From contig NZ_VXDB01000002.1 of the NCBI RefSeq assembly GCF_008711325.1, forward strand, positions 62,001 through 126,000: a stretch of DNA of 64,000 nucleotides, in the 5' to 3' direction. This document shows, one piece after another, positions 1 to 64,000 of this stretch. Below the pieces are notes generated by a model that made no database searches, was not told the DNA's origin, and was given only the letters and a program-made list of their open reading frames with translations. Made by a program: the position numbers and the translations under genes. Positions within the stretch are counted from its first letter, which is position 1; every line of letters begins with the position of its first letter. Origin of the DNA: Roseibium sediminis (GTDB taxonomy: Bacteria > Pseudomonadota > Alphaproteobacteria > Rhizobiales > Stappiaceae).

Positions 1-367
1 CATAAACATCTGCCTTGGCGATGGTCAGCGTTCGCCCCGGCTTGATGACCCTTCCGCGAGCGATCAGTGTTTGCTGCCGCGCCGGGTTCAAAAGGTTGAT
101 CTTGTACTCGCTGGTCAAGACGCCAAACCCGTCCGCAAACAAGGTTAGCGCCGCAAATCCGGCCGCACTATCGGCCACGGAGGACGTTGCACCGGCATGA
201 AAGAAGCCGTGCTGCTGGGTGAGTTCGCCCTTGAGTTCCATCTCGATATCGACGGCACCGGGCGACACATGGGTCAGCCGCGCCCCCAGATGGTCCATGA
301 ACTTCTGCGCCGCGAAGCTGTTGCGGACGCGCTGTTCCCAATTCTGGCTTCTTACTTCAAAAAGCAT
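1..367 (-). CDS. PaaI-type hotdog thioesterase, 3' end outside window
   Basis: The minus-strand frame opens at an ATG (367..365) that overlaps the TGA of the upstream merR-type gene by one base (TGATG), so the two are translationally coupled. The visible 122 residues begin MLFEVRSQNW and contain the HGFFHAGATSSVADSAAG segment typical of PaaI/4HBT hotdog thioesterases, where the first His-Gly and the central helix shape the acyl-CoA site. Such enzymes hydrolyse acyl-CoA thioesters in the cytoplasm. The C-terminus runs off the window edge. Pairing with a LiuR-like regulator suggests branched-chain or fatty acyl-CoA catabolism (inference); the exact substrate cannot be read from the sequence. 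Confidence 0.8.
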   Translation of the reverse strand, partial: MLFEVRSQNWEQRVRNSFAAQKFMDHLGARLTHVSPGAVDIEMELKGELTQQHGFFHAGATSSVADSAAGFAALTLFADGFGVLTSEYKINLLNPARQQTLIARGRVIKPGRTLTIAKADVY

Positions 368-768
368 CAGGCACCTTCCTTGTCGAAGGAGCCACCTATG
401 GCTTCCATGCGCGCCTTTGCACCGGCCTCCACCTCATCCAGTTCGGCCAGTGTCAGTTCGATATCCCGTTGCTTTTCCATCAGTTCGGCGCGGCGATTGG
501 AGATACGCTGCATGAGAAGCCGCAGCTGCCCTGCCTCACCCGGCGCCTTGCCGTACATCTCGATCATTTCACTGATTTCAGCGAGGGAAAAGCCGAGCCG
601 CTTGCCGCGCAGGATCAGCTTGAGGCGAGTTCTGTCTGCCGGACGATACAACCGCTGGCGACCACGACGCTGCGGCGACAAAAGTCCCTGCGCTTCGTAA
701 AACCGAAGCGTGCGGGTCGTGATGTCGAATTCCTGCGTCAGCTGGGTGATTGTGTAAAGTCGCTGCAT
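367..768 (-). CDS. MerR-family regulator, LiuR-like
   Basis: This 133-residue protein starts at ATG 768 with a GGGAG ribosome site six bases upstream; a longer GTG frame from 792 has no better signal. The N-terminus (MQRLYTITQLTQEF, then TTRTLRFYEAQGLLSP) is the MerR winged helix-turn-helix, and KLILRGKRLGFSLAEISEM is the pattern of the alphaproteobacterial/gammaproteobacterial LiuR group that controls leucine and isovalerate degradation. A C-terminal helix (about residues 80-120) would form the dimer coiled coil. No metal-binding cysteines are present, so it is not a metal-sensing MerR. It is coupled to the thioesterase downstream. Family assignment is firm; the LiuR specificity is inferred from similarity remembered for the group. 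Confidence 0.85.
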   Translation of the reverse strand: MQRLYTITQLTQEFDITTRTLRFYEAQGLLSPQRRGRQRLYRPADRTRLKLILRGKRLGFSLAEISEMIEMYGKAPGEAGQLRLLMQRISNRRAELMEKQRDIELTLAELDEVEAGAKARMEAIGGSFDKEGA

Positions 769-801
769 GCCAACTCCCTGTTGGCGCGACACTCACCGCT
801 T

Positions 802-817
802 TTTACGTTTTAGTCAA
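802..817. promoter_or_regulatory. Candidate LiuR-type operator
   Basis: The sequence TTTACGTTTTAGTCAA lies 34 bases upstream of the merR start codon. It is an imperfect inverted repeat (TTTAC/GTCAA) and resembles the TTnACGTnnACGTnAA-type sites reported for LiuR regulators, so it may be an autoregulatory operator. Its minus-strand TTGAC could double as a -35 box. Only one copy is visible. Confidence 0.4.
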
Positions 818-854
818 TACGTTCTTTTTTGCCAATTATTTTCAATATCTTGCT

Positions 855-1565
855 TCATTTCAAAATTGCATCCAGAGCGACACTTCCATCAAGAACGTTC
901 AGATCAACCTCGCCCTGAATGCCCTTGACCGCCCCTTGCTGGTGATACTGCCAGATCACCCAGTCGCGCACATAGCCGGGTGAATGCCAGAGCGAGCGCG
1001 CCCACACGCGGCGGTTCAACCCCTGCCCCTTGATGTAGTCGCAATAAAAGTCGTCCGGCACATAGAGGATAACCTCGCGGCCCAGCGCCTTTTCGATCGT
1101 CGTAACAAAGGAACTGACTTCTTTCAGCACCTCCTCCACCGAAGGCCGCCTTGCACAATTTCCGGTATATTCCAGATCAACAACCGGCGGCAGCATCTTG
1201 TCGCCGACAGGCAGCACGCTGAGGAAATTTTTCGCCTGCTCGAAGCCGGAACTACACAAGGTGAAGAAGTGATAAGCCCCGCGCGCAAGACCGGCCTCGC
1301 CCGCGGCCTTCCAGTTTGTCAAAAACGCCTTGTCGCGAAAGTCCCCGCCCTCGCTGGCTTTCATGTAGGCAAAAGCGACATCGTCTGCGGCAACGCTTTG
1401 CCAGTCGATCTCGCCCTGATGATGGGAAACATCAATTCCCCTCAACGGATATGTTCCGCGATCCGGTTCCCACGACATGAAGAAATAGGCCACCCCTGCC
1501 AGACACAAAATGCCACCAAGAACAGTGTAGAGTACAAACTTCAGAACGGCGTGAAAGAAACGCAT
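855..1565 (-). CDS. Membrane-anchored GH25 muramidase (lysozyme)
   Basis: The 236-residue protein begins MRFFHAVLKF at ATG 1565 (a TTG four codons upstream is less likely). One hydrophobic segment (about residues 8-30) is a signal anchor, placing the enzyme in the periplasm. The rest is a glycoside hydrolase family 25 barrel: GIDVSHHQGEIDW with the first acidic residue at Asp45, YMKASEG, and VVDLEY with the paired catalytic Asp/Glu. GH25 enzymes cleave the MurNAc-GlcNAc bond of peptidoglycan. The gene stands alone, with no phage genes around it, so a housekeeping cell-wall role is more likely than phage lysis. No clear ribosome site is visible. Confidence 0.88.
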   Translation of the reverse strand: MRFFHAVLKFVLYTVLGGILCLAGVAYFFMSWEPDRGTYPLRGIDVSHHQGEIDWQSVAADDVAFAYMKASEGGDFRDKAFLTNWKAAGEAGLARGAYHFFTLCSSGFEQAKNFLSVLPVGDKMLPPVVDLEYTGNCARRPSVEEVLKEVSSFVTTIEKALGREVILYVPDDFYCDYIKGQGLNRRVWARSLWHSPGYVRDWVIWQYHQQGAVKGIQGEVDLNVLDGSVALDAILK

Positions 1566-1747
1566 GCAGGCTGCCAATAGAATCGAGTTGGCTCCACCCT
1601 ACAGGTGAGCTGTTTCCCGAACGTAAAAAATGCCAAATCTGCGCCCTTCCCAACGCTCCACGACAGGGTTTTCCAAAGGCTGACAGAAGCTGTGTATGGC
1701 TGACACCGAGCCTTGCAGGCCCATCGCGCGCGATTTATTTTGCAGCG

Positions 1748-2407
1748 ATGGAAAATGATCTGTTTCAAATGTCCCTGCTCGCCGGGCTGGTTCCCGACGA
1801 CGAGCAAGCCGCGAAAAAGACTGCCAAAAAGGCAAAAGCCGGTAAGGCTGCCAACGGCGACCTTGCAGTGGAAAATTCACAGGCTGCGGCTGATAAGCCC
1901 GCTCGCAAGACCCCTGCCGGAAACGGCAAGGCTGCCAAGGCGTCTTCCGAGCCGGATGAAACAGCGGCGGTAGACCCCGTTTCAGGCGTTGATGCCCTTT
2001 TGTGCTTTGCGCTTTATTCCGCAAACCATGCGATGAACAAGGTCTACAAACCTCTCCTGAATGAGGTGGGCCTGACCTATCCGCAATATCTTGCGATGAC
2101 CGTTCTTTGGGAAAAGGACAAGGTTCCGGTCGGCGACCTGACCGAAAAGCTGCAGCTGGAGACCAGCACCATCACGCCCTTGCTCAAGCGCATGGAGACC
2201 ATGGGTCTCGTCAACCGCGCCCGCAGCAAGAAGGACGAGCGCCAGGTCCGCATTTCCCTGACCAAAAAGGGCAAGGACTTGCAGGCCAAAACCAGTCATT
2301 TCCAAAAATCCTTTGCCGATGCTACCGGCCTCTCCTCAAAGGCCTATGCGGACCTTCACAAGAAGGTCCTCGCCTTGCGGGAAACCATGCGGGCTTTCGA
2401 AGGCTAG
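1748..2407 (+). CDS. OhrR-like MarR regulator with Lys/Ala-rich N-terminal extension
   Basis: Residues 80-219 are a MarR winged helix protein close to OhrR: LLCFALYSANHAMNKVYKPLL with Cys86 in the place of the peroxide-sensing cysteine, the paired tyrosines (VYKPLL, TYPQYL), TPLLKRMETMGLV in the recognition region and the DER wing. OhrR represses the organic hydroperoxide reductase ohr until its cysteine is oxidised. The first 79 residues are unusual: a low-complexity Lys/Ala-rich tract resembling histone H1-type tails. No in-frame ATG lies between residue 8 and the MarR domain, and codon use in the tract matches the rest, so the extension is probably translated. No ohr gene is in the window, so its target is unknown. 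Confidence 0.82.
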   Translation: MENDLFQMSLLAGLVPDDEQAAKKTAKKAKAGKAANGDLAVENSQAAADKPARKTPAGNGKAAKASSEPDETAAVDPVSGVDALLCFALYSANHAMNKVYKPLLNEVGLTYPQYLAMTVLWEKDKVPVGDLTEKLQLETSTITPLLKRMETMGLVNRARSKKDERQVRISLTKKGKDLQAKTSHFQKSFADATGLSSKAYADLHKKVLALRETMRAFEG

Positions 2408-2657
2408 GCAACGCGGACGACTTGTCGCATGCGTAATGTTCCCTAGCGCCCGTTGCGGCGCATCAGCACACTCCCCAATTGCACCGTCAGGCGGTTAACG
2501 CTACCGTTGTTGCGTCGTGGTTGAAGTCATTTCTTTCAATCGCGCTCATTGCACTCAGCGGCCCGCCTAACGTCAAGACTTGGCGGTTTCCATTGCGTCG
2601 ATGCAAGGCGGGCGGGCGGTTTCGCTGCGCCCTTGCGTTCAAACGGGACTATCACTG

Positions 2658-4508
2658 ATGAAATTCTTTCGCTCCTTTTCCTCACCTTCCCGCGCCTTCT
2701 CGCTGGCCACACTTGCGGTCGGGTTGCTCGCCTCAAGTTCACTTGCAGCACAAGACTTCGCCGATACGATCTATTCCGGTGGGTCTATCCTGACCATCAA
2801 CGATGCAGCACCTCGCGCCGAGGCTGTTGCCGTCAAGGATGGGCGCATTCTGGCTGTCGGATCACTGGATCAGGTTCTTGCCACCAAGGGCGAGGCTACG
2901 AAGATGGTCGACCTGACCGGCAAAACCATGCTGCCGGGGTTCGTGGACAGCCACGGCCATGTTGTCATGGGCGGCATTCAGGCGCTTTCAGCGAACCTTC
3001 TTCCTGCTCCGGATGGCGATGTGAATGACATTGCCGCTCTTCAGGCTACCCTCAGCGGCTGGAAGGACGCCAACAAGGAGACCGTCGACAAGGTCAACAT
3101 GATCATCGGCTTTGGCTACGACAATGCGCAGCTCAAAGAGCTCCGCCACCCGACCCGACACGATCTTGATGCAGTCTCCACCGACATACCGATCATCATC
3201 ATCCACCAGTCCGGCCATATTGGCGTTGCCAACACCAAGGCTCTTGAGCTTGCCAAGGTAACTGCCGACACGAAGATTGACGGCGGTGTCTTTCAAAAGG
3301 ACCCGGACGGATCCCCTTCGGGAGTTATGGAGGAATATGCCTTCTTCAGTGTTCTGATCCCGATGCTTTCGGAACTGGGCGCAGAGGGAACGCTGGCCTT
3401 TGCCGAGGCAGGTACCAAGCTTTGGGCCAGTTTCGGCTACACGACCGCTCAGGAAGGGCGGAGTTCGGCGGGCGTTGTTGCAGCGCTCCACACGCTGGCA
3501 GATGCTGGCAAGCTGGATATCGATGTCGTTGCTTATCCGGATTATTTCGAGGCCAGAGACTTCATCAAGGAGAATGTCTCCAAGACCTATGACAACCGTG
3601 TGCGAGTGGGCGGCGTCAAGCTGACCATCGACGGGTCACCGCAAGGCTTCACCGCTCTGCGGGATCGACCGTACTATGCACCGGTCGGCAACTATCCGGC
3701 TGGCTATCACGGGTATTCGGCCATCACGATGGACCAGACCGTTGAGGCCATCAACTGGGCCTACGAGAACGATATCCAGATCCTCACCCACTCCAACGGT
3801 GAAGGCGCGTCCGATATGCTGCTGGCCGCCATCGGGCAGGCACAGTCCGTCCATGGCAAGAAACCGACCCGCCCGGTGCTCATTCACGGCCAGTTCCTGC
3901 GCGAGGATCAGGTTGACACGATCCAGCGGCTTGGCGTCTTCCCGTCCCTCTTCCCCATGCACACCTTCTATTGGGGAGACTGGCACCGCGACCACACGGT
4001 CGGTCCGGTCAATGCCGACAACATCTCTCCGACCGGCTGGGTGCATTCGCGGGGCATGATGTTCGGCTCTCACCATGATGCACCGGTCGCCTTCCCGGAC
4101 AGCATGCGCATTCTGTCCGCAACAGTGACCCGGCGCACGCGGTCCGGCGATATTCTGGGTCCGGCACAGCGCGTTGACGTGATGACTGCCCTCAAGGCCA
4201 TGACCATATGGCCGGCCTGGCAGCATTTCGAGGAAGACCAGAAAGGCTCTATCGAAACGGGCAAACTGGCGGATTTCGTGATCCTGTCGAAAGACCCGAC
4301 GGCCATCAACCCCGAAGACCTTGATACGATCCGCGTTCTCGCCTCGATCAAGGACGACAAGATGATCTACGAGGCTCCAACGGGCCAAAAGCGCGCGGAT
4401 CTTCAGCCGCTTCCCTTTGTCGCCAATCCCGATGCCGCGCACGAAATGCTGCACGTCCTGCATCATGCCATCGGCGGAAAGCCGGGAGCCGACGTACATC
4501 GCCACTGA
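2658..4508 (+). CDS. Secreted amidohydrolase family 3 (YtcJ-like) metal-dependent hydrolase
   Basis: Start chosen at ATG 2658, which gives a 616-residue protein with a signal peptide (hydrophobic residues about 14-31, cleavage after LAA); an upstream in-frame ATG would bury it. The mature part is an amidohydrolase family 3 barrel: GFVDSHGHV supplies the metal-binding His99-x-His101 pair, later histidines are in IIHQSGH, ILTHSNGEG and LIHGQFL, and GSHHDAP is near the final acidic ligand. Relatives include N-substituted formamide deformylase and YtcJ; the substrate is not predictable. The frame ends just before a strong hairpin terminator, so it is transcribed alone. Export of a family-3 amidohydrolase to the periplasm is common in marine alphaproteobacteria. 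Confidence 0.88.
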   Translation: MKFFRSFSSPSRAFSLATLAVGLLASSSLAAQDFADTIYSGGSILTINDAAPRAEAVAVKDGRILAVGSLDQVLATKGEATKMVDLTGKTMLPGFVDSHGHVVMGGIQALSANLLPAPDGDVNDIAALQATLSGWKDANKETVDKVNMIIGFGYDNAQLKELRHPTRHDLDAVSTDIPIIIIHQSGHIGVANTKALELAKVTADTKIDGGVFQKDPDGSPSGVMEEYAFFSVLIPMLSELGAEGTLAFAEAGTKLWASFGYTTAQEGRSSAGVVAALHTLADAGKLDIDVVAYPDYFEARDFIKENVSKTYDNRVRVGGVKLTIDGSPQGFTALRDRPYYAPVGNYPAGYHGYSAITMDQTVEAINWAYENDIQILTHSNGEGASDMLLAAIGQAQSVHGKKPTRPVLIHGQFLREDQVDTIQRLGVFPSLFPMHTFYWGDWHRDHTVGPVNADNISPTGWVHSRGMMFGSHHDAPVAFPDSMRILSATVTRRTRSGDILGPAQRVDVMTALKAMTIWPAWQHFEEDQKGSIETGKLADFVILSKDPTAINPEDLDTIRVLASIKDDKMIYEAPTGQKRADLQPLPFVANPDAAHEMLHVLHHAIGGKPGADVHRH

Positions 4509-4538
4509 TATCGGCCACGGGGCTACTTTCACAAACAC

Positions 4539-4567
4539 AAAGCCGCTGACACCCGTCAGCGGCTTTT
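4539..4567 (+). terminator. Rho-independent terminator, probably bidirectional
   Basis: A 12-base stem AAAGCCGCTGAC / GTCAGCGGCTTT with loop ACCC is followed by a T run. It lies between the convergent amidohydrolase and tetR genes, and the A tract on its left side would also serve the minus strand. Confidence 0.9.
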
Positions 4568-4587
4568 TTCATCTGCACGTCAATCGA

Positions 4588-5181
4588 TCAGGCAGCGAGC
4601 GTTTCGCAGTGAATTTGCGCGGCTTTTGCCGCATGGCGGATGACCGGTATCGGAGCCTTTGCCCGGATAAGTACAAAGAGACCCACGACTACGGATGTCA
4701 GGAAATCCGCTTCCTGCGAAACATCCACATTCGGCATCAACTGCCCGGCCTTGCGCGCGTTTTTAAGCGCATTAGCAAAGGCTCCTGATAGGCGTTCGAA
4801 ATATCTTTCGACAAACTTGTCTCCGGACGGATCGTCGGCACCAAACTCCACCGCCGTGTTGCACAAAAGGCAACCGAGCCCCGCTGCCGGTCCATCTGCC
4901 GCTTCACCATAAAAGGCGAGCAGATCGAGAATATGCTGCAGGCTAGCATCCGGCTGTTCGAGGGGGCCGAAGCGCAGACTGATCACGTCGTCGTTGTAGC
5001 GCTGCAGAGCTGCTTCGAAGAGCCCCTGCTTGCTGCCGAAATCGGAATAGAGGCTGTAGCGACTGACGCCGATACGCTCGACAAGGAGATCGGCAGACGT
5101 GCCCGCGTATCCCTTCTCTCGAAACACCTGCATTGCCTTCAGCAGCAATTCTTCCCGGCTATGTGTTTTCCTGCGTCCCAT
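4588..5181 (-). CDS. TetR/AcrR-family transcriptional regulator
   Basis: A 197-residue protein with the TetR helix-turn-helix at residues 8-55 (REELLLKAMQVFREKGYAG, then GVSRYSLYSDFGSKQGLFEAAL). The C-terminal ligand domain resembles TetR_C regulators of the YxaF/AcrR type, with GCLLCNTAVEFG near the middle; this GC(L/F)L..A.E motif recurs in repressors responding to electrophiles or small phenolics. It is divergently transcribed from the DUF1330 gene, and a palindrome between them (5215..5238) is the obvious operator. It probably represses the DUF1330-TfoX pair and itself; the inducer is unknown. Confidence 0.88.
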   Translation of the reverse strand: MGRRKTHSREELLLKAMQVFREKGYAGTSADLLVERIGVSRYSLYSDFGSKQGLFEAALQRYNDDVISLRFGPLEQPDASLQHILDLLAFYGEAADGPAAGLGCLLCNTAVEFGADDPSGDKFVERYFERLSGAFANALKNARKAGQLMPNVDVSQEADFLTSVVVGLFVLIRAKAPIPVIRHAAKAAQIHCETLAA

Positions 5182-5192
5182 ACCAGATCCGA

Positions 5193-5221
5193 TTGACAGT
5201 CACGCCTCCTGAATATATCAG
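5193..5221 (+). promoter_or_regulatory. Candidate promoter for the DUF1330-TfoX pair
   Basis: TTGACA at 5193..5198 is a consensus -35 box. A -10 candidate (TATATC at 5214 or TATCAG at 5216) follows at 15-17 bases and overlaps the left arm of the inverted repeat, the layout expected of a repressed promoter. Confidence 0.55.
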
Positions 5222-5238
5222 AATACTTGTTCTGAAAT
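5215..5238. promoter_or_regulatory. TetR-type operator palindrome
   Basis: ATATCAGAA and TTCTGAAAT flank a six-base spacer; eight of nine base pairs match, and the inner six (TCAGAA/TTCTGA) are perfect. It sits in the 75-base divergent region between tetR and the DUF1330 gene. Confidence 0.65.
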
Positions 5239-5256
5239 AAATATGTGAGATTTGCC

Positions 5257-5556
5257 ATGAGCGAAACAGCGACACTTGTTGTGACTGCAACCCCAAATCC
5301 GGATGAAATGGCTTCTGTTCAGGACTACCTGAAGAGTGTGATGCCTCTGCTGCTTGAAGCTGGTGGTACACCAGTAAAGCGTTTGAAGGTGAGCGATGTC
5401 ATCAACGGCCATGCGAGTGCAATGGTGCTGGTGATGGACTTCCCGTCTGCCGATGCAGCCCGTGACCTGTTTTCTTCGCCCGCCTATGGTGATCTGGTTG
5501 CCACTCGGGACAAGGGATTTCGGGAAATGAACATCCTTATTACGGGCCCGATGTAG
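5257..5556 (+). CDS. DUF1330-family small protein
   Basis: A 99-residue protein starting at ATG 5257 (MSETATLVV); a GTG four codons upstream is in frame but has no better ribosome site. The sequence fits the DUF1330 dimeric ferredoxin-like fold: N-terminal beta strand, a helix ending VMPLLLEAGG, then VLVMDFPSADAARDLFSSPAYGDL, the family's most conserved stretch. No enzymatic function has been firmly assigned to the family. It is divergent from a TetR regulator and 23 bases ahead of a TfoX-domain gene, so the two probably form a small repressed operon. Confidence 0.82.
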   Translation: MSETATLVVTATPNPDEMASVQDYLKSVMPLLLEAGGTPVKRLKVSDVINGHASAMVLVMDFPSADAARDLFSSPAYGDLVATRDKGFREMNILITGPM

Positions 5557-5579
5557 GCCACTGACGAAAGGCAGCCCCA

Positions 5580-5903
5580 ATGGCGGAAGATACGGAATTC
5601 ACATCCTTCGTGCTCGACCAGCTAAGCGGTTTTGGCACGTTCGAGACCAAGAAGATGTTTGGTGGAACCGCGCTTTTGCGCGACGGGGTTGCCTTCGCCA
5701 AGGTCAAGCACGGCTGCCTGTGGCTGAAAGCCGATGACCGAAACAGGGCTGATTTTCAGCAGCGTGACATGCCGCAATACACCTACGGCAAGGACAACAG
5801 CCGCAAGCTCAACTTCTTCCAGACACCACCAGACATATTGGAAGACGCGGACGAACTGATCGAGTGGGCCCACAAGGCAAATCTGGCAGCTCAGGGGTCC
5901 TGA
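5580..5903 (+). CDS. TfoX/Sxy N-terminal-domain protein
   Basis: A 107-residue protein with the TfoX N-terminal domain only: FVLDQLSGFGTFETKKMFGG at residues 9-28, FAKVKHGCLWLKAD and a C-terminal helix DADELIEWAHKA. Full-length Sxy/TfoX activates competence genes with CRP in gammaproteobacteria, but stand-alone N domains in alphaproteobacteria have no established role. It follows the DUF1330 gene by 23 bases and so is probably co-transcribed. It ends six bases before the convergent DUF808 gene with no terminator between. Confidence 0.85.
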   Translation: MAEDTEFTSFVLDQLSGFGTFETKKMFGGTALLRDGVAFAKVKHGCLWLKADDRNRADFQQRDMPQYTYGKDNSRKLNFFQTPPDILEDADELIEWAHKANLAAQGS

Positions 5904-5908
5904 AGAAA

Positions 5909-6898
5909 TCACTGCCCGTCAGGCGCATCCTTCTTGCCGCGCAACATGTGCCAGAGGGGCTCGATCACCTTGGCGACAATGGGGATCAGCAGCAGGCCCA
6001 GAGCGAGGCCGAAGACGCCGTCCATGGCGGCTGTTGCAAACCAGGTCACGAAGCCTTCCGCCGTCACGCCCCAGGACAGAGCCATCTGCGTCGCCTGATC
6101 GGCAAGGTGATGGATGGTCGTGTAAACGCCCTTCTGGCCGAGGTCCTTCAGGCCGTGAATGACAATTGACCCGCCGACCCAGAGCATCGCTGCCGTGCCA
6201 ACGGTCGTCAGAACCTTCAGGAAGGTCGGCATGGACTTCACGATGCCCCGACCAAGGGCGCGGAACATCGCAAGAGAGCTTTCCTGAGACAGATGCAGGC
6301 CGAAATCATCCGCCTTTACGATCAGGGCGACGGAGCCGTAGACCATTACCGTGATACCGACCGCCACCACAGCGAGTGTCGCGGCTTCCATCCAGATGGT
6401 GCCATCGGGGATGGCGGCAAGTGCGATAGTCATGATCTCTGCGGAGAGAATGAAGTCTGTCTTGATTGCCCCGCTGACCCGTTGTTCCTCAAGATGAGCG
6501 GCATCGACAGCTTCCGCGACTGTTTTCGGTACTTCCGCGTGTTTGTGGGCAAGGACGTGCCAGATCTTTTCCGCCCCCTCAAAACACAGATACGCCCCGC
6601 CAAGCATCAAAAGCGGCGTGATGACCCAGGGCGCAAACGTGTTGAGCAGCAGTCCCGCTGGGAGCAGGAAGACCAGCTTGTTGAAGATCGACCCACGGGC
6701 AATGCGCCAGACGATGGGGAGTTCGCGTGCGGGCGAAAATCCGGTGACATATTTGGGAGTGACTGCCGCATCGTCGATCACCGCGCCCGCTGCCTTGGTC
6801 CCTGCCTTTGCGGCCTGCGCTATCACATCATCCACAGATGCTGCTGCCACCTTGGCAATCGCGGCAACATCATCAAGAAGGGCAATCAATCCGCTCAT
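5909..6898 (-). CDS. DUF808 (YedI-like) inner-membrane protein
   Basis: A 329-residue protein that starts MSGLIALLDDVAAIAKVAAASVDDV in pattern, the signature N-terminus of the DUF808/YedI family, followed by AGTKAAGAVIDDAAVTP. Hydrophobic segments occur near residues 75-105, 150-200, 230-255 and 280-315, indicating a polytopic inner-membrane protein. Its function is unknown. It is expressed alone or with the downstream regions; the gene upstream (6941) is 42 bases away on the same strand, so co-transcription is possible. Confidence 0.88.
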   Translation of the reverse strand: MSGLIALLDDVAAIAKVAAASVDDVIAQAAKAGTKAAGAVIDDAAVTPKYVTGFSPARELPIVWRIARGSIFNKLVFLLPAGLLLNTFAPWVITPLLMLGGAYLCFEGAEKIWHVLAHKHAEVPKTVAEAVDAAHLEEQRVSGAIKTDFILSAEIMTIALAAIPDGTIWMEAATLAVVAVGITVMVYGSVALIVKADDFGLHLSQESSLAMFRALGRGIVKSMPTFLKVLTTVGTAAMLWVGGSIVIHGLKDLGQKGVYTTIHHLADQATQMALSWGVTAEGFVTWFATAAMDGVFGLALGLLLIPIVAKVIEPLWHMLRGKKDAPDGQ

Positions 6899-6940
6899 GT
6901 CCGGTCCTTGAGTATTTTTGCGTGCCCTCGGGTAACGAAC

Positions 6941-8566
6941 CTAAGGTGATTTGGCAATGGGTGGCCGGAGTGAAATTCCCGCAGGGGCACGTGAGAGATG
7001 CCCGCGATAGCGAATGATCAGGTGTCCGGATACGGGTGCTTTAAGTGCCACATCGAAATGAAAGCGACCCTCCTCGACATATTCCCGCGCCTCTGACCGG
7101 GGCAGCAGGAAGGCCGGGATCGGGAGGACGCCGATGCGCCCGGAAGTGACGGGAAAATGCAGGCTCCCGTCATTGACATGAAGACCGAGCCGGAAGGTCA
7201 TCAGGCCGAAGCGCTCGGTCATGCCCCGGTCGGTCGGGCTGAGGTGCGAGTGGAAGCGGTTAGCGCCGAACCGCCGCTCCCATGTTTCCCCGGTTTCGTC
7301 GGCAGACTTGGTGACTTCAACGTCTACGCCCGCGCCTTGTGCAGGAAACCGCATGACAAAGGCAATCAGCCGAGGAAAGATGCCCTTTCCGCGTTCGACA
7401 TCGGCCTTTCCCGCCCAGCGGCTGACTCCAATGGTTTCATGGGTTTCGCGGATCTCCGGCGGAAGGCGGTCAAATGCTTCCCTCAACACCTTTCGGAAGG
7501 CCGGCACGACAGGTTCGCGGACAATCTCCGTGGTCGTTTTCAGTCCGTCCATTGCGGCTTCCGCCTCTTGAAGCGACACGGCACCAAGGGCGGGCGCAGC
7601 TCCTGACGGCAGGCTCTTTCTGCGCAACAGCGCGCGCGCTGAAATTGCCGGGATGAAGGGACCGTCCCCCTCCTCTGCCAGCAAGCGCCAATAACGCCGC
7701 TCGCCGCCAGCCACCACCATTACCGACATGCCGCCACTGCCGGTGCCGAAAGGCTCCAGCAGGTCTGCTGCCCGTTTGAACACCTTCACCAAAGGCAGGC
7801 TGACCGCGAAAGGAAAGACGCGGCGGAGCAGCGCAAAGGCGGCAAGCCCGTAGCGCATGACGGCAAGCTCCAGTCCGGCGCGAAACAGCACCGTATCCGC
7901 GTTGAAATGGGCAGGAAACAGCCGGTGATCCGGCACCGCAATCTGCCAACCCTGACGGACCACGCCTTTGGGCAGGCGATAGGATTTCGGATCGGACCAG
8001 CCATGGCTTTGTATCCAATCCCCTCCCCGCCAGACGGAAAACGGACGACCTGCCTGTGACAGAATGGACTGCATTACCGAAAGACCGCGCGGACTGCGGT
8101 TCCCCGGCAGGATCGCGGTTTCGATCATCTCCGGCCGGTCCCCAGCGGCAAGCGCTGCGACCGCAGCCGACGAGAGAGCGGGAACCGACGACAGACCCGA
8201 CAAAACACATACCCCGGCCAGTCTTGCGTGCTCGTCCAGTTCGCTGATGCCGAGGCAGAAATCTGTGTCGTCGCACAGATCCAGATAATGTGTGCCCTGC
8301 AGGATCGCCGAGCGGGCGACCCGATAAGGGTCCTGCCCATAGGCATGAAACGGCCCGGCTGCGTCCACCACCACATCGAAATCCGCAATGCAGTCGAGCG
8401 GTCCGGACCGGTCGACCCTTGCCGCCAGACAGCCGATATCCGAAGCAAGGCTTTCCGCCTTTTCCAATGAACGCCCGGCCACGGTCACCTCGTGGCCATC
8501 GCGCACCAGAAGCCGCGCCAGCCGCTCGCCGAAAACGCCATAACCGCCGAGAATGAGAACTTTCAT
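6941..8566 (-). CDS. Saccharopine-dehydrogenase-like protein with DUF4166 domain
   Basis: Start taken at ATG 8566, which overlaps the stop of the upstream DCC gene (ATGA), giving 541 residues. The N-terminus MKVLILGGYGVFGERLARLL is a Rossmann NAD(P)-binding loop of the saccharopine dehydrogenase type. The last ~170 residues match the DUF4166 pattern (KADVERGKGIFPRLIAFVMRFP, then the ERRFGANRF region). Proteins with this two-domain form are often found beside DCC-type thiol oxidoreductases, as here. The substrate is not known; lysine biosynthesis is unlikely because residues of the true saccharopine site are not recognisable. Confidence 0.82.
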   Translation of the reverse strand: MKVLILGGYGVFGERLARLLVRDGHEVTVAGRSLEKAESLASDIGCLAARVDRSGPLDCIADFDVVVDAAGPFHAYGQDPYRVARSAILQGTHYLDLCDDTDFCLGISELDEHARLAGVCVLSGLSSVPALSSAAVAALAAGDRPEMIETAILPGNRSPRGLSVMQSILSQAGRPFSVWRGGDWIQSHGWSDPKSYRLPKGVVRQGWQIAVPDHRLFPAHFNADTVLFRAGLELAVMRYGLAAFALLRRVFPFAVSLPLVKVFKRAADLLEPFGTGSGGMSVMVVAGGERRYWRLLAEEGDGPFIPAISARALLRRKSLPSGAAPALGAVSLQEAEAAMDGLKTTTEIVREPVVPAFRKVLREAFDRLPPEIRETHETIGVSRWAGKADVERGKGIFPRLIAFVMRFPAQGAGVDVEVTKSADETGETWERRFGANRFHSHLSPTDRGMTERFGLMTFRLGLHVNDGSLHFPVTSGRIGVLPIPAFLLPRSEAREYVEEGRFHFDVALKAPVSGHLIIRYRGHLSRAPAGISLRPPIAKSP

Positions 8567-9018
8567 CGGATCAACCGTTTCTGGAAGTCGGGATCGGGAA
8601 TGGCGCACATGTCACCCTTGCCGAACAGGCGATAGCGGTTGCGAGCCACCTTGCGATAAAGCCAATCCCGGAGCGGCCTTGGCAGCACTTTCAGCGCAAG
8701 AACAAGATTTCCCAACCCGCCGAGGCGCTTGCCCGCGTGAATGATCGCCTCCATGTCCCGGTAGGCCGCGCCGCCGTCCAGAAACAGCCAGCTCTCGGGA
8801 TCAAGATGGCTAATGTGATGGTGGTCGAGAATGCCTGTTCCCAATGGCGACTGAACGGGACAAATGCGAATGTCTCCGCTTCGGTCCAGCCGATGGATCA
8901 TCCGCGCGCCCCAGCTGCACAATGCACACTCGGCATCCATCACGGCAATGGGTTTTGGGCCAAAGCCGTCTGAACCGTTCGGGAGCACTTCTTCGGCTGC
9001 GGACCATCTCGTCGTCAT
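8563..9018 (-). CDS. DCC-family thiol-disulfide oxidoreductase-like protein
   Basis: A 151-residue protein starting at ATG 9018, behind a GGAGTGAGG ribosome site. The DAECALCSWGARMI motif (D-x-x-C-x-x-C) defines the DCC family, thioredoxin-like proteins of unclear redox role; the following RLDRSGDIRICPVQSP and a RPLRDWLYRKVARNRYR C-terminal segment are also typical. It overlaps the saccharopine-dehydrogenase-like gene by four bases, so the two are translated together and probably act in one process. Confidence 0.85.
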   Translation of the reverse strand: MTTRWSAAEEVLPNGSDGFGPKPIAVMDAECALCSWGARMIHRLDRSGDIRICPVQSPLGTGILDHHHISHLDPESWLFLDGGAAYRDMEAIIHAGKRLGGLGNLVLALKVLPRPLRDWLYRKVARNRYRLFGKGDMCAIPDPDFQKRLIR

Positions 9019-9056
9019 CAGCCTCACTCCCTCCCGTTACAGATGTTCAAGGTCGC

Positions 9057-10466
9057 TCAAAGCGGCAAGCCGAACCAGTAGGCCGCGATGCCGAGGAAGG
9101 CGAAGAAGCCGACGACGTCGGTGACGGTGGTCACGAAGACGCTTGAGGCGATGGCCGGGTCAACATTCACCTTGTCGAGCGCCATGGGGATAAGCAGGCC
9201 CGACAGACCGGCAAAGACCATGTTGATGACAATAGCGCCGCCGATGACGACACCAAGACCCGGGTTGCCGAACCACATCCACGCAGCAACACCGATGAGG
9301 ATGGCCAGCACCACGCCGTTGAAGAAGCTGACGAGGACTTCACGATTGAGGATGCGCCACATGTTGCGGGTCGTCAGTTCCTGGGTCGCAATACCACGCA
9401 CGGCAACGGTCATGGTCTGCGTGCCGGCATTGCCGCCCATGGACGCCACAATCGGCATGAGCACCGCGAGCGCGACCATCGCCTCGATTGTGTCCTCAAA
9501 CAGGGCGATGACGAGCGAAGCCAGAATGGCAGTGCCAAGGTTGACCACCAGCCATGTCAGGCGCGAGCGCGCAGTCGTGAGCACGTTATCGGAGATTTCT
9601 TCATCCCCGACACCGGCCATTGCCATGAAGTCTTCTTCGGCTTCTTCCTGAATGACGTCGACGATGTCATCGAAGGTCATGACGCCGACGAGGCGTTCGT
9701 TGTCGTCCACCACCGCGGCAGAAACGAGGTTATAGCGCTCGAAGGTTCTGGCGACTTCTTCCTGATCCTCTGTCGCCTCGATTGCGTAGCGGGTTTCCTC
9801 CATGATGGAAGTCACCTGCTCGTCCCGGCGGGTTCTCAGGATCTTGTCGAGGTGAACGGTGCCCAGCAGCTTGAAGCCGGGGTCGACAACGTAAATCTGG
9901 TAGAAGCTGTCGGGAAGGTCCTGCGCCTCGCGCATGTAGTCTATCGTCTGGCCTATGGTCCAGAACGGGGCGACCGCGATGAACTCGGTCTGCATGCGGC
10001 GGCCCGCACTGTCTTCCGGATAATCCAGAGCCTTCTTGAGCTGGATCCGCTCAAGATAAGGCAGCTCTTCAAGAATTGCCGCCTGATCTTCCGCGTCAAG
10101 GTCTTCCAGAATGTAGACCGCGTCATCAGAATCCAGTTCGCCAAGACCCTCGGCGATGACCTCGTTCGGCAGGTCTTCCAGAAGCTTGACGCGGATGGCT
10201 TCGTCGGTTTCCGTAAGGGCGGTATAGTCGAAGCCAGCTCCCAGAAGGCGAACGAAACCCGTCCGCTCCTCTTCGCTGAGCGCTTCAAGGAGGTCACCGG
10301 TATCGGCTTCGTGCAGATCGCTGGCAAGAAGCTCAAGCGCGGCCTTGTCCTGCGCCTCGATGGCCTCTTCAACCGCTTCGATGAAATCGTGGTTGAGATG
10401 TCCCTCGTCGTCGCGAACCGGGATCGGAGCAACATCTACCGGATCGGCAAGTACCTCAGCCTGCAT
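9057..10466 (-). CDS. mgtE: MgtE magnesium transporter
   Basis: A 469-residue protein with the full MgtE layout: an N-terminal superhelical domain rich in acidic residues and LLE-type repeats (about 28-150), two CBS domains (about 155-280, with VVDPGFKLLGTVHLDKIL and VVDDNERLVGVMTFDDIVDVIQ), and five membrane helices from about residue 300. PIVASMGGNAGTQTMTV is the pore-lining signature. MgtE is a Mg2+-gated Mg2+ channel in the inner membrane. The start is supported by GAGGGG directly upstream. I found no magnesium riboswitch in the 380-base upstream region. Confidence 0.95.
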   Translation of the reverse strand: MQAEVLADPVDVAPIPVRDDEGHLNHDFIEAVEEAIEAQDKAALELLASDLHEADTGDLLEALSEEERTGFVRLLGAGFDYTALTETDEAIRVKLLEDLPNEVIAEGLGELDSDDAVYILEDLDAEDQAAILEELPYLERIQLKKALDYPEDSAGRRMQTEFIAVAPFWTIGQTIDYMREAQDLPDSFYQIYVVDPGFKLLGTVHLDKILRTRRDEQVTSIMEETRYAIEATEDQEEVARTFERYNLVSAAVVDDNERLVGVMTFDDIVDVIQEEAEEDFMAMAGVGDEEISDNVLTTARSRLTWLVVNLGTAILASLVIALFEDTIEAMVALAVLMPIVASMGGNAGTQTMTVAVRGIATQELTTRNMWRILNREVLVSFFNGVVLAILIGVAAWMWFGNPGLGVVIGGAIVINMVFAGLSGLLIPMALDKVNVDPAIASSVFVTTVTDVVGFFAFLGIAAYWFGLPL

Positions 10467-10846
10467 GTCCCCTCCTCAAAAGCGCACTATATGCACCTTA
10501 ACACAACCAGATCGGGTCGCTTTCCCGGTTTGCGATATTTTGCATCGCGCTCCAGATTGACCCGGACACTATCCGGGAACCTGACAGACTTCCAGAGTTA
10601 CCAAGGGGAAAACCCACAAGGAAGCCAAAGAATTGGAGATTTTTGCTAACGAAAAAGGCGCGCCCCTCCCGGACTGATTGCAGCGCAAAAAAAGGCCAAC
10701 CCCGCAAGGTTGGCCAGTTATGTGCATCATTACGATAGTGGGACGCATGATGCGGGTGCGATGAACAGGAGCACGGTATCGCGAAGCTCAAACTTTCTGC
10801 GGGAACGCGCGACCTTTCTGGCTACGCGTCCCGAACTTGGCTGCCG
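10467..10846. other. 380-base intergenic region between mgtE and a chemoreceptor gene
   Basis: The region holds the ribosome site and probably the promoter of mgtE (TATAGT-like box near 10490 on the minus strand) and a strong minus-strand terminator (10686..10716) for the chemoreceptor. No reading frame or RNA motif was recognised in the rest. Confidence 0.5.
10686..10716 (-). terminator. Rho-independent terminator of the chemoreceptor gene
   Basis: On the minus strand GGCCAACC, a short loop and GGTTGGCC are followed by seven T residues. It lies about 130 bases after the chemoreceptor stop. Confidence 0.88.
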
Positions 10847-13432
10847 TCAGGCTGCAGCAACCTTTCTGAGGAAGTCCTCCACAACGGTTTTCATCTGGAC
10901 GGTCTGGGTCGCGACCAGATTAGAGGTTTCCTCCACCTTCGCAGCGGACAGGGAGCTGTCGGCAACGGCATGCTGGACGGCGGCAATATTGGCGGTGACT
11001 TCCTGCGTTCCTTCGGCAACGCCCTGGACGTTTTCGGAGATTCGGGCGGTAGACGCGCCCTGCTCTTCCACAGCACCAGCGATGGAAGTCGTGGTCGTAT
11101 TGACTTCCTCCATAACGTCCCGGATGGCCTGAATAGCTTCCACGGTTTCCCCGGTGGACGCCTGAATGGCGGAAATCTGCGAGGAAATTTCCTCCGTCGC
11201 CTTGGATGTCTGCGTGGCGAGTTCCTTCACCTCTGCGGCCACGACTGCAAAGCCCTTGCCTGCTTCGCCAGCGCGCGCTGCCTCGATGGTTGCGTTGAGG
11301 GCCAGCAGGTTGGTCTGCTCTGCAATTGCCTGAATGAGGGTCACAACCTCACCGATCTTTGCAGCCGCCTCTTCAAGGCTCTGGACCTTTTCGGTCGCGC
11401 CGCGAGCATTGGCCGTCGCACTGGAGACGATTTCCGTTGCGCGGGTGACGCGCTCGGCGATTTCGGTGATGGAATGCGACAGCTCCTCTGCAGCCCCCGC
11501 GACCATCTCCACATTCTTCAATGCCTGTTCGGAATTGCTGGATGCCTGATTGGTCTGGGTATCGGTCTTGCGTGAGGCTTCCGTCAGGCTGGCTGCAGTT
11601 TCCTGCATGAACTCCATTTCAGACTGGACAGTTGACAGCGCCGTTTCGATTTCGGTCCGGAAGCTCGTAATCAGGGCTTCCACAGTGGCTTGACGCTTGC
11701 GCTGGCCTTCGCTTTCCTTGGTTGCCGCCTGTTCCAACCGCTCGCGCTCTGCGGCATTTGCCTTGAACACGCCCAGCGCCTTGGACAAATCCCCGATCTC
11801 GTCGGACCGGTTCATCTCCCGCACCTGAATATCGAGATTGCCACGCGCAAGTTCCTGCAGAGAGCGGACCATTTCCGACAGCGGGCTTACCAGGCCGCGA
11901 TCGACGACGATAAGGCCGACAGCCGCTGCAATGCCAAGGCTTACCACCCCGATGACCACAAGCGCCGTGGACCCGGTTGCAAACAGGCTACGGATCTTGA
12001 CGGCCTGCTGGTCGATGGCGCCGACCTCAAGATCGATCAGGCCGGAAACAATACGGCCCAGTTCGTCCACATGAGCGAACATCTCGCCCAGTTCCTGATC
12101 TGCTTCGGTCTGGATCTGCAGTTCTTCAGTGTAGTCACTCAGGATGCCGTTTTCGGCATTACCCAGAACGAGCAGCTTCTTGAGCTCGGCGACAACCTTC
12201 TGATCACCCATACCCGCCATCGCATTTTCGATCTGCAGACCGGTAGAGAGCAGCTTTTCCTTGATCGGCCGGATCTGATCGATGTCTTCGGCGTTTGCCC
12301 CTTGCACGATCGTGGCGATGTACATGTTTGCCAGAGCCTGCGTCTGGAGCATGTTCTTCAGTTCGCCAACCTGCTCGTTCAGGAGTTGATCGATAATGGC
12401 CGTGTTTTCGCCAACGGATCGTTCGGTATCGATGGTCAGGTCAAAGGTCTGATCGTCAACCACCTCGACGAGAACGTTGTCGATGGCTTCCTGGAGCGCT
12501 TGTGCCCGACTGATGGTCTTGCGCTCACGTACACCGCTGATCCATGTGTTCTTCTTGCGAATGTCGACGACTTCCGCAGCCAACTTCATGAATTCTGTAA
12601 ATTGCTCGGACGCACCGACATCCGTACCAAGGTCAGCCAATCGGCTCCGGAAGGTATCCAGCTTGGTCATGGAGGCTTGCAGCTTGTCGACAAAGATGGT
12701 CGAAACCGAGCTGTCATCCACGAATGTGGCTGCGTTGATCAAACCGACCAGCATGTTGATTTCACCGCGCAATTCCAGCATTGCGCTCAGCTTCGCCATT
12801 TCCACATTGGCAAGCGTGTCCATGATTTCGCGGCTTTGCTCGGTCGCTTTTTCCCCGCCAATGACGACGTCGAAATAGGCATCGTCCACAACGGGCAGGA
12901 TGACCATGTTCAAACCGTCAAAACCGGAGAAGAGCTCCAACAGCTTGCCGTTCACCTTTGTGCGGGTCTGGATCCTGCGATCCGTGATCTGGGTCAGATC
13001 GGAGATATTGGTCTCGAAATAGTTGATTTCCTTTGAGAGCGCATCAACCGCAGCCTTGTTGGCGTCCGTGACCACGATGCTGGCCATGTTGGATTTCAAC
13101 TCGGCGATACCATCCTGAAGCTTGGTAACAGAAACCGACTTTTCATCCAGCGTCCGGCTGTTTGCGACCTTCGACGCGGCATCTGACACATCCGTACTGG
13201 CAACAGCCATTTTCGCGGCACTGCCGATTGAGGGCAGGTTTTGCGAGGCCATTTTCTCAAACCCGCTTCCCACTGTGGCAAAGGAAATCAGGCCGATCCC
13301 GATGGCAACAGCCGTCAGAGCAATGAAGATCCCCATTGCGGTGTAGAGCTTCCCCTTCACCCTCAAGCCACGAAGGGGGTTCAGAGCGGTTCCGCCGCTC
13401 GATTTAGCAGATTTTCCAAAATCAGATTTCAC
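10847..13432 (-). CDS. Large methyl-accepting chemotaxis protein
   Basis: An 861-residue chemoreceptor with a GTG start; no in-frame ATG precedes the first membrane helix (about 30-52). A long helical periplasmic domain (about 53-486) is followed by a second helix (487-509), a HAMP domain (about 510-562) and the MCP signalling domain, with the hairpin tip [20 protein letters not shown] and [13 protein letters not shown]. The periplasmic domain contains an internal duplication: [14 protein letters not shown] (181-194) and [14 protein letters not shown] (324-337), 143 residues apart. No C-terminal CheR pentapeptide is seen. The next gene encodes an orphan periplasmic binding protein that could be its ligand partner (inference). 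Confidence 0.93.
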
Positions 13433-13502
13433 GGCGCTTCACCATTTCTTGCACAAGCATCGGAAAAGAACGGCACCCCCCGGTGCCGTATTGAATGCAG
13501 GT

Positions 13503-14666
13503 TCAGTTTGTGTTTGCGACCGGAGCAAAACTTCCATCCGGCTGGATTTCCGTCAGGAAAACGTCATCCATGCCCTGGCTGTCTCCGGGGCCGAAGGTCA
13601 GCTTGATGCCGCCCATATCGAAGGTTCCGGTGTTCCAGATCGTGTTGAGGAAAGAGGCCCGGGTCACGTTTTTGCCAGCCTTTTCAAGAGCCATCACGGT
13701 CAAGCGTCCGACGATATAGCCCTCCAGCGTGACGAACTCCGGCTGGGCGGACGCATCGACGGCCTTGAGTGCCGCCTGATACTCGCGCACAAGCGGAATG
13801 GTTTCATCCCACGGGAATGGAACCACCTGAGACACGATCACGCCGTCTCCATCCGCTCCGAGCGCCTGTGAGAGCGCCTTGGAGCCAACGAAGGAGATAT
13901 TCACAAACTCTGCATCGACGTTGATCTGATGAGCCACCTTGATGAACTCGGCGATCGGGCGATAGGCCCCAACCATGACGATGGCCTGCGGTTTCGCCTT
14001 GCGGATCTGCAGCAGCGCGGATTTCACTGCAGTCGTGTTTCGCTGATAGGTGCCTCTCGCGACGAGCTCCAGGCCCCTCTTCTTCATGGCCGCTTCAACA
14101 CCGGCCAGACCCACCCGGCCAAAGCCGTCGTCCTGATAGAGAATGGCGATCTTGTCCATGCCCTTTTCGTCATGCAGATAGCGGATCCACGTCTCGGTTT
14201 CAGCGGCGTAGGTGGCCCGAACATTGACGATATTCTTCAGCGCCGGATCCCGCAGGAAACCGGCTCCCGTGAATGGTCCGATGAAGGGAACATTCTCTTC
14301 GGTGGCGATTGGCTGGGTTGCTGCTGATGTTGGCGTCCCGACCGGTCCGATGAGGGCAAAGACCTTGTCATCGCGAATAAGCCGCTTCACCTGCATGATC
14401 GACTTTCCGGGCTCATAACCGTCGTCATAGCTGATCAGGTCAATACGGCGACCGGCAACGCCGCCCTTCGAGTTGGCTTCGTTGAAAGCAGCCTCAATGC
14501 CAAGCTTCATGCCGGTGCCCAAGGCTGCCGCCGGTCCTTCGAGCGCTGCCGCCTGCCCAAACAGGATCGACTTGTCGGTTACGCCAGTCTCAGCCGAAAC
14601 AGGGGTCGTTGCGAACAAGACACCGGCCAAGGTTGAAAGCAGCAAGCTCCGGGAAGAACGCGACAT
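13503..14666 (-). CDS. Branched-chain-amino-acid-type periplasmic binding protein, no transporter nearby
   Basis: A 387-residue protein with a signal peptide (residues 1-25, cleavage after VSA) and the Peripla_BP_6 fold: GVTDKSILFGQAAALEGPAA, then NSKGGVAGRRIDLISYDDGYEP and FALIGPVGTPTS, as in LivJ-type and amide/urea-binding proteins. No ABC permease or ATPase gene is adjacent. It stands between a chemoreceptor and a hybrid histidine kinase in the same direction, so it may serve as a sensory co-receptor rather than as part of an uptake system; this is inference. The gap of 70 bases to the chemoreceptor gene allows co-transcription. Confidence 0.9.
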   Translation of the reverse strand: MSRSSRSLLLSTLAGVLFATTPVSAETGVTDKSILFGQAAALEGPAAALGTGMKLGIEAAFNEANSKGGVAGRRIDLISYDDGYEPGKSIMQVKRLIRDDKVFALIGPVGTPTSAATQPIATEENVPFIGPFTGAGFLRDPALKNIVNVRATYAAETETWIRYLHDEKGMDKIAILYQDDGFGRVGLAGVEAAMKKRGLELVARGTYQRNTTAVKSALLQIRKAKPQAIVMVGAYRPIAEFIKVAHQINVDAEFVNISFVGSKALSQALGADGDGVIVSQVVPFPWDETIPLVREYQAALKAVDASAQPEFVTLEGYIVGRLTVMALEKAGKNVTRASFLNTIWNTGTFDMGGIKLTFGPGDSQGMDDVFLTEIQPDGSFAPVANTN

Positions 14667-14896
14667 CGTAAGCCCTCACGAATCTATGGGTGTGTTTTTC
14701 ATCTACACAACCATAAATTCGGAAACGCTTAACAAAGAGTTTTCCCTGCGTCAGCTTTATGTATTAAGCAGCTCTATATGTCATTTTTCACAATGAAAAA
14801 GCGATCTTCACCATAATCAATACTGCTCCCGACCATTAATACCGGATGCTTTACCCACGAGCCGAACAAAGACAACCAGAACAGCGCAAGACATGT

Positions 14897-16822
14897 TCAA
14901 TCAGCTTCAGACCGATTCATGTTGGCTTCCAGCTGCTGCAGGAACCCTGCAAGACTAAACGGCTTTCGGAAGAACAAATCTGCTCCGCTTTGCAATGCCG
15001 GTTCCCGGAACGTGTCCAATCCGCTAATGGCGCAAATAACGGGTCGATCGGTATTCGAAACGACAGACTTGATGATCTCCAATCCGTCATGCTGACCGGG
15101 CATGTTCATGTCCACCACAAGGACGTCAAAATCCTGTTTAGCCAATAGCGACATTGCCGAAGTGCCGTCAGTTGCGGATTTTACGTCAAACCCGCTATCG
15201 CCAAGATATTGGCACAGGAGGTCGGTCAGGAGGACTTCATCCTCCACCACGAGGCATGTCTTGCCCGCGCTGCCCGTCCCCTTTGTAGAAGTATCCAGCG
15301 CGCGCTCCGTCCTGACCATCTTGGCAATGCAATCCGGTGAGAACACAACACCTGTTTCAAGCAGATCCTCGCAGTTCAGTTCGTGGGCACTTTCGATGTC
15401 TTCCCGTATCTTCCAGTAACGCAGCCACGGGCGAACAGCTTCCTTGACCACCTCCTGCCCGACCAGACGAGCATCGCTGAGGGTCGGCTGCTCATAGCGA
15501 TCGGCGACCACGCTCTCGCCGCCAACGGCAAAGGGAAGTGAAACAGTGAACACCGTTCCTTTCCCGACTGTGGAATTGACGTCTATCTGCCCACCGAGCA
15601 GCGCCACAAAGTCTTTCGTGATGGCAAGCCCCAAGCCTGTACCGCTGGTTGAAGCTCCAGTGCGGACATAGGGTTCAAACAGCTCAGTCAGGGCCTTGCC
15701 CTCAATCCCCCGCCCCCAATCTTCCACAAGCAGTCGAATGCCACCTTGTGGTTCCTGCTCCAAGCGAACCCGAGCAGCCCGCGTTCCCGAGTGCAGGAGT
15801 GCATTTCGGATCAAATTCAGAACGATCTGATGAAGACGCGCTGCATCACCGTTCCAGATCAACGGGAAATCCGGCTTCACATCCAGGACCACGACGACGT
15901 CCGGGGCAGCGATATGCGTGCTTTCGCAAGCCCCTTTGACGGCTTCCGGCAAATCGAATGGCTTTTCCGAGACCTTTGCCAACCCCGAATGAGTTGCCCC
16001 CATGTCCAGCACATCGTTCATGATCTCGGTCATGTTGCGGGCAGATCTTTCGATGGCCGAAATCATCTGACGGCTGCTTCCGTCTTCCCCGGACTTCATG
16101 AGGCGCTCCGCAGCGACCGCGATCGTCATCATCGGCGTGCGCAACTCATGGCTCATCGTTTCCAGAAGTCGGGATTTGCTTTTCTCGGATTTTTTCAGGC
16201 TTTCGTTGGTCCTCGCCAGATCCTCAGCGAGCGCTTCAACATTCAGGAGTGCCTCACTCAGACGCTGCTCCCGCTTCAGACGATGGCGATGGACAGCATA
16301 GGACGTCGCAGTGCACAGGGCCAGCATTCCAAGCATGTTCGGAAAGCTCAGAGGGTGAGACCAAATCGGATCGCCGACCGGGGCACGAATGCCGGTGATC
16401 ACGATCCCGATAGCAGTCGCAACTGCCAGAAAGATAATCAGCCTGACACTGCCGGTGAAACTCGCAAAGCACGGGACGGCAAGAAACCAGACGACACCGA
16501 TATTCGGAACGTCCCGGTGAATGTCCAGATTGATGACTTGGAAAATAACGGCACAAAACAAGGCAACGGCGATTGCCCTTGGAGGATCATTCCTCAGCAA
16601 AAACGAAACCCCACCATAAATCGCGCCCCCAGCAAGAACGATGAGGGCGGATTTCACGCTCAAGAACAGACTGCAAATTGCGATGATGAGGGTGAGGCCG
16701 CTGACCCAGTAAACATACTGGGTGAATAGCATTTTGTTCGCGAAACTTGCTTTTTCTTCTTTTTCTTCGACCACTCCACCACTCATATGCTGGCGCCATG
16801 CCTCCGGTGCGCCTGTTATCAT
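14897..16822 (-). CDS. Membrane hybrid histidine kinase with C-terminal receiver
   Basis: A 641-residue sensor with about six hydrophobic segments between residues 38 and 178 and almost no periplasmic loop, then a short coiled coil, a HisKA domain (ETMSHELRTP, phospho-acceptor His225), a HATPase domain (NLIRNALLHS N box, EDWGRGIEG G1, GTGLGLAI G2) and a receiver domain (CLVVEDE, phospho-acceptor Asp571 in VVDMNMPG). No histidine phosphotransfer domain or separate output protein is nearby. The signal may be membrane-embedded or come from the adjacent binding protein (inference). An alternative ATG at 16786 would remove 12 residues. Confidence 0.92.
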   Translation of the reverse strand: MITGAPEAWRQHMSGGVVEEKEEKASFANKMLFTQYVYWVSGLTLIIAICSLFLSVKSALIVLAGGAIYGGVSFLLRNDPPRAIAVALFCAVIFQVINLDIHRDVPNIGVVWFLAVPCFASFTGSVRLIIFLAVATAIGIVITGIRAPVGDPIWSHPLSFPNMLGMLALCTATSYAVHRHRLKREQRLSEALLNVEALAEDLARTNESLKKSEKSKSRLLETMSHELRTPMMTIAVAAERLMKSGEDGSSRQMISAIERSARNMTEIMNDVLDMGATHSGLAKVSEKPFDLPEAVKGACESTHIAAPDVVVVLDVKPDFPLIWNGDAARLHQIVLNLIRNALLHSGTRAARVRLEQEPQGGIRLLVEDWGRGIEGKALTELFEPYVRTGASTSGTGLGLAITKDFVALLGGQIDVNSTVGKGTVFTVSLPFAVGGESVVADRYEQPTLSDARLVGQEVVKEAVRPWLRYWKIREDIESAHELNCEDLLETGVVFSPDCIAKMVRTERALDTSTKGTGSAGKTCLVVEDEVLLTDLLCQYLGDSGFDVKSATDGTSAMSLLAKQDFDVLVVDMNMPGQHDGLEIIKSVVSNTDRPVICAISGLDTFREPALQSGADLFFRKPFSLAGFLQQLEANMNRSEAD

Positions 16823-16913
16823 CAGGATGAAAAGCCGAACCGGGTACGGAAACTATTGTTTCCGCTACGATAGACCGAAAATGATCGAGCAACAATGAGC
16901 TGGGCAGATAACA

Positions 16914-16939
16914 AAAAAGCGCCCTGAAAGGACGCTTTT
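16914..16939 (-). terminator. Terminator after tRNA-Leu
   Basis: Minus strand AAAAGCGTCC, loop TTTC, AGGGCGCTTTTTT forms a stem with one G-U pair and a T run, about 20 bases after the tRNA 3' end. Confidence 0.82.
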
Positions 16940-16959
16940 GTTTCAACCTGATGGTTGAA

Positions 16960-17046
16960 TGGTGCGGTCGAGAAGACTCGAACTTCCACGGGTTTTACCC
17001 CACAGCGACCTCAACGCTGCGCGTCTACCAATTCCGCCACGACCGC
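16960..17046 (-). tRNA. tRNA-Leu, anticodon GAG
   Basis: On the minus strand the 87-base gene starts GCGGTCGTGGCGGAATTGG and ends CGACCGCACCA, with the CCA encoded. The acceptor stem GCGGTCG/CGACCGC is perfect, the anticodon loop is TTGAGGT (anticodon GAG, reading CUC/CUU), a long variable arm marks the class II leucine type, and the T arm contains GTTCGAGTC. Confidence 0.96.
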
Positions 17047-17110
17047 ATTTTTCAAGCCCGGCGCGTTGGTAGGAGAAGCGTTTGTCTGCCGCTCCGCGCC
17101 GAGGGCCTCC

Positions 17111-17139
17111 GTGTAGCAAAAGGGATTTTGGCACGCAAG
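17111..17139 (-). promoter_or_regulatory. Candidate tRNA-Leu promoter
   Basis: On the minus strand CTTGCG (17139..17134) and CTACAC (17116..17111) are separated by exactly 17 bases, matching the alphaproteobacterial CTTGAC-N17-CTATAT stable-RNA promoter loosely. Confidence 0.5.
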
Positions 17140-17228
17140 CTGAATTTTCGAAAAGAACGGGTCAGTGGATAAAGTTTTTTGCGTGTAAAGCCAACCGCTG
17201 CGTAACCACCCGTCACCTGCGATCATTA

Positions 17229-17495
17229 TCAGAGCGGGCCATCCGTGCGCATGGGCCGGATTTCCGGGCCACGCATGAGAATCTCGGTGATGGAGATGCC
17301 GATCCGTTCGCCCAGAAGCACCACCTGCCCTGTCGCAATCAGGGTCTTGTTGGCATAGATCTTCACGTCGTCATCTTCACCGACATCCAGATCGATAACC
17401 GCACCACGGCCCATACGCAGCAACTGGTGGATCGGCATCTTGGACGTTCCGAGCACCACGGATATATCTACATAGATGTCATCAAAGGTGGTCAT
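17229..17495 (-). CDS. fliN: Short FliN-type flagellar motor switch protein (SpoA domain)
   Basis: Starting at ATG 17495 this is 88 residues, essentially one SpoA domain: DISVVLGTSKMPIHQLLRMGRGAVIDL in pattern, then VKIYANKTLIATGQVVLLGERIGISITEI. FliN forms the lower C-ring of the flagellar switch and binds the export apparatus. Canonical FliN has an extra N-terminal region of about 40-50 residues that is absent here, and no other flagellar gene is in the window. It may be a true FliN at a detached locus, or a second SpoA protein. A TTG at 17504 with AAGGA just upstream is an alternative start. Confidence 0.82.
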   Translation of the reverse strand: MTTFDDIYVDISVVLGTSKMPIHQLLRMGRGAVIDLDVGEDDDVKIYANKTLIATGQVVLLGERIGISITEILMRGPEIRPMRTDGPL

Positions 17496-17605
17496 TTGGA
17501 CCAAGGTTCCTTATGAGAAGACGAACACATACAGGGCCCGTGCGAATTAACAGGCCGTTAACCTTCGATACCGCACCGAAAAAGTTTACAAAAGATTAAC
17601 AGCAC

Positions 17606-18313
17606 ATGCCAGCCCCGGACCGCCAGCAGCTCGCGCTCGACTTTTCCCCCATTGAAGGCTCCCCACCGGTTGAATGGGTCATCGAGGATGACCTTGTTGA
17701 CTATGAACAGGCCATTGCCGAGATGGAATCCCGGGTTGCGGCCATCAGCGAAGGGAAAGCCAATGAGCGGGTCTGGCTGCTGGAGCACCCTCCCCTTTAT
17801 ACGGCAGGAACCAGTGCGGACGAGGCGGACCTGATCATGCCGGACCGGTTCCCGGTCTACAAGGCTGGCCGGGGTGGCCAGTATACCTACCATGGCCCCG
17901 GGCAACGGGTCGCTTATGTCATGCTGGACCTGAAGCGCCGCCAACAGGATGTCCGTGCCTTTGTTGCGGCTCTTGAGGCATGGGTGATCAACACGCTCTG
18001 GAACTATCATGTGCGCGGCGAACGGCGGGAAGACCGCGTCGGAGTGTGGGTTCGTCGCCCCGAGCGCAGTGCGACCTCGGAAGACAAGATCGCGGCCATC
18101 GGCATTCGCCTTCGCAAATGGGTGACATTCCACGGCATCAGCCTGAATGTGGAGCCCGAGCTGGATCATTTCTCAGGCATTGTCCCCTGCGGCATTCAGG
18201 AACACGGCGTCACCAGTCTGGTAGACCTTGGCCTGCCGGTCACGATGCCGGAAAACGACATGGTCATGCGGGCGGAATTCGAAAAGATCTTCGGACCGAC
18301 GGCGCTGCTTTAG
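17606..18313 (+). CDS. lipB: Octanoyl-[acyl-carrier-protein]:protein transferase LipB
   Basis: A 235-residue LipB, which moves octanoate from acyl carrier protein to lipoyl domains of 2-oxoacid dehydrogenases, the first step of lipoate assembly. Family motifs are complete: [45 protein letters not shown] with catalytic Lys161, and [11 protein letters not shown] with acyl-accepting Cys195. It is divergent from fliN and convergent with an SDR gene that ends four bases away, without a visible terminator between. Confidence 0.97.
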
Positions 18314-18317
18314 AAGC

Positions 18318-19214
18318 CTACCTCGCTCCGGCAGCGCCCTGCAGGGCGACGCTCAGGCTGGAGACATAATGTTCCAGCTTGGCTTTGCCACCCGGGTTCC
18401 AGCCAAGGACCTTCAGTTTGCCCGGCTCCAACACACCGAGCGGACCGGGTGCGCGTGCAGGTGGCGGCACGGGTATGGCCATCTCACTGGCATAAAGCGA
18501 CAGCAGCTCGTGGCGATCAAGCAGCAGATCTGAAACATTGAAAATGTCGAAGACGGCGCCCTCCGGCCTTTCGCTCTCCAGAACGAGTGACACCGCACTG
18601 GCCACATCCTCGCCATGGACTTCTGTGCCCAGATGCGGCTCGATCTTTGCTCCACGGGCAAAGGCGCTGAAGAGGCTGGACCACTTGTCGCGAGAGCGCC
18701 CGGGAGGCGTTCCGTAAACGCTGGCAAGGCGGAGAGCTGTTCCGGCAAAGGTGTCGTCGCACAGGTTTTCTAGCGCCATTTCTCCGGCAATCTTCACCTG
18801 ACCATACAGACTGTCCGGACCGAGCTCGGCATCTTCCTTCAGCACCGCCCAGTTTCCGCTATTTGCATAGACAGCATCGCTGGACAGGCATATCGCGTGG
18901 CGGATACCTGCTAGCTTTGCGGCTTCGAAAATCCGGATCGCTCCGCCGACATTCAGTTCAATGAAGCTATGCGGGTCATCCCCTTCTCCGTCGCGATACT
19001 TGCCGGGCACGTGGGAAAACGCCGCATGCACCAGTGCATCAGCTTCGGGAAGTGTCACTTCTTCGTCGGCAAGGTCCCATGCATGGAAGGCAACGCCATC
19101 AAGCTCAACGGTTTTGCGGCCAAGACAGGTGACCTTGTGCCCGTCCTCGGCCAAGCGCGCAGTGATAAACCGGCCCACCGTTCCGGAGGCACCCGACACG
19201 AGAATATGCTTCAT
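18318..19214 (-). CDS. NAD-dependent epimerase/dehydratase (extended SDR)
   Basis: A 298-residue protein starting at ATG 19214 (MKHILVSGASGTVGRFI, a GxxGxxG nucleotide-binding loop). The catalytic Tyr-x-x-x-Lys is in SLYGQVKIAGE, and LSSDAVYA supplies the Ser/Thr of the extended SDR active site. The protein acts in the cytoplasm on a sugar-nucleotide or similar substrate, which the sequence does not reveal. The neighbours (lipB, ribN) give no pathway clue. Confidence 0.85.
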   Translation of the reverse strand: MKHILVSGASGTVGRFITARLAEDGHKVTCLGRKTVELDGVAFHAWDLADEEVTLPEADALVHAAFSHVPGKYRDGEGDDPHSFIELNVGGAIRIFEAAKLAGIRHAICLSSDAVYANSGNWAVLKEDAELGPDSLYGQVKIAGEMALENLCDDTFAGTALRLASVYGTPPGRSRDKWSSLFSAFARGAKIEPHLGTEVHGEDVASAVSLVLESERPEGAVFDIFNVSDLLLDRHELLSLYASEMAIPVPPPARAPGPLGVLEPGKLKVLGWNPGGKAKLEHYVSSLSVALQGAAGAR

Positions 19215-19415
19215 TGTCACCCTAACCAACAGCTTGTCGCCAGTTTCACTATAGCTGAGTCGCCCGTGAAACCGGCCTTTCCGTTAGGGTTGTCACAGCT
19301 TATCCAGAGTTCCAACCTGTCCGCTTTGACAAGCGGTGGTCATGGAGCTGTGAGTTTTACCAAGACCAGAGTGGCAGTTTAGCCGTCTGATCGGCACGCC
19401 TGCCACCCGAGGCAC

Positions 19416-20327
19416 TCAGGTTCGGGCCGCCGTCGACAGCGTCCGCGCAGCCTTTGCCTCATCCAGCATAACAATGAGCGACGCACCCACGATCACAAGG
19501 GCGCCGGGCCAGAAGGCCCCTGTTGGCGCGAACCCGAAGGCGAACCATCCAACCGCAATATTTAGCGGAAGTTTGAGGTGATCAAAGGGCTGAATGAACG
19601 CGGCATCCGCTTTTTGATAGGCCAGTGTGAGGAGATAATTCGCCAGAACCGTCAGTAGACCGGCGGCTGGCAACAGCCACAATGCCGTCCCCGAAATGCC
19701 GAGGCCCGCATCCCCGAAGGCGAGAAAGGCGTTCACCGGCGTCATCAAAAGCAGCAGGTAAAGGGTGATCGTATCCGCGGCTTCGGTCCGGGTCAGTTTC
19801 TTGGTGACAAGTGACGTTCCGGCCCAGAACGCAGCAGCCCCGACGGGCAGAACGGCACCCCAGTGGAAGCTTTCCGTCCAGGGTTCGAGAATGACCATGC
19901 CTCCGGCGAAGCCCGCGGCGGTCGCCATCCAGCGCACCCAACCCACACGCTCGCGAAAGAACAGCTTAGCCCCGATGATGACGAAGAAGGGCGACGTCAT
20001 GACAAGGGCAATGGCCTGCCAGATCTGCACCTGCGCAAGACCGGCGACCCACATCTGGATACCGACAACGGCAAGGCCGGCGCGCACCAGATGCCAACCG
20101 AGCTGATCGGTCTTCAGCGCAGACACACCGCCACGCAGCACCCATGGCAGTGCAGCAAGCAGGCCGAAGGCATATTGCCAGAAGGCTGCCGTTGTGGACG
20201 CAACGCCCAACTGCATGGTGGACGCCTGCAGCGCACCATTGATAAGCGCGAAGGATGCCCCTGCCCCAACCATGGCCAGCACAGCCAACAGCGGACGCTG
20301 AGATGAGGAAGTCGAAAGTTCAGTCAT
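19416..20327 (-). CDS. ribN: RibN-type riboflavin transporter (EamA/DMT family)
   Basis: A 303-residue polytopic protein with ten predicted membrane helices in two EamA repeats (for example FFVIIGAKLFFRERVGWVRW ends the first). EamA proteins move many metabolites, but this one lies directly behind an FMN riboswitch (20421..20573), as do the RibN riboflavin importers of Rhizobiales. That link supports riboflavin uptake through the inner membrane, repressed when FMN is plentiful. The start has GAGG at a seven-base spacing. The specificity is an inference from the riboswitch and family. Confidence 0.82.
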   Translation of the reverse strand: MTELSTSSSQRPLLAVLAMVGAGASFALINGALQASTMQLGVASTTAAFWQYAFGLLAALPWVLRGGVSALKTDQLGWHLVRAGLAVVGIQMWVAGLAQVQIWQAIALVMTSPFFVIIGAKLFFRERVGWVRWMATAAGFAGGMVILEPWTESFHWGAVLPVGAAAFWAGTSLVTKKLTRTEAADTITLYLLLLMTPVNAFLAFGDAGLGISGTALWLLPAAGLLTVLANYLLTLAYQKADAAFIQPFDHLKLPLNIAVGWFAFGFAPTGAFWPGALVIVGASLIVMLDEAKAARTLSTAART

Positions 20328-20377
20328 GTTCGGACCTCGTTGCCAGTTTCACAGCGAACAGTCCGAGCACGTAAACC

Positions 20378-20410
20378 GTGTGCAGGTCCGCTGTTGCGGC
20401 CCTTGCACAC
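20378..20410 (-). promoter_or_regulatory. Hairpin in the FMN riboswitch expression platform
   Basis: GTGTGCA and TGCACAC form a perfect seven-pair outer stem with CCGC/GCGG inside, between the aptamer and ribN. No T run follows, so it may control ribosome access or act as an anti-structure rather than as a terminator. Confidence 0.5.
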
Positions 20411-20420
20411 CTGCCATCGT

Positions 20421-20573
<153 letters not shown>

Positions 20574-20759
20574 TGTTCCCCTTCTCCATACCTTCCGTGA
20601 CGCAGGTTGCAAAGATCATTGCGCAAAATTTTTCAGTATCGCTGAAAGCTCCTTTCGGAAGGGCTCAGCAAATTTCTCGCTCGCCGCCCAAAACAGTGAT
20701 TGTTGGACGCAAAATTCTCACATACCTTTCCCGCAATTGTTGCAGGAGGCACATTTCAC

Positions 20760-21514
20760 ATGCGTTCGCTTTTTCAGTTTTCCGCAGCCCTTTCCATTGC
20801 CTTTTCGCTCACCGGCCTTCCGGCTTTGGCTTCGGAGACGGCAGCTCCAAAGCTCGGCCCAAACGCAACGCCGATCACCGCGGACCAGACCTATTTGCGC
20901 GGCAGCGAAGCCCCCGATTACTGGGCTTTTCGCCTTTCGTGAAGCCGCAATTCACATCGAGCGCTTGCTCCATCGCCAGCGTGACGGCTGCCATCAACGG
21001 CCTGAAAGGTCTTCCGTCCCATGCCGAGGACAAGGTCCTGAGCCAGCCCGAATTGCTGGAGAAAATCGGCGATCCGCTTTGGGCGAAACTTTCGGCGGAA
21101 GAAGGCGACGGGGTGACCATCGCGCAACTTGCGGCCTATGCAGGCGCGGCGGTGCAGGCAGCCGATCTTCAGGGCTACGAAGTTGAGAGTTATCAGCCTG
21201 AATCTGCCGATGAAGCCTCCCTCAGCCGCGTGCGTGACATCCTTGCCGCCAATGAAAAGTCAGCCAGCGACGCCCTTCTCGTCTATTTCAATCAGGGGGT
21301 CGTGACCGGAGACTGGGACGGGCCGCATGTCTCCCTGATCGGGGCCTATGATGCGGACAAGGACCGGGTGCTCGTGCTTGAGGTGGATCAGGACTGGTAC
21401 ATCCCCTACTGGACCCCAACCTCCGTTCTACTTGATGCCATGATCAAGCCGACATCAGCAGAGCACGGCCCTCTGGAGGGCGAAACAGGTGGTTTTGTCT
21501 GGCTCAAACGGTGA
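20760..21514 (+). pseudogene. Phytochelatin-synthase-like gene with a frameshift
   Basis: The gene opens at ATG 20760 behind AGGAGG (20744..20749). The first frame encodes a signal peptide (residues 1-25) and reads to GSEAPDYWAF, then hits TGA at 20940. The family sequence continues in another frame: SPFVKPQFTSSACSIASV with the catalytic cysteine, later GPHVSLIGAYD with the histidine and VLVLEVD with the aspartate. Adding one T to the TTTT at 20927..20930 restores one continuous protein of about 250 residues. Prokaryotic phytochelatin-synthase homologues are papain-fold peptidases that cleave glutathione. The lesion may be a real inactivation, phase variation or a homopolymer sequencing error. 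Confidence 0.85.
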
Positions 21515-21560
21515 AACAAACGCCGAATTTCATTTTCTGACCCAATCAGCCGGAAGATCA

Positions 21561-22058
21561 ATGCCCGAAGCGATTACCCTTGAAACAGACCGCCTTGTCT
21601 TGCGGCCCATGACCTATGCCGATTGGCCGAATTATCTGGAGCTCATGCAGTCCGACTACTCTGTCGGAATGGGCGGGCCGCACACCACGTCCTTCGCCTG
21701 GGGCATGTTTTGTCACGACATTGCCCTGTGGTCCCTCTTCGGCCACGGTGCCTTGATGTTTGACGACAAGGCATCCGGCACGACACTCGGACAGGTCGGC
21801 ATCAACGCCGGACCGATGTTCCCCGAGACCGAGATTGGCTGGTACGTCTACCCTGAGGCAGAAGGCAAGGGTTATGCCTTCGAAGCGGCAAGCGCCTATC
21901 GCGACTGGGCGAGAGAGATCCGCAAGCTCCCGACACTTGTGAGCTACATCGATGCCAACAATACCCGCTCCATCCGCCTCGCGGAACGTCTGGGCGCCAC
22001 ACTGGACCCGGACGCCCGCCGGAATGACCCGGAAGACGTGGTCTACAGGCACTTTTGA
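21561..22058 (+). CDS. GNAT N-acetyltransferase, RimJ/RimL type
   Basis: Start at ATG 21561 behind GGAAGA gives 165 residues: MPEAITLETDRLVLRPMTYADW is the usual opening of the RimJ/RimL group, EIGWYVYPEAEGKGYAFEAA carries the acetyl-CoA binding Q/R-x-x-G-x-G/A-like loop (EGKGYA), and SYIDANNTRSIRLAERLGA is the conserved C-terminal strand-helix. It transfers acetyl groups to an unknown amine. It follows the phytochelatin-synthase-like gene by 46 bases and could be co-transcribed with it. Confidence 0.9.
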   Translation: MPEAITLETDRLVLRPMTYADWPNYLELMQSDYSVGMGGPHTTSFAWGMFCHDIALWSLFGHGALMFDDKASGTTLGQVGINAGPMFPETEIGWYVYPEAEGKGYAFEAASAYRDWAREIRKLPTLVSYIDANNTRSIRLAERLGATLDPDARRNDPEDVVYRHF

Positions 22059-22067
22059 GAAAATGGG

Positions 22068-22742
22068 TCAGGAGTTCTGGTTGACCCAGTCGACGATGAG
22101 CCCCGGGCCCTCTGCAAGAAAATCTGGCTTCTCGGCGGAGAGTTCGTCCCGGCTGCCATAGCCCCAGAGGACACCGATGCTGCGCACCGAGTTGTTGCGG
22201 GCGCCGATGAGATCGAATTTGCGGTCACCGATCATCACGCATTCAGCTGGCGACAGCCCCTCTTGCTGCAAGATGTGGGCGATCAGCTCAGTCTTGTCAG
22301 AGCGCGTTCCATCCGGCTCCGCGCCGTAGACCCTTTCAATCGGCGGCATGAGCCCGAAATGCTCGACGATCTTTCCGGCATAGGAATTCGTCTTGGATGT
22401 TGCGACCAGCATGCGCTTGCCCTTGGCATGAAGGGCTTCAACCGCTGCATCGATCCCTTCAATCAAGGTATTCTCGAACATGCCCTTTTCGGCATAGCGC
22501 TCGCGGTAAAAGGCAACTGCCTTGTCGGTGACTGTGCGATCTTTTGTGTTCAGGAGAACTTCGAAACTGTCCCACAGCGGCGGGCCGATACACCAGCCTA
22601 GCGTAGACGCCTCTGGCACCTCTGCGCCCATCTTCTCCATGGCATATTTGATGCAGCGCGTGATGCCCTCAAACGGATCGCTGAGGGTTCCATCGAGATC
22701 AAAGAGGATGGTGGTGACGGGTAGCGGCTTGTCGGCAGACAC
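22068..22742 (-). CDS. HAD-family phosphatase, phosphoglycolate-phosphatase-like
   Basis: I prefer the GTG at 22742 (AGGAA seven bases upstream), giving 224 residues; a TTG at 22784 would add 14. FDLDGTLSD is HAD motif I with the two catalytic aspartates, VATSKTNS is motif II, and GDRKFDLIGARNN is motif IV. The helical cap between motifs I and II is of the GPH/PGP type. It dephosphorylates a small metabolite in the cytoplasm. Its C-terminus converges on the GNAT gene with nine bases between. Confidence 0.87.
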   Translation of the reverse strand: MSADKPLPVTTILFDLDGTLSDPFEGITRCIKYAMEKMGAEVPEASTLGWCIGPPLWDSFEVLLNTKDRTVTDKAVAFYRERYAEKGMFENTLIEGIDAAVEALHAKGKRMLVATSKTNSYAGKIVEHFGLMPPIERVYGAEPDGTRSDKTELIAHILQQEGLSPAECVMIGDRKFDLIGARNNSVRSIGVLWGYGSRDELSAEKPDFLAEGPGLIVDWVNQNS

Positions 22743-22840
22743 TTGAGGTTCCTGTCGGGAGATTGCTTGCTCTGGTTTATCCAATTTTTTTCCGTGTGCC
22801 TATCCCACCCACAAGCAAGTCTATCCGCGCAAGATATCTC

Positions 22841-22966
22841 CATCCCCTCCCCCTTGTGGGGAGGGCAAGGGTGGGGGTGAGGATATTTCAACCGAATCTG
22901 ATACCGAGGTCGGACAAGATATACCCCCACCCCTACCCCCTCCCCACAAGGGGGAGGGGAACTGGG
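22841..22966. repeat. GC-rich double palindrome, intergenic repeat
   Basis: Two arms of about 45 bases (22843..22887 and 22916..22961) are near-perfect reverse complements separated by about 28 bases. Each arm contains its own palindrome TCCCCTCCCCCTTGTGGGGA followed by a run like AGGGTGGGGGT. The element lies in a 400-base gap between the HAD and pccA genes. From memory, similar CCCTCCCCACAAGGGGGAGGG palindromes are scattered through many alphaproteobacterial genomes. Confidence 0.8.
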
Positions 22967-23130
22967 GGCACGAGCAGTTGAGGACGTTTTGCAGAGCCAA
23001 TAATTAAAGCCCCACCGACCCAAAATCGCTTGCCATTACAGACCTTCTGTCAACCTGCAACGATCATCCAAAGTATTTGCAAGCGCTTGTTTTTATTCAC
23101 CCCTAGGCACAGTACTGAGGATGGCACCAC

Positions 23131-23160
23131 AAAAAACCGGCGATCATCTCGCCGGTTTTT
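23131..23160 (-). terminator. Terminator of pccA
   Basis: Minus strand AAAAACCGGCGA, loop GATGA, TCGCCGGTTTTTT is a nine-pair GC-rich stem with a T run, 27 bases after the pccA stop. Confidence 0.92.
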
Positions 23161-23186
23161 CATGGTCAATGCAAGCCCAGTAGGAC

Positions 23187-25199
23187 TTATTCGAATTCCA
23201 TGATCACCGCATCAACGGCAAGGCTGTCGCCAGCTGCTGCCTTGATGGAGGAGACAACGCAATCGCGTTCTGCGCGCAGGACGTTTTCCATTTTCATGGC
23301 TTCCACGATGGCCAGCTGCTCGCCGGCCTTCACTTCCTGGCCCTCTTCCACGGCGATAGACACCACAAGACCCGGCATCGGGCAGAGCAGCATCTTGGAC
23401 GTGTCCGGCGGCATTTTTTCCGGCATCAGGGCGTCGAGCTCGGCAATGCGCGGGGTCATGACCTTGGCAACGACCGAATAGCCCTGCCAGTCGAGGCGGT
23501 AGCCGCCCATAACGGGGCGAACCTGCACGGTGACAGCCCGCTCGCCGACCCGGCCATTCCAGAGGCGATCCCCCGGAGCCCAGTCGGATTCGACCGCGGT
23601 GACCGGTCCATCGCCGATGGCAACATCGATCTCGATCGGCGTTCCCGGATACCCGGCGGCAAGACGGATCGGAATGTAGCTCTTGTCGATCTTCACCACC
23701 CAGTCCTCGCGCACGGCACCCGAATGCGGACGCAGACGGCCGGTCAGGTGATCGAGGCGCTCGCGGTTGAGCGCGCCCATGGACAAGGCAACGGCGGCAA
23801 GCAGCGCCTGTGCATTTTCATCCGGCTCTGCGGGGCTGAAACCATCGGGATATTCGTCGGCGATGAAGCTGGTGGACAGATCGCCGGAGCGCCAGCGCGG
23901 ATGGTTCATCAGCGACGTGAGGAACGGAACGTTGTGCTGGATGCCGTCGACATAAAACGCGTCCAGAGCTTCCGACATTCCGGCAATCGCCTCTTCGCGG
24001 GTTGGCGCATGGGTGACCAGCTTGGCGATCATCGGATCGTAGAACATGGAGATTTCCGAGCCCTCGACCACACCGGTGTCGTTGCGGATGGTCAGGCCTT
24101 CGGCGACACCCTCTTCCGGCGGCCGGTAGCGGGTCAGGCGGCCGATGGACGGCAGGAAGTTGCGGTACGGGTCTTCCGCATAGATGCGGCTTTCAATCGA
24201 CCAGCCGTTCAACTTCACGTCTTCCTGGCTGATTTCCAGCTTTTCGCCAGCAGCCACGTGGATCATCTGCTCCACGAGGTCGATCCCGGTGATCAACTCG
24301 GTGACCGGATGTTCCACCTGCAGGCGGGTGTTCATTTCAAGGAAGAAGAAGCTCTTGTCCTGACCCGCAACGAATTCGACCGTTCCGGCAGAATCATAGT
24401 CCACGGCCTTGGCAAGGGCGACGGCCTGCTCACCCATGGCGCGGCGGGTTTCCTCGTCCAGCAGCGGTGACGGGGCCTCCTCGATCACCTTCTGGTTCCG
24501 GCGCTGAATGGAGCACTCGCGCTCACCGAGGTAAACAACGTTGCCGTGCTTGTCGCCAAGGACCTGAATTTCGATGTGGCGCGGGTTCTGGATGAACTTT
24601 TCGATGAAGACGCGGTCATCCCCGAAGGAAGACGCTGCTTCCGACTTGGAACGCGTATAACCGTCACGAACTTCTTCCGCGTTCCAGGCAATGCGCATGC
24701 CCTTGCCACCACCACCGGCGGACGCCTTGATCATGACCGGATAGCCGATGTCCCCGGCGATTTCGACTGCCTGCTCCGGGCTTTCAATCACACCCAGATA
24801 ACCGGGAACCGTCGAGACGCGGGCTTCGTTGGCGAATTTCTTCGATTCGATCTTGTCACCCATCGCCTCGATCGCGCGCGGGTTGGGCCCGATGAAGACG
24901 ATGCCTTCCTTTGCGAGAGCTTTGGGGAAGCTGGCCCGCTCGGACAGGAAGCCGTAGCCCGGATGAACCGCTTCCGCGCCTGTCTGCTTGCAGGCTGCGA
25001 TGATCTTTTCGGCGATGAGATAGGAATCAGCGGCGGCAGCCGGTCCGATGTGGACGGCCTCGTCTGCCATTTCCACATGAAGGGCGTCCTGATCGGCATC
25101 GGAATAGACGGCAACTGTCTTGATGCCCATGCGCTTGGCCGTCTTGATGACCCGGCACGCGATTTCGCCACGGTTGGCGATCAGGATCTTGGAAAACAT
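23187..25199 (-). CDS. pccA: Propionyl/acetyl-CoA carboxylase alpha (biotin) subunit
   Basis: Start at ATG 25199 (MFSKILIANRGEIACRVI), behind GGTGGAG, gives 670 residues. The biotin carboxylase half has KASAGGGGKGMRIAW, the ATP loop, and FLEMNTRLQVEHPVTE, the catalytic region. A middle BT domain follows, and the C-terminal biotinyl domain has EAMKMEN with the biotinylated Lys636. Together with pccB (28.7 kb) it carboxylates propionyl-CoA to methylmalonyl-CoA, feeding odd-chain and branched amino acid carbon into the TCA cycle. The partner gene is 3.5 kb away behind four other genes. Confidence 0.96.
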   Translation of the reverse strand: MFSKILIANRGEIACRVIKTAKRMGIKTVAVYSDADQDALHVEMADEAVHIGPAAAADSYLIAEKIIAACKQTGAEAVHPGYGFLSERASFPKALAKEGIVFIGPNPRAIEAMGDKIESKKFANEARVSTVPGYLGVIESPEQAVEIAGDIGYPVMIKASAGGGGKGMRIAWNAEEVRDGYTRSKSEAASSFGDDRVFIEKFIQNPRHIEIQVLGDKHGNVVYLGERECSIQRRNQKVIEEAPSPLLDEETRRAMGEQAVALAKAVDYDSAGTVEFVAGQDKSFFFLEMNTRLQVEHPVTELITGIDLVEQMIHVAAGEKLEISQEDVKLNGWSIESRIYAEDPYRNFLPSIGRLTRYRPPEEGVAEGLTIRNDTGVVEGSEISMFYDPMIAKLVTHAPTREEAIAGMSEALDAFYVDGIQHNVPFLTSLMNHPRWRSGDLSTSFIADEYPDGFSPAEPDENAQALLAAVALSMGALNRERLDHLTGRLRPHSGAVREDWVVKIDKSYIPIRLAAGYPGTPIEIDVAIGDGPVTAVESDWAPGDRLWNGRVGERAVTVQVRPVMGGYRLDWQGYSVVAKVMTPRIAELDALMPEKMPPDTSKMLLCPMPGLVVSIAVEEGQEVKAGEQLAIVEAMKMENVLRAERDCVVSSIKAAAGDSLAVDAVIMEFE

Positions 25200-25442
25200 G
25201 TCAGCTCCACCCAAACTTTTCATTTGCAGTCTTGTAGGCGGTGCTTCGCGGCAGTGCAATATATCTAAAGGTTAACTGGCTCGATTTGGCAAAAGCCGAG
25301 CTCTGCCAAGGTTGATTGATACGGCACGCTGTTTTTGGAACATTTCGCGACCGTTGGGTTCTTTATTTTCCCGCTACAACCAAGTAAACGATGCAGCTTC
25401 AGAGTTGTACCAGTACAAGAACAGAAAACGGGCGACCCCAGC

Positions 25443-25814
25443 ATGGATGCCATTCACCTCGAGGATCTCGCGTTTTACGCCTATCACGGCGTCTATGACG
25501 AAGAGGCAAAACTCGGCCAGCGCTTTCATGTTGATCTGACTTGCTGGCTGGATCTCAAATCCGCATCCGAGAGCGACAACTATTCAGATACCGTCTGCTA
25601 CGCCTCCCTTGCAAAGACCGTTGAAAAGGCTGTGACGACAACCCGCTTCAATCTGATTGAACGGCTTGCCGGAGCCATCGCCCAAAGCCTGTTCGAGGCG
25701 GATGAGCGCATTCAACGGGTGCGGGTGCGGGTTCACAAGCCAGGAGCCCCCTTGCCTATCGCCGCTGGAAAAGTGAGCGTCGAGATCCTGAGAAACAGGC
25801 CGGGAATCACCTGA
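25443..25814 (+). CDS. folB: Dihydroneopterin aldolase FolB
   Basis: Start at ATG 25443 gives 123 residues: MDAIHLEDLAFYAYHGVYDEE is the classic FolB opening, with YHGV..EE containing the catalytic/binding glutamate, then QRFHVDLT and NLIERLAGAIAQSLF with the second conserved glutamate, and RVRVHKPGAPLP at the end. FolB converts dihydroneopterin to 6-hydroxymethyl-dihydropterin plus glycolaldehyde in folate synthesis. folP and folK, its usual partners, are not adjacent. It is divergent from pccA across about 240 bases without recognisable motifs. Confidence 0.94.
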   Translation: MDAIHLEDLAFYAYHGVYDEEAKLGQRFHVDLTCWLDLKSASESDNYSDTVCYASLAKTVEKAVTTTRFNLIERLAGAIAQSLFEADERIQRVRVRVHKPGAPLPIAAGKVSVEILRNRPGIT

Positions 25815-25908
25815 ATCTGATCAGATCAAGCGAGGCTGGCCACCTTGCCGCCGCATTCAGCCTGCCTGATAGGCGTTCAATTGTTTTGAGACTGCGGAGG
25901 CTGATGCC

Positions 25909-26217
25909 ATGCGCAAGCAATCCCGATATTTCGCCCTGTTTCTTGCCTTGAGCGCGATGGGGACCTCATTTGAAGCTCAGGCGCGCCCGGACGTGCGCAA
26001 GCTGACCTGCGCCAAGGCACAGCAGATGGTACGGGACCGTGGGGCCGTCGTGTTCACCACGAGCCGGACAACCTATTCCCTGTTTGTTTCCAACTACAAA
26101 TACTGTGATGCGTGGGAACGGCTTTACCCGCAATATGCCCAGACCAAGGACAATCCGAAGTGTCCCGTTGCCTATGAGTGCAAGGAACCCCTGTTCAACG
26201 ATTTCTGGCGCGACTGA
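25909..26217 (+). CDS. Small exported four-cysteine protein
   Basis: A 102-residue protein with a GGAGG ribosome site, a signal peptide (about residues 1-25, cleavage after AQA) and four cysteines (34, 66, 85, 91) that could form two disulfides in the periplasm. The pattern C-x-x-A-Q-x-M/V-V-x-x-x-G-A-V-V, then Y...V...YC and P-x-C-x-V-x-Y-x-C, recurs in small unassigned exported proteins of Rhizobiales, by my recollection. Its function is unknown. Confidence 0.8.
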   Translation: MRKQSRYFALFLALSAMGTSFEAQARPDVRKLTCAKAQQMVRDRGAVVFTTSRTTYSLFVSNYKYCDAWERLYPQYAQTKDNPKCPVAYECKEPLFNDFWRD

Positions 26218-26253
26218 GCAAGCTGACCTATTTCTGCCGGCTCTCTGAAGCCC

Positions 26254-26664
26254 CTATTTGCCGGACTTCAGTTTCTGGCGGATTTCCTTTTCGTGGTGTC
26301 GCCAGAACAGCTGGTCGCACAGGCTCAGCCTGTAGGCTCCGTTTTCGCCTTTCCTCACCAGCCAGGACATGCGTGTTCCCGCTTTGAGCGAAACACCACA
26401 TGCGGCACTATGTCTTGCGGTTTCAACGACGATCCTTTTGCCTGCCGATCCGGATATGACCTCAAGAACCCGGATATTCGCCGTGATCCGGCGGTCGTTT
26501 TGCATTCCGCGAAGGCTTTCGACCTCCCCTTCAAACAATAGCGTTCCAGGTTCACGGATCATCCGCATGTCGACCGGTCCATTTGCAGGGCGCATGCAGC
26601 TGCAGGCCCACGCCTCAGCCGCAAGGGAAAGCCAGAATACAATGAATAAAAGCACATTTTTCAC
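26254..26664 (-). CDS. Exported protein resembling a TIMP/netrin (NTR) domain
   Basis: A 136-residue frame with a GTG start at 26664; a GTG three codons later (26655) has better-spaced GAGAAG. After a signal peptide the mature protein begins CSC (WACSCMRP), as in tissue inhibitors of metalloproteinases, followed by LFEGEVESL, ANIRVLEVISGSAGKRIVVET and SAACGVSLKAGTRMSWLV, the strand pattern of bacterial NTR-like domains, ending with a conserved SLCDQ cysteine. Four cysteines could pair in the oxidising periplasm. No protease partner is nearby. Similarity is by pattern only. Confidence 0.75.
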   Translation of the reverse strand: MKNVLLFIVFWLSLAAEAWACSCMRPANGPVDMRMIREPGTLLFEGEVESLRGMQNDRRITANIRVLEVISGSAGKRIVVETARHSAACGVSLKAGTRMSWLVRKGENGAYRLSLCDQLFWRHHEKEIRQKLKSGK

Positions 26665-26833
26665 TTCTCAAACCCCAACACATAAAATCCAGGTCGACGT
26701 AATATATTGTTTTATCGACTTTATTGCTTAGTCAAAAACACAGCGCGAAGATTTCTACTTAACTTCCATTTAGGGCATTTCCGCTGCCTATAGGGGAACT
26801 TAAGGAACCCCCACCTTTTTATGGAAGCTCAAC

Positions 26834-28621
26834 ATGCGGATTTCCCAGTATATGGTTGCCGGACTGATTGTTTCGGTTCTGGCCTCTGCTGCACTTGTCT
26901 ACAACTATACATCGTATAGGACAGCATCGCAGGACTACAAGACTGCATTGAAAAACCAATACGCATCCTACCTTCTTGCTGATGAGCTCCGCCAAAGCTC
27001 CGATGACCTGACACGACTTGCAAGAACATATGTCGTGACAGGAGATTCTTCTTACGAAGATCAGTACATGAAGATCCTGGCCATTCGTGATGGCAAAGAG
27101 CCGACCCCGGTCGACTATCACCGCATCTACTGGGACTTCGTGGCAAGTGGTGTTGCCAAGCCGCGCCCTGATGGGGAAAGCGTCGGCCTTCTGGACCGTA
27201 TGCGTGCGGTAGGCTTCACGGACGCGGAATTTGTAAAGCTGGAAGAAGCCAAGGCCAATTCCGATGGCCTCGTCAATCTTGAAGTCGAAGCCATGAACTA
27301 CGTCAAGGGTCTGGATGCTGCCGGCAATCCGATCGAAGCCAATGACCCGATGAAACCGATCCAGATGCTGCACAGCAAGGACTATCACCGCTACAAGGCC
27401 AATATCATGGGCCCGGTGGACGAGTTCTACAAATTGATGGAAGCACGGGTCAGCGCAAGCGTGGAAACGGCAAGGGCTCAGCAGGATTCTGCTCAGGCAA
27501 TCTTCTATGCCAGCGTCTTCATGATTGTTGTTACCCTCTTCGGGCTGATTGCCTTCGTGTTCTTGAGCATCCTGCGGTCTACTCGCCAGATTTACCTCTC
27601 CATGAAAGCCGTTGCCAACAGAGCAATTGAGGACGAGGTAGGGGAAACCCGCCGCAAGGACGAAATTGGCAGCATGGCCCGTGTTCTGGACCAGCTGCGA
27701 CTGTCCCTTCTGGAGAAGAAGCAGCTTGAAACCTCGCAGGCTGAAGACGAAAAGAAGATGAAAGCGCAGATGGCGAAGGAGCGTGCTGCCTTTGCCGAGA
27801 ACTTCAACAACAAGATCGCGTCGCTCTTCAACAGCATGAGCGCCACCATCGAGGAAGTTCAGCACAGCACGGTTCGCCTGCTCCAGTATGCTCAAAAGAC
27901 CGAGCATGAATCGCAAGGCTCCCTTTCTGCAACGTCCGAAGCACGCGCATCGGCGCAGACAGTGGCATCCGCAAGCACCGAGCTTTCTGCATCCATCAGC
28001 GAACTGAACAACAGGATCAGTCAGGTGAATGCCCGCATTCAGGATGCAACGGAGGTTTCCTCCAATGCCAGCGAGCAAATGACCGAGCTCAACACCCTTG
28101 CTGACAGCATCGGCACAGTGATTGGTCTCATTCAGGACATTGCCGAGCAAACCAACCTTCTTGCCCTCAACGCCACCATCGAAGCGGCGCGTGCAGGCGA
28201 AGCAGGCAAGGGTTTCGCGGTCGTTGCTGCGGAAGTGAAGGAACTGGCAACCCAGACATCAAAGGCAACCGACGAGATCCGCACGAAGATCGAAGCCATT
28301 CAGGGTTCTACCGGCGACTCGGTCGATGCGATCAAGCAGATCAACGACATCCTCAGCGAAATGAAGGTGTTCGTGGAAGATTTGACGGGATCAGTTTCCC
28401 AACAAAGTCAGGCCACTGGCGAGATCGCGGCAGCGGCTGCGGAATCGACACACAACGCCGATCAGATGGCAGACTCGGTCAGCCGCGTTGGCAGCATGAC
28501 CTCGGAAAACCGGGATCTGGCCTCGCAGCTTGATGATCGTGCCAAGAAGCTTGAGGAAAGCTCGCGCATGATCAAGTCGGCCATTGATGACTTCCTGCAC
28601 TCAAGCACCCGCGCCGCCTGA
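26834..28621 (+). CDS. Methyl-accepting chemotaxis protein
   Basis: A 595-residue chemoreceptor: membrane helix about 7-28, a small periplasmic four-helix sensor domain (about 30-218), second helix about 222-250, HAMP (about 251-300) and a signalling domain with [20 protein letters not shown] and [20 protein letters not shown]. The tip is identical to that of the chemoreceptor at 10.8 kb, so both should join the same receptor class and kinase. No CheR-tethering pentapeptide is present. The ligand is unknown. It ends before a strong terminator. Confidence 0.94.
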
Positions 28622-28640
28622 GAGCAGCACCTGTAGACAA

Positions 28641-28673
28641 AAAAAACGCCGCGGTTTTCCGCGGCGTTTTTGT
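28641..28673 (+). terminator. Bidirectional terminator between chemoreceptor and pccB
   Basis: AAAAAACGCCGCGG, loop TTTT, CCGCGGCGTTTTTGT forms a perfect stem with A and T tracts on each side; it serves the convergent chemoreceptor and pccB genes. Confidence 0.93.
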
Positions 28674-28690
28674 TTGAACCCGACCTTTTG

Positions 28691-30223
28691 TCAGAGCGGG
28701 ATGTTGTCGTGCTTCTTCCAGGGCGTTTCCACCTGCTTGGAGCGCAGCAGGGCCAGCGCCTTCGAGACCCGACGGCGCGTGGAATGCGGACGGATCACGT
28801 CGTCGATATAGCCGCGCTCTGCCGCCACAAACGGGTTGGCAAAGCGGTCTTCGTAATCCTTCGTGCGCTTGGCGATCTTTTCCTTGTCGGAAAGCTCGGA
28901 GCGATAGAGGATTTCGACAGCGCCCTTCGCACCCATCACCGCAATCTCGGCAGTCGGCCAGGCGTAGTTGATGTCGCCGCGGATGTGTTTGGAGCTCATC
29001 ACGTCATAGGCACCACCATAGGCCTTGCGCGTAATGACGGTCACTTTCGGAACGGTTGCTTCCGAATAGGCAAAGAGCAGCTTTGCACCGTGCTTGATCA
29101 GACCGCCATATTCCTGCGCCGTGCCCGGAAGGAATCCCGGAACGTCAACGAATGTGACAATCGGAATGCTGAAGCAGTCGCAGAAGCGAACGAATCGGGC
29201 TGCCTTGCGGCTGGCGTCGGAATCAAGCACTCCGGCCAGAACCATCGGCTGGTTTGCAATGATGCCGACCGTGCGCCCCTCGATGCGACCAAAGCCGGTA
29301 ATGATATTGGCGGCAAAGCTCGGCTGGATTTCGTAGAAGTCGCCCTCGTCCACCGTCTTCAGAACCAGCTCCTTCATATCGTAGGGCTTGTTCGGATTGT
29401 CGGGGATCAGGGAATCGAGCGACATGTCGATCCGATCAGCTTCGTCGTGGGTTTCGATTTCCGGAACATCCGCCATGTTGTTCATGGGAAGGAAATCGAT
29501 CAGCCGGCGCATCTCCAGCAACGCCTCGACATCATTGTCGAATGCGCCGTCGGCAATGGACGACTTGGTTGTGTGGATGGACGCACCGCCCAGCTGTTCC
29601 GCCGTAACGGTTTCGTTGGTAACGGTTTTCACCACGTCCGGACCGGTGACAAACATGTAGGACGTATCACGCACCATGAAGATGAAATCGGTCATGGCAG
29701 GCGAATAGACGTCACCGCCTGCGCATGGGCCCATGATCAGCGAAATCTGCGGGATGACGCCGGAGGCCTGAACGTTGCGGGCAAACACCTCGCCATAGCC
29801 GCCCAGCGCCGCGACGCCTTCCTGAATACGGGCGCCACCAGCATCAAACAGGCCGATAATCGGCGCGCGGTTGCGCAGCGCCATGTCCTGAAGCTTGGTG
29901 ATCTTTTCCGCGTGGGTTTCCGACAGCGAGCCGCCAAAAACCGTGAAATCCTTGGAGAAGACATAGACCGTGCGGCCATTGACGGTTCCCCAGCCGGTAA
30001 CCACACCGTCACCCGGGATATGCTGTTCGTCCATGCCGAAATCGGTACAGCGATGCTGCTTGAACATGTCGAACTCTTCGAAGGAGCCTTCGTCCAGCAG
30101 GATCTCGATCCGCTCACGTGCTGTCAGCTTTCCCTTGGAATGCTGCGCATCAATCCGTCGCTGTCCGCCCCCCAGGCGCGCCGTTTCGCGGCGGCTTTCC
30201 AATTCGGCAAGGATTTCCTTCAT
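28691..30223 (-). CDS. pccB: Propionyl-CoA carboxylase beta (carboxyltransferase) subunit
   Basis: Start at ATG 30223 ([20 protein letters not shown]) behind GGAG gives 510 residues, the usual PccB length. The carboxyltransferase motifs are [42 protein letters not shown] and [18 protein letters not shown]. It transfers the carboxyl group from biotin on PccA to propionyl-CoA. Terminated independently of pccA and separated from it by four genes, so the two must be co-regulated by other means. The 298-base region upstream (30224..30521), shared with the divergent ATP-grasp gene, shows no motif I recognise. Confidence 0.96.
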
Positions 30224-30521
30224 TGCATTCTCCAAACCTCTATTTGTCAGGGGTCGTAGCACGCAGTTTTTGCGATGCAAAGTCAGCAGATAGGAGAAGA
30301 TGCCGCATTTTTGTCCAAACAGGCCGGAAAACCGCCGGAAACAGCCCTCTTGAAACTTCATAGTGCAGCGCGTTTTCAGGCGTTTGTGCCCGCAACACTC
30401 ATGCCACCGAGCAGGACTGGCCTGCTCTGAGAAGAGGCAAACGCGCCCAATAAAAGAGCTTGGAAAGTATTTTTGCCTCTGTCATGTTTACTGAAAGAAA
30501 AAATACAAACAGGGAGAAGCC

Positions 30522-31946
30522 ATGTCTGGTGAGCGAACGTTTTTCAACGAAATGCTCGATGATGCAGGGAACTCAAGACCCGCATATGCAAAACTGGACA
30601 GTTGGCTGGCGTCCAAGCCTCCAAATTTTCTGAAGAAGAAGAACCGGGAAGCAGAGACGATATTTCGTCGGCTCGGAATTACCTTTGCGGTATACGGCTC
30701 AAGCCAGGCAACCGAACGTCTTATTCCCTTCGATCCCATTCCGCGAATACTGTCCGCCTCCGAATGGCGCCGCCTGTCAGCTGGCATCGACCAGCGGGTA
30801 CGCGCGCTGAATGCCTTCCTGCATGACATTTATCACCGTCAGGAAATCATTCGCGCTGGTCGCATTCCGGCGGATCTGATCATGCAGAATGAAGCCTTTC
30901 TGCCGGAAATGGTCGGCTTCACCCCTGCCCGCAAGGTCTATGCCCATATCATCGGCACCGATCTTGTTCGCGTTGGCGAAGACGATTTCTATGTTCTGGA
31001 AGACAACACGCGCACACCATCCGGCGTTTCCTACATGATGGAAAACCGGGAAACGATGATGCGCATGTTCCCCGAGCTGTTCGAGCTTCATCGGGTTGCC
31101 CCGGTCGAGCATTATCCGGACTCCCTGCGCCAGACGCTTGAAAGCGTGGGCCCGGACCAGTCCAAATCGAACCAGACCGTCGTCGTCCTGACACCCGGCA
31201 TCTACAACTCTGCCTATTTCGAGCACGCGTTTCTTGCCGATTCCATGGGCGTTGAACTGGTTGAGGGCCGCGACCTCTTCGTCGATGAAGGCAAGGTCTT
31301 CATGCGCACGACCCGCAAACCGAAACAGGTCGACGTCATTTACCGGCGCATTGATGATGCGTTTCTCGATCCCCTCACCTTCCAGCCGGAATCCATGCTT
31401 GGCGTACCGGGCCTGTTCGATGCCTATCGGGCCGGCAATGTGACGATCTGCAACGCACCGGGCACAGGCATCGCCGACGACAAGGCGATCTATGCCTATG
31501 TTCCGGATATCATCGAGTTCTATACCGGCCAGAAGCCCATCTTGAAGAATGTTCCCACGTGGAACTGCTCACGACCAGACGACCTTGCCTATGTTCTCGA
31601 CAATCTGGAGGACATCGTCGTCAAGGAAGTTCACGGGTCCGGCGGCTACGGCATGCTGATCGGCCCGACGGCTTCCAAGAAGGAAATTGCGGACTTCCGG
31701 AAGGTTCTGGAATCCAACCCGTCGAACTACATCGCCCAGCCCACGCTGGCTCTTTCAGCCTGTCCGACCCATGTCGCCTCAGGTGTAGCTCCCCGTCATG
31801 TGGACCTCAGGCCGTATGTCCTGATCGGTGATCAGGTCCGCATCACCCCGGGCGGGCTCACCCGCGTTGCGCTCAAGAAAGGCTCCCTGGTGGTCAATTC
31901 CAGCCAGGGTGGCGGCACGAAAGACACCTGGGTTCTGGAGGACTGA
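30522..31946 (+). CDS. Circularly permuted ATP-grasp type 2 protein (Anbu cluster)
   Basis: A 474-residue protein with AGGGAGAAG ahead of its ATG. It matches the DUF404/DUF407 CP_ATPgrasp family: SASEWRRLSAGIDQRVRALN, FTPARKVYAHIIGTDLVR, YVLEDNTRTPSGVSYM, VDVIYRRIDDAF, and the nucleotide-binding GSGGYGMLIGP. ATP-grasp enzymes of this type are predicted to form amide bonds, that is peptide-like products. The next gene starts four bases after its stop. The order ATP-grasp, alpha-E, transglutaminase, Anbu is the known Anbu neighbourhood; the reaction itself has not been settled. Confidence 0.92.
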   Translation: MSGERTFFNEMLDDAGNSRPAYAKLDSWLASKPPNFLKKKNREAETIFRRLGITFAVYGSSQATERLIPFDPIPRILSASEWRRLSAGIDQRVRALNAFLHDIYHRQEIIRAGRIPADLIMQNEAFLPEMVGFTPARKVYAHIIGTDLVRVGEDDFYVLEDNTRTPSGVSYMMENRETMMRMFPELFELHRVAPVEHYPDSLRQTLESVGPDQSKSNQTVVVLTPGIYNSAYFEHAFLADSMGVELVEGRDLFVDEGKVFMRTTRKPKQVDVIYRRIDDAFLDPLTFQPESMLGVPGLFDAYRAGNVTICNAPGTGIADDKAIYAYVPDIIEFYTGQKPILKNVPTWNCSRPDDLAYVLDNLEDIVVKEVHGSGGYGMLIGPTASKKEIADFRKVLESNPSNYIAQPTLALSACPTHVASGVAPRHVDLRPYVLIGDQVRITPGGLTRVALKKGSLVVNSSQGGGTKDTWVLED

Positions 31947-31949
31947 CCA

Positions 31950-32900
31950 ATGCTCGGAAGAACCGCATCATCCCTGTTCTGGATGTCTCGCTACCATGAG
32001 CGCGCCATGAACACCGCCAAGTTGCTGGAAGTGGCTTACCGAACAGCTATCGTTGCCCATGGAGGTCAGGATTCCGAAGACGACTGGCGCTTTGCCCTCC
32101 TGTGTGCGGGCTGCGCTTTCGGCTATCAGGAGAAGATCGGCGATGTCTCACCCAAGGGGGTGATCTCCTACATGGTGTTCGACAAGGAAAACCCGTCCAG
32201 CGTCCGCGTTTGCCTTGAAACTGCAAGAAACAACGCGCGTGCGGTGCGCACCAGCATCACATCGGAGCTCTGGGAAGCGATCAACACCACTTGGATCGAA
32301 TTCATGGACACCAGTCCGCAGTCGATCACCCGCGACCGGCTGCCGGAGTTCCTGTCGTGGATCAGCCAGCGCTCACATCTTTTCCGTGGCGCCCTTCTCA
32401 ACACGCTGCTGCGCGATGACGGCTATTTCTTCAGCCAGCTCGGCAATTTCGTGGAACGGGCAGATAACACGGCGCGCGTCCTCAACACTCAGTACTGGGT
32501 CTTGCTGCCGGACAATGACGTGATCGGCGATGGCTCCATGGACCGTTATCAATGGACGGGCATCCTGCGCGCACTTTCGGGACATCGCAGCTACCGCTTT
32601 GCGTACCCGGACGCCAAGCTGACAGCCTTCAACATCGCGGAGTTTCTTATCCTTCGGCGGGAAATGCCGCGTTCGCTTGCACATTGCTATGAATGGATCA
32701 GCGGATCGGCCAACGATCTGGGACTGTTTTACGGCGAAAAACTGCCGAGCCTGACCATGGCAGACCAGATCAGCGATGATCTGGCAAACACAGAGATGCA
32801 AGACATCTATCACAACGGCCTGCACGACTTCCTGAATGATTTCATCATTCAGAACAACAACTTCGCAGGCCAGCTTTCCAAGGACTACAATTTCGCCTGA
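31950..32900 (+). CDS. Alpha-E domain protein (DUF403)
   Basis: A 316-residue all-helical protein starting MLGRTASSLFWMSRYHERA, the hallmark of the alpha-E family (DUF403), with NFVERADNTARVLNTQYW and FLILRREMPRSLAHC later on. The alpha-E protein almost always accompanies the permuted ATP-grasp enzyme, probably as a physical partner; no catalytic residues are established. It starts four bases after the ATP-grasp stop and ends 15 bases before the transglutaminase gene, so the three are one transcription unit. Confidence 0.92.
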   Translation: MLGRTASSLFWMSRYHERAMNTAKLLEVAYRTAIVAHGGQDSEDDWRFALLCAGCAFGYQEKIGDVSPKGVISYMVFDKENPSSVRVCLETARNNARAVRTSITSELWEAINTTWIEFMDTSPQSITRDRLPEFLSWISQRSHLFRGALLNTLLRDDGYFFSQLGNFVERADNTARVLNTQYWVLLPDNDVIGDGSMDRYQWTGILRALSGHRSYRFAYPDAKLTAFNIAEFLILRREMPRSLAHCYEWISGSANDLGLFYGEKLPSLTMADQISDDLANTEMQDIYHNGLHDFLNDFIIQNNNFAGQLSKDYNFA

Positions 32901-32915
32901 CGGCTAGGACCTTTT

Positions 32916-33728
32916 ATGCGCCTCTTTGTTCGACATACCACACGTTACCACTATGACACGCCGCTCGCCAACGCGATGCAACAGCTGCGCCTCACCCCGA
33001 ATGACGGTGCCAGCCAGAAGGTTATCGACTGGACGATCGAAACTCCGGGGATGGATCGGGCAGCCAGCTATCAGGATGCCTTCGACAACGTAGTTCATAT
33101 GGTTTCGACCCATGACATCGTCGAAACCGTGGAGATCACGGCATCTGGAACAGTCGACACGCAAGACACTTCCGGCGTCATCGGTTTTGAAAAGGGGGCA
33201 GCGCCGGTTCGCATATATACGCGTGTCACTCCGCTGACCAAGGCTAATCAGGCTATCCGACGCCTCGCGAATGTCGTGGATGAAGATACCCCCTTACCAG
33301 GCTTTCACGAGCTCATGCATTCGATCCGCGAGAAGGTGGAATACAAGACCGGTGTAACGGAAACCCATGCCACGGCCATTTCCACTTTCGCGTCGGGCGA
33401 AGGAGTGTGTCAGGACCACGCCCACATTTTCATAGCCGCAGCCCGATCCATTGGTATTCCGGCCCGTTATGTGTCCGGATATCTTCTATTGGACGATGCG
33501 CAGGCTTCCGAAGCGCATCATGCGTGGGCCGAAGTGTTCATCAAGGATCTGGGTTGGGTGGGATTTGATGTGTCGAATGAGATTTGCCCGACCGACCGCT
33601 ATATCCGCCTGACGACCGGACTGGATTCCCGATCGGCCGCTCCGATCAAGGGCATTCGCTTTGGCGGCAGGGAAGAAAATCTGCAGGTGGAAGTGGATGT
33701 CACCCAAAGTTTGCAACAACAACAGTGA
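32916..33728 (+). CDS. Transglutaminase-like cysteine protease, Anbu cluster
   Basis: A 270-residue protein with an N-terminal Bact_transglu_N beta domain (MRLFVRHTTRYHYDTPL) and a transglutaminase core. The catalytic triad is visible: Cys165 in GEGVCQDHAHIF, His202 in SEAHHAWAEVF and Asp218 in GWVGFDVSNE. Such bacterial members are predicted cytoplasmic peptidases that may cleave or transfer the peptide tag made by the ATP-grasp/alpha-E pair (hypothesis in the literature on this cluster). It is separated from the Anbu gene by an unexplained 355-base gap. Confidence 0.92.
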   Translation: MRLFVRHTTRYHYDTPLANAMQQLRLTPNDGASQKVIDWTIETPGMDRAASYQDAFDNVVHMVSTHDIVETVEITASGTVDTQDTSGVIGFEKGAAPVRIYTRVTPLTKANQAIRRLANVVDEDTPLPGFHELMHSIREKVEYKTGVTETHATAISTFASGEGVCQDHAHIFIAAARSIGIPARYVSGYLLLDDAQASEAHHAWAEVFIKDLGWVGFDVSNEICPTDRYIRLTTGLDSRSAAPIKGIRFGGREENLQVEVDVTQSLQQQQ

Positions 33729-34083
33729 CTTCGCGGAAACTTTGTAATATTTCTTCCGCGCTAGCTGATTAGGATCAGGACCCATTAGTGTGGTTGAGAT
33801 GGTGTTCGAGAAGCCGCGAGATGCTGGGGAAACTCCAAAGAGCGCGGTTCATGCCCCGGTCAAGGACGTTGACGCCACAGAACGCCGTGAAGTCGAGCAC
33901 CGTGCAAGTCGGGTGTATTTACTCGGATGACAGCTCGAATGCCGCTGGAAGACAAAGCAATTCCTGCCGGTTTACACCTTGTCTCCGCACAAATTTGTCC
34001 CGGCCATCTTTACCAGATTAACAGGCCTTGGCCCTAACCTCTCCATAGACAAACAAGAAGACCGCGCGGCAGGAGATCGCACC
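33729..34083. other. 355-base gap inside the Anbu cluster, contents unexplained
   Basis: No convincing gene is visible. A short minus-strand open stretch (about 33784..33927) ends LNHTNGS at a TGA without a start codon. GGATCAGGACCC near 33773 looks like the edge of a mobile or repeated sequence. The last 20 bases carry the AGGAG ribosome site of the Anbu gene. Confidence 0.4.
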
Positions 34084-34815
34084 TTGACCTATTGTGTTGG
34101 CCTCAAACTGGATCGGGGGCTGGTTTTCGCCGCTGACACCCGTACGAATGCCGGGTTGGACAATGTTGCCACCTTCAAAAAGCTCCATATCTGGGAGAAC
34201 GCCGGGGACCGCGTGATCGCGCTTATGTCGGCTGGAAATCTGGCAACTACACAGGCTGTCATTTCGCTGTTGTCCGAGCAAATCGCCCGCGGCGGCGATG
34301 GTGAAACGAACCTGATGAATGTCGACACCATGTTCCAGGCGGCCCGGCTTGTTGGCAAGGCCGTTCGCGATGTCGCGCGCATGGACAACGACGGGAGCGG
34401 CGCAAATGCCGAAAACTTCTCCGTCACCTTCATTCTGGGTGGACAGATCAAGGGTGAAAAGCCCCGGCTCTTCCAGATCTATTCGGCAGGCAACTTCATT
34501 GAAGTGTCGGATGACACGCCTTACCTGCAAATCGGCGAGCACAAATACGGCAAGCCCATCCTTGACCGCGTGACCCAACCGGACATGCGCCTTGGCGAGG
34601 CTGCCAAGATGATCATGCTGTCATTCGACTCGACCCTGCGATCGAACCTTTCGGTCGGCATGCCGATCGACCTGCTTCTGTACAACACGGACACATTCTC
34701 GGCCGACCGTCAGGTCAGAATTGAACAGGATGACCCGTATTTCCAGAAGCTCTCAAAGGCGTGGTCAGACGGACTGCGCGATGCCTTTTCCTCCATCGAG
34801 GAACTGGAAGTCTGA
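34084..34815 (+). CDS. Anbu: bacterial proteasome-beta homologue
   Basis: A 243-residue protein that starts at a TTG (34084) with AGGAG eight bases upstream; the upstream open frame has no plausible start and this start places Thr directly after Met (TYCVGLKLDRGLVFAADTRTNAG). In this Ntn-hydrolase fold an exposed N-terminal Thr would be the nucleophile after Met removal. Anbu assembles into helical or ring-like oligomers related to HslV and the 20S beta subunit, without a known ATPase. The three preceding genes fit the conserved cluster. Its protease activity and substrate remain unclear. Confidence 0.92.
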   Translation: MTYCVGLKLDRGLVFAADTRTNAGLDNVATFKKLHIWENAGDRVIALMSAGNLATTQAVISLLSEQIARGGDGETNLMNVDTMFQAARLVGKAVRDVARMDNDGSGANAENFSVTFILGGQIKGEKPRLFQIYSAGNFIEVSDDTPYLQIGEHKYGKPILDRVTQPDMRLGEAAKMIMLSFDSTLRSNLSVGMPIDLLLYNTDTFSADRQVRIEQDDPYFQKLSKAWSDGLRDAFSSIEELEV

Positions 34816-35154
34816 TTATTTCTTCAGGACGTAGCGGATTGAAGACGTATCCATGGGCGCCTGAGGTCCGCTGAAGTCATAGCGGATCTCCTCGACCCGA
34901 ATGGTTTGCCGCCGCCCTTCCCTGAAGGTGTAACCGGAAATGCCGGTATCAAAGCGGATTGTCCGGCCAGTCTTTGTCGTACCCTCAAAACAGGGGAACG
35001 GCTCTGGCATCATGCCCATGCAATAGACGCGCTCGGGAGAAATCGTGACTGTCAGCGTTGTGCGCTCCAGCACCGGCAGATGGTCAAATGGGCCTCCCGC
35101 CGACGCAGGCAGTGGTGTGGCGAGCAAGATCGCGGTCACAGCCAGTTTTCTCAT
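34816..35154 (-). CDS. Exported DUF4377-like protein
   Basis: A 112-residue protein with a signal peptide (residues 1-19, cleavage after ASA). The body, VTISPERVYCMGMMPEPFPC, GISGYTFREGRRQTIRVEEI and the end DTSSIRYVL, follows the DUF4377 pattern seen in HslJ-associated and META-type envelope proteins. Its two cysteines could form a periplasmic disulfide. The function is unknown. It ends directly against the convergent Anbu gene. The 105-bp repeat lies upstream of its start. Confidence 0.75.
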   Translation of the reverse strand: MRKLAVTAILLATPLPASAGGPFDHLPVLERTTLTVTISPERVYCMGMMPEPFPCFEGTTKTGRTIRFDTGISGYTFREGRRQTIRVEEIRYDFSGPQAPMDTSSIRYVLKK

Positions 35155-35168
35155 TCAGCGCACTCCAT

Positions 35169-35306
35169 GCTTTTGACGTCCCTGACTAGAGCTCGTCTCG
35201 CATTCACTGAATCACTCGACGTTCTCTAGATATTTGATTTGGCGCATTTCCTGACGGCGAACCGGTATCCACTTCGTCTGGAAAGGCTCTAGATGACGTC
35301 AAAAGC
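35169..35306. repeat. 12-base inverted repeat enclosing mobile repeat copy A
   Basis: GCTTTTGACGTC (35169..35180) and GACGTCAAAAGC (35295..35306) are perfect reverse complements flanking the 105-bp element. Without the element they would form a 12-pair hairpin with a loop of about 11 bases. Confidence 0.75.
35187..35291 (+). repeat. 105-bp mobile intergenic repeat, copy A
   Basis: It begins TAGAGCTCGTC and ends GGCTCTA, the same length as copies B and C and over 85 percent identical by eye. The core TTTCCTGACGGCGAACCGGT is shared by all three. The first 42 bases form a hairpin. Confidence 0.9.
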
Positions 35307-35321
35307 AGGCAGAATGATGGT

Positions 35322-36092
35322 TCAGGATTTCAGAACCAGAACCGCGGCATTGAACTCGGAACGCTTGTAGCTGCGCAGCTTGGCAGCTTCCGCGTCTTCG
35401 CCCCAGCGTTCGATGTTCCAGTCTTCCTCGATGAACGCCGCAGACCAGGCTTCATCTGCCGTCAGATGCTCGCCCAGCACTGCAAAGGCCAGCACGGCAG
35501 AGCCCATGAGCGTCGTCGCCGTGTGAAAGGCTGCCAATTGCAATGCAGTCAAGTCGCTCAGGCGAGTGCGAAAGGCTTTGAGCAAGGCGTCTGGTTGTTC
35601 CTTGTGAATGATGCCTTCGACAAGCACGAAGCGCGCACCAAGCTCCTGCCCTGCCCAGTCCAGAACAGGATCCCAGATCCGTGTTTGCCGTTCAACCAGG
35701 GTTTCCGGTTCATCGGCCCGATAACAGACCGCGTCATTGCCGAGGAAGCGCGTGATCTCGTCTGCCACTTCGGCAAACTTCTGCGAAACGGCATCTTGCG
35801 CGGAATTTGCGATCCGGGTCAGCGGCATGGCCCCGGGGTTGATTTCCTTTTCCTGCGCTTCCCATTCAGCAGCGACTGCTTCTGCCAGTACTGCGGACGG
35901 CAGGGTCAATGTCGACTTGGAGGGTGTCTTCACCGGGCGACCATCCAGATGAATGGCATATCCGCCCGCGATTTCTGCAGCCTCGGCCTTTTTGTAAAAC
36001 CGCTTGGGCAGCTCGCGGCGAGACAGTTCACGCGCACGCTGTTCCGGATCGCGCGCGGAAGCTTGTTCGATTTCTGACAAATAATCGCGCAT
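35322..36092 (-). CDS. ATP12-family F1-ATPase assembly chaperone
   Basis: A 256-residue protein starting at ATG 36092, which overlaps the stop of the HAD gene (TGATG). It has the ATP12 signature: RFYKKAEAAE, YAIHLDGRPVKTPSKSTLTLPS, LAEAVAAEWEAQ, NPGAMPLTRIANSA and LQLAAFHTATTLMGSAVLAFA. In mitochondria Atp12 binds the F1 alpha subunit during assembly; alphaproteobacterial homologues are assumed to act the same way. Coupling to a HAD phosphatase gene is a conserved order in the class. Confidence 0.93.
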   Translation of the reverse strand: MRDYLSEIEQASARDPEQRARELSRRELPKRFYKKAEAAEIAGGYAIHLDGRPVKTPSKSTLTLPSAVLAEAVAAEWEAQEKEINPGAMPLTRIANSAQDAVSQKFAEVADEITRFLGNDAVCYRADEPETLVERQTRIWDPVLDWAGQELGARFVLVEGIIHKEQPDALLKAFRTRLSDLTALQLAAFHTATTLMGSAVLAFAVLGEHLTADEAWSAAFIEEDWNIERWGEDAEAAKLRSYKRSEFNAAVLVLKS

Positions 36093-36772
36093 CAAGCAGG
36101 CTCTCTGTTCAGTTTAAGGCATTCGGAAATTGAGTCGAAGAGCTCATCGAAGTGATTGATAACATTGACAGCTCCGGAGCGGCGCAACGCATCTACTTCA
36201 TGATAGCCCCAGGAAACACCAATGGGTTGCGTGCGCCCGGCAAGGGCCATTTCCATATCGAAGGTCGTGTCGCCAATCATGACGGCCTTATCCGCCTCCA
36301 CGCCGGTTTCCGACAAGGCCCGAAGGATCATGTCCGGATGCGGTTTGGAGGGGGAAGTATCCGCCGTCTGGATCGTGACGAACCGGCCATGAAGGTCATG
36401 CACGTCCAGCATGTGGTCCACGCCGCGCCGCGCCTTGCCCGTGGCGATGCCGAGCAGAATGTCGTCGCGCTCGCGCAGCCGATCAAGCGCCTCGCGTGCG
36501 CCCGGATAGAGCGGATCTTCATCCGCACCGATCTGCCGTCTTGCGATCTTTGCTTCGCGGTACGCCTGGGCCATGTCGGGCGCAAGATGGGCATTGAGCG
36601 GACCAACCAGCGTTTCAAACGCCTGTACCAGCGAAAGGCCGACGATAGACAGCGCTGTCTGCCGGTCCGGCATCGGAAGCCCCACTGCGTCGAAGCCCAC
36701 TTCAAGGCCATGCAGGATCGTGTGCTGGCTGTCGATCAGGGTGCCGTCGCAATCAAATATGACGAGATACAT
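36092..36772 (-). CDS. HAD-family hydrolase, phosphoglycolate-phosphatase-like
   Basis: Start at ATG 36772 (MYLVIFDCDGTLIDS) gives 226 residues. FDCDGTLID is motif I, GIATGKARRG motif II, and SKPHPDMIL with GDTTFDMEMA motifs III and IV, with a helical cap between. It is translationally coupled to ATP12. It is preceded by a terminator (36843..36867), so despite the same orientation it is not transcribed from the outer-membrane protein gene. The substrate is unknown. Confidence 0.9.
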   Translation of the reverse strand: MYLVIFDCDGTLIDSQHTILHGLEVGFDAVGLPMPDRQTALSIVGLSLVQAFETLVGPLNAHLAPDMAQAYREAKIARRQIGADEDPLYPGAREALDRLRERDDILLGIATGKARRGVDHMLDVHDLHGRFVTIQTADTSPSKPHPDMILRALSETGVEADKAVMIGDTTFDMEMALAGRTQPIGVSWGYHEVDALRRSGAVNVINHFDELFDSISECLKLNREPA

Positions 36773-36842
36773 ATGGGCTGCTTTCCGGTTCTCTTTCGGA
36801 GGACCGCATGTCGCCTTTTTTTGGTGTTGGGTCAAGGGAAAG

Positions 36843-36867
36843 AAAAACGCCGACCCAAAGGCCGGCG
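36843..36867 (-). terminator. Terminator after the outer-membrane protein gene
   Basis: On the minus strand CGCCGGCC, loop TTTG, GGTCGGCG then TTTTT; eight pairs with one G-T. It lies between mobile repeat copy B and the HAD start codon. Confidence 0.82.
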
Positions 36868-36902
36868 CCGTCTTGCAACGGAATGTGCCGCGTGCCCGCT
36901 CC

Positions 36903-37007
36903 TGGAGCCCGTCTCACATTCACTGAAGCACTCGACGTGCTCCAGATATTTGGTTTGGCGTATTTCCTGACGGCGAACCGGTATCCACTTCGCCTGGAAA
37001 GGCTCTA
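36903..37007 (+). repeat. 105-bp mobile intergenic repeat, copy B
   Basis: It begins TGGAGCCCGTC and ends GGCTCTA. Its internal stem changed together (TGGAG pairs with CTCCA, versus TAGAG with CTCTA in copies A and C). Its last bases include the TAG stop codon of the outer-membrane protein gene. Confidence 0.9.
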
Positions 37008-37733
37008 GAACCTGTAGGTCGCGCGTGCCATCAATGACCCGCCCCATGCATTTCCAAGTTCATAAGCTCCGATTGCCTGGGTGGTCGTCCCGAACTGACG
37101 AGAATCCCCTGTTCTGAACTTGCCGTAATAGTCCAGATTTGCGCCGAGTTTGAGCTCGAATGCCTCGGTAAGTGCGTGGCTGACTTCAACACCGCCACGG
37201 GCAGCAAAGCCTGTTTGCGTGTGACTATCGACAGTTGCGTATGCGACCCTGGTCGTTTCCGGGCTTTCATCAATATCCGACAAGCGGTTGATGGATAAAC
37301 CCAGACCCGCAATGGCCGAAACAGACGTAGATGAGCTTACATCCATGGAGTAGCTGACATTTGCCAATATGACATGGGATTGCGCTTCACCGTCAAAGCG
37401 CGCGCGCTGGGATGCTCGGGGAAACGCCGCGAACCAGCGAACATCTCCGCCGACATAATCGTAGCTCATGAAGACGCCAAGCGCGGATGAGAACTGGTAT
37501 CCGACTCGGCCACCAACGGTGAGTGCGGTATCAAACTTCACATCTGACACAGTGCCGGTAAATGAAGCGCCACCGTTTTTCGTGTCGCTGGTGGCTGATC
37601 GGAAGGATGCACCGGCTCCGATATCCGCGAACCAACCCTGCTCTGCGGGTTCGGCTGCTGCAGTTCCACCGGCCACGGCGGCTGTAATTAGTGCGGCAAG
37701 AATGCCTGTACGGACGAGTGTTTTTGTGGCCAT
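37005..37733 (-). CDS. Outer-membrane beta-barrel protein
   Basis: A 242-residue protein with a signal peptide (residues 1-27, cleavage near AAA/EP). The mature part alternates aromatic and polar residues in strand-length segments (FADIGAGASFRSA, LTVGGRVGYQFSSALGVFMSYDYVGGD, FELKLGANLDYYG) and ends with ARATYRF, a C-terminal aromatic typical of BamA-inserted barrels. About eight to ten strands fit an OmpA/OmpW-like porin fold. Its stop codon sits at the boundary of mobile repeat copy B. It interrupts the common rluC-HAD-ATP12 order. Confidence 0.85.
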   Translation of the reverse strand: MATKTLVRTGILAALITAAVAGGTAAAEPAEQGWFADIGAGASFRSATSDTKNGGASFTGTVSDVKFDTALTVGGRVGYQFSSALGVFMSYDYVGGDVRWFAAFPRASQRARFDGEAQSHVILANVSYSMDVSSSTSVSAIAGLGLSINRLSDIDESPETTRVAYATVDSHTQTGFAARGGVEVSHALTEAFELKLGANLDYYGKFRTGDSRQFGTTTQAIGAYELGNAWGGSLMARATYRF

Positions 37734-37924
37734 GTCAAAACCTTGACGTGATTGACGATCCTAACTTTCTCCTAGGCGATTCCTGATCTCGCAGCCAGCG
37801 TGAATTTCTACCTGTAATTGCATTTTCGTGAGAATTTCACGCTATCGGGGCGAAAGGGTTTTCGCTCGACACAGACGCTCGCAGACCCTACGAAGAGGCC
37901 ATCTGCTGAGAGGATATCTGCCGC

Positions 37925-38095
37925 GTGACCAAAATCATCATGCTTCTGCTGCTGTGTATTGCCGCCATTCAGGTGATCCGGCCTCTTGGTTGGCCGGGTC
38001 TGAAAAAGCGTGCAGACGCGTGGAAGCTGGTTGCAGGCACAGTCGCCCTGACCTTCGCCATGCTTGTGCTCACTGCGTTGTTTCAGGGGCTGTAG
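37925..38095 (+). CDS. 56-residue membrane protein
   Basis: The frame opens at GTG 37925 behind GAGAGGA and reads VTKIIMLLLLCIAAIQ, then VIRPLGWPGLKKRADAWK and a second hydrophobic helix ending TALFQGL at TAG 38093. The two-helix hairpin with the RPLGWPGLKKR turn is reminiscent of small membrane proteins beside rluC in other Rhizobiales, by my recollection. It is convergent with rluC. Its function is unknown. Confidence 0.72.
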   Translation: MTKIIMLLLLCIAAIQVIRPLGWPGLKKRADAWKLVAGTVALTFAMLVLTALFQGL

Positions 38096-38131
38096 CTCGC
38101 CTTGGGGCCTGTTGCCTAATCGATAGCCGAC

Positions 38132-39133
38132 TTATTCCGGGTCATCTGCTTCCGGATCATAATCCGAGACATCGAAGCCCAGCAGGTTCCAGGTCTGCTG
38201 CATGTGCGGCGGCAGGGGAGCAGACACATCGATCATGCCGTGTCCGGAGGGATGCGGGATAACGATCCGGCGCGCGAGAAGGTGCAGCCGGTTCTGGATG
38301 CCACCCGGCAGCTCCCAGTTCTCGATGTTGAAATACTTGTCGTCACCAATGATCGGATGTCCGATATGCGCTGCATGGGCGCGCAGCTGGTGCGTGCGGC
38401 CCGTGACCGGCTTCAAGGTCACCCAGGACAGCTTCTGGCCCGACTTTTCAAAGACGGAATAGAGCGAAACTGCGTGCTGGGCTTCATCATCGCCGTGACG
38501 GGCAACCCGCATGCGCTCTTCTTCCTCGCTCCGGGCAAGGTAAGTCGAAATCCGGCCCTGGAACGGCTTGGGGACGCCAGCTAGAATGGCCCAGTAGATC
38601 TTGCGGGTATTGCGATGGCGGAAGGACTTGGTCAGCTCCTGTGCGGCCTTGCGCGTCTTGGCCACAAGGATGATGCCCGAGGTCTCGCGGTCGAGACGGT
38701 GGACGAGCTTCGGCTTTTCGCCCTTCTGGTTGGTGAAGGCGTCCAGCATGCCATCCAGATGGCGCTTGAGGCCGGACCCGCCCTGCACGGCAAGACCTGC
38801 GGGCTTGTTCAGCACCATTACATGATTGTCTTCAAACAGCATCATGTCCTCAATGGCGGCGCGGTCATCGGCCACCAGCTTTGAGGACTTCGGGCGGGCG
38901 TTCTTCTTGTCATCTGCAGCCAGCTCGACACCGAGTGGCGGAATGCGGACGATCTGCCCCTTTGCAATGCGTGTGTTGCTTTCCGCGCGCTTGCCATCGA
39001 TACGCACCTGACCGGTACGCAGCAGCTTTTGCAGGCGACCGAAGCCAAGCCCCGGATAGTGGGCCTTGAACCAGCGATCGAGACGCATGCCCGCTTCATC
39101 TGCGGTAACTGTTTTCTGCTCAATGGCGGACAT
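38132..39133 (-). CDS. rluC: RluC-like 23S rRNA pseudouridine synthase
   Basis: Start at ATG 39133 (MSAIEQKTVTADEAGMRLDRW) gives 333 residues. An S4 RNA-binding domain (LQKLLRTGQVRIDGKRAE, ending VRIPPL as in RluC rather than RluD) precedes the catalytic domain, with LVHRLDRETSGIIL containing the catalytic aspartate and LKPVTGRTHQLRAHAA. RluC converts three uridines of 23S rRNA to pseudouridine. The S4 ending is my basis for choosing RluC; assignment within the RluA family is moderately sure. Confidence 0.88.
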   Translation of the reverse strand: MSAIEQKTVTADEAGMRLDRWFKAHYPGLGFGRLQKLLRTGQVRIDGKRAESNTRIAKGQIVRIPPLGVELAADDKKNARPKSSKLVADDRAAIEDMMLFEDNHVMVLNKPAGLAVQGGSGLKRHLDGMLDAFTNQKGEKPKLVHRLDRETSGIILVAKTRKAAQELTKSFRHRNTRKIYWAILAGVPKPFQGRISTYLARSEEEERMRVARHGDDEAQHAVSLYSVFEKSGQKLSWVTLKPVTGRTHQLRAHAAHIGHPIIGDDKYFNIENWELPGGIQNRLHLLARRIVIPHPSGHGMIDVSAPLPPHMQQTWNLLGFDVSDYDPEADDPE

Positions 39134-39244
39134 GATCGTTCTTTCGTGTGATGCGGTATCAAAGGCGCGGGTTTCCGCGCGGCCCCGTTCGGGCATGAGT
39201 TGCCACGCGTATACGCAACAATTGCCCCAGTGAAAAGGGGCGGA

Positions 39245-39631
39245 TCAGGCCGAGCCCAGGCTTCTCATCAAAAAGAGGCCTGCAAAGACCGCCACAAGTG
39301 ACAAAATCACCGAGGCGGCAATGTAGATCATGGCCAGCATCGTATCCCCGCGCTCCCACAATACAGCCGTATCCAGCGAGAATGCAGAGAAGGTCGTGAA
39401 CCCGCCGAGAATGCCCGTTGCCACGAAATAGAGCAGCGATTGCATGCCTGCGCCCTCATGGCGGACAAGCCAGCCGATGAAGAGCCCCATGACAAGGGAG
39501 CCGATGATATTGACGCTCAAGGTGCCAACCGGAAAGCCGGGTCCAAACGCACGCAAGGTGCCAAGGGACACCAGATGACGCAGGCCCGCGCCAATTCCGC
39601 CGCCGAGCATGACGAGAAGCAGGTGATTCAT
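39245..39631 (-). CDS. crcB: CrcB/Fluc fluoride ion channel
   Basis: A 128-residue protein with four membrane helices: GGGIGAGLRHLVS, GTLSVNIIGSLVMGLFIG with the conserved Asn, GILGGFTTFSAFSLD with the fluoride-path Phe and Thr/Ser, and a last helix. Dual-topology dimers export fluoride. No fluoride riboswitch is visible in the 50 bases before it. The repeat copy C lies just upstream. Confidence 0.93.
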   Translation of the reverse strand: MNHLLLVMLGGGIGAGLRHLVSLGTLRAFGPGFPVGTLSVNIIGSLVMGLFIGWLVRHEGAGMQSLLYFVATGILGGFTTFSAFSLDTAVLWERGDTMLAMIYIAASVILSLVAVFAGLFLMRSLGSA

Positions 39632-39684
39632 ACGCGGATTATAGCGGGCCGATGCCTTGCTGCCAGCGATGATCTTGCGCCCGT

Positions 39685-39789
39685 TAGAGTATTTCCAGGC
39701 GAAGTGGATACCGGTTCGCCGTCAGGAAATGCGCCAAATCAAATATTTAGAGCACGTCGAGTGATACAGTGAATGCGAGACGTGCTCTA
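39685..39789 (-). repeat. 105-bp mobile intergenic repeat, copy C
   Basis: Reversed relative to A and B; on the minus strand it starts TAGAGCACGTC and ends ACTCTA. Its first 42 bases carry an 11-pair perfect stem (TAGAGCACGTC/GACGTGCTCTA). Flanks CCGT and ACGG around TA rejoin to the palindrome CCGTTAACGG. Confidence 0.9.
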
Positions 39790-39802
39790 ACGGCCGACCG
39801 GA

Positions 39803-42205
39803 TCAGGCCACGTAATCGACCGGGTCGCTCACGCGCTCCGCGGTCGCCATGGCCTCGATTTTGCGCTCGACCGTATCCATTTCGGCTCCAATCGTGCGCA
39901 GGTATGGCCGCTCCTCATCCAGTATGGCACGGAAAATGTCGTGCTTGAGTTTCAGCAAGCGGTCCGGGTCGATCTCGATATCATCGGAGGCCGACAGCAC
40001 GATGGAAATCAACCGCTCTGCCGTGTTCAATCGTCCCCAAAGATAGTCATGTTCGCGCCAGCTGCGATTGAAGAAGGCTCCAAAAGTGTTGAGTGCCTTG
40101 CCCTTCAGCTCGAACCCTTCCTCCTGAAGGGAGGTCGCGTCCTTGGGGCTGATCCGGTCGACAAGCGTTTCGCCGACTTCTGCAAAATCATTTCCCTGCA
40201 GGCCGGGGAAAATCACCAGATCATAGAAGGCATAGCCGATATAGGCCTCGATGAGCCGCTTGTACCAGTCGCCTTCAAGCATGTGGGCCGCGACATCCGA
40301 CAGGATTTCATCCTGCCAGGCGTCCAGCTCGGGAAGGCGCATTTGACCGGCGAGCATCTTCAGGAAAACCACCAGCGCACCCAGCCGTGCCCCTTCCGTG
40401 CCGGTCTGGCAGACTTCAGCAAGATTTCGCGCAGCGTCGCTGACTTCCGGTTCGAAGAAGGCACCCGTCCAGCGCGCCTGAAGCAGGTCGATCTGTTCAT
40501 ACAGTCGGCTCTTCAACTGGTCGAACTGGATGCGGGCCCCCTCGCCATCCATCAGCGCGGCCCGTTCCTGATAGAAGCTGTTCAGCCTGCGGATGGTGAA
40601 GCGAAGCCGGCGAATGCGGTAATCGACATCGAACTGTTTCAGGAAGTGAATGATGGCGGGCGACGGTTTCAGGTTTCCCCCGCCCGGCAGGTTGGACAAG
40701 GTGTCCAGGTAGCCGTTGATCAACCCCACCCAGTCGTATTCAAACGTGTCGTCCGGCTCTGGGTTGGCAAGCTCGCGCAGCAGAGCGGCCAGACTGTCGG
40801 AGATCGCGTGCAGCTTCTGGCTCTGATAATTGAGATAGGCATATCCGGCCTGCTCATGCGCCATGGCATTTGCCTTTTCGCGGCAGCTGGACATGGTCTC
40901 GGGCTTCATACGCCCCCAAAGTGGCAGGATCTTGCGAACGGCAGGTGCAGCAACGGGGTCAACGGCTGAAATTGTATGGGCGAGCCAACGGCTGCGGCGG
41001 TTGCCCGCCTCGATTTCCATCAGGTCGTCGCCCACAGGCTCGTTGCGCGGAATATGGGCGAGAGACGCAAGAATGACACGGAAGAACCCCGGGAGCTCCT
41101 CAAGATCGTTCGGCGCGCCCTTGCGGTCCACCGGAACAGGATCGACATAGACCAGCCGCCGGGCGACTTCTCGCGTTGCCGGACGTTGCCGCACCACTTC
41201 GATCACAGGTGCAAAGGGCTTGTTCATGACCACGCTGCCATCCACAAAGCAGTGGTGGGCCGCCTTCTCGCCGGTCAGCTCCAAACGCCGCTTTAGGAAC
41301 TTTTCGCGGTTTGGCCAGATTTCGCCGCGCTCATCCAGAACCTTGTCCATCTCGGCGATGGTTGCGGGCGGAAAGGCTCCCGGAAAGGAGGATGTCGCCC
41401 GGGCTGCAAAGACGAGTTCCGGGGCCGCACGGCTATCCAGTTCGCTTTCCAGATCGCCCGTGGCGCGGTGTCGTGCCTTGAAATTGAGGATGCGTCGGTG
41501 GTCCCACTCCTCGATGAAAGCAGGATCATCAATCCGGATCTTGCGGCATCGCCCGTGATAGTCGGTGATGGTAACAAAGAGATCGAGTGCCTGGCCTTGC
41601 GGGATCAGCGTTGCGCCCGGCTCCGCCCCCTCCTCCATCTTCTGGTAGGCATCCAGCATCCAGCTGATATAGGCCTCACCGGAAAAGGGCGGCGTGAACC
41701 ACCGTGACTGCATGAAGAGCCGCAATTTCTCGCGGGTTTCAGGCTCCGTAATCTGACGATTGAGCTGGGACGAGATCACCCGGTTGAGCACGGGGCTGAC
41801 CCCTGACTTCAGGTATCGGGTCAATCCGTCCTGGGGCCTTGCAAGCTCCGTGACATCGGCGTGTTTCAGCCACAGGTCCCGATGGCTATCCAGCGGCAGG
41901 TCATGCGCGATGGCTCGCGCCAGCATGACACCATTGACGCCTCCGGCCGACGCGCCGGCAATGGCATCCACCACCACCCGCAAACGCACGGTTTCGCCGA
42001 CGGCTTCCAAAAGCGCCGCGTAGGCCTTTTCCGACGGAGACAAGGCTCGGCACTCTTCGGGAGTAAATGGGCGGTTCGGTTTGGGGGCGCGGGAAGCGCA
42101 GGCTCGAACAAGTGAGAGGATTTCCCGGCTGACCCCATGCATGTAGATGGCAAGGGAAACACCGCCGTAAAACACCAGAGCCAAGCGCAGTTCTATTTCC
42201 CTCAT
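39803..42205 (-). CDS. Large patatin-like phospholipase
   Basis: An 800-residue protein. Residues 1-380 are a patatin domain: LALVFYGGVSLAIYMHG is the oxyanion-hole segment, VDAIAGASAGGVNGVML contains the GxSxG nucleophile serine, and CFVDGSVVMNKPF carries the catalytic Asp of the Ser-Asp dyad. The C-terminal half is mainly helical, as in the long TIGR03607/DUF3376-type patatins. No signal peptide is present, so it is cytoplasmic or peripherally membrane-bound. It lies between rarA (26 bases upstream) and crcB. Lipid substrate unknown. Confidence 0.9.
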   Translation of the reverse strand: MREIELRLALVFYGGVSLAIYMHGVSREILSLVRACASRAPKPNRPFTPEECRALSPSEKAYAALLEAVGETVRLRVVVDAIAGASAGGVNGVMLARAIAHDLPLDSHRDLWLKHADVTELARPQDGLTRYLKSGVSPVLNRVISSQLNRQITEPETREKLRLFMQSRWFTPPFSGEAYISWMLDAYQKMEEGAEPGATLIPQGQALDLFVTITDYHGRCRKIRIDDPAFIEEWDHRRILNFKARHRATGDLESELDSRAAPELVFAARATSSFPGAFPPATIAEMDKVLDERGEIWPNREKFLKRRLELTGEKAAHHCFVDGSVVMNKPFAPVIEVVRQRPATREVARRLVYVDPVPVDRKGAPNDLEELPGFFRVILASLAHIPRNEPVGDDLMEIEAGNRRSRWLAHTISAVDPVAAPAVRKILPLWGRMKPETMSSCREKANAMAHEQAGYAYLNYQSQKLHAISDSLAALLRELANPEPDDTFEYDWVGLINGYLDTLSNLPGGGNLKPSPAIIHFLKQFDVDYRIRRLRFTIRRLNSFYQERAALMDGEGARIQFDQLKSRLYEQIDLLQARWTGAFFEPEVSDAARNLAEVCQTGTEGARLGALVVFLKMLAGQMRLPELDAWQDEILSDVAAHMLEGDWYKRLIEAYIGYAFYDLVIFPGLQGNDFAEVGETLVDRISPKDATSLQEEGFELKGKALNTFGAFFNRSWREHDYLWGRLNTAERLISIVLSASDDIEIDPDRLLKLKHDIFRAILDEERPYLRTIGAEMDTVERKIEAMATAERVSDPVDYVA

Positions 42206-42231
42206 GGCCTACCTCCTGCGCTTTTGAAATT

Positions 42232-43554
42232 TCAAGCGCCCTGCCCGCCCGAACCCCGTTCGCGTCTCAGCCGTGCCCAGTATTCCAGGCGCTTGCGCAG
42301 CTCGCGTTCAAATCCCCTGTCCGGCGGATCATAGTAAGTTTGCCTGCCTATGGTTTCCGGAAAGTAATCCTGACCGGAAAAACCGTCGGGTGCATCATGA
42401 TCGTACTGATAACCGGTGCCGTAACCCTCGGATTTCATCAATTTTGTGGGAGCGTTGAGAATATGTTTGGGCGGCAGGAGCGAGCCGCTCGTCTTGGCGC
42501 TGCGCATCGCCGCCTTGTAGGCGACATAATTGCCATTGGATTTCGGTGCGCTGGCCAGATAGATGACCGCCTGCGACAAAGCCAGTTCGCCTTCTGGAGA
42601 CCCCAGCATCTGATAGGCGTCGCGCGCAGCATTGGCCTGAACCAGCGCATGCGGGTCGGCAAGACCAATATCTTCCACCGCCATGCGGATCAGGCGGCGG
42701 GCGAGGTACATCGGGTCCTCGCCCCCGTCCAGCATGCGGCAAAACCAGTAGAGTGCTGCATCCGGGTCCGACCCTCTAACGGACTTGTGCAGGGCAGAAA
42801 TGAGATTGTAGTGCCCGTCCTGGCTCTTGTCGTAGATCGGGGCGCGCCGCTGAACGATCTGCTGCAGGCGCTCTGCGTCAAACACCTCACCATCATCCGC
42901 AGCGCGCCAGACGTCCTCGGCCAGCGTCAAAGCCGAGCGGCCATCGCCATCGGCCATGCGAACCAGTACGGAGCGCGCTTCCTCGTCAACCGGCAGCTTG
43001 CGCCCTTCCAGCTCCTCGGCCCGCGTCAGCAATTTGCCGATCGCTTCGGAATTGAGCGAATGGAATGTCATGACATGGGAGCGGGACAGAACAGCGGCGT
43101 TCAGCTCAAAAGACGGGTTTTCCGTTGTCGCACCAACCAGTGTGATCGTGCCATCTTCCATCACGGGCAGGAAACTATCCTGCTGGGCACGATTGAAACG
43201 ATGGATCTCGTCGACAAAGAGCAACGTCCCACGCCCGCCCATGCGGCGCGAGCGAGCCATCTCGAACACCTTTTTCAGGTCCGCGACGCCGGAAAAGATC
43301 GCAGAGATCTGTTCAAAGGCGAGATCTGTCTCGTGGGCCAGAAGCCGCGCAATGGTTGTCTTGCCTGTGCCAGGAGGTCCCCAGAAGATCAGCGAACCAA
43401 GGCTGCGGGTCTTGAGCATGCGCGACAGGGTACCATCGGGCCCGAGCAAATGATCCTGCCCGACGACGTCCGCCAGCTTCTGCGGCCGCATACGGTCGGC
43501 CAGCGGACGGTTCACGTCCTTGTCCAATCCCGATGCGGCAAACAGATCGCTCAT
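42232..43554 (-). CDS. rarA: Replication-associated recombination protein RarA
   Basis: A 440-residue AAA+ protein: PLADRMRPQKLADVVGQDHLLG opens it, WGPPGTGKTTIARLLA is Walker A, LLFVDEIHRFNRAQQDSFLP is Walker B with the clamp-loader-like extension, and GATTENPSFELNAAVLSR is sensor 1. The C-terminal MgsA tetramerisation domain has KSVRGSDPDAALYWFCRML and ARRLIRMAVEDIGLADP. It acts at stalled replication forks with SSB. It follows the Do-type protease by 15 bases, a common alphaproteobacterial order after rplQ. Confidence 0.96.
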   Translation of the reverse strand: MSDLFAASGLDKDVNRPLADRMRPQKLADVVGQDHLLGPDGTLSRMLKTRSLGSLIFWGPPGTGKTTIARLLAHETDLAFEQISAIFSGVADLKKVFEMARSRRMGGRGTLLFVDEIHRFNRAQQDSFLPVMEDGTITLVGATTENPSFELNAAVLSRSHVMTFHSLNSEAIGKLLTRAEELEGRKLPVDEEARSVLVRMADGDGRSALTLAEDVWRAADDGEVFDAERLQQIVQRRAPIYDKSQDGHYNLISALHKSVRGSDPDAALYWFCRMLDGGEDPMYLARRLIRMAVEDIGLADPHALVQANAARDAYQMLGSPEGELALSQAVIYLASAPKSNGNYVAYKAAMRSAKTSGSLLPPKHILNAPTKLMKSEGYGTGYQYDHDAPDGFSGQDYFPETIGRQTYYDPPDRGFERELRKRLEYWARLRRERGSGGQGA

Positions 43555-43569
43555 GAAACGCCCTTTCCG

Positions 43570-45015
43570 TCAGCCTCTCAACCGGATGCGCTGGATCTGG
43601 TCACCGCGTTCAATCTCAAGATCCCACACCCGCGCATCACGCCGTGTTTCGCGCTCCAGTCGGCGCGTGCTGTCAATCTTCGTTCCATTGACGGAATGAA
43701 CGATATCACCGACGCGAAGGCCAACACGAGCCGCGGTGCCGCGCGGATCGATCGACGTGATCACCACGCCCTCGAACTCGCCATCAAGACGCAGTTCTTC
43801 GGCGACCGCCGGCGACAGGTTCATCACGGTCGCCCCTTCAAACGGGGAATATTCTTCAAGCAGACGCTCGTCACGCGGGACCGTTTCAGGAGCGGCTTCA
43901 AGTTCGATCTCGACAGCAGCTTCTCCACCGGAGCGCAGAACCGTGAAGGCAGACACTTCGCCGAGCTGCCGTGTGGCAAACCGGTATCCGAAACTGTCCG
44001 GGTCAATCACTTCCTTGCCGTCGACCGAAATGACCAGATCGCCGACACGAAGGCCAGCGCGAGCCGCCGGCGAGCCGTCGAACACATTGGTGATCAGGAC
44101 GCCGCGCGGGCGGTCCAGCCCGAGGGCTTCGGAAATCTCGGCGCTGACCGTCTGGACAGTAGCGCCCAGCCACGGCCGACGAACCATGTCGCCTTGGCTT
44201 GCGGCGGAAGCCACAAAACGCGCCATATGGGAGGGAATGGCAAAGCCGATGCCGTTGGACCCGCCGGAACGTGAGAAGATCGCGGTGTTGATGCCAACCA
44301 GCTTTCCTTCCATGTCGACCAGCGCACCACCGGAATTGCCCGGATTGATGGCCGCATCGGTCTGGATGAAGAACTGATAGTCCGTAATGCCCACCTGAGT
44401 ACGGGCCAGAGCGGACACGATGCCCTGTGTCACCGTCTGGCCGACCCCGAACGGATTGCCGATGGCCAGAACGATATCACCCACCTCCAGGCTGTCCGCC
44501 TCGGCAAAGGGAGCGAAGTCGAAAGGCCCCTCCCCCTTGATCTTGAGAACCGCAAGATCTGTGCGCTCGTCCTTCAGCACGATCTCCGCATCGAACTCGC
44601 GGCGGTCGTTCAGGGCAACGCGAACCTCGTCCGCATCCTTGATCACGTGATGGTTGGTGATGACCGTACCGTCTTCGGAGATGATCACGCCGGACCCGAG
44701 AGACGACTGAACGCGTTCCTGCGGGCGACCGAGATTGCCACCTGGATCCCCGAAGAAACGCCGGAAGAAGGGATCATCGAAGAATGGAGAAACCCGGCGC
44801 TGCTGCATGACCTTGCGGCTAGCATAGACGTTGACCACGGCAGGCCCTACCCGCTTCACCAGCGGCGCGAAGGACAGCTTGATTTCCTCCGCCGAGCTCG
44901 GCATCTGGCGAACTGTTCCCCCATCCTGAGCCAAAACGCTCCCGGTCGACAAACCAAGTGTGACTGCAAGGACAGCAGACAGTTTCATAACCCGTTGCGC
45001 AGCGACAAATGCCAT
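43570..45015 (-). CDS. Do-type periplasmic serine protease (DegP/DegQ)
   Basis: A 481-residue HtrA protein with a signal peptide (about 1-29, ending VLAQ). The trypsin-like domain has His123 in TNHHVIKDA, Asp153 in ERTDLAVLK and Ser228 in NPGNSGGALVD. Two PDZ domains follow (LGLDRPRGVLITNVFDGSPA and FEGVVITSIDPRGTA), as in DegP/DegQ rather than DegS. It removes misfolded periplasmic and outer-membrane proteins. The short LA loop favours a DegQ-like form. Its promoter should lie in 45016..45204, after the terminator of the ribosomal operon. Confidence 0.94.
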   Translation of the reverse strand: MAFVAAQRVMKLSAVLAVTLGLSTGSVLAQDGGTVRQMPSSAEEIKLSFAPLVKRVGPAVVNVYASRKVMQQRRVSPFFDDPFFRRFFGDPGGNLGRPQERVQSSLGSGVIISEDGTVITNHHVIKDADEVRVALNDRREFDAEIVLKDERTDLAVLKIKGEGPFDFAPFAEADSLEVGDIVLAIGNPFGVGQTVTQGIVSALARTQVGITDYQFFIQTDAAINPGNSGGALVDMEGKLVGINTAIFSRSGGSNGIGFAIPSHMARFVASAASQGDMVRRPWLGATVQTVSAEISEALGLDRPRGVLITNVFDGSPAARAGLRVGDLVISVDGKEVIDPDSFGYRFATRQLGEVSAFTVLRSGGEAAVEIELEAAPETVPRDERLLEEYSPFEGATVMNLSPAVAEELRLDGEFEGVVITSIDPRGTAARVGLRVGDIVHSVNGTKIDSTRRLERETRRDARVWDLEIERGDQIQRIRLRG

Positions 45016-45204
45016 GCCTCAACTCCCAATACGTCTGGCGCGGACCGGCGCTTGACCGCCAGCTGCGCGATTCCTTCTCATCTGGAAGGGCGTACTAGCC
45101 AGATAGGGAATTTTAAGGGCAAACACAATCAACCGGCGGTGACGGATGTGTGTGTTGGCGGATTTTGGATGATCTGGGCGCAGCAAACCATCACTTGATC
45201 AAAC

Positions 45205-45232
45205 AAAAAGGGCGGACCGATTGGTCCGCCCT
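45205..45232 (-). terminator. Terminator of the alpha ribosomal operon
   Basis: Minus strand AGGGCGGACC, loop AATC, GGTCCGCCCT then TTTTG; ten perfect pairs, 28 bases after the rplQ stop. Confidence 0.95.
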
Positions 45233-45259
45233 CTTCGTATTCAGTCTGAAACGTGAAGC

Positions 45260-45685
45260 TTATGCAGCTGCTTCAGCAGTTTCCTGAGCTTCAACGCGTG
45301 CGCGGTCTTCTGCGCCGCGTGCTTCCGGATCACGGTCGACCAGCTCGATGACAGCCATCGGAGCGTTGTCGCCATAACGGAAGCCTGCCTTCAGAACGCG
45401 GCTGTAACCGCCGTTGCGTTCCTTGTAGCGCTCGCCGAGGGTGTCGAACAGCTTCTTGACCATCGCCACGTCGCGGATCTGCGAAATGGCCTGACGGCGT
45501 GCGTGAAGATCACCGCGCTTGCCCAAAGTGATGAGCTTGTCGATGATCGGCTTCATTTCTTTAGCCTTCGGCAGGGTCGTGACGATTTGCTCGTGCTTGA
45601 TCAGCGACGCTGCCATGTTCGCGAACATAGCCTTGCGGTGGCTAGAGGTCCGGTTGAGCTTGCGGCCGGATTTCCCGTGGCGCAT
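45260..45685 (-). CDS. rplQ: 50S ribosomal protein L17
   Basis: 141 residues; [21 protein letters not shown] is the invariant L17 start. A Glu/Ala-rich tail ([14 protein letters not shown]) beyond about residue 125 is common in the class. It is the last gene of the alpha operon, 84 bases after rpoA, followed by a strong terminator. L17 lies near the exit tunnel of the large subunit. Confidence 0.98.
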
Positions 45686-45769
45686 GGTGCTCTCCTTTGT
45701 CTATCAGGCAGTCTGCTGGTCGATGCCAAGCACTTGCCCGGTGGTTCCGTTCAAGGACGCGTACGCCCC

Positions 45770-46792
45770 TTAATACTGATGATCTTCGTAACGCTTGGCG
45801 AGGTCATCGATGTTCTCAGGCGGCCAGTTGGCGACTTCCATGCCGAGATGGAGACCCATCTGGGCGAGAACTTCCTTGATCTCGTTAAGCGACTTGCGGC
45901 CAAAGTTCGGCGTGCGCAGCATTTCCGCTTCGGTCTTCTGAATGAGATCGCCAATATACACGATATTGTCGTTCTTCAGGCAGTTTGCAGAGCGGACGGA
46001 CAGTTCCAGCTCGTCGACCTTCTTCAGAAGTGCAGGGTTGAAAGCCAATTCCGGGACACTGTCCTCGGCGACTTCGCGCTGCGGCTCTTCGAAGTTGACG
46101 AAAATGGACAGCTGGTCCTGGAGAATGCGAGCTGCGAAAGCAACTGCATCATCCGGCTTCACCGACCCATCGGTTTCAACAGTCAAAGTCAGTTTGTCGT
46201 AGTCGAGAACCTGACCTTCACGGGTGTTTTCAACCTTGTAGGAAACCTTCTTGACCGGAGAGTAGAGGCTGTCCACCGGGATCAGGCCGATCGGCGCGTC
46301 TTCCGGACGGTTCCGGTCGGACGGCACATAGCCCTTGCCAGTGTTGACAGTGAACTCCATGCGGATTTCCGCGCCCTCATCGAGAGTGCAGAGCACCAGC
46401 TCCGGATTCAGGACTTCCACGTCGCCTACGGTCTGGATGTCACCAGCCGTTACAACACCAGGTCCCTGCTTGCGCACGACCATGCGCTTGGGGCCCTCGC
46501 CTTCCATGCGGATGGCGATTTCCTTGATGTTGAGGACGATGTCGGTCACGTCTTCACGAACGCCCGGAATGGACGAGAACTCGTGAAGAACGCCATCGAT
46601 CTGCACAGCGGTCACAGCAGCGCCCTGAAGGGACGACAGCAGGATGCGGCGCAAGGCATTGCCAAGCGTCAGACCATAGCCACGCTCAAGCGGCTCGGCC
46701 ACGACCGTTGCCAGAAAACGCGGGTCATCACCCGGTTTGACTTCCAGCTTGGTCGGCTTGATCAGTTCTTGCCAGTTCTTTTGAATTGTCAC
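45770..46792 (-). CDS. rpoA: RNA polymerase alpha subunit
   Basis: I place the start at GTG 46792 ([18 protein letters not shown]), with GAAGGGG eight bases upstream; an ATG twenty codons earlier gives an extension not usual for the family. The 340 residues comprise the N-terminal dimerisation domain ([20 protein letters not shown] in pattern), a flexible linker around 235-250, and the C-terminal domain ([29 protein letters not shown]) that contacts activators and UP elements. Confidence 0.97.
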
Positions 46793-46883
46793 GTTTTTTG
46801 CCCCTTCGGCTATCCCGCCTGGATGCACAAGTCCCAGACTATTCTTTGCCACTGGAGAAACAGTTGCCCAAAGCCGGACGGCC

Positions 46884-47273
46884 TTAGACGCGACGACGCT
46901 TGCGCGGACGGCAGCCGTTGTGCGGGATCGGCGTCACGTCGCGGATGGACGTGATGAGGAAACCAGCAGCCTGAAGGGCGCGCAGCGCAGATTCACGACC
47001 TGAACCCGGACCACGAACTTCAACTTCCAGCGTACGCATGCCGTGCTCGGCAGCCTTCTTTGCAGCGTCTTCTGCAGCAACCTGGGCAGCATACGGAGTG
47101 GACTTACGAGAGCCCTTGAAGCCCAGAGCACCAGCGGACGACCAGGAAATCGTGTTTCCCTGTGCGTCGGTGATGGTGATCATGGTGTTGTTGAACGTCG
47201 AGTTCACATGCGCAACGCCGGAGGAAATGTTCTTCCGCTCGCGGCGACGGACGCGCGTGGTGTCTTTTGCCAT
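46884..47273 (-). CDS. rpsK: 30S ribosomal protein S11
   Basis: 129 residues; [21 protein letters not shown] and the C-terminal [18 protein letters not shown] are diagnostic. It sits on the platform of the small subunit beside the mRNA exit. It lies between rpsM and rpoA in the usual alpha operon order. Confidence 0.98.
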
Positions 47274-47339
47274 TTGAATTCCTTACTTTGATCTCTTCAC
47301 TGCCGTAGTGCCGGCAGCTCCACCGCCAATCGGAGGCAA

Positions 47340-47708
47340 TTACTTCTTCTTGCCAGCAATCGGCTTCGCCGGACCCTTGCGGGTACGTGCGTTCGTGTGC
47401 GTACGCTGACCACGAACCGGAAGGCCGCGGCGGTGACGCAGGCCACGGTAGCAACCGAGGTCCATGAGGCGCTTGATGTTCATTGCAGTCTCACGACGCA
47501 GATCGCCTTCCACCATGTAGTCACGGTCGATGGTCTCGCGGATGGACAGAACTTCAGCGTCAGACAGCTGATTCACGCGGCGGGCAGCATCGATGTTGTT
47601 CTTTTCGATGATTTCCTGGGCGAATTTCGCGCCAATGCCGTGGATATACTGAAGCGCGATGACAACGCGCTTGTTTGTCGGGATGTTAACGCCAGCAATA
47701 CGTGCCAC
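47340..47708 (-). CDS. rpsM: 30S ribosomal protein S13
   Basis: The start is taken as GTG 47708 ([15 protein letters not shown]), with GGAG six bases before it; this gives 122 residues, the standard S13 length, whereas an upstream ATG would add 13 residues. The C-terminus carries [18 protein letters not shown] and the basic KKK tail that touches the tRNA in the P site. First gene of the alpha operon here, preceded by its own candidate promoter. Confidence 0.96.
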
Positions 47709-47877
47709 GTTCGTCTCCATGTCATGCAGCCCGTAGGCTGCGGCCATTATTATAACCGCGTCCGGTGGAGGCCGGCCCTTGCGGTTGGTTTTGGTGCGTA
47801 GCCTTTGTCAGGCACGCAAAATGCCGTTCCCATGATTCCATGGGAGCGACGCAAACCTTTTTCAGGATTGAGCGCGT

Positions 47878-47906
47878 GCTTTAACGAAACTCAAACGTTT
47901 CGTCAA
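47878..47906 (-). promoter_or_regulatory. Candidate alpha-operon promoter
   Basis: On the minus strand TTGACG (47906..47901) and TAAAGC (47883..47878) are spaced by exactly 17 bases, between the adk terminator and rpsM. The leader to the rpsM start would be about 165 bases, enough for a regulatory fold. Confidence 0.5.
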
Positions 47907-47911
47907 GACGC

Positions 47912-47936
47912 AAAAGCGCGCCAAGGGCGCGCTTTT
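47912..47936 (-). terminator. Terminator after adk
   Basis: Minus strand AAAAGCGCGCC, loop CTT, GGCGCGCTTTT forms a ten-pair stem with a short T run. It would end the spc transcript before the alpha genes. Confidence 0.75.
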
Positions 47937-47961
47937 CCTGAGGTTCTCTTGCCAAGCGCCT

Positions 47962-48555
47962 TCAGGCTTCCTGGCTTTGCTTCAGCACTGCCTCGATCTC
48001 TGCCGATACGGCATCGATCGACTGCATCCCATCAACAACCGTCAACAGGCCTGCCTTCTCGTAATAAGGAATCACGACAGCAGTATCGCGGTTATAGGCG
48101 CTGAGACGATCCTTGAAGACTTCCGGATCGTCATCCTTGCGTACCGGCTGACCGGCGGCCTTTGCTTCTGCAGCGCGGTTGATGATCCGGTCGACCAGTT
48201 TGGTCTGGTCTACACGGAGTTCAATCACCGCATCCAGCTCAAGGCCATTGTCCTTGAGCATGTCTGCAAGAGCGTCAGCCTGTGCGATGGTCCGCGGAAA
48301 CCCGTCAAGGATGAAGCCGTTCTTGGCATCCGGTTCCTTGATTCGGTCGCGAATGATGCCAACGACGATTTCATCGGAAACCAGTCCGCCGGCATCCATC
48401 ACAGCCTTGGCTTTCAGACCGATCGGCGTTTCCGCTGCAACGGCAGCGCGCAGCATATCACCGGTCGAAAGTTGCGGGATGTTATGGTTCGCAACCAATC
48501 GGGCTGCCTGGGTACCCTTCCCTGCACCCGGCGGTCCCACCAAAATCAGCCTCAT
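47962..48555 (-). CDS. adk: Adenylate kinase
   Basis: 197 residues; [16 protein letters not shown] is the P loop, [10 protein letters not shown] and [17 protein letters not shown] bind AMP. The LID is the short form without zinc cysteines ([19 protein letters not shown]). It equilibrates ATP + AMP with 2 ADP. It overlaps the secY stop by four bases (ATGA) and is thus coupled to it. Confidence 0.97.
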
Positions 48556-49883
48556 CTACGCTTCCCCCTCAGTTTTGCTTTCTTCACCAGACCCTCATAC
48601 TGATGCGCTAGCAAATGACCCTGGATCTGAGAAACGGTATCCATTGTCACGCTGACGACGATCAGAAGTGAGGTTCCTCCGAAATAGAACGGAACGCCCG
48701 TCGCCGATATGAGGAATTCGGGTAATAGACAGACGAGGGTTATGTATATCGCGCCTGCAACCGTGATGCGAGTCAACACATAGTCGATGTACTGAGCCGT
48801 ACGCTCACCCGGACGAATGCCCGGAATGAAGCCGCCATGCTTCTTCAGATTGTCCGCGGTATCCGTCGGATTGAAGACGATAGCCGTGTAGAAGAAGCAG
48901 AAGAAGATGATCATTGCAGCGTAGAAGACCATATACAGCGGCTGGCCGTGGCCAAGCAGAGCCGTAATCGTGGTCAACCACTCATTTCCCCCACCCGTGT
49001 TGAAGCCGGAAATCGTCGCCGGCACCAGGAGAAGAGAGGATGCAAAGATCGGCGGAATCACACCTGCAGTGTTCAGTTTGAGCGGCAGGAACGAGGTGTT
49101 GCCCTCGAACATGCGGTTGCCCATCTGACGCTTCGGGTACTGGATCAGCAATCGCCGCTGCGCACGCTCCATGAACACGATCACCGCAATCACGACCACA
49201 GACAGAATGATGATCGCAAGGATGATCCACGTTGCAAGCGCACCCTGACGACCGAGTTCAAGCGTCGAAACGATTGCGGACGGCAGACCGGCAACGATAC
49301 CAGCGAAGATGATCAGTGAAATGCCGTTACCAATGCCGCGCGAAGTGATCTGCTCACCCAGCCACATCAGGAACATGGTGCCGCCGACGAGTGTCAGAAC
49401 AGCAGATGCACGGAAGAACCAGCCCGGATCGGTTACGACGTTCGCCGCACCTTCCAGACCGACGGCAATGCCATAGGCCTGAAGAGCTGCCAGAACGACC
49501 GTACCGTAACGGGTATACTGGTTGATCACCTTCCGGCCCTGATCGCCATCCTTCTTCATCTGCTCAAGAGACGGAACAACCGTCGTCATGAGCTGCATGA
49601 TGATCGAGGCGGAAATATAGGGCATGATGCCAAGCGCAAAGATTGCCATGCGCTCGACAGCGCCACCGGCAAACATGTTGAACATGCCGATGATGCCGGA
49701 TTGCGCCTGGTTGAACGCCTGCCCGAAAGCTTCCGGATTGATTCCGGGCAACGGAATGTATGTGCCCAGTCGATAAACCAAAAGCGCCCCCAGTGTGAAC
49801 CAGATGCGCTTTTTGAGTTCTTCAGCCTTGGCGAAAGCTGAGAAATTTAAATTTGACGCCAGTTGCTCGGCGGCCGATGCCAT
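48552..49883 (-). CDS. secY: Protein translocase subunit SecY
   Basis: 443 residues with ten membrane helices. [12 protein letters not shown] follows the first helix, [23 protein letters not shown] holds the plug region, and [19 protein letters not shown] is the conserved end. With SecE and SecG it forms the export channel in the inner membrane. It follows rplO by 48 bases in the spc operon. Confidence 0.98.
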
Positions 49884-49931
49884 GCCCTACTCCGGTCAGT
49901 TTTTTACCGACAAAATGGGAAAAGCCCAGGC

Positions 49932-50402
49932 CTATTCGGCCTGAGCTCCCTTAACGACTACCTTGCCGCCCGCTTTTTCCACCGCTTCGATTGCGCCCTT
50001 GGACGCACCGGCTACTTCAAACGTGACTGCAGTCTTCAATTCGCCGTCGCTGAGAAGACGGACGCCATCGCGGACGCGCTTGACTACACCAGCAGCCTTG
50101 AGAGCTTCGACAGTCACTGCTGCCTTTGCATCAAGCTTGCCTGCTTCGATAGCCTGCTGAACACGACCCAGGGATACAATGTTGTAATCCTTGGCGAAGA
50201 TGTTCGTGAAACCGCGCTTCGGCAGACGACGATGCAATGGCATTTGGCCGCCTTCAAAGCCCTTGATCGCTACGCCGGAACGGGACTTTTGACCCTTGAC
50301 GCCACGACCACCGGTCTTGCCCTTGCCAGAACCGATACCGCGTCCAACGCGGGTCCGGTCCTTAACGGCGCCGGGGTTGTCCTGAAGTTCGTTGAGCTTC
50401 AT
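49932..50402 (-). CDS. rplO: 50S ribosomal protein L15
   Basis: 156 residues; [21 protein letters not shown] and [20 protein letters not shown] are diagnostic of L15, a late-assembly protein of the large subunit. The C-terminal Ala/Val-rich part is slightly longer than in E. coli. Located between rpmD and secY. Confidence 0.98.
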
Positions 50403-50422
50403 GTTTCTACTCCCGATCCCGT

Positions 50423-50620
50423 TTACGCGTTGTCTTCAACGACGCGAACGAGATGCTGGATCTTTCTGATCATGCCGCGCACTTCCGGGGTGTCCTTCAG
50501 CGTCGAGCGGCGGTGCATCTTGTTCAGGCCGAGACCGATGAGCGTTGCGCGCTGTTCCTTGGGACGGCGCAGCGGGCTCCCGATCTGTTCGACCGTGATG
50601 GTCTTTTCGGTGTTCGCCAT
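50423..50620 (-). CDS. rpmD: 50S ribosomal protein L30
   Basis: 65 residues; [20 protein letters not shown] and [23 protein letters not shown] in pattern identify L30. It lies between rpsE and rplO in the spc order. Confidence 0.97.
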
Positions 50621-50661
50621 GGAACTAACCCTCGTTCAAGTGGGTCCGAAGACCGCCGAAA

Positions 50662-51225
50662 TCAAGCCTCGGCGGCTGCGGTAACCTCATCGTTATTGTC
50701 CCGGCGGCGCGACTGGATCACAGAGACCTTCAGGCCACGACGAGCTGCGACGGAGCGCGGGCTGTCTTCCCTGGTCAGTGCTTCAAAAGTTGCGCGCACC
50801 ATGTTGTAGGGGTTGGAAGACCCCAGCGACTTGGCAACAACGTCCTGAACTCCGAGCGTTTCGAAAACTGCACGCATCGGACCACCCGCGATGATACCGG
50901 TACCGGCCGGAGCCGAACGCAGGATCACCTTGCCAGCACCGTGACGGCCTTCAACATCGTGATGAAGGGTCCGGCCCTCACGAAGAGGAACGCGGATCAT
51001 GGTGCGCTTGGCAGCTTCAGTTGCCTTGCGGATTGCTTCCGGCACTTCACGTGCCTTGCCGTGTCCAAAGCCTACGCGGCCTTTCTGATCACCAACCACA
51101 ACGAGCGCGGCGAAGCCGAAACGACGGCCACCCTTGACCACCTTAGCGACGCGGTTGATGTGGACCAGCTTGTCGACGAATTCGCTATCGCGCTCTTCGC
51201 GCTCGCGATTGTCTTGTCTCGCCAT
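50662..51225 (-). CDS. rpsE: 30S ribosomal protein S5
   Basis: 187 residues; [19 protein letters not shown] opens the double-stranded-RNA-binding domain, [20 protein letters not shown] forms the second domain. S5 shapes the mRNA entry site and decoding fidelity. Slightly longer than the E. coli protein at both ends, as usual for the class. Confidence 0.98.
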
Positions 51226-51266
51226 TTTATACGTCTTCCGTTCTTAAGAGCGCCAACGGGCGCTGG

Positions 51267-51629
51267 TCAGAATTCAAGTCCACCTTCGCGGGCTGCATCA
51301 GCAAGCGCCTTGACGCGCCCATGATACTGGTACCCACCCCGGTCGAACACGACCTGCTTGATGCCGGCGGCAGACGCACGCTCGGCTACAAGCTTGCCGA
51401 CCGCGGCAGCTGCTGCGGTATCGGCGCCCGTTTTCAGGTTGCCCTTGACATCCTTCTCGATCGTCGAAGCGGATACGAGAGTGTGTCCGTTCGCGTCGTC
51501 GATGATCTGTGCATAGATCTGCTTCGACGAGCGGAAAACCGAAAGGCGCGGACGGCCATTGGCCGCCTTCTTGAGTGAACGGCGCACGCGATCGCGGCGG
51601 CGTTCGAAAGCATCTTTGCTGTTCGCCAT
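51267..51629 (-). CDS. rplR: 50S ribosomal protein L18
   Basis: 120 residues; [21 protein letters not shown] in pattern and [26 protein letters not shown] at the end are L18 signatures. L18 binds 5S rRNA with L5 and L25. Confidence 0.97.
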
Positions 51630-51641
51630 GATCCTGCTCCG

Positions 51642-52175
51642 TTACTTCTTCTTGCCTTCTTTGCGGACGATGAATTCGCCAGCATAACGAACGCCCTTGC
51701 CCTTGTAGGGCTCCGGCGAGCGGAATTCGCGGATTTCCGCTGCGACCTGGCCGACAACCTGCTTGTCGATACCATTGATCACGATTTCGGTCGGCTTCGG
51801 GCACTTGACCTCGATGCCTTCCGGAACGTCGTAAACGACGTCATGCGAGAAACCCAGCGCAAGCTGAAGGTTCTTGCCCTGCATTTGGGCACGGTAACCA
51901 ACACCCGTGATCTCGAGCTTTCTTTCAAAGCCTTCGCTCACGCCGGTGATGATGTTCTGGACCATGGTCCGGCTCATGCCCCAAAGGGAACGCGCCGTCT
52001 TGGTATTACCACGCGGATCAACCTTGATCCCGTCGTCCGTCATTTCGGCCAGCACCAGGTCGTTGAGCACGAAGGAGAGTTCCCCCTTCGGGCCCTTAAC
52101 CGATACGGTCTGACCGTTGATCGTTGCCGTTACCCCGCTAGGCACGGGGACTGGCTTTTTGCCAATACGAGACAT
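51642..52175 (-). CDS. rplF: 50S ribosomal protein L6
   Basis: 177 residues; [15 protein letters not shown] and the C-terminal [14 protein letters not shown] mark L6, which lies near the factor-binding stalk base. Confidence 0.98.
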
Positions 52176-52216
52176 CTGACCAACCTTGTCGTTGTCTTAA
52201 AAGCGAGACCACCGCA

Positions 52217-52615
52217 TCAGAAGATGCGGCAGAGAACCTCGCCACCTACGTTTTCTTCCCGCGCCTGATGGTCGCTCATGACGCCACGCGGAGTCGACAG
52301 AATCGACACGCCCAGGCCATTAGAGACATGCGGGATGTTCTTCACCGAAGAATATACCCGGCGACCCGGCTTGGATACGCGCTCAATCGTGCGAATCACC
52401 GGCTCACCATCGAAGTACTTCAGTTCGATTTCCAACTCGGACTTACCGCCCTCGAATTCAACCGTGGTGAAGCCACGGATGTATCCTTCTTTTACGAGCA
52501 CTTCAAGTACGTGTGCGCGCAATTTGGAATTTGGTGAACTGACCTTCGTCTTGCGACGCATTTGCGCGTTGCGGATGCGGGTCAGCATATCCCCCAACGG
52601 ATCAGAAATTGCCAT
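52217..52615 (-). CDS. rpsH: 30S ribosomal protein S8
   Basis: 132 residues; [15 protein letters not shown] at the start and [17 protein letters not shown] at the end are S8 signatures. S8 binds 16S rRNA helix 21 and, in E. coli, represses the spc operon at its mRNA; whether that holds here is unknown. Confidence 0.98.
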
Positions 52616-52627
52616 CGGAGTTTCTCC

Positions 52628-52933
52628 TTACCAGCTCGACTTGACCAGGCCGGGGATCTTACCCAGGGAGCCCAGTTCACGAAGCGCAATACGCGACATC
52701 TTCAGCTTGCGGTAGTAACCGCGCGGACGTCCGGAGACTTCACAACGGTTGCGAACACGGTTCGCAGCCGAGTTCCGCGGCAATTTCGCAAGCTTGAGAC
52801 GTGCATTGAACCGCTCTTCAAGGCTGAGGCTGTCATCCTTCGCCATCGCCTTCAGAGCTGCGCGCTTCTCAGCGTATTTCTTCACAAGCTTCTTACGACG
52901 CTCGTTCTTTTCGACCGCGCTCTTCTTCGCCAT
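52628..52933 (-). CDS. rpsN: 30S ribosomal protein S14, zinc-independent form
   Basis: 101 residues; [20 protein letters not shown] is diagnostic. There is no CxxC pair, so this is the long zinc-free type. Located between rplE and rpsH. Confidence 0.98.
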
Positions 52934-52954
52934 CGTCGTTCCCTTCCTTGCCCG

Positions 52955-53509
52955 TTATTTCTTGAACGGGAAGTTGAACGCGCGGAGCAGTTCGCGCGCT
53001 TCGTCGTCGTTTGCAGCGGTGGTGCACACGATCACATCCATGCCCCAGATCTGGTCGACCTTGTCGTACTCGATCTCCGGAAACACAATGTGTTCCTTGA
53101 TGCCCATCGCGTAGTTACCACGACCGTCGAAGCTCTTCGGGTTCAGACCCCGGAAGTCACGAACGCGCGGCAGCGCGATGGTGATCAGACGGTCCAGGAA
53201 TTCGTACATCTGCTGGCGACGCAGGGTGACCTTCGTGCCGAGCGGCATTTCTTCACGAACCTTGAACGTCGCGATCGACTTCTTGGCTTTCGTGATGACC
53301 GGCTTCTGACCGGCGATCAGCGCGAGGTCGGCAGCAGCGGTACGTGCCTTCTTGGAATCACCGACAGCTTCACCGACGCCGATGTTCAGAACGATCTTGT
53401 CCAGCTTCGGAACCTGCATCGGGTTCGCGTAGTTGAACTTTTCCTGAAGCTGCTTGCGCACGACGTCTTCGTAGTGCGTCTTCAGGCGCGGTACATAAGT
53501 CTCAGCCAT
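52955..53509 (-). CDS. rplE: 50S ribosomal protein L5
   Basis: 184 residues; [35 protein letters not shown] and [20 protein letters not shown] identify L5, which contacts 5S rRNA and P-site tRNA. Its start overlaps the rplX stop by eight bases, so translation is coupled. Confidence 0.98.
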
Positions 53510-53819
53510 CGATCAGGTCTCCCGAACGCTTGGCCACACGGACCTTGGAACCGTCTTCCTTGACCTGGAAACCAACGCGAGTGGCCTTGCCGTCCTTCGG
53601 ATCAGCAACAGCCAGGTTGGACAGATGGATCGGTGCTTCCTTGGAAACGATCCCTGCTTCCTGGGTCTGGGTCTGCTTCTGGTGGCGGCGAACCAGGTTC
53701 ACGCCACGGACAAGCGCCTTGTTGTCAGACGGAAACAGCTGGATGACTTCACCGGACTTGCCCTTGTCACGTCCGGTGAGCACGACAACCGTGTCGCCCT
53801 TTTTAATTTTCGCAGCCAT
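53502..53819 (-). CDS. rplX: 50S ribosomal protein L24
   Basis: 105 residues; [20 protein letters not shown] is the KOW motif, followed by [13 protein letters not shown]24 initiates large-subunit assembly. Its first base is shared with the end of rplN. Confidence 0.98.
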
Positions 53820-54187
53820 CAGAGCACCTCCGGCGCGAGTGAAATGATTTTCATGTGGTTCTTTGCACGGAGTTCACGCGGCACTGGCCCGAAGATACGG
53901 GTGCCAACTGGCTCCTTGTTGTTGTTGACCAGCACGGCCGCATTGCGGTCGAACCGGATCACGCTGCCATCGGGACGGCGGATATCCTTTGCCGTGCGCA
54001 CGACAACAGCCTTCATCACATCGCCCTTCTTAACACGGCCCCGCGGGATCGCTTCCTTGACGGAGACAACGATGATGTCGCCTACCTGAGCGTATTTCCG
54101 CTTGGAGCCGCCGAGCACTTTGATGCACATGACACGACGTGCGCCGGAGTTGTCGGCTACGTCGAGGTTTGTTTGCATCTGAATCAT
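53819..54187 (-). CDS. rplN: 50S ribosomal protein L14
   Basis: 122 residues; [21 protein letters not shown] and [21 protein letters not shown] are invariant L14 stretches. It forms an intersubunit bridge. Confidence 0.98.
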
Positions 54188-54258
54188 GACTGGCTGCCTT
54201 GTTCTTCTATCGGCGCTCCTGCCAGGGGCGCCTGATGCTCAACCTTCATGGAAAGTGG

Positions 54259-54489
54259 TCAGTTGCTGACCACAGTCCAACGCTTGTTTTTCGAAATCGG
54301 CGCGCATTCTTCAATCTGAACAATGTCGCCGATCTTGTGAGTGTTGGCTTCGTCGTGCGCCCGGTACTTCTTGGACCGACGAACGGTCTTCTTCAGAAGC
54401 GGATGGGTGAAACGACGTTCGACCTTTACGGTCACCGTTTTGTCGTTTGCGTCGCCGACGACGGTGCCCTGCAAAATACGCTTCGGCAT
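54259..54489 (-). CDS. rpsQ: 30S ribosomal protein S17
   Basis: 76 residues; [20 protein letters not shown] opens the OB fold and [18 protein letters not shown] closes it. It starts 12 bases after the rpmC stop. Confidence 0.98.
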
Positions 54490-54501
54490 TATGTCGTCTC
54501 C

Positions 54502-54702
54502 TTACGCGCTAGCCGCCACACGCTTTTCGCGCATGATCGTTTCGATCCGGGCAATATCGCGGCGGATCTGCCGGACGCGCCCAGTATTTTCAAGCTGACC
54601 CGTAGCCCGCTGGAAGCGCAGATTGAACTGCTCCTTCTTGAGGCTCTCAAGCTCAGTGCGGAGCTCGTCGAGGGTCTTTGCCCTTACATCACTCGCCTTC
54701 AT
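54502..54702 (-). CDS. rpmC: 50S ribosomal protein L29
   Basis: 66 residues; [20 protein letters not shown] and [16 protein letters not shown] are the L29 helices. L29 lies at the tunnel exit near the trigger factor and SRP sites. Confidence 0.98.
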
Positions 54703-54723
54703 GGCCTTGACTCCTTGCCTGCC

Positions 54724-55137
54724 TTACTCGGCGATCCGCTGGACGAACCGGCACTTGATCGGCAGTTTGGCGGCGGCAAGACGCATTGCTTCACGAGCAA
54801 CGTCTTCCGGAACACCATCGATTTCGAACATGATCCGGCCTGGCTTGACGCGGCAAGCCCAGTAGTCCGGAGAACCCTTACCCTTACCCATTCGGACTTC
54901 GGCCGGCTTCGAGGAAACCGGGAGGTCCGGGAAGATCCGGATCCATACGCGACCCGCACGCTTCATATGGCGGGTCATGGCACGGCGGGCCGCTTCGATC
55001 TGACGCGCAGTAACGCGCTCCGGCTCTACAGCCTTCAGACCGAAAGCGCCGAAGTTGAGGTCAGTGCCCCCCTTCGACAGACCGTGGATGCGGCCCTTGT
55101 GCTGCTTGCGGAACTTTGTGCGCTTCGGTTGCAGCAT
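54724..55137 (-). CDS. rplP: 50S ribosomal protein L16
   Basis: 137 residues; [16 protein letters not shown] and [21 protein letters not shown] in pattern define L16, which organises the A-site region of the large subunit. Confidence 0.98.
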
Positions 55138-55184
55138 CGTTCTTCTCTCGTCTTTCGTGTTTAACGAGCAGCTGGCAGCTTAAA

Positions 55185-55913
55185 TTAAGCTGCGCGCTCG
55201 CGGCCCCGATCCCGGCGTCCGCCGCGATCACCCTGGTTGTTATCTGAGCCCTGGGTCGCACGGCGTTCAGACGCCATCGGATCGTGCTCGAGAATTTCAC
55301 CCTTGAAGATCCAGACCTTCACGCCGCACACGCCGTAGGCAGTGTGAGCAGAAGCAACACCGTAGTCGATGTCTGCGCGAAGAGTGTGGAGCGGCACGCG
55401 ACCTTCACGGTACCATTCGATACGCGCGATTTCCGCGCCACCGAGACGGCCACCGCAGGTGATCTTGATGCCTTGTGCGCCAAGACGCATAGCCGACTGA
55501 ACGGACCGCTTCATGGCACGACGGAATGCAACACGGCGTTCCAGCTGCTGGGCGATCGAAGCCGCAACGAGAGTTGCGTCAACTTCCGGCTTGCGCACTT
55601 CAACGATGTTGATGTGCACTTCGGACTTGGTGATGTCAGCAATCTTCTTGCGAAGACGCTCGATGTCTGCACCCTTCTTGCCGATGACCACACCCGGACG
55701 ACCGGAGTGAATGGTAACGCGGCACTTCTTGTGCGGACGTTCGATGACGATCTTGGAAACAGCTGCCTGCTTCAGTTCGTTCATCAGGAATTCGCGAATG
55801 CGGAAGTCTTCATGAAGAAGAGTGCCGTACTCACCCTTGCCGGCGAACCAGCGGGAATCCCAGGTGCGGTTAATCCCGAGGCGCATGCCGATCGGGTTTA
55901 CTTTATGTCCCAT
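55185..55913 (-). CDS. rpsC: 30S ribosomal protein S3
   Basis: 242 residues; [20 protein letters not shown], the KH domain with [17 protein letters not shown], and [14 protein letters not shown]. The C-terminal Arg/Gly/Asp-rich tail after residue 215 is usual for the class. Its first base overlaps the rplV stop. Confidence 0.98.
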
Positions 55914-56293
55914 CAGGCACTCTCCTCGACTTCGCGGACGACGATGGTCAGGTTCGAGAACGGCTTCTCGATCCGGCCAGCGCGGCCACGTGCACGAGCC
56001 TGGAACCGCTTGATGACAAATGCCTTGCCAACATGAGCTTCGGCAACCACCAGGTTGTCGATGTCCAGGTCATGGTTGTTTTCCGCGTTTGCAATCGCAG
56101 ACATCAAGGTCTTCTTGACATCCTGCGCAATGCGCTTGCGGGAGAAGGTCAGGTCGGCAATCGCGGTGCCGACCTTTTTACCGCGGATTGCAGCCGCAAC
56201 GAGATTCAGCTTGCGCGGAGAAACGCGCAGCATGCGGGTCATTGCCCGGGCCTCATTGTCGGCGAGCGTCCGCTCACGCTTCGGCTTGCCCAT
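55913..56293 (-). CDS. rplV: 50S ribosomal protein L22
   Basis: 126 residues; [19 protein letters not shown] and [19 protein letters not shown] are L22 motifs; the second forms the loop lining the exit tunnel where macrolide-resistance changes occur in other species. Confidence 0.98.
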
Positions 56294-56295
56294 CG

Positions 56296-56574
56296 TTACT
56301 TCCTCTTTGCCTTTTTGTCGGCGCCGTGTCCGTAATAGGTCCGGCTCGGGGAAAACTCACCGAACTTGTGACCAATCATCTCTTCAGACACCAGCACCGG
56401 AACGTGCTTTTGACCGTTGTAGACGCCGAAGGTAAGCCCAACGAACTGAGGCAGAATCGTCGACCGGCGGCTCCAGGTCTTGATAACCTCGTTGCGGCCG
56501 GACTCCCGTACCTTGTCCGCTTTCTTGAGAAGGTAACCGTCGACAAACGGACCTTTCCAGACAGAACGTGTCAC
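56296..56574 (-). CDS. rpsS: 30S ribosomal protein S19
   Basis: 92 residues; [19 protein letters not shown] and [20 protein letters not shown] are diagnostic. S19 sits in the head near S13 and the A-site finger. Confidence 0.98.
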
Positions 56575-56586
56575 GATCCTTGCCCC

Positions 56587-57420
56587 TTACTTCTTACGCG
56601 CGTGGCGGCTACGAACAATGTACTTGTCCGTGGATTTATTGCGCCGCGTGCGCTTACCCTTAGTCGGTTTACCCCAAGGAGTAACCGGATGACGGCCACC
56701 GGATGTCCGACCTTCACCACCACCGTGCGGGTGGTCGATCGGGTTCATGGCGACACCACGAGTGTGCGGGCGAATGCCAAGCCAGCGAGAGCGGCCTGCC
56801 TTGCCCAGATTGATGTTGGAGTGATCCGGGTTGGACACTGCACCAACGGTAGCCATGCAGGTACCGAGGACGCGGCGCTGTTCGCCGGACATCAGACGCA
56901 GGGTTGTGTAACCCTGGTCACGACCAACAACCTGAACAAAAGCACCAGCTGAACGTGCGATCTGCGCGCCCTTGCCCGGCTTGAGTTCGATGTTGTGAAC
57001 GATCGTGCCAACCGGAATGGAAGCGAGCGGCATTGCGTTACCCGGCTTCACGTCAACTGCCTGGCCGGCAACGACAGTGTCGCCTACGCCCAGACGCTGC
57101 GGAGCAAGGATGTAGCTCAGCTCACCGTCTTCATAACGGATCAGCGCGATGAATGCGGTCCGGTTCGGATCGTATTCCAGGCGTTCCACGGTGGCCGGCA
57201 CGTCGAACTTGCGACGCTTGAAGTCGACCAGTCGGTACGAACGCTTGTGACCACCACCCCGGTTCGGGGCAGTCAGGCGGCCGTTGTTGTTACGGCCACC
57301 GGTCTTGGACAGGCCTTCGGTCAAGGTCTTGACCGGCTTGCCCTTCCAGAGGTCGGACCGGTCAACCTGCACCAGCTGGCGGCGGCCCGGCGACGTGGGA
57401 TTGAATGTCTTAAGTGCCAT
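56587..57420 (-). CDS. rplB: 50S ribosomal protein L2
   Basis: 277 residues; [20 protein letters not shown], and [19 protein letters not shown] with the conserved histidine near the peptidyl-transferase centre ([13 protein letters not shown]). L2 helps join the subunits. Confidence 0.98.
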
Positions 57421-57438
57421 CTTCTTCTGTCCCCCGCC

Positions 57439-57732
57439 TTAGAGCCCGGTGGTCACGTCGATGGCCTGCCCTTCGGCGAGCGTCACGACGGCCTTCTTGA
57501 AGTCGGACTGACGGCCAATGCGACCGCGGAACCGCTTCACCTTGCCCTTGCGGACCAGTGTATTTACGGCCGTAACCTTGACACCGAACAACGCTTCGAC
57601 AGCTGCCTTGATCTGCGGCTTTGTCGCGTCATTGGCTACCTTGAAGACAACCTTGTTTTCTTCAGAAGCCAAGGTCGCCTTTTCGGTGATTACCGGGCCG
57701 ACGATTTTGTCGTAGTGAGGAAGGTTGCTCAT
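57439..57732 (-). CDS. rplW: 50S ribosomal protein L23
   Basis: 97 residues; [21 protein letters not shown] and [19 protein letters not shown] identify L23, the main docking site for trigger factor and SRP. Its ATG overlaps the rplD stop by four bases. Confidence 0.98.
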
Positions 57733-58349
57733 TTAAAGCGCTCCTCAAGTGCGGACACCGCAGCCTTGGTCAACACCAGGGTGTTGGCCCGCAGGATGTC
57801 GTAAACGTTGATGCCCTGAACCGGCAGAATGTCCACATTCGGGATATTCCGGGAAGCCAGTGCAAAGTTGTTGTCGACCTCGGCGCCATCAATGATCAGC
57901 GCGCTGGACAGCCCTGCCTTTGCAAGGGTTTCCTTCAGAGCCTTGGTCTTTGCTTCGGCGGCCTTTACGTCTTCAACGACGATCAGGCTGGATGCCTTGG
58001 CTTTCGCAGACAGGGCATGCTTGAGGCCCAGCACGCGAACCTTCTTGGGAAGGTCGTGGCTGTGATCGCGAACGATCGGGCCGAATGCCTTGCCGCCGCC
58101 GCGGAACTGCGGAGCCTTGCGGTTGCCGTGACGCGCACCGCCCGAACCCTTCTGGCGCACGAATTTCTTCGTGGTACCAGAAACTTCCGAACGACCGAGC
58201 GCCTTGTGGGTACCGGCCTGGCGCTTGGCAAGCTGCCAACGCACCACGCGGTGGATCAGATCGGCGCGCGGCTCAAGACCAAAAATCTCGTCCGACACCG
58301 TGATCGAACCGGCCGCCCCGCCTTCCAGGGTCTTGACCTGAAGTTCCAT
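57729..58349 (-). CDS. rplD: 50S ribosomal protein L4
   Basis: 206 residues from ATG 58349, one base into the rplC stop (TGATG) and behind AAGGAG; a GTG one codon earlier is possible. [20 protein letters not shown] and [14 protein letters not shown] lie in the loop that reaches the exit tunnel. In E. coli L4 represses the S10 operon; the alphaproteobacterial equivalent is not established. Confidence 0.97.
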
Positions 58350-59071
58350 CACTCACTCTCCTTCCCGGCCGCTTCAGCAGCAGCTGCAGCGCCTTCCGGC
58401 GCACGGAATGCACCCGGCATCGGCACACCTTCCGGAAGTGCCTTCTTGATCGCGTCGCGAACCACGATCCAGCCGCCCTTGGCGCCCGGAACGGAACCTT
58501 CAACCATGATCAAGCCACGCTCAACATCCGTACGCACAACTTTCAAGTTCTGCGTGGTCACGCGGACATCGCCCATGTGACCGGCCATTTTCTTGCCCTT
58601 GAAGACGCGGCCCGGATCCTGACACTGACCGGTCGAACCGTGTGAACGGTGCGAAACAGAGTTACCGTGAGATGCGCGGCCACCACCGAAGTTGTGACGC
58701 TTCATAACACCGGCAAAACCCTTACCGATCGAAGAGCCGGTGACGTCGACAAACTGACCTTCGACGTAGTGGTCAGCGGTGATTTCCGCGCCAACGTCGA
58801 TCAGGTTGTCAGCCGACACGCGGAACTCGGCGAGCTTGCGCTTGGGCTCCACCTTGGCAACCGCGAAATGTCCGCGCATCGCCTTAGGCGTATTCTTTAC
58901 TTTTGCCAGACCAACGCCGACCTGCAGCGCGGTATAGCCGTTCTTTTCTTCAGTCCGGTGGGCAACCACCTGGCACTTTTCCAGTCGCAGAACTGTGACC
59001 GGAACATGCTCGCCTGCATCATTGTAGATGCGGGTCATGCCCACTTTCTGAGCGATCACTCCAGAACGCAT
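58349..59071 (-). CDS. rplC: 50S ribosomal protein L3
   Basis: 240 residues; [40 protein letters not shown] and [14 protein letters not shown] are L3 signatures. The C-terminus has an Ala/Glu-rich extension of about 20 residues, common in the class. Confidence 0.98.
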
Positions 59072-59094
59072 TTACGTGTCCCCTTCGATCCGCC

Positions 59095-59403
59095 TCAGAG
59101 CTTGATCTCGACGTCCACACCAGCGGCCAGATCGAGCTTCATAAGAGCGTCAACCGTCTGGGGCGTCGGATCAACGATGTCGAGAAGGCGCTTATGCGTG
59201 CGCATCTCGAACTGATCGCGGCTTTTCTTATCGATATGCGGGCCGCGAAGTACTGTGTACTTCTCGATCCGCGTCGGCAGCGGTACGGGTCCCCGTACCT
59301 GTGCACCGGTCCGCTTGGCCGTGTTCACGATCTCCTTGGTGGAGGCGTCGAGAATACGGTGGTCAAATGCCTTAAGACGGATCCGGATATTCTGACCGTT
59401 CAT
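59095..59403 (-). CDS. rpsJ: 30S ribosomal protein S10
   Basis: 102 residues; [19 protein letters not shown] and [21 protein letters not shown] are diagnostic. S10 also pairs with NusB in antitermination. It lies 76 bases after tuf. Confidence 0.98.
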
Positions 59404-59479
59404 TTCAGATTTCCCGAGGTAAATCGGCAGGCCCGCCGCCAGAGTGTTTCATTGAAACCGGAGCAGGCCCTGCCGGCGA

Positions 59480-60670
59480 TTACTTGATGATGGAAGCGAC
59501 GACGCCAGCGCCGACGGTCCGGCCACCTTCGCGGATAGCGAAGCGCAGACCTTCTTCCATGGCGATCGGAACGATCAGCTCAACGTCAACAGAGACGTTG
59601 TCGCCCGGCATCACCATTTCAGTGCCTTCCGGAAGGGACACAACACCCGTCACGTCCGTCGTACGGAAGTAGAACTGAGGACGGTAGTTGGTGAAGAACG
59701 GTGTATGACGACCGCCTTCTTCCTTCGTCAGGATGTAGGCTTCTGCCTTGAAGTTCGTGTGCGGGTTAACTGTACCCGGCTTGCACAGCACCTGGCCGCG
59801 CTCAACGTCTTCACGGCCGATACCGCGGATCAGTGCGCCGATGTTGTCGCCTGCTTCGCCGCTGTCCAGCAGCTTGCGGAACATTTCAACGCCCGTAACA
59901 GTCGTCTTCTGGGTGTCGCGGATGCCGACGATCTCGACTTCCTCACCAACCTTGACGATGCCACGCTCAACACGACCGGTCACAACCGTACCACGGCCGG
60001 AGATCGAGAAGACGTCTTCGATCGGCATCAGGAACGGCTGATCCTTCGGACGCTCCGGCGTCGGGATGTAGGCGTCAACCTGAGCCATCAGTTCCTTGAT
60101 CGCGTCACGGCCGATAGCCGGGTCACGGTTTTCAACTGCCGCCAGTGCAGAACCCTTGACGATCGGAATGTCGTCGCCCGGGAACTCGTAGGAAGACAGA
60201 AGCTCACGGATTTCCATTTCGACCAGCTCGAGGAGCTCTTCGTCGTCGACCTGGTCAACCTTGTTCATGAACACGACAAGTGCCGGAACGCCAACCTGAC
60301 GAGCGAGAAGGATGTGCTCGCGGGTCTGAGGCATCGGGCCGTCAGCTGCGGAGCAGACCAGGATCGCGCCGTCCATCTGGGCAGCACCGGTGATCATGTT
60401 CTTCACGTAGTCGGCGTGGCCCGGGCAGTCAACGTGAGCGTAGTGACGGTTTTCCGTCTCGTACTCAACGTGTGCCGTGGAGATGGTGATGCCGCGCGCC
60501 TTTTCTTCAGGTGCTGCGTCGATCTGGTCATATGCCTTAGCAACTGCGCCGCCGGTTTCGGCAAGCGTCATCGTGATTGCTGCAGTCAGCGTCGTCTTAC
60601 CATGGTCAACGTGGCCGATCGTGCCAATGTTGACGTGAGGCTTATTGCGCTCAAATTTTTCTTTCGCCAT
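59480..60670 (-). CDS. tuf: Elongation factor Tu
   Basis: 396 residues. [10 protein letters not shown] is the P loop, [12 protein letters not shown] switch II, NKVD the guanine specificity motif, and [18 protein letters not shown] in domain 2. It delivers aminoacyl-tRNA to the ribosome. It follows fusA by 47 bases, in the usual str order. Whether a second tuf copy exists elsewhere cannot be told from this window. Confidence 0.99.
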
Positions 60671-60717
60671 CGGATTACTCCGTTTCTCTATTTCTTTTTG
60701 ACTACAAGAGGTTGGGG

Positions 60718-62793
60718 TCAGGCGTATTTCGCCTGAACCTCTTCGGCGACGGCCTGCGGCACCTGCTCGTAATGGTCGAAGACCATCGAGTACTGGGCAC
60801 GGCCTTGGGACATGGACCGCAGGTTGTTCACGTAGCCAAACATGTTGGCCAGCGGGACCATTGCGGTGATGACTGTCACGATACCGCGGTTTTCGGTACC
60901 GGCGATCTGACCCCGACGGGAGTTCAGGTCACCGATCACGTCACCCATGTAATCTTCCGGAGTGACGACCTCGACCTTCATGATCGGCTCGAGAAGCTTC
61001 GGACCAGCCTTCTGGATCCCTTCACGGAAACCAGCGCGACCAGCGATTTCGAAGGCGAGAACCGAGGAATCAACATCGTGGTAGGCACCGTCGATGAGGG
61101 TTGCCTTGATGTCCAGCATCGGGAAGCCTGCCAGCGGACCGGAAGACATGACGCTTTCGATACCCTTGCTCACGCCCGGGATGTATTCCTTCGGAACCGA
61201 TCCACCGACGATCTTGCTTTCGAATACGAAACCGGCATTTGCTTCAGCCGGCTCAAGCACGAGCTTGATACGGGCGAACTGACCAGAACCACCGGACTGC
61301 TTCTTGTGGGTGTAATCCACTTCAGCAAGCTTGGTGATGGTTTCGCGGTAAGCAACCTGCGGAGCACCGATGTTGGCTTCAACCTTGAACTCGCGACGCA
61401 TACGGTCGACGATGATGTCGAGGTGAAGTTCACCCATGCCAGCAATGATGGTCTGGCCGGATTCTTCGTCGGTCTTGACGCGGAAGGACGGATCTTCAGC
61501 AGCCAGGCGGTTCAGGGCGAGGCCCATCTTTTCCTGGTCGGCCTTGGTCTTCGGCTCAACAGCGATCTCGATAACCGGCTCAGGGAACTCCATGCGCTCA
61601 AGGATCACCGGCTTCAGCGGGTCACACAGGGTGTCGCCGGTCGTGGTGTCCTTCAGGCCTGCGATAGCAACGATGTCACCAGCATAGGCGATATCGATGT
61701 CTTCGCGGGAGTTGGAGTGCATCTGCATCATGCGACCGACGCGCTCTTTCTTCTCCTTGACCGTGTTGAGCAGGGTTACACCCTTTGTCAGCACGCCGGA
61801 GTAGATGCGGCAGAAGGTCAGAGAGCCAACGAACGGGTCGTTTGCAATCTTGAATGCAAGCAGGCCGAGCGGCTCTTCGTCAGAAGACTTGCGCAGAACT
61901 TCGCCTTCGGTCTTCGGGTCGATGCCGCGGATGTCCGGAACTTCAACCGGGCTCGGCAGATAATCAACAACGCCATCAAGAAGCGGCTGCACGCCCTTGT
62001 TCTTGAAGGCAGAACCACAGAACACCGGAACGAACATGCTGTTGATGGTGCCCTTACGGATCAGCTTGCGCAGCTGCTCGTTGGACGGCATTTCGCCTTC
62101 CAGGTAGGCTTCCATCGCAGCTTCGTCGACTTCAACGGCTGTTTCGATCAGCTGCTCGCGAGCTTCGTTTGCACGGTCCACCAGGTCAGCCGGAATATCA
62201 AGGACATCCCATGCTGCACCGAGGTTTTCCGACTGCCATACGAGAGCCTTCATTTCGATGAGGTCTACGCAACCGGCAAACTCGCTCTCAGCACCGATCG
62301 GGAGCTGCATGACAAGCGGAGTAGCACCAAGACGGGTCTTGATCATGGTTACGCAACGATCGAAATCGGCGCCCAGCTTGTCCATCTTGTTGACGAAGAT
62401 CATCCGCGGGACCTTGTACTTGTCGGCCTGACGCCAGACAGTCTCGGTCTGCGGCTCAACACCAGCATTGGCGTCGAGGAGAGCAACTGCGCCATCGAGA
62501 ACGCGGAGCGAACGCTCAACTTCAATCGTGAAGTCAACGTGGCCCGGGGTATCGATGATGTTCAGACGCTTCTCTTTCCAGAAAGCGGTCGTCGCAGCAG
62601 AGGTAATCGTGATGCCACGCTCCTGCTCCTGCTCCATCCAGTCCATGGTGGCTGCGCCATCATGCACTTCGCCAATCTTGTGGCTCTTGCCTGTGTAGTA
62701 GAGGATCCGCTCGGTCGTGGTCGTCTTGCCAGCATCGATGTGTGCCATGATGCCGAAGTTGCGGTAGTCCTCGATTTTATGCGTGCGCGCCAT
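60718..62793 (-). CDS. fusA: Elongation factor G
   Basis: 691 residues with all five domains: [19 protein letters not shown] (P loop), [15 protein letters not shown] (switch II) and [10 protein letters not shown] (guanine motif). It drives translocation and, with RRF, ribosome recycling. It starts 24 bases after the rpsG stop. Confidence 0.99.
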
Positions 62794-62817
62794 AGCGTCA
62801 GCCCTTCGAAGTCCTGA

Positions 62818-63288
<471 letters not shown>

Positions 63289-63300
63289 CTAATGTGCTCC

Positions 63301-63672
63301 TTACTTCGGCCGCTTCGCGCCGTACTTGGACCGGCGCTGCTTACGATCCTTGACGCCCTGGGTATCAAGCACACCACGAATGATGTGGTAGCGAACACCC
63401 GGCAAATCCTTCACACGACCGCCGCGGATCATCACGACAGAGTGTTCCTGAAGGTTGTGACCTTCACCCGGGATATAACCAATGACTTCAAAGCCGTTGG
63501 TCAGACGGATTTTTGCCACTTTACGCAGAGCCGAGTTCGGCTTCTTCGGAGTGGTCGTGTAAACGCGGGTGCAAACACCACGCTTTTGCGGGCAGGCCTC
63601 CATGGCCGGCACTTTGTTCCGCTTCGGCGGATCTTTCCGCGGCTTGCGGATCAACTGGTTGATGGTCGGCAT
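63301..63672 (-). CDS. rpsL: 30S ribosomal protein S12
   Basis: 123 residues from ATG 63672 ([15 protein letters not shown]), the standard length; a longer open frame upstream is not family sequence. [13 protein letters not shown] carries Lys43 and [13 protein letters not shown] carries Lys88, both wild type at the positions whose change gives streptomycin resistance. First gene of the str operon, with a promoter about 255 bases upstream. Confidence 0.98.
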
Positions 63673-64000
63673 ATCGTGCCCTTTACCTTGTCCATCCAAA
63701 AATTCGTATCGCAACTGCCGTTTTCGCTGACTTTGCATGCAAAATCGCGCCCGCGCACTCCAGAGGAGCGGCAGGCGCTGCGAAAACCAGAGGACCACGC
63801 ACTTTCATACGCGGTCATGCAATCGACGCTTATTCGCCTTTATGAACCCGGCAGCGTTTAAGAGGCTATTTCCTGCGCGAGCCGCGCTGGACAATTCCGC
63901 TCTTACCGCCTGCCCTTGGGATGGCCGGAACCTACTCACATCCCCTTCCCGCGTCAAGCGGTTTATCGGAATTTCCCGTTTTCCGGGATTTCGGCAGATT
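63673..64000. other. 328-base leader and upstream region of rpsL
   Basis: It holds the rpsL promoter (63929..63957) and an apparent transcribed leader of about 250 bases. I see no gene and no recognised RNA motif in the leader. Confidence 0.6.
63929..63957 (-). promoter_or_regulatory. str operon promoter before rpsL
   Basis: On the minus strand CTTGACG (-35) and TAGGTT (-10) are spaced by 17 bases, a good match to strong alphaproteobacterial sigma-70 promoters. It is the only strong candidate before rpsL in the window. Confidence 0.75.

Follow-up and report, generated by a model that had tools for sequence, protein, structure and literature searches.

RIMEs, the rhizobial repeats credited to Osteras et al. 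(1995), are reportedly about 105 bp long, intergenic and palindromic. The accessible text of one paper counts them among the repeats of S. meliloti (PMC2573895). Bru-RS1 and Bru-RS2 of Brucella (Halling and Bricker 1994) are likewise palindromic and intergenic; the portions of the Brucella literature available give them a length of 103–106 bp (PMC10800456, PMC2267715) and describe them as targets for an IS with a YTAR preference (PMC2266754). CIR repeats (Chen and Shapiro 2003) are presented, in the available part of a review, as elements of about 110 bp with TA at the termini and two arms joined by a linker, one of the arms having GANTC at its loop, for which that text lists no TIR and calls the mechanism of mobility unknown (PMC2229807). 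RUP of Streptococcus pneumoniae appears there as a 107-bp MITE at TA whose TIRs resemble IS630, with no DNA motif reported (PMC2229807).

The repeats studied here, in the draft genome of Roseibium sediminis, resemble both Bru-RS and RIME, as these are described, in length and plan. With CIR they share TA termini and the two-armed plan with GANTC at the terminal loop of one arm. This too is a likeness by description only, and, unlike CIR as portrayed in the available part of the review, the Roseibium family has a TIR and its related elements show TA duplication. RUP, with IS630-Spn1, has the same MITE-at-TA design in a different host and with a different IS. An IS630 origin is absent from the accessible descriptions of Bru-RS, whereas the Roseibium repeats have an IS630-like left end.

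The repeat family in the Roseibium genome

The window, the whole 64,000-nucleotide stretch that was analyzed, contains three copies of the repeat (A, B and C; Table 1), all within 4.6 kb. The original prediction of three equal copies with a shared sequence was borne out, as each copy is exactly 105 bp long, there are no indels among them, and their common sequence is TTTCCTGACGGCGAACCGGT. The TA ends claimed for two of the three copies are those of A and C, and B runs from TG to TA. The stem proposed for the first 42 bases is also present, its 11-bp TAGAGCACGTC/GACGTGCTCTA being perfect in C, as is the paired change in the stem of copy B, in which the second pair is G-C, not A-T. The prediction overlooked a second hairpin, at element positions 58–101, as well as a small stem inside the first hairpin; every copy thus consists of a pair of hairpins bounded by TA dinucleotides. 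The place of GANTC reads GAAGC in copy B and GTATC in copy C, so that among the window copies the site is kept only in A.

Table 1. Positions of the repeat copies, their parts and the neighboring genes in the window.
Feature	Positions	Strand	Remarks
Copy A	35187..35291	+	105 bp including TA at both ends; 101 bp between the TAs
Copy B	36903..37007	+	105 bp; left end TG instead of TA, right end TA
Copy C	39685..39789	-	105 bp including TA at both ends
Left hairpin of copy A	35187..35228	+	In the family consensus, first 25 nt after TA match the IS630-family 5' TIR
GAATC in copy A	35209..35213	+	GANTC, CcrM site; TIR positions 21–25
Right hairpin of copy A	35244..35287	+	Core ACCGGTATCCACTT
Left arm of perfect 12-bp inverted repeat around copy A	35169..35180	+	GCTTTTGACGTC
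Right arm of perfect 12-bp inverted repeat around copy A	35295..35306	+	GACGTCAAAAGC
ATP12 chaperone gene	35322..36095	-	PF07542; adjoins copy A
HAD-family hydrolase gene	36092..36772	-	PF13419; between copies A and B; ATG start assumed
Outer-membrane beta-barrel gene	37005..37733	-	Stop codon is the final three bases of copy B
CrcB gene	39245..39631	-	Adjoins copy C
Patatin-like phospholipase gene	39803..42205	-	Adjoins copy C

The full-genome search that had been suggested placed these copies in a larger family. By blastn there were at least 40 copies in the genome (40 of 67 candidates scored), so that the likeness of A, B and C is not chance. A covariance model found at least 59 places at E<1e-3, at least 55 of them at E<1e-8; these counts are lower bounds from 150 scored of 2366 first-look candidates, and the weakest few places are decayed or doubtful. 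The element is therefore short (105 bp), multi-copy (59 places or more) and without a transposase gene of its own. Divergence from the consensus was 0–17% in 40 aligned copies, with a mean of 5.3%. The left arm has GANTC in 33 of these genome copies, lacks it in the other 7, and has it in 13 of 23 members of the wider family. A search of the 40 copies for restored reading frames had no clear outcome.

Covariation within the genome was modest, with 94.5% of cells paired versus 94.0% in shuffled data; double changes occurred in 5 pairs and 7 cells, and for these measures, together with pairing, shuffles were as high in 7, 16 and 2 of 500. Among the 23 family members, which come from 21 genomes and were folded singly, left-hairpin stem positions 7–13 each had at least three Watson-Crick types. 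Folding of single copies was significant for B (z -2.9) and C (z -3.5) and not for A (z -0.4). The conservation of two hairpins would be expected if the repeats were retained for RNA structures acting at mRNA ends or as sRNAs, with mobility incidental, and the Rfam sRNA family BASRCI27 scored 56.3 and 43.7 bits against related elements, below its gathering threshold of 59.8 (copy B reached only 21.8). We consider this account unlikely, given that stem sequences differ between lineages, that copies within the genome are up to 17% diverged, and that a blastn search of 44 sister species found the Roseibium subfamily missing, except for three partial matches. Single copies may nevertheless have acquired an RNA role.

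The flanks of the Roseibium copies were mostly of the form Y-TA...TA-R: in the 40 copies the base at -1 was C in 28, T in 10 and A in 2, and that at +1 was G in 25, A in 12, T in 2 and C in 1. Copy A lies within the loop of the 12-bp inverted repeat GCTTTTGACGTC/GACGTCAAAAGC, and insertion into a hairpin loop was striking for two loci, L001 and L002. Joined flanks had a mean folding energy of -16.1 kcal/mol versus -15.2 (sd 0.4) for re-pairings, none of 200 of which was as low. We do not claim hairpin-loop insertion as a rule because a plain count of complementarity in the flanks lacked significance, 562 of 5000 being as high.

Similarity to IS630-family ends

IS630 elements of the Hyphomicrobiales are about 1.05 kb long and have the ends TA-GAGC...GCTC-TA. 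Elements of 1042–1058 bp with TA-GAGC ends were found at 16 of 30 loci in the order, with variant ends at 3 more, and elements of this length with TA-GAGC ends were also present at 5 of 20 Roseibium loci and 6 of 11 further alphaproteobacterial loci; Pfam identified HTH_Tnp_IS630/DDE_3 in the two ISs checked. The left 25 bases of the repeat match the IS630 5' terminal repeat (TA-GAGC...GANTC), and only 1 of 5443 control GAGC sites scored equally high against the 5' TIR matrix (55 of 5443 when positions 21–25 were left out). The right end matched the 3' matrix weakly, 111 of 5443 controls being as high. Its first 10 nt, GAGCATTTCC, start an end of one of 30 ISs, a Roseibium element (L202), and in another genome (G082), which has 128 core matches at no more than one mismatch, the right end of a MITE has 11 nt in common with the TIR of an adjoining IS630.

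Because of the match of its left 25 bases, we favor reading the element as a MITE of IS630 origin. We put at about 0.84 the probability that these 101-bp units, each with a duplicated TA, form a lineage-specific MITE family that arose from the ends of an IS630-family IS and was moved in trans by a transposase of that family. The search for an IS630-family transposase with TAGAGC ends succeeded in other Hyphomicrobiales and Roseibium but not in this genome, in which no DDE_3 domain was found and tblastn with a Roseibium IS630 gave no relative better than E 0.026; 20 of 45 Roseibium genomes have such a transposase. A resident transposase is no requirement for a relic MITE, yet its absence lowers confidence. 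An IS630-type enzyme would insert the element at TA in YTAR-like sites and duplicate the TA. The left hairpin would be the folded-back 5' end of an IS630, the right hairpin presumably its other end, and the copies would have been moved by an IS630 now absent from the Roseibium genome.

A transposase of the IS5 family resembling that of IS711 would also target YTAR and duplicate TA, and IS711 itself, according to the accessible part of one paper (PMC2266754), has a preference for Bru-RS repeats and targets YTAR, of which it duplicates the TA. We regard such a mover as very unlikely, since the terminal-repeat match is with IS630, although this comparison was one-sided, covering transposases of the IS630 but not the IS5 family, and being a target of IS711 does not make repeats its derivatives.

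Distribution and empty sites

The right half of the element and its two-hairpin plan recur across Hyphomicrobiales, including a member retrieved from S. meliloti (L166); the Roseibium subfamily was not found elsewhere. A 62-bp half-element in R. leguminosarum was ambiguous and was set aside. Comparison for empty sites yielded two natural cases among related elements and none for the Roseibium copies. One came from comparing Sinorhizobium sp. K101 with pSymB of S. meliloti Ak57 (CTAG), the other from comparing Rhizobium sp. ACO-34A with R. lusitanum (inside an MFS transporter gene); each empty site has a single TA where the occupied site has two. In these related elements the TA target was thus duplicated on insertion. 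These sites, together with the left end, support the predicted insertion of a MITE at TA by an IS630/Tc1-type transposase. No copies were found beside the neighboring genes in 51 loci around RluC from Roseibium and its kin (L079–L129), of which L108, L116 and L120, for example, miss some of the three sites; with coverage partial and the intergenic DNA too diverged to align, this comparison goes no further than a failure to see shared insertions. The nearest species compared share at most 71% of amino acids in ATP12.

The duplication of TA at empty sites also runs contrary to mobilization of REP-like elements by a RAYT (Y1 HUH) transposase; RAYTs are not known to duplicate TA. The repeats are palindromic, intergenic and multi-copy, as such elements would be, and the genome has one Y1_Tnp gene. 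That locus, however, has different hairpins, CCTCCACC..GGTGGAGG, and no element copy among the places listed, the nearest on the same contig being about 12 kb off, and we consider a RAYT origin extremely improbable.

GANTC sites in IS630 elements

GANTC is the methylation site of CcrM, which tracks the bacterial cell cycle. In all 30 alphaproteobacterial IS630s with definable ends, GANTC occupied positions 21–25 of the 5' repeat, and in none of the 30 did it occur at the corresponding place of the 3' repeat. Second and third sites lay upstream of the transposase in 25 and 27 of the 30, respectively. There were 86 GANTC sites in the first 66 nt versus 6 in 27,443 interior nt. Six IS630s from outside the class had, taken together, a single GANTC within 66 nt of the 5' end, but in three of them there were sites at 74–95.

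At the first site G, A, T and C were invariant in 30 of 30, and N was A in 23, G in 3, T in 3 and C in 1. The second sites were all GATTC (25 of 25) and the third nearly all (25 of 27); therefore, N varies freely only at the first site. This restriction and the fixed position in the repeat are what one would expect if the GANTC were a transposase contact only, unrelated to CcrM. We think that somewhat unlikely, in view of the use of all four bases at N while the other four positions are invariant, the lack of GANTC in the 3' repeat, the concentration of sites in the first 66 nt, and their scarcity there in IS630s from outside the class.

We lean towards the reading that the triple-GANTC module (sites at 21, in the terminal repeat, and at ~32 and ~55, counted from the 5' end) of IS630s in CcrM-bearing Alphaproteobacteria couples transposition to replication, as an independent CcrM parallel of Dam and Tn10. 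CcrM methylation of the 5'-repeat site would tie transposase expression and/or the use of that end to replication. The MITEs spawned by these ISs (the Roseibium family, with CIR, Bru-RS and RIME as probable further cases) would have inherited the first site, which would explain the conserved methylation sites of alphaproteobacterial intergenic repeats; the unexplained GANTC of CIR could have this source. For Tn10 and Tn5 (IS10/IS50), Dam control acts through methylation sites in the terminal repeat and transposase promoter, as the accessible part of one paper describes (PMC5390034). Those sites are GATC, whereas the alphaproteobacterial IS630 sites are GANTC and are known here from sequence alone.

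Discussion

Our search of the accessible literature, which left out most subscription papers and is thus weak evidence, found no paper that connects IS630 with any of Bru-RS, RIME and CIR, or with GANTC. In 2007 a review of such repeats, as far as its available text goes, called for more information (PMC2229807). On the present reading, this class of repeats, widespread in Alphaproteobacteria, gains a proposed origin and a way of moving, and the reason for its CcrM sites becomes a question that can be tested. Should the triple-GANTC module act as proposed here, methylation-timed transposition would have evolved separately with CcrM.

Structure and Distribution of the Repeat Family

Direct checking of the sequence confirmed the three predicted copies of the 105-bp repeat, all equal in length. 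The whole-genome search placed this trio among at least 59 places in the Roseibium draft genome that matched, at E<1e-3, a covariance model of the family trained on 40 copies, a count that is a lower bound since 150 of 2366 candidates were scored. Assignment of the genome to Roseibium follows from the neighbouring RluC gene, which has its best hits, at 91%, in that genus.

Copies of the repeat in the window and parts of the element
Feature	Position	Details	Basis
Copy A	window 35187-35291 (+)	starts and ends with TA	sequence check
Copy B	window 36903-37007 (+)	starts with TG	sequence check
Copy C	window 39685-39789 (-)		sequence check
Left hairpin	element 1-42	after TA	family model
T-rich linker		between left and right hairpins	
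Right hairpin	element 58-101	core ACCGGTATCCACTT, then TA	family model

The 40 aligned copies diverged from the consensus by 0-17% (mean 5.3%). Within the Roseibium genome, 94.5% of cells were paired and covariation was modest. When 23 family members from 21 genomes were each folded alone, every left-hairpin stem position from 7 to 13 showed at least three Watson-Crick types; the left hairpin is therefore genuine, and its stem sequence changes from lineage to lineage.

Among 45 Roseibium genomes (the element's own included), blastn gave a single partial match in each of three others, and the GTDB r220 collection, which may omit the element's own genome, contained no exact copy of a 21-mer taken from the left arm. 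The 105-bp subfamily is thus a lineage-specific burst. Two-hairpin relatives of other sequence occur in the genus, with 13 matches to the right-hairpin core motif in one genome (G043) and two in another (G013). A plasmid search returned 97 matching records, six of which spanned 80% or more of the element; among the 60 records listed, the majority matched the right part alone. By organism name, 96 of the 97 were from Hyphomicrobiales and one was from Asticcacaulis.

Another genome of the order, G082, held 128 core-motif matches at one mismatch or fewer (e.g., on contig C351), some in tandem at a spacing of about 111-113 bp. In Rhizobium, a 62-63-bp right-half element follows a fumarylacetoacetate hydrolase gene (locus L159) and is absent in other strains (Rhizobium plasmid loci L164 and L165); it may be a mobile unit of smaller size or the product of a deletion.

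The Rfam model of the Brucella sRNA BASRCI27 (RF02600) covered both hairpins of two related elements (L232 and L225) with 56.3 and 43.7 bits, both lower than the gathering score of 59.8, and gave copy B 21.8 bits. The sRNA annotated under this name is probably a relative that is transcribed.

Insertion Sites

Insertion at TA with duplication of the TA, as originally predicted, was borne out by empty sites for two related elements, although none could be aligned for the Roseibium copies. Sinorhizobium K101 (occupied) was compared with S. meliloti Ak57 (empty), and Rhizobium ACO-34A, in which the element interrupts an MFS transporter gene, with R. lusitanum (empty, about 78% identical). Both empty sites had a single TA. 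At the occupied sites a TA bounded the element on either side, except that in K101 the right-hand TA had mutated to TG. The base before the left TA was a pyrimidine in 38 of 40 Roseibium copies, and that after the right TA a purine in 37 of 40.

Copy A (within window 35169-35306) and another copy (L002) both lay inside the loop of perfect inverted repeats; the stem at L002, GGGCCC accompanied by runs of A and of T, resembles a terminator. At three copies near the ends of contigs C42, C34 and C46 of the same genome (L013, L015 and L038), one sequence (CAGGCTGCTGAA...), identical or similar among the three, started directly at the right-hand CTAG or CTAA. It is probably the end of an insertion sequence (IS), and another IS may use the 105-bp repeats as a target, by analogy with IS711 and Bru-RS.

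A Probable IS630 Source for the Element

Of the 199 genomes examined from the order, 82 carried IS630 transposase genes (PF13358), as did 20 of 45 Roseibium genomes, but PF13358 and tblastn searches detected none in the element's own genome. That genome has one Y1 (IS200-like) transposase gene (L071), bordered by CCTCCACC/GGTGGAGG hairpins.

We fetched 61 alphaproteobacterial IS630 loci (30 from the order, 20 from the genus and 11 from a phylum search); both ends were definable for 30 ISs, and the other 31, being cut, decayed or of other types, were set aside. The 30 were 1042-1058 bp long, began with TA and then GAGC or close to it, and had a 25-nt terminal repeat. Ends were scored on positions 5-25, with 5443 GAGC sites from 51 loci of Roseibium and related genera as controls. 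The element's left end was equalled on the 5' matrix by one control, or by 55 when positions 21-25 were omitted; its right end matched the 3' matrix weakly (111 controls). For the family members from Bradyrhizobium, Xanthobacter and Rhizobium ACO-34A, the left end outscored every control; in other members, for example Maq1, G242b and G113a, it matched poorly (331, 248 and 303 controls as high). In G082, a MITE adjoins an IS630 (L173) and shares with it the first 11 nt of the IS630 terminal repeat. On all this evidence, an IS630 MITE is the best reading of the 105-bp element. The original interpretation, a MITE moved at TA by an IS630/Tc1-type transposase, is likewise supported by the left-end match and the single-TA empty sites of its relatives. 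To the extent described in PMC2229807, RUP stands in the same kind of relation to an IS630.

GANTC Sites in the IS630 and MITE Ends

GANTC, the CcrM methylation site, occupied positions 21-25 of the 5' repeat in 30/30 ISs, which are akin and so represent fewer than 30 independent cases, and in five of which (Roseibium) the end-picking score itself gave preference to a G at position 21 and a C at position 25. The N was A in 23, G in 3, T in 3 and C in 1; the 3' repeat had the site at these positions in 0/30. Of the 30 ISs, 25 had a second GANTC at 26-36 and 27 had a third one at 48-66; these two sites nearly always read GATTC and lay upstream of an ATG at about 78-95. In total, the 30 ISs had 86 sites in their first 66 nt, six in 27,443 interior nt and 12 in their last 70 nt. 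Six IS630s with clear ends from outside the Alphaproteobacteria had one site altogether in the 5' 66 nt, and three of them had sites at 74-95.

The spaced triple was found in 23 of the 61 alphaproteobacterial loci, all among the 30 defined ISs, in none of 16 other IS630 loci and in none of 109 control loci (947 kb). Because the transposase parts of 24 ISs had a median of 56% of residues in common (range 38 to 92), the triple is not due to recent descent alone. The RAMA domain of CcrM occurred in one protein of the element's own genome and, among 14 named control genomes, in Caulobacter only, where promoters are timed by CcrM sites as far as PMC4287350 describes them. We infer that the IS630 transposase is controlled by GANTC.

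In the MITE, 33 of 40 Roseibium copies and 13 of 23 family members carry GANTC in the left arm where IS630 5' repeats have it. Evidence against a role of the site in the MITE itself is its loss from copies B and C (GAAGC and GTATC), its absence from the other ten members, and the 33/40 retention, which we estimate to be about that expected from drift at the 94% mean column identity of the Roseibium copies. CIR repeats, in the account of PMC2229807, share the plan of two arms with GANTC in one, there in the loop, and the mechanism of their mobility is unsettled.

The repeat is a new subfamily of a kind already known; the new points are its IS630 source and the triple-GANTC module, and these two merit testing.
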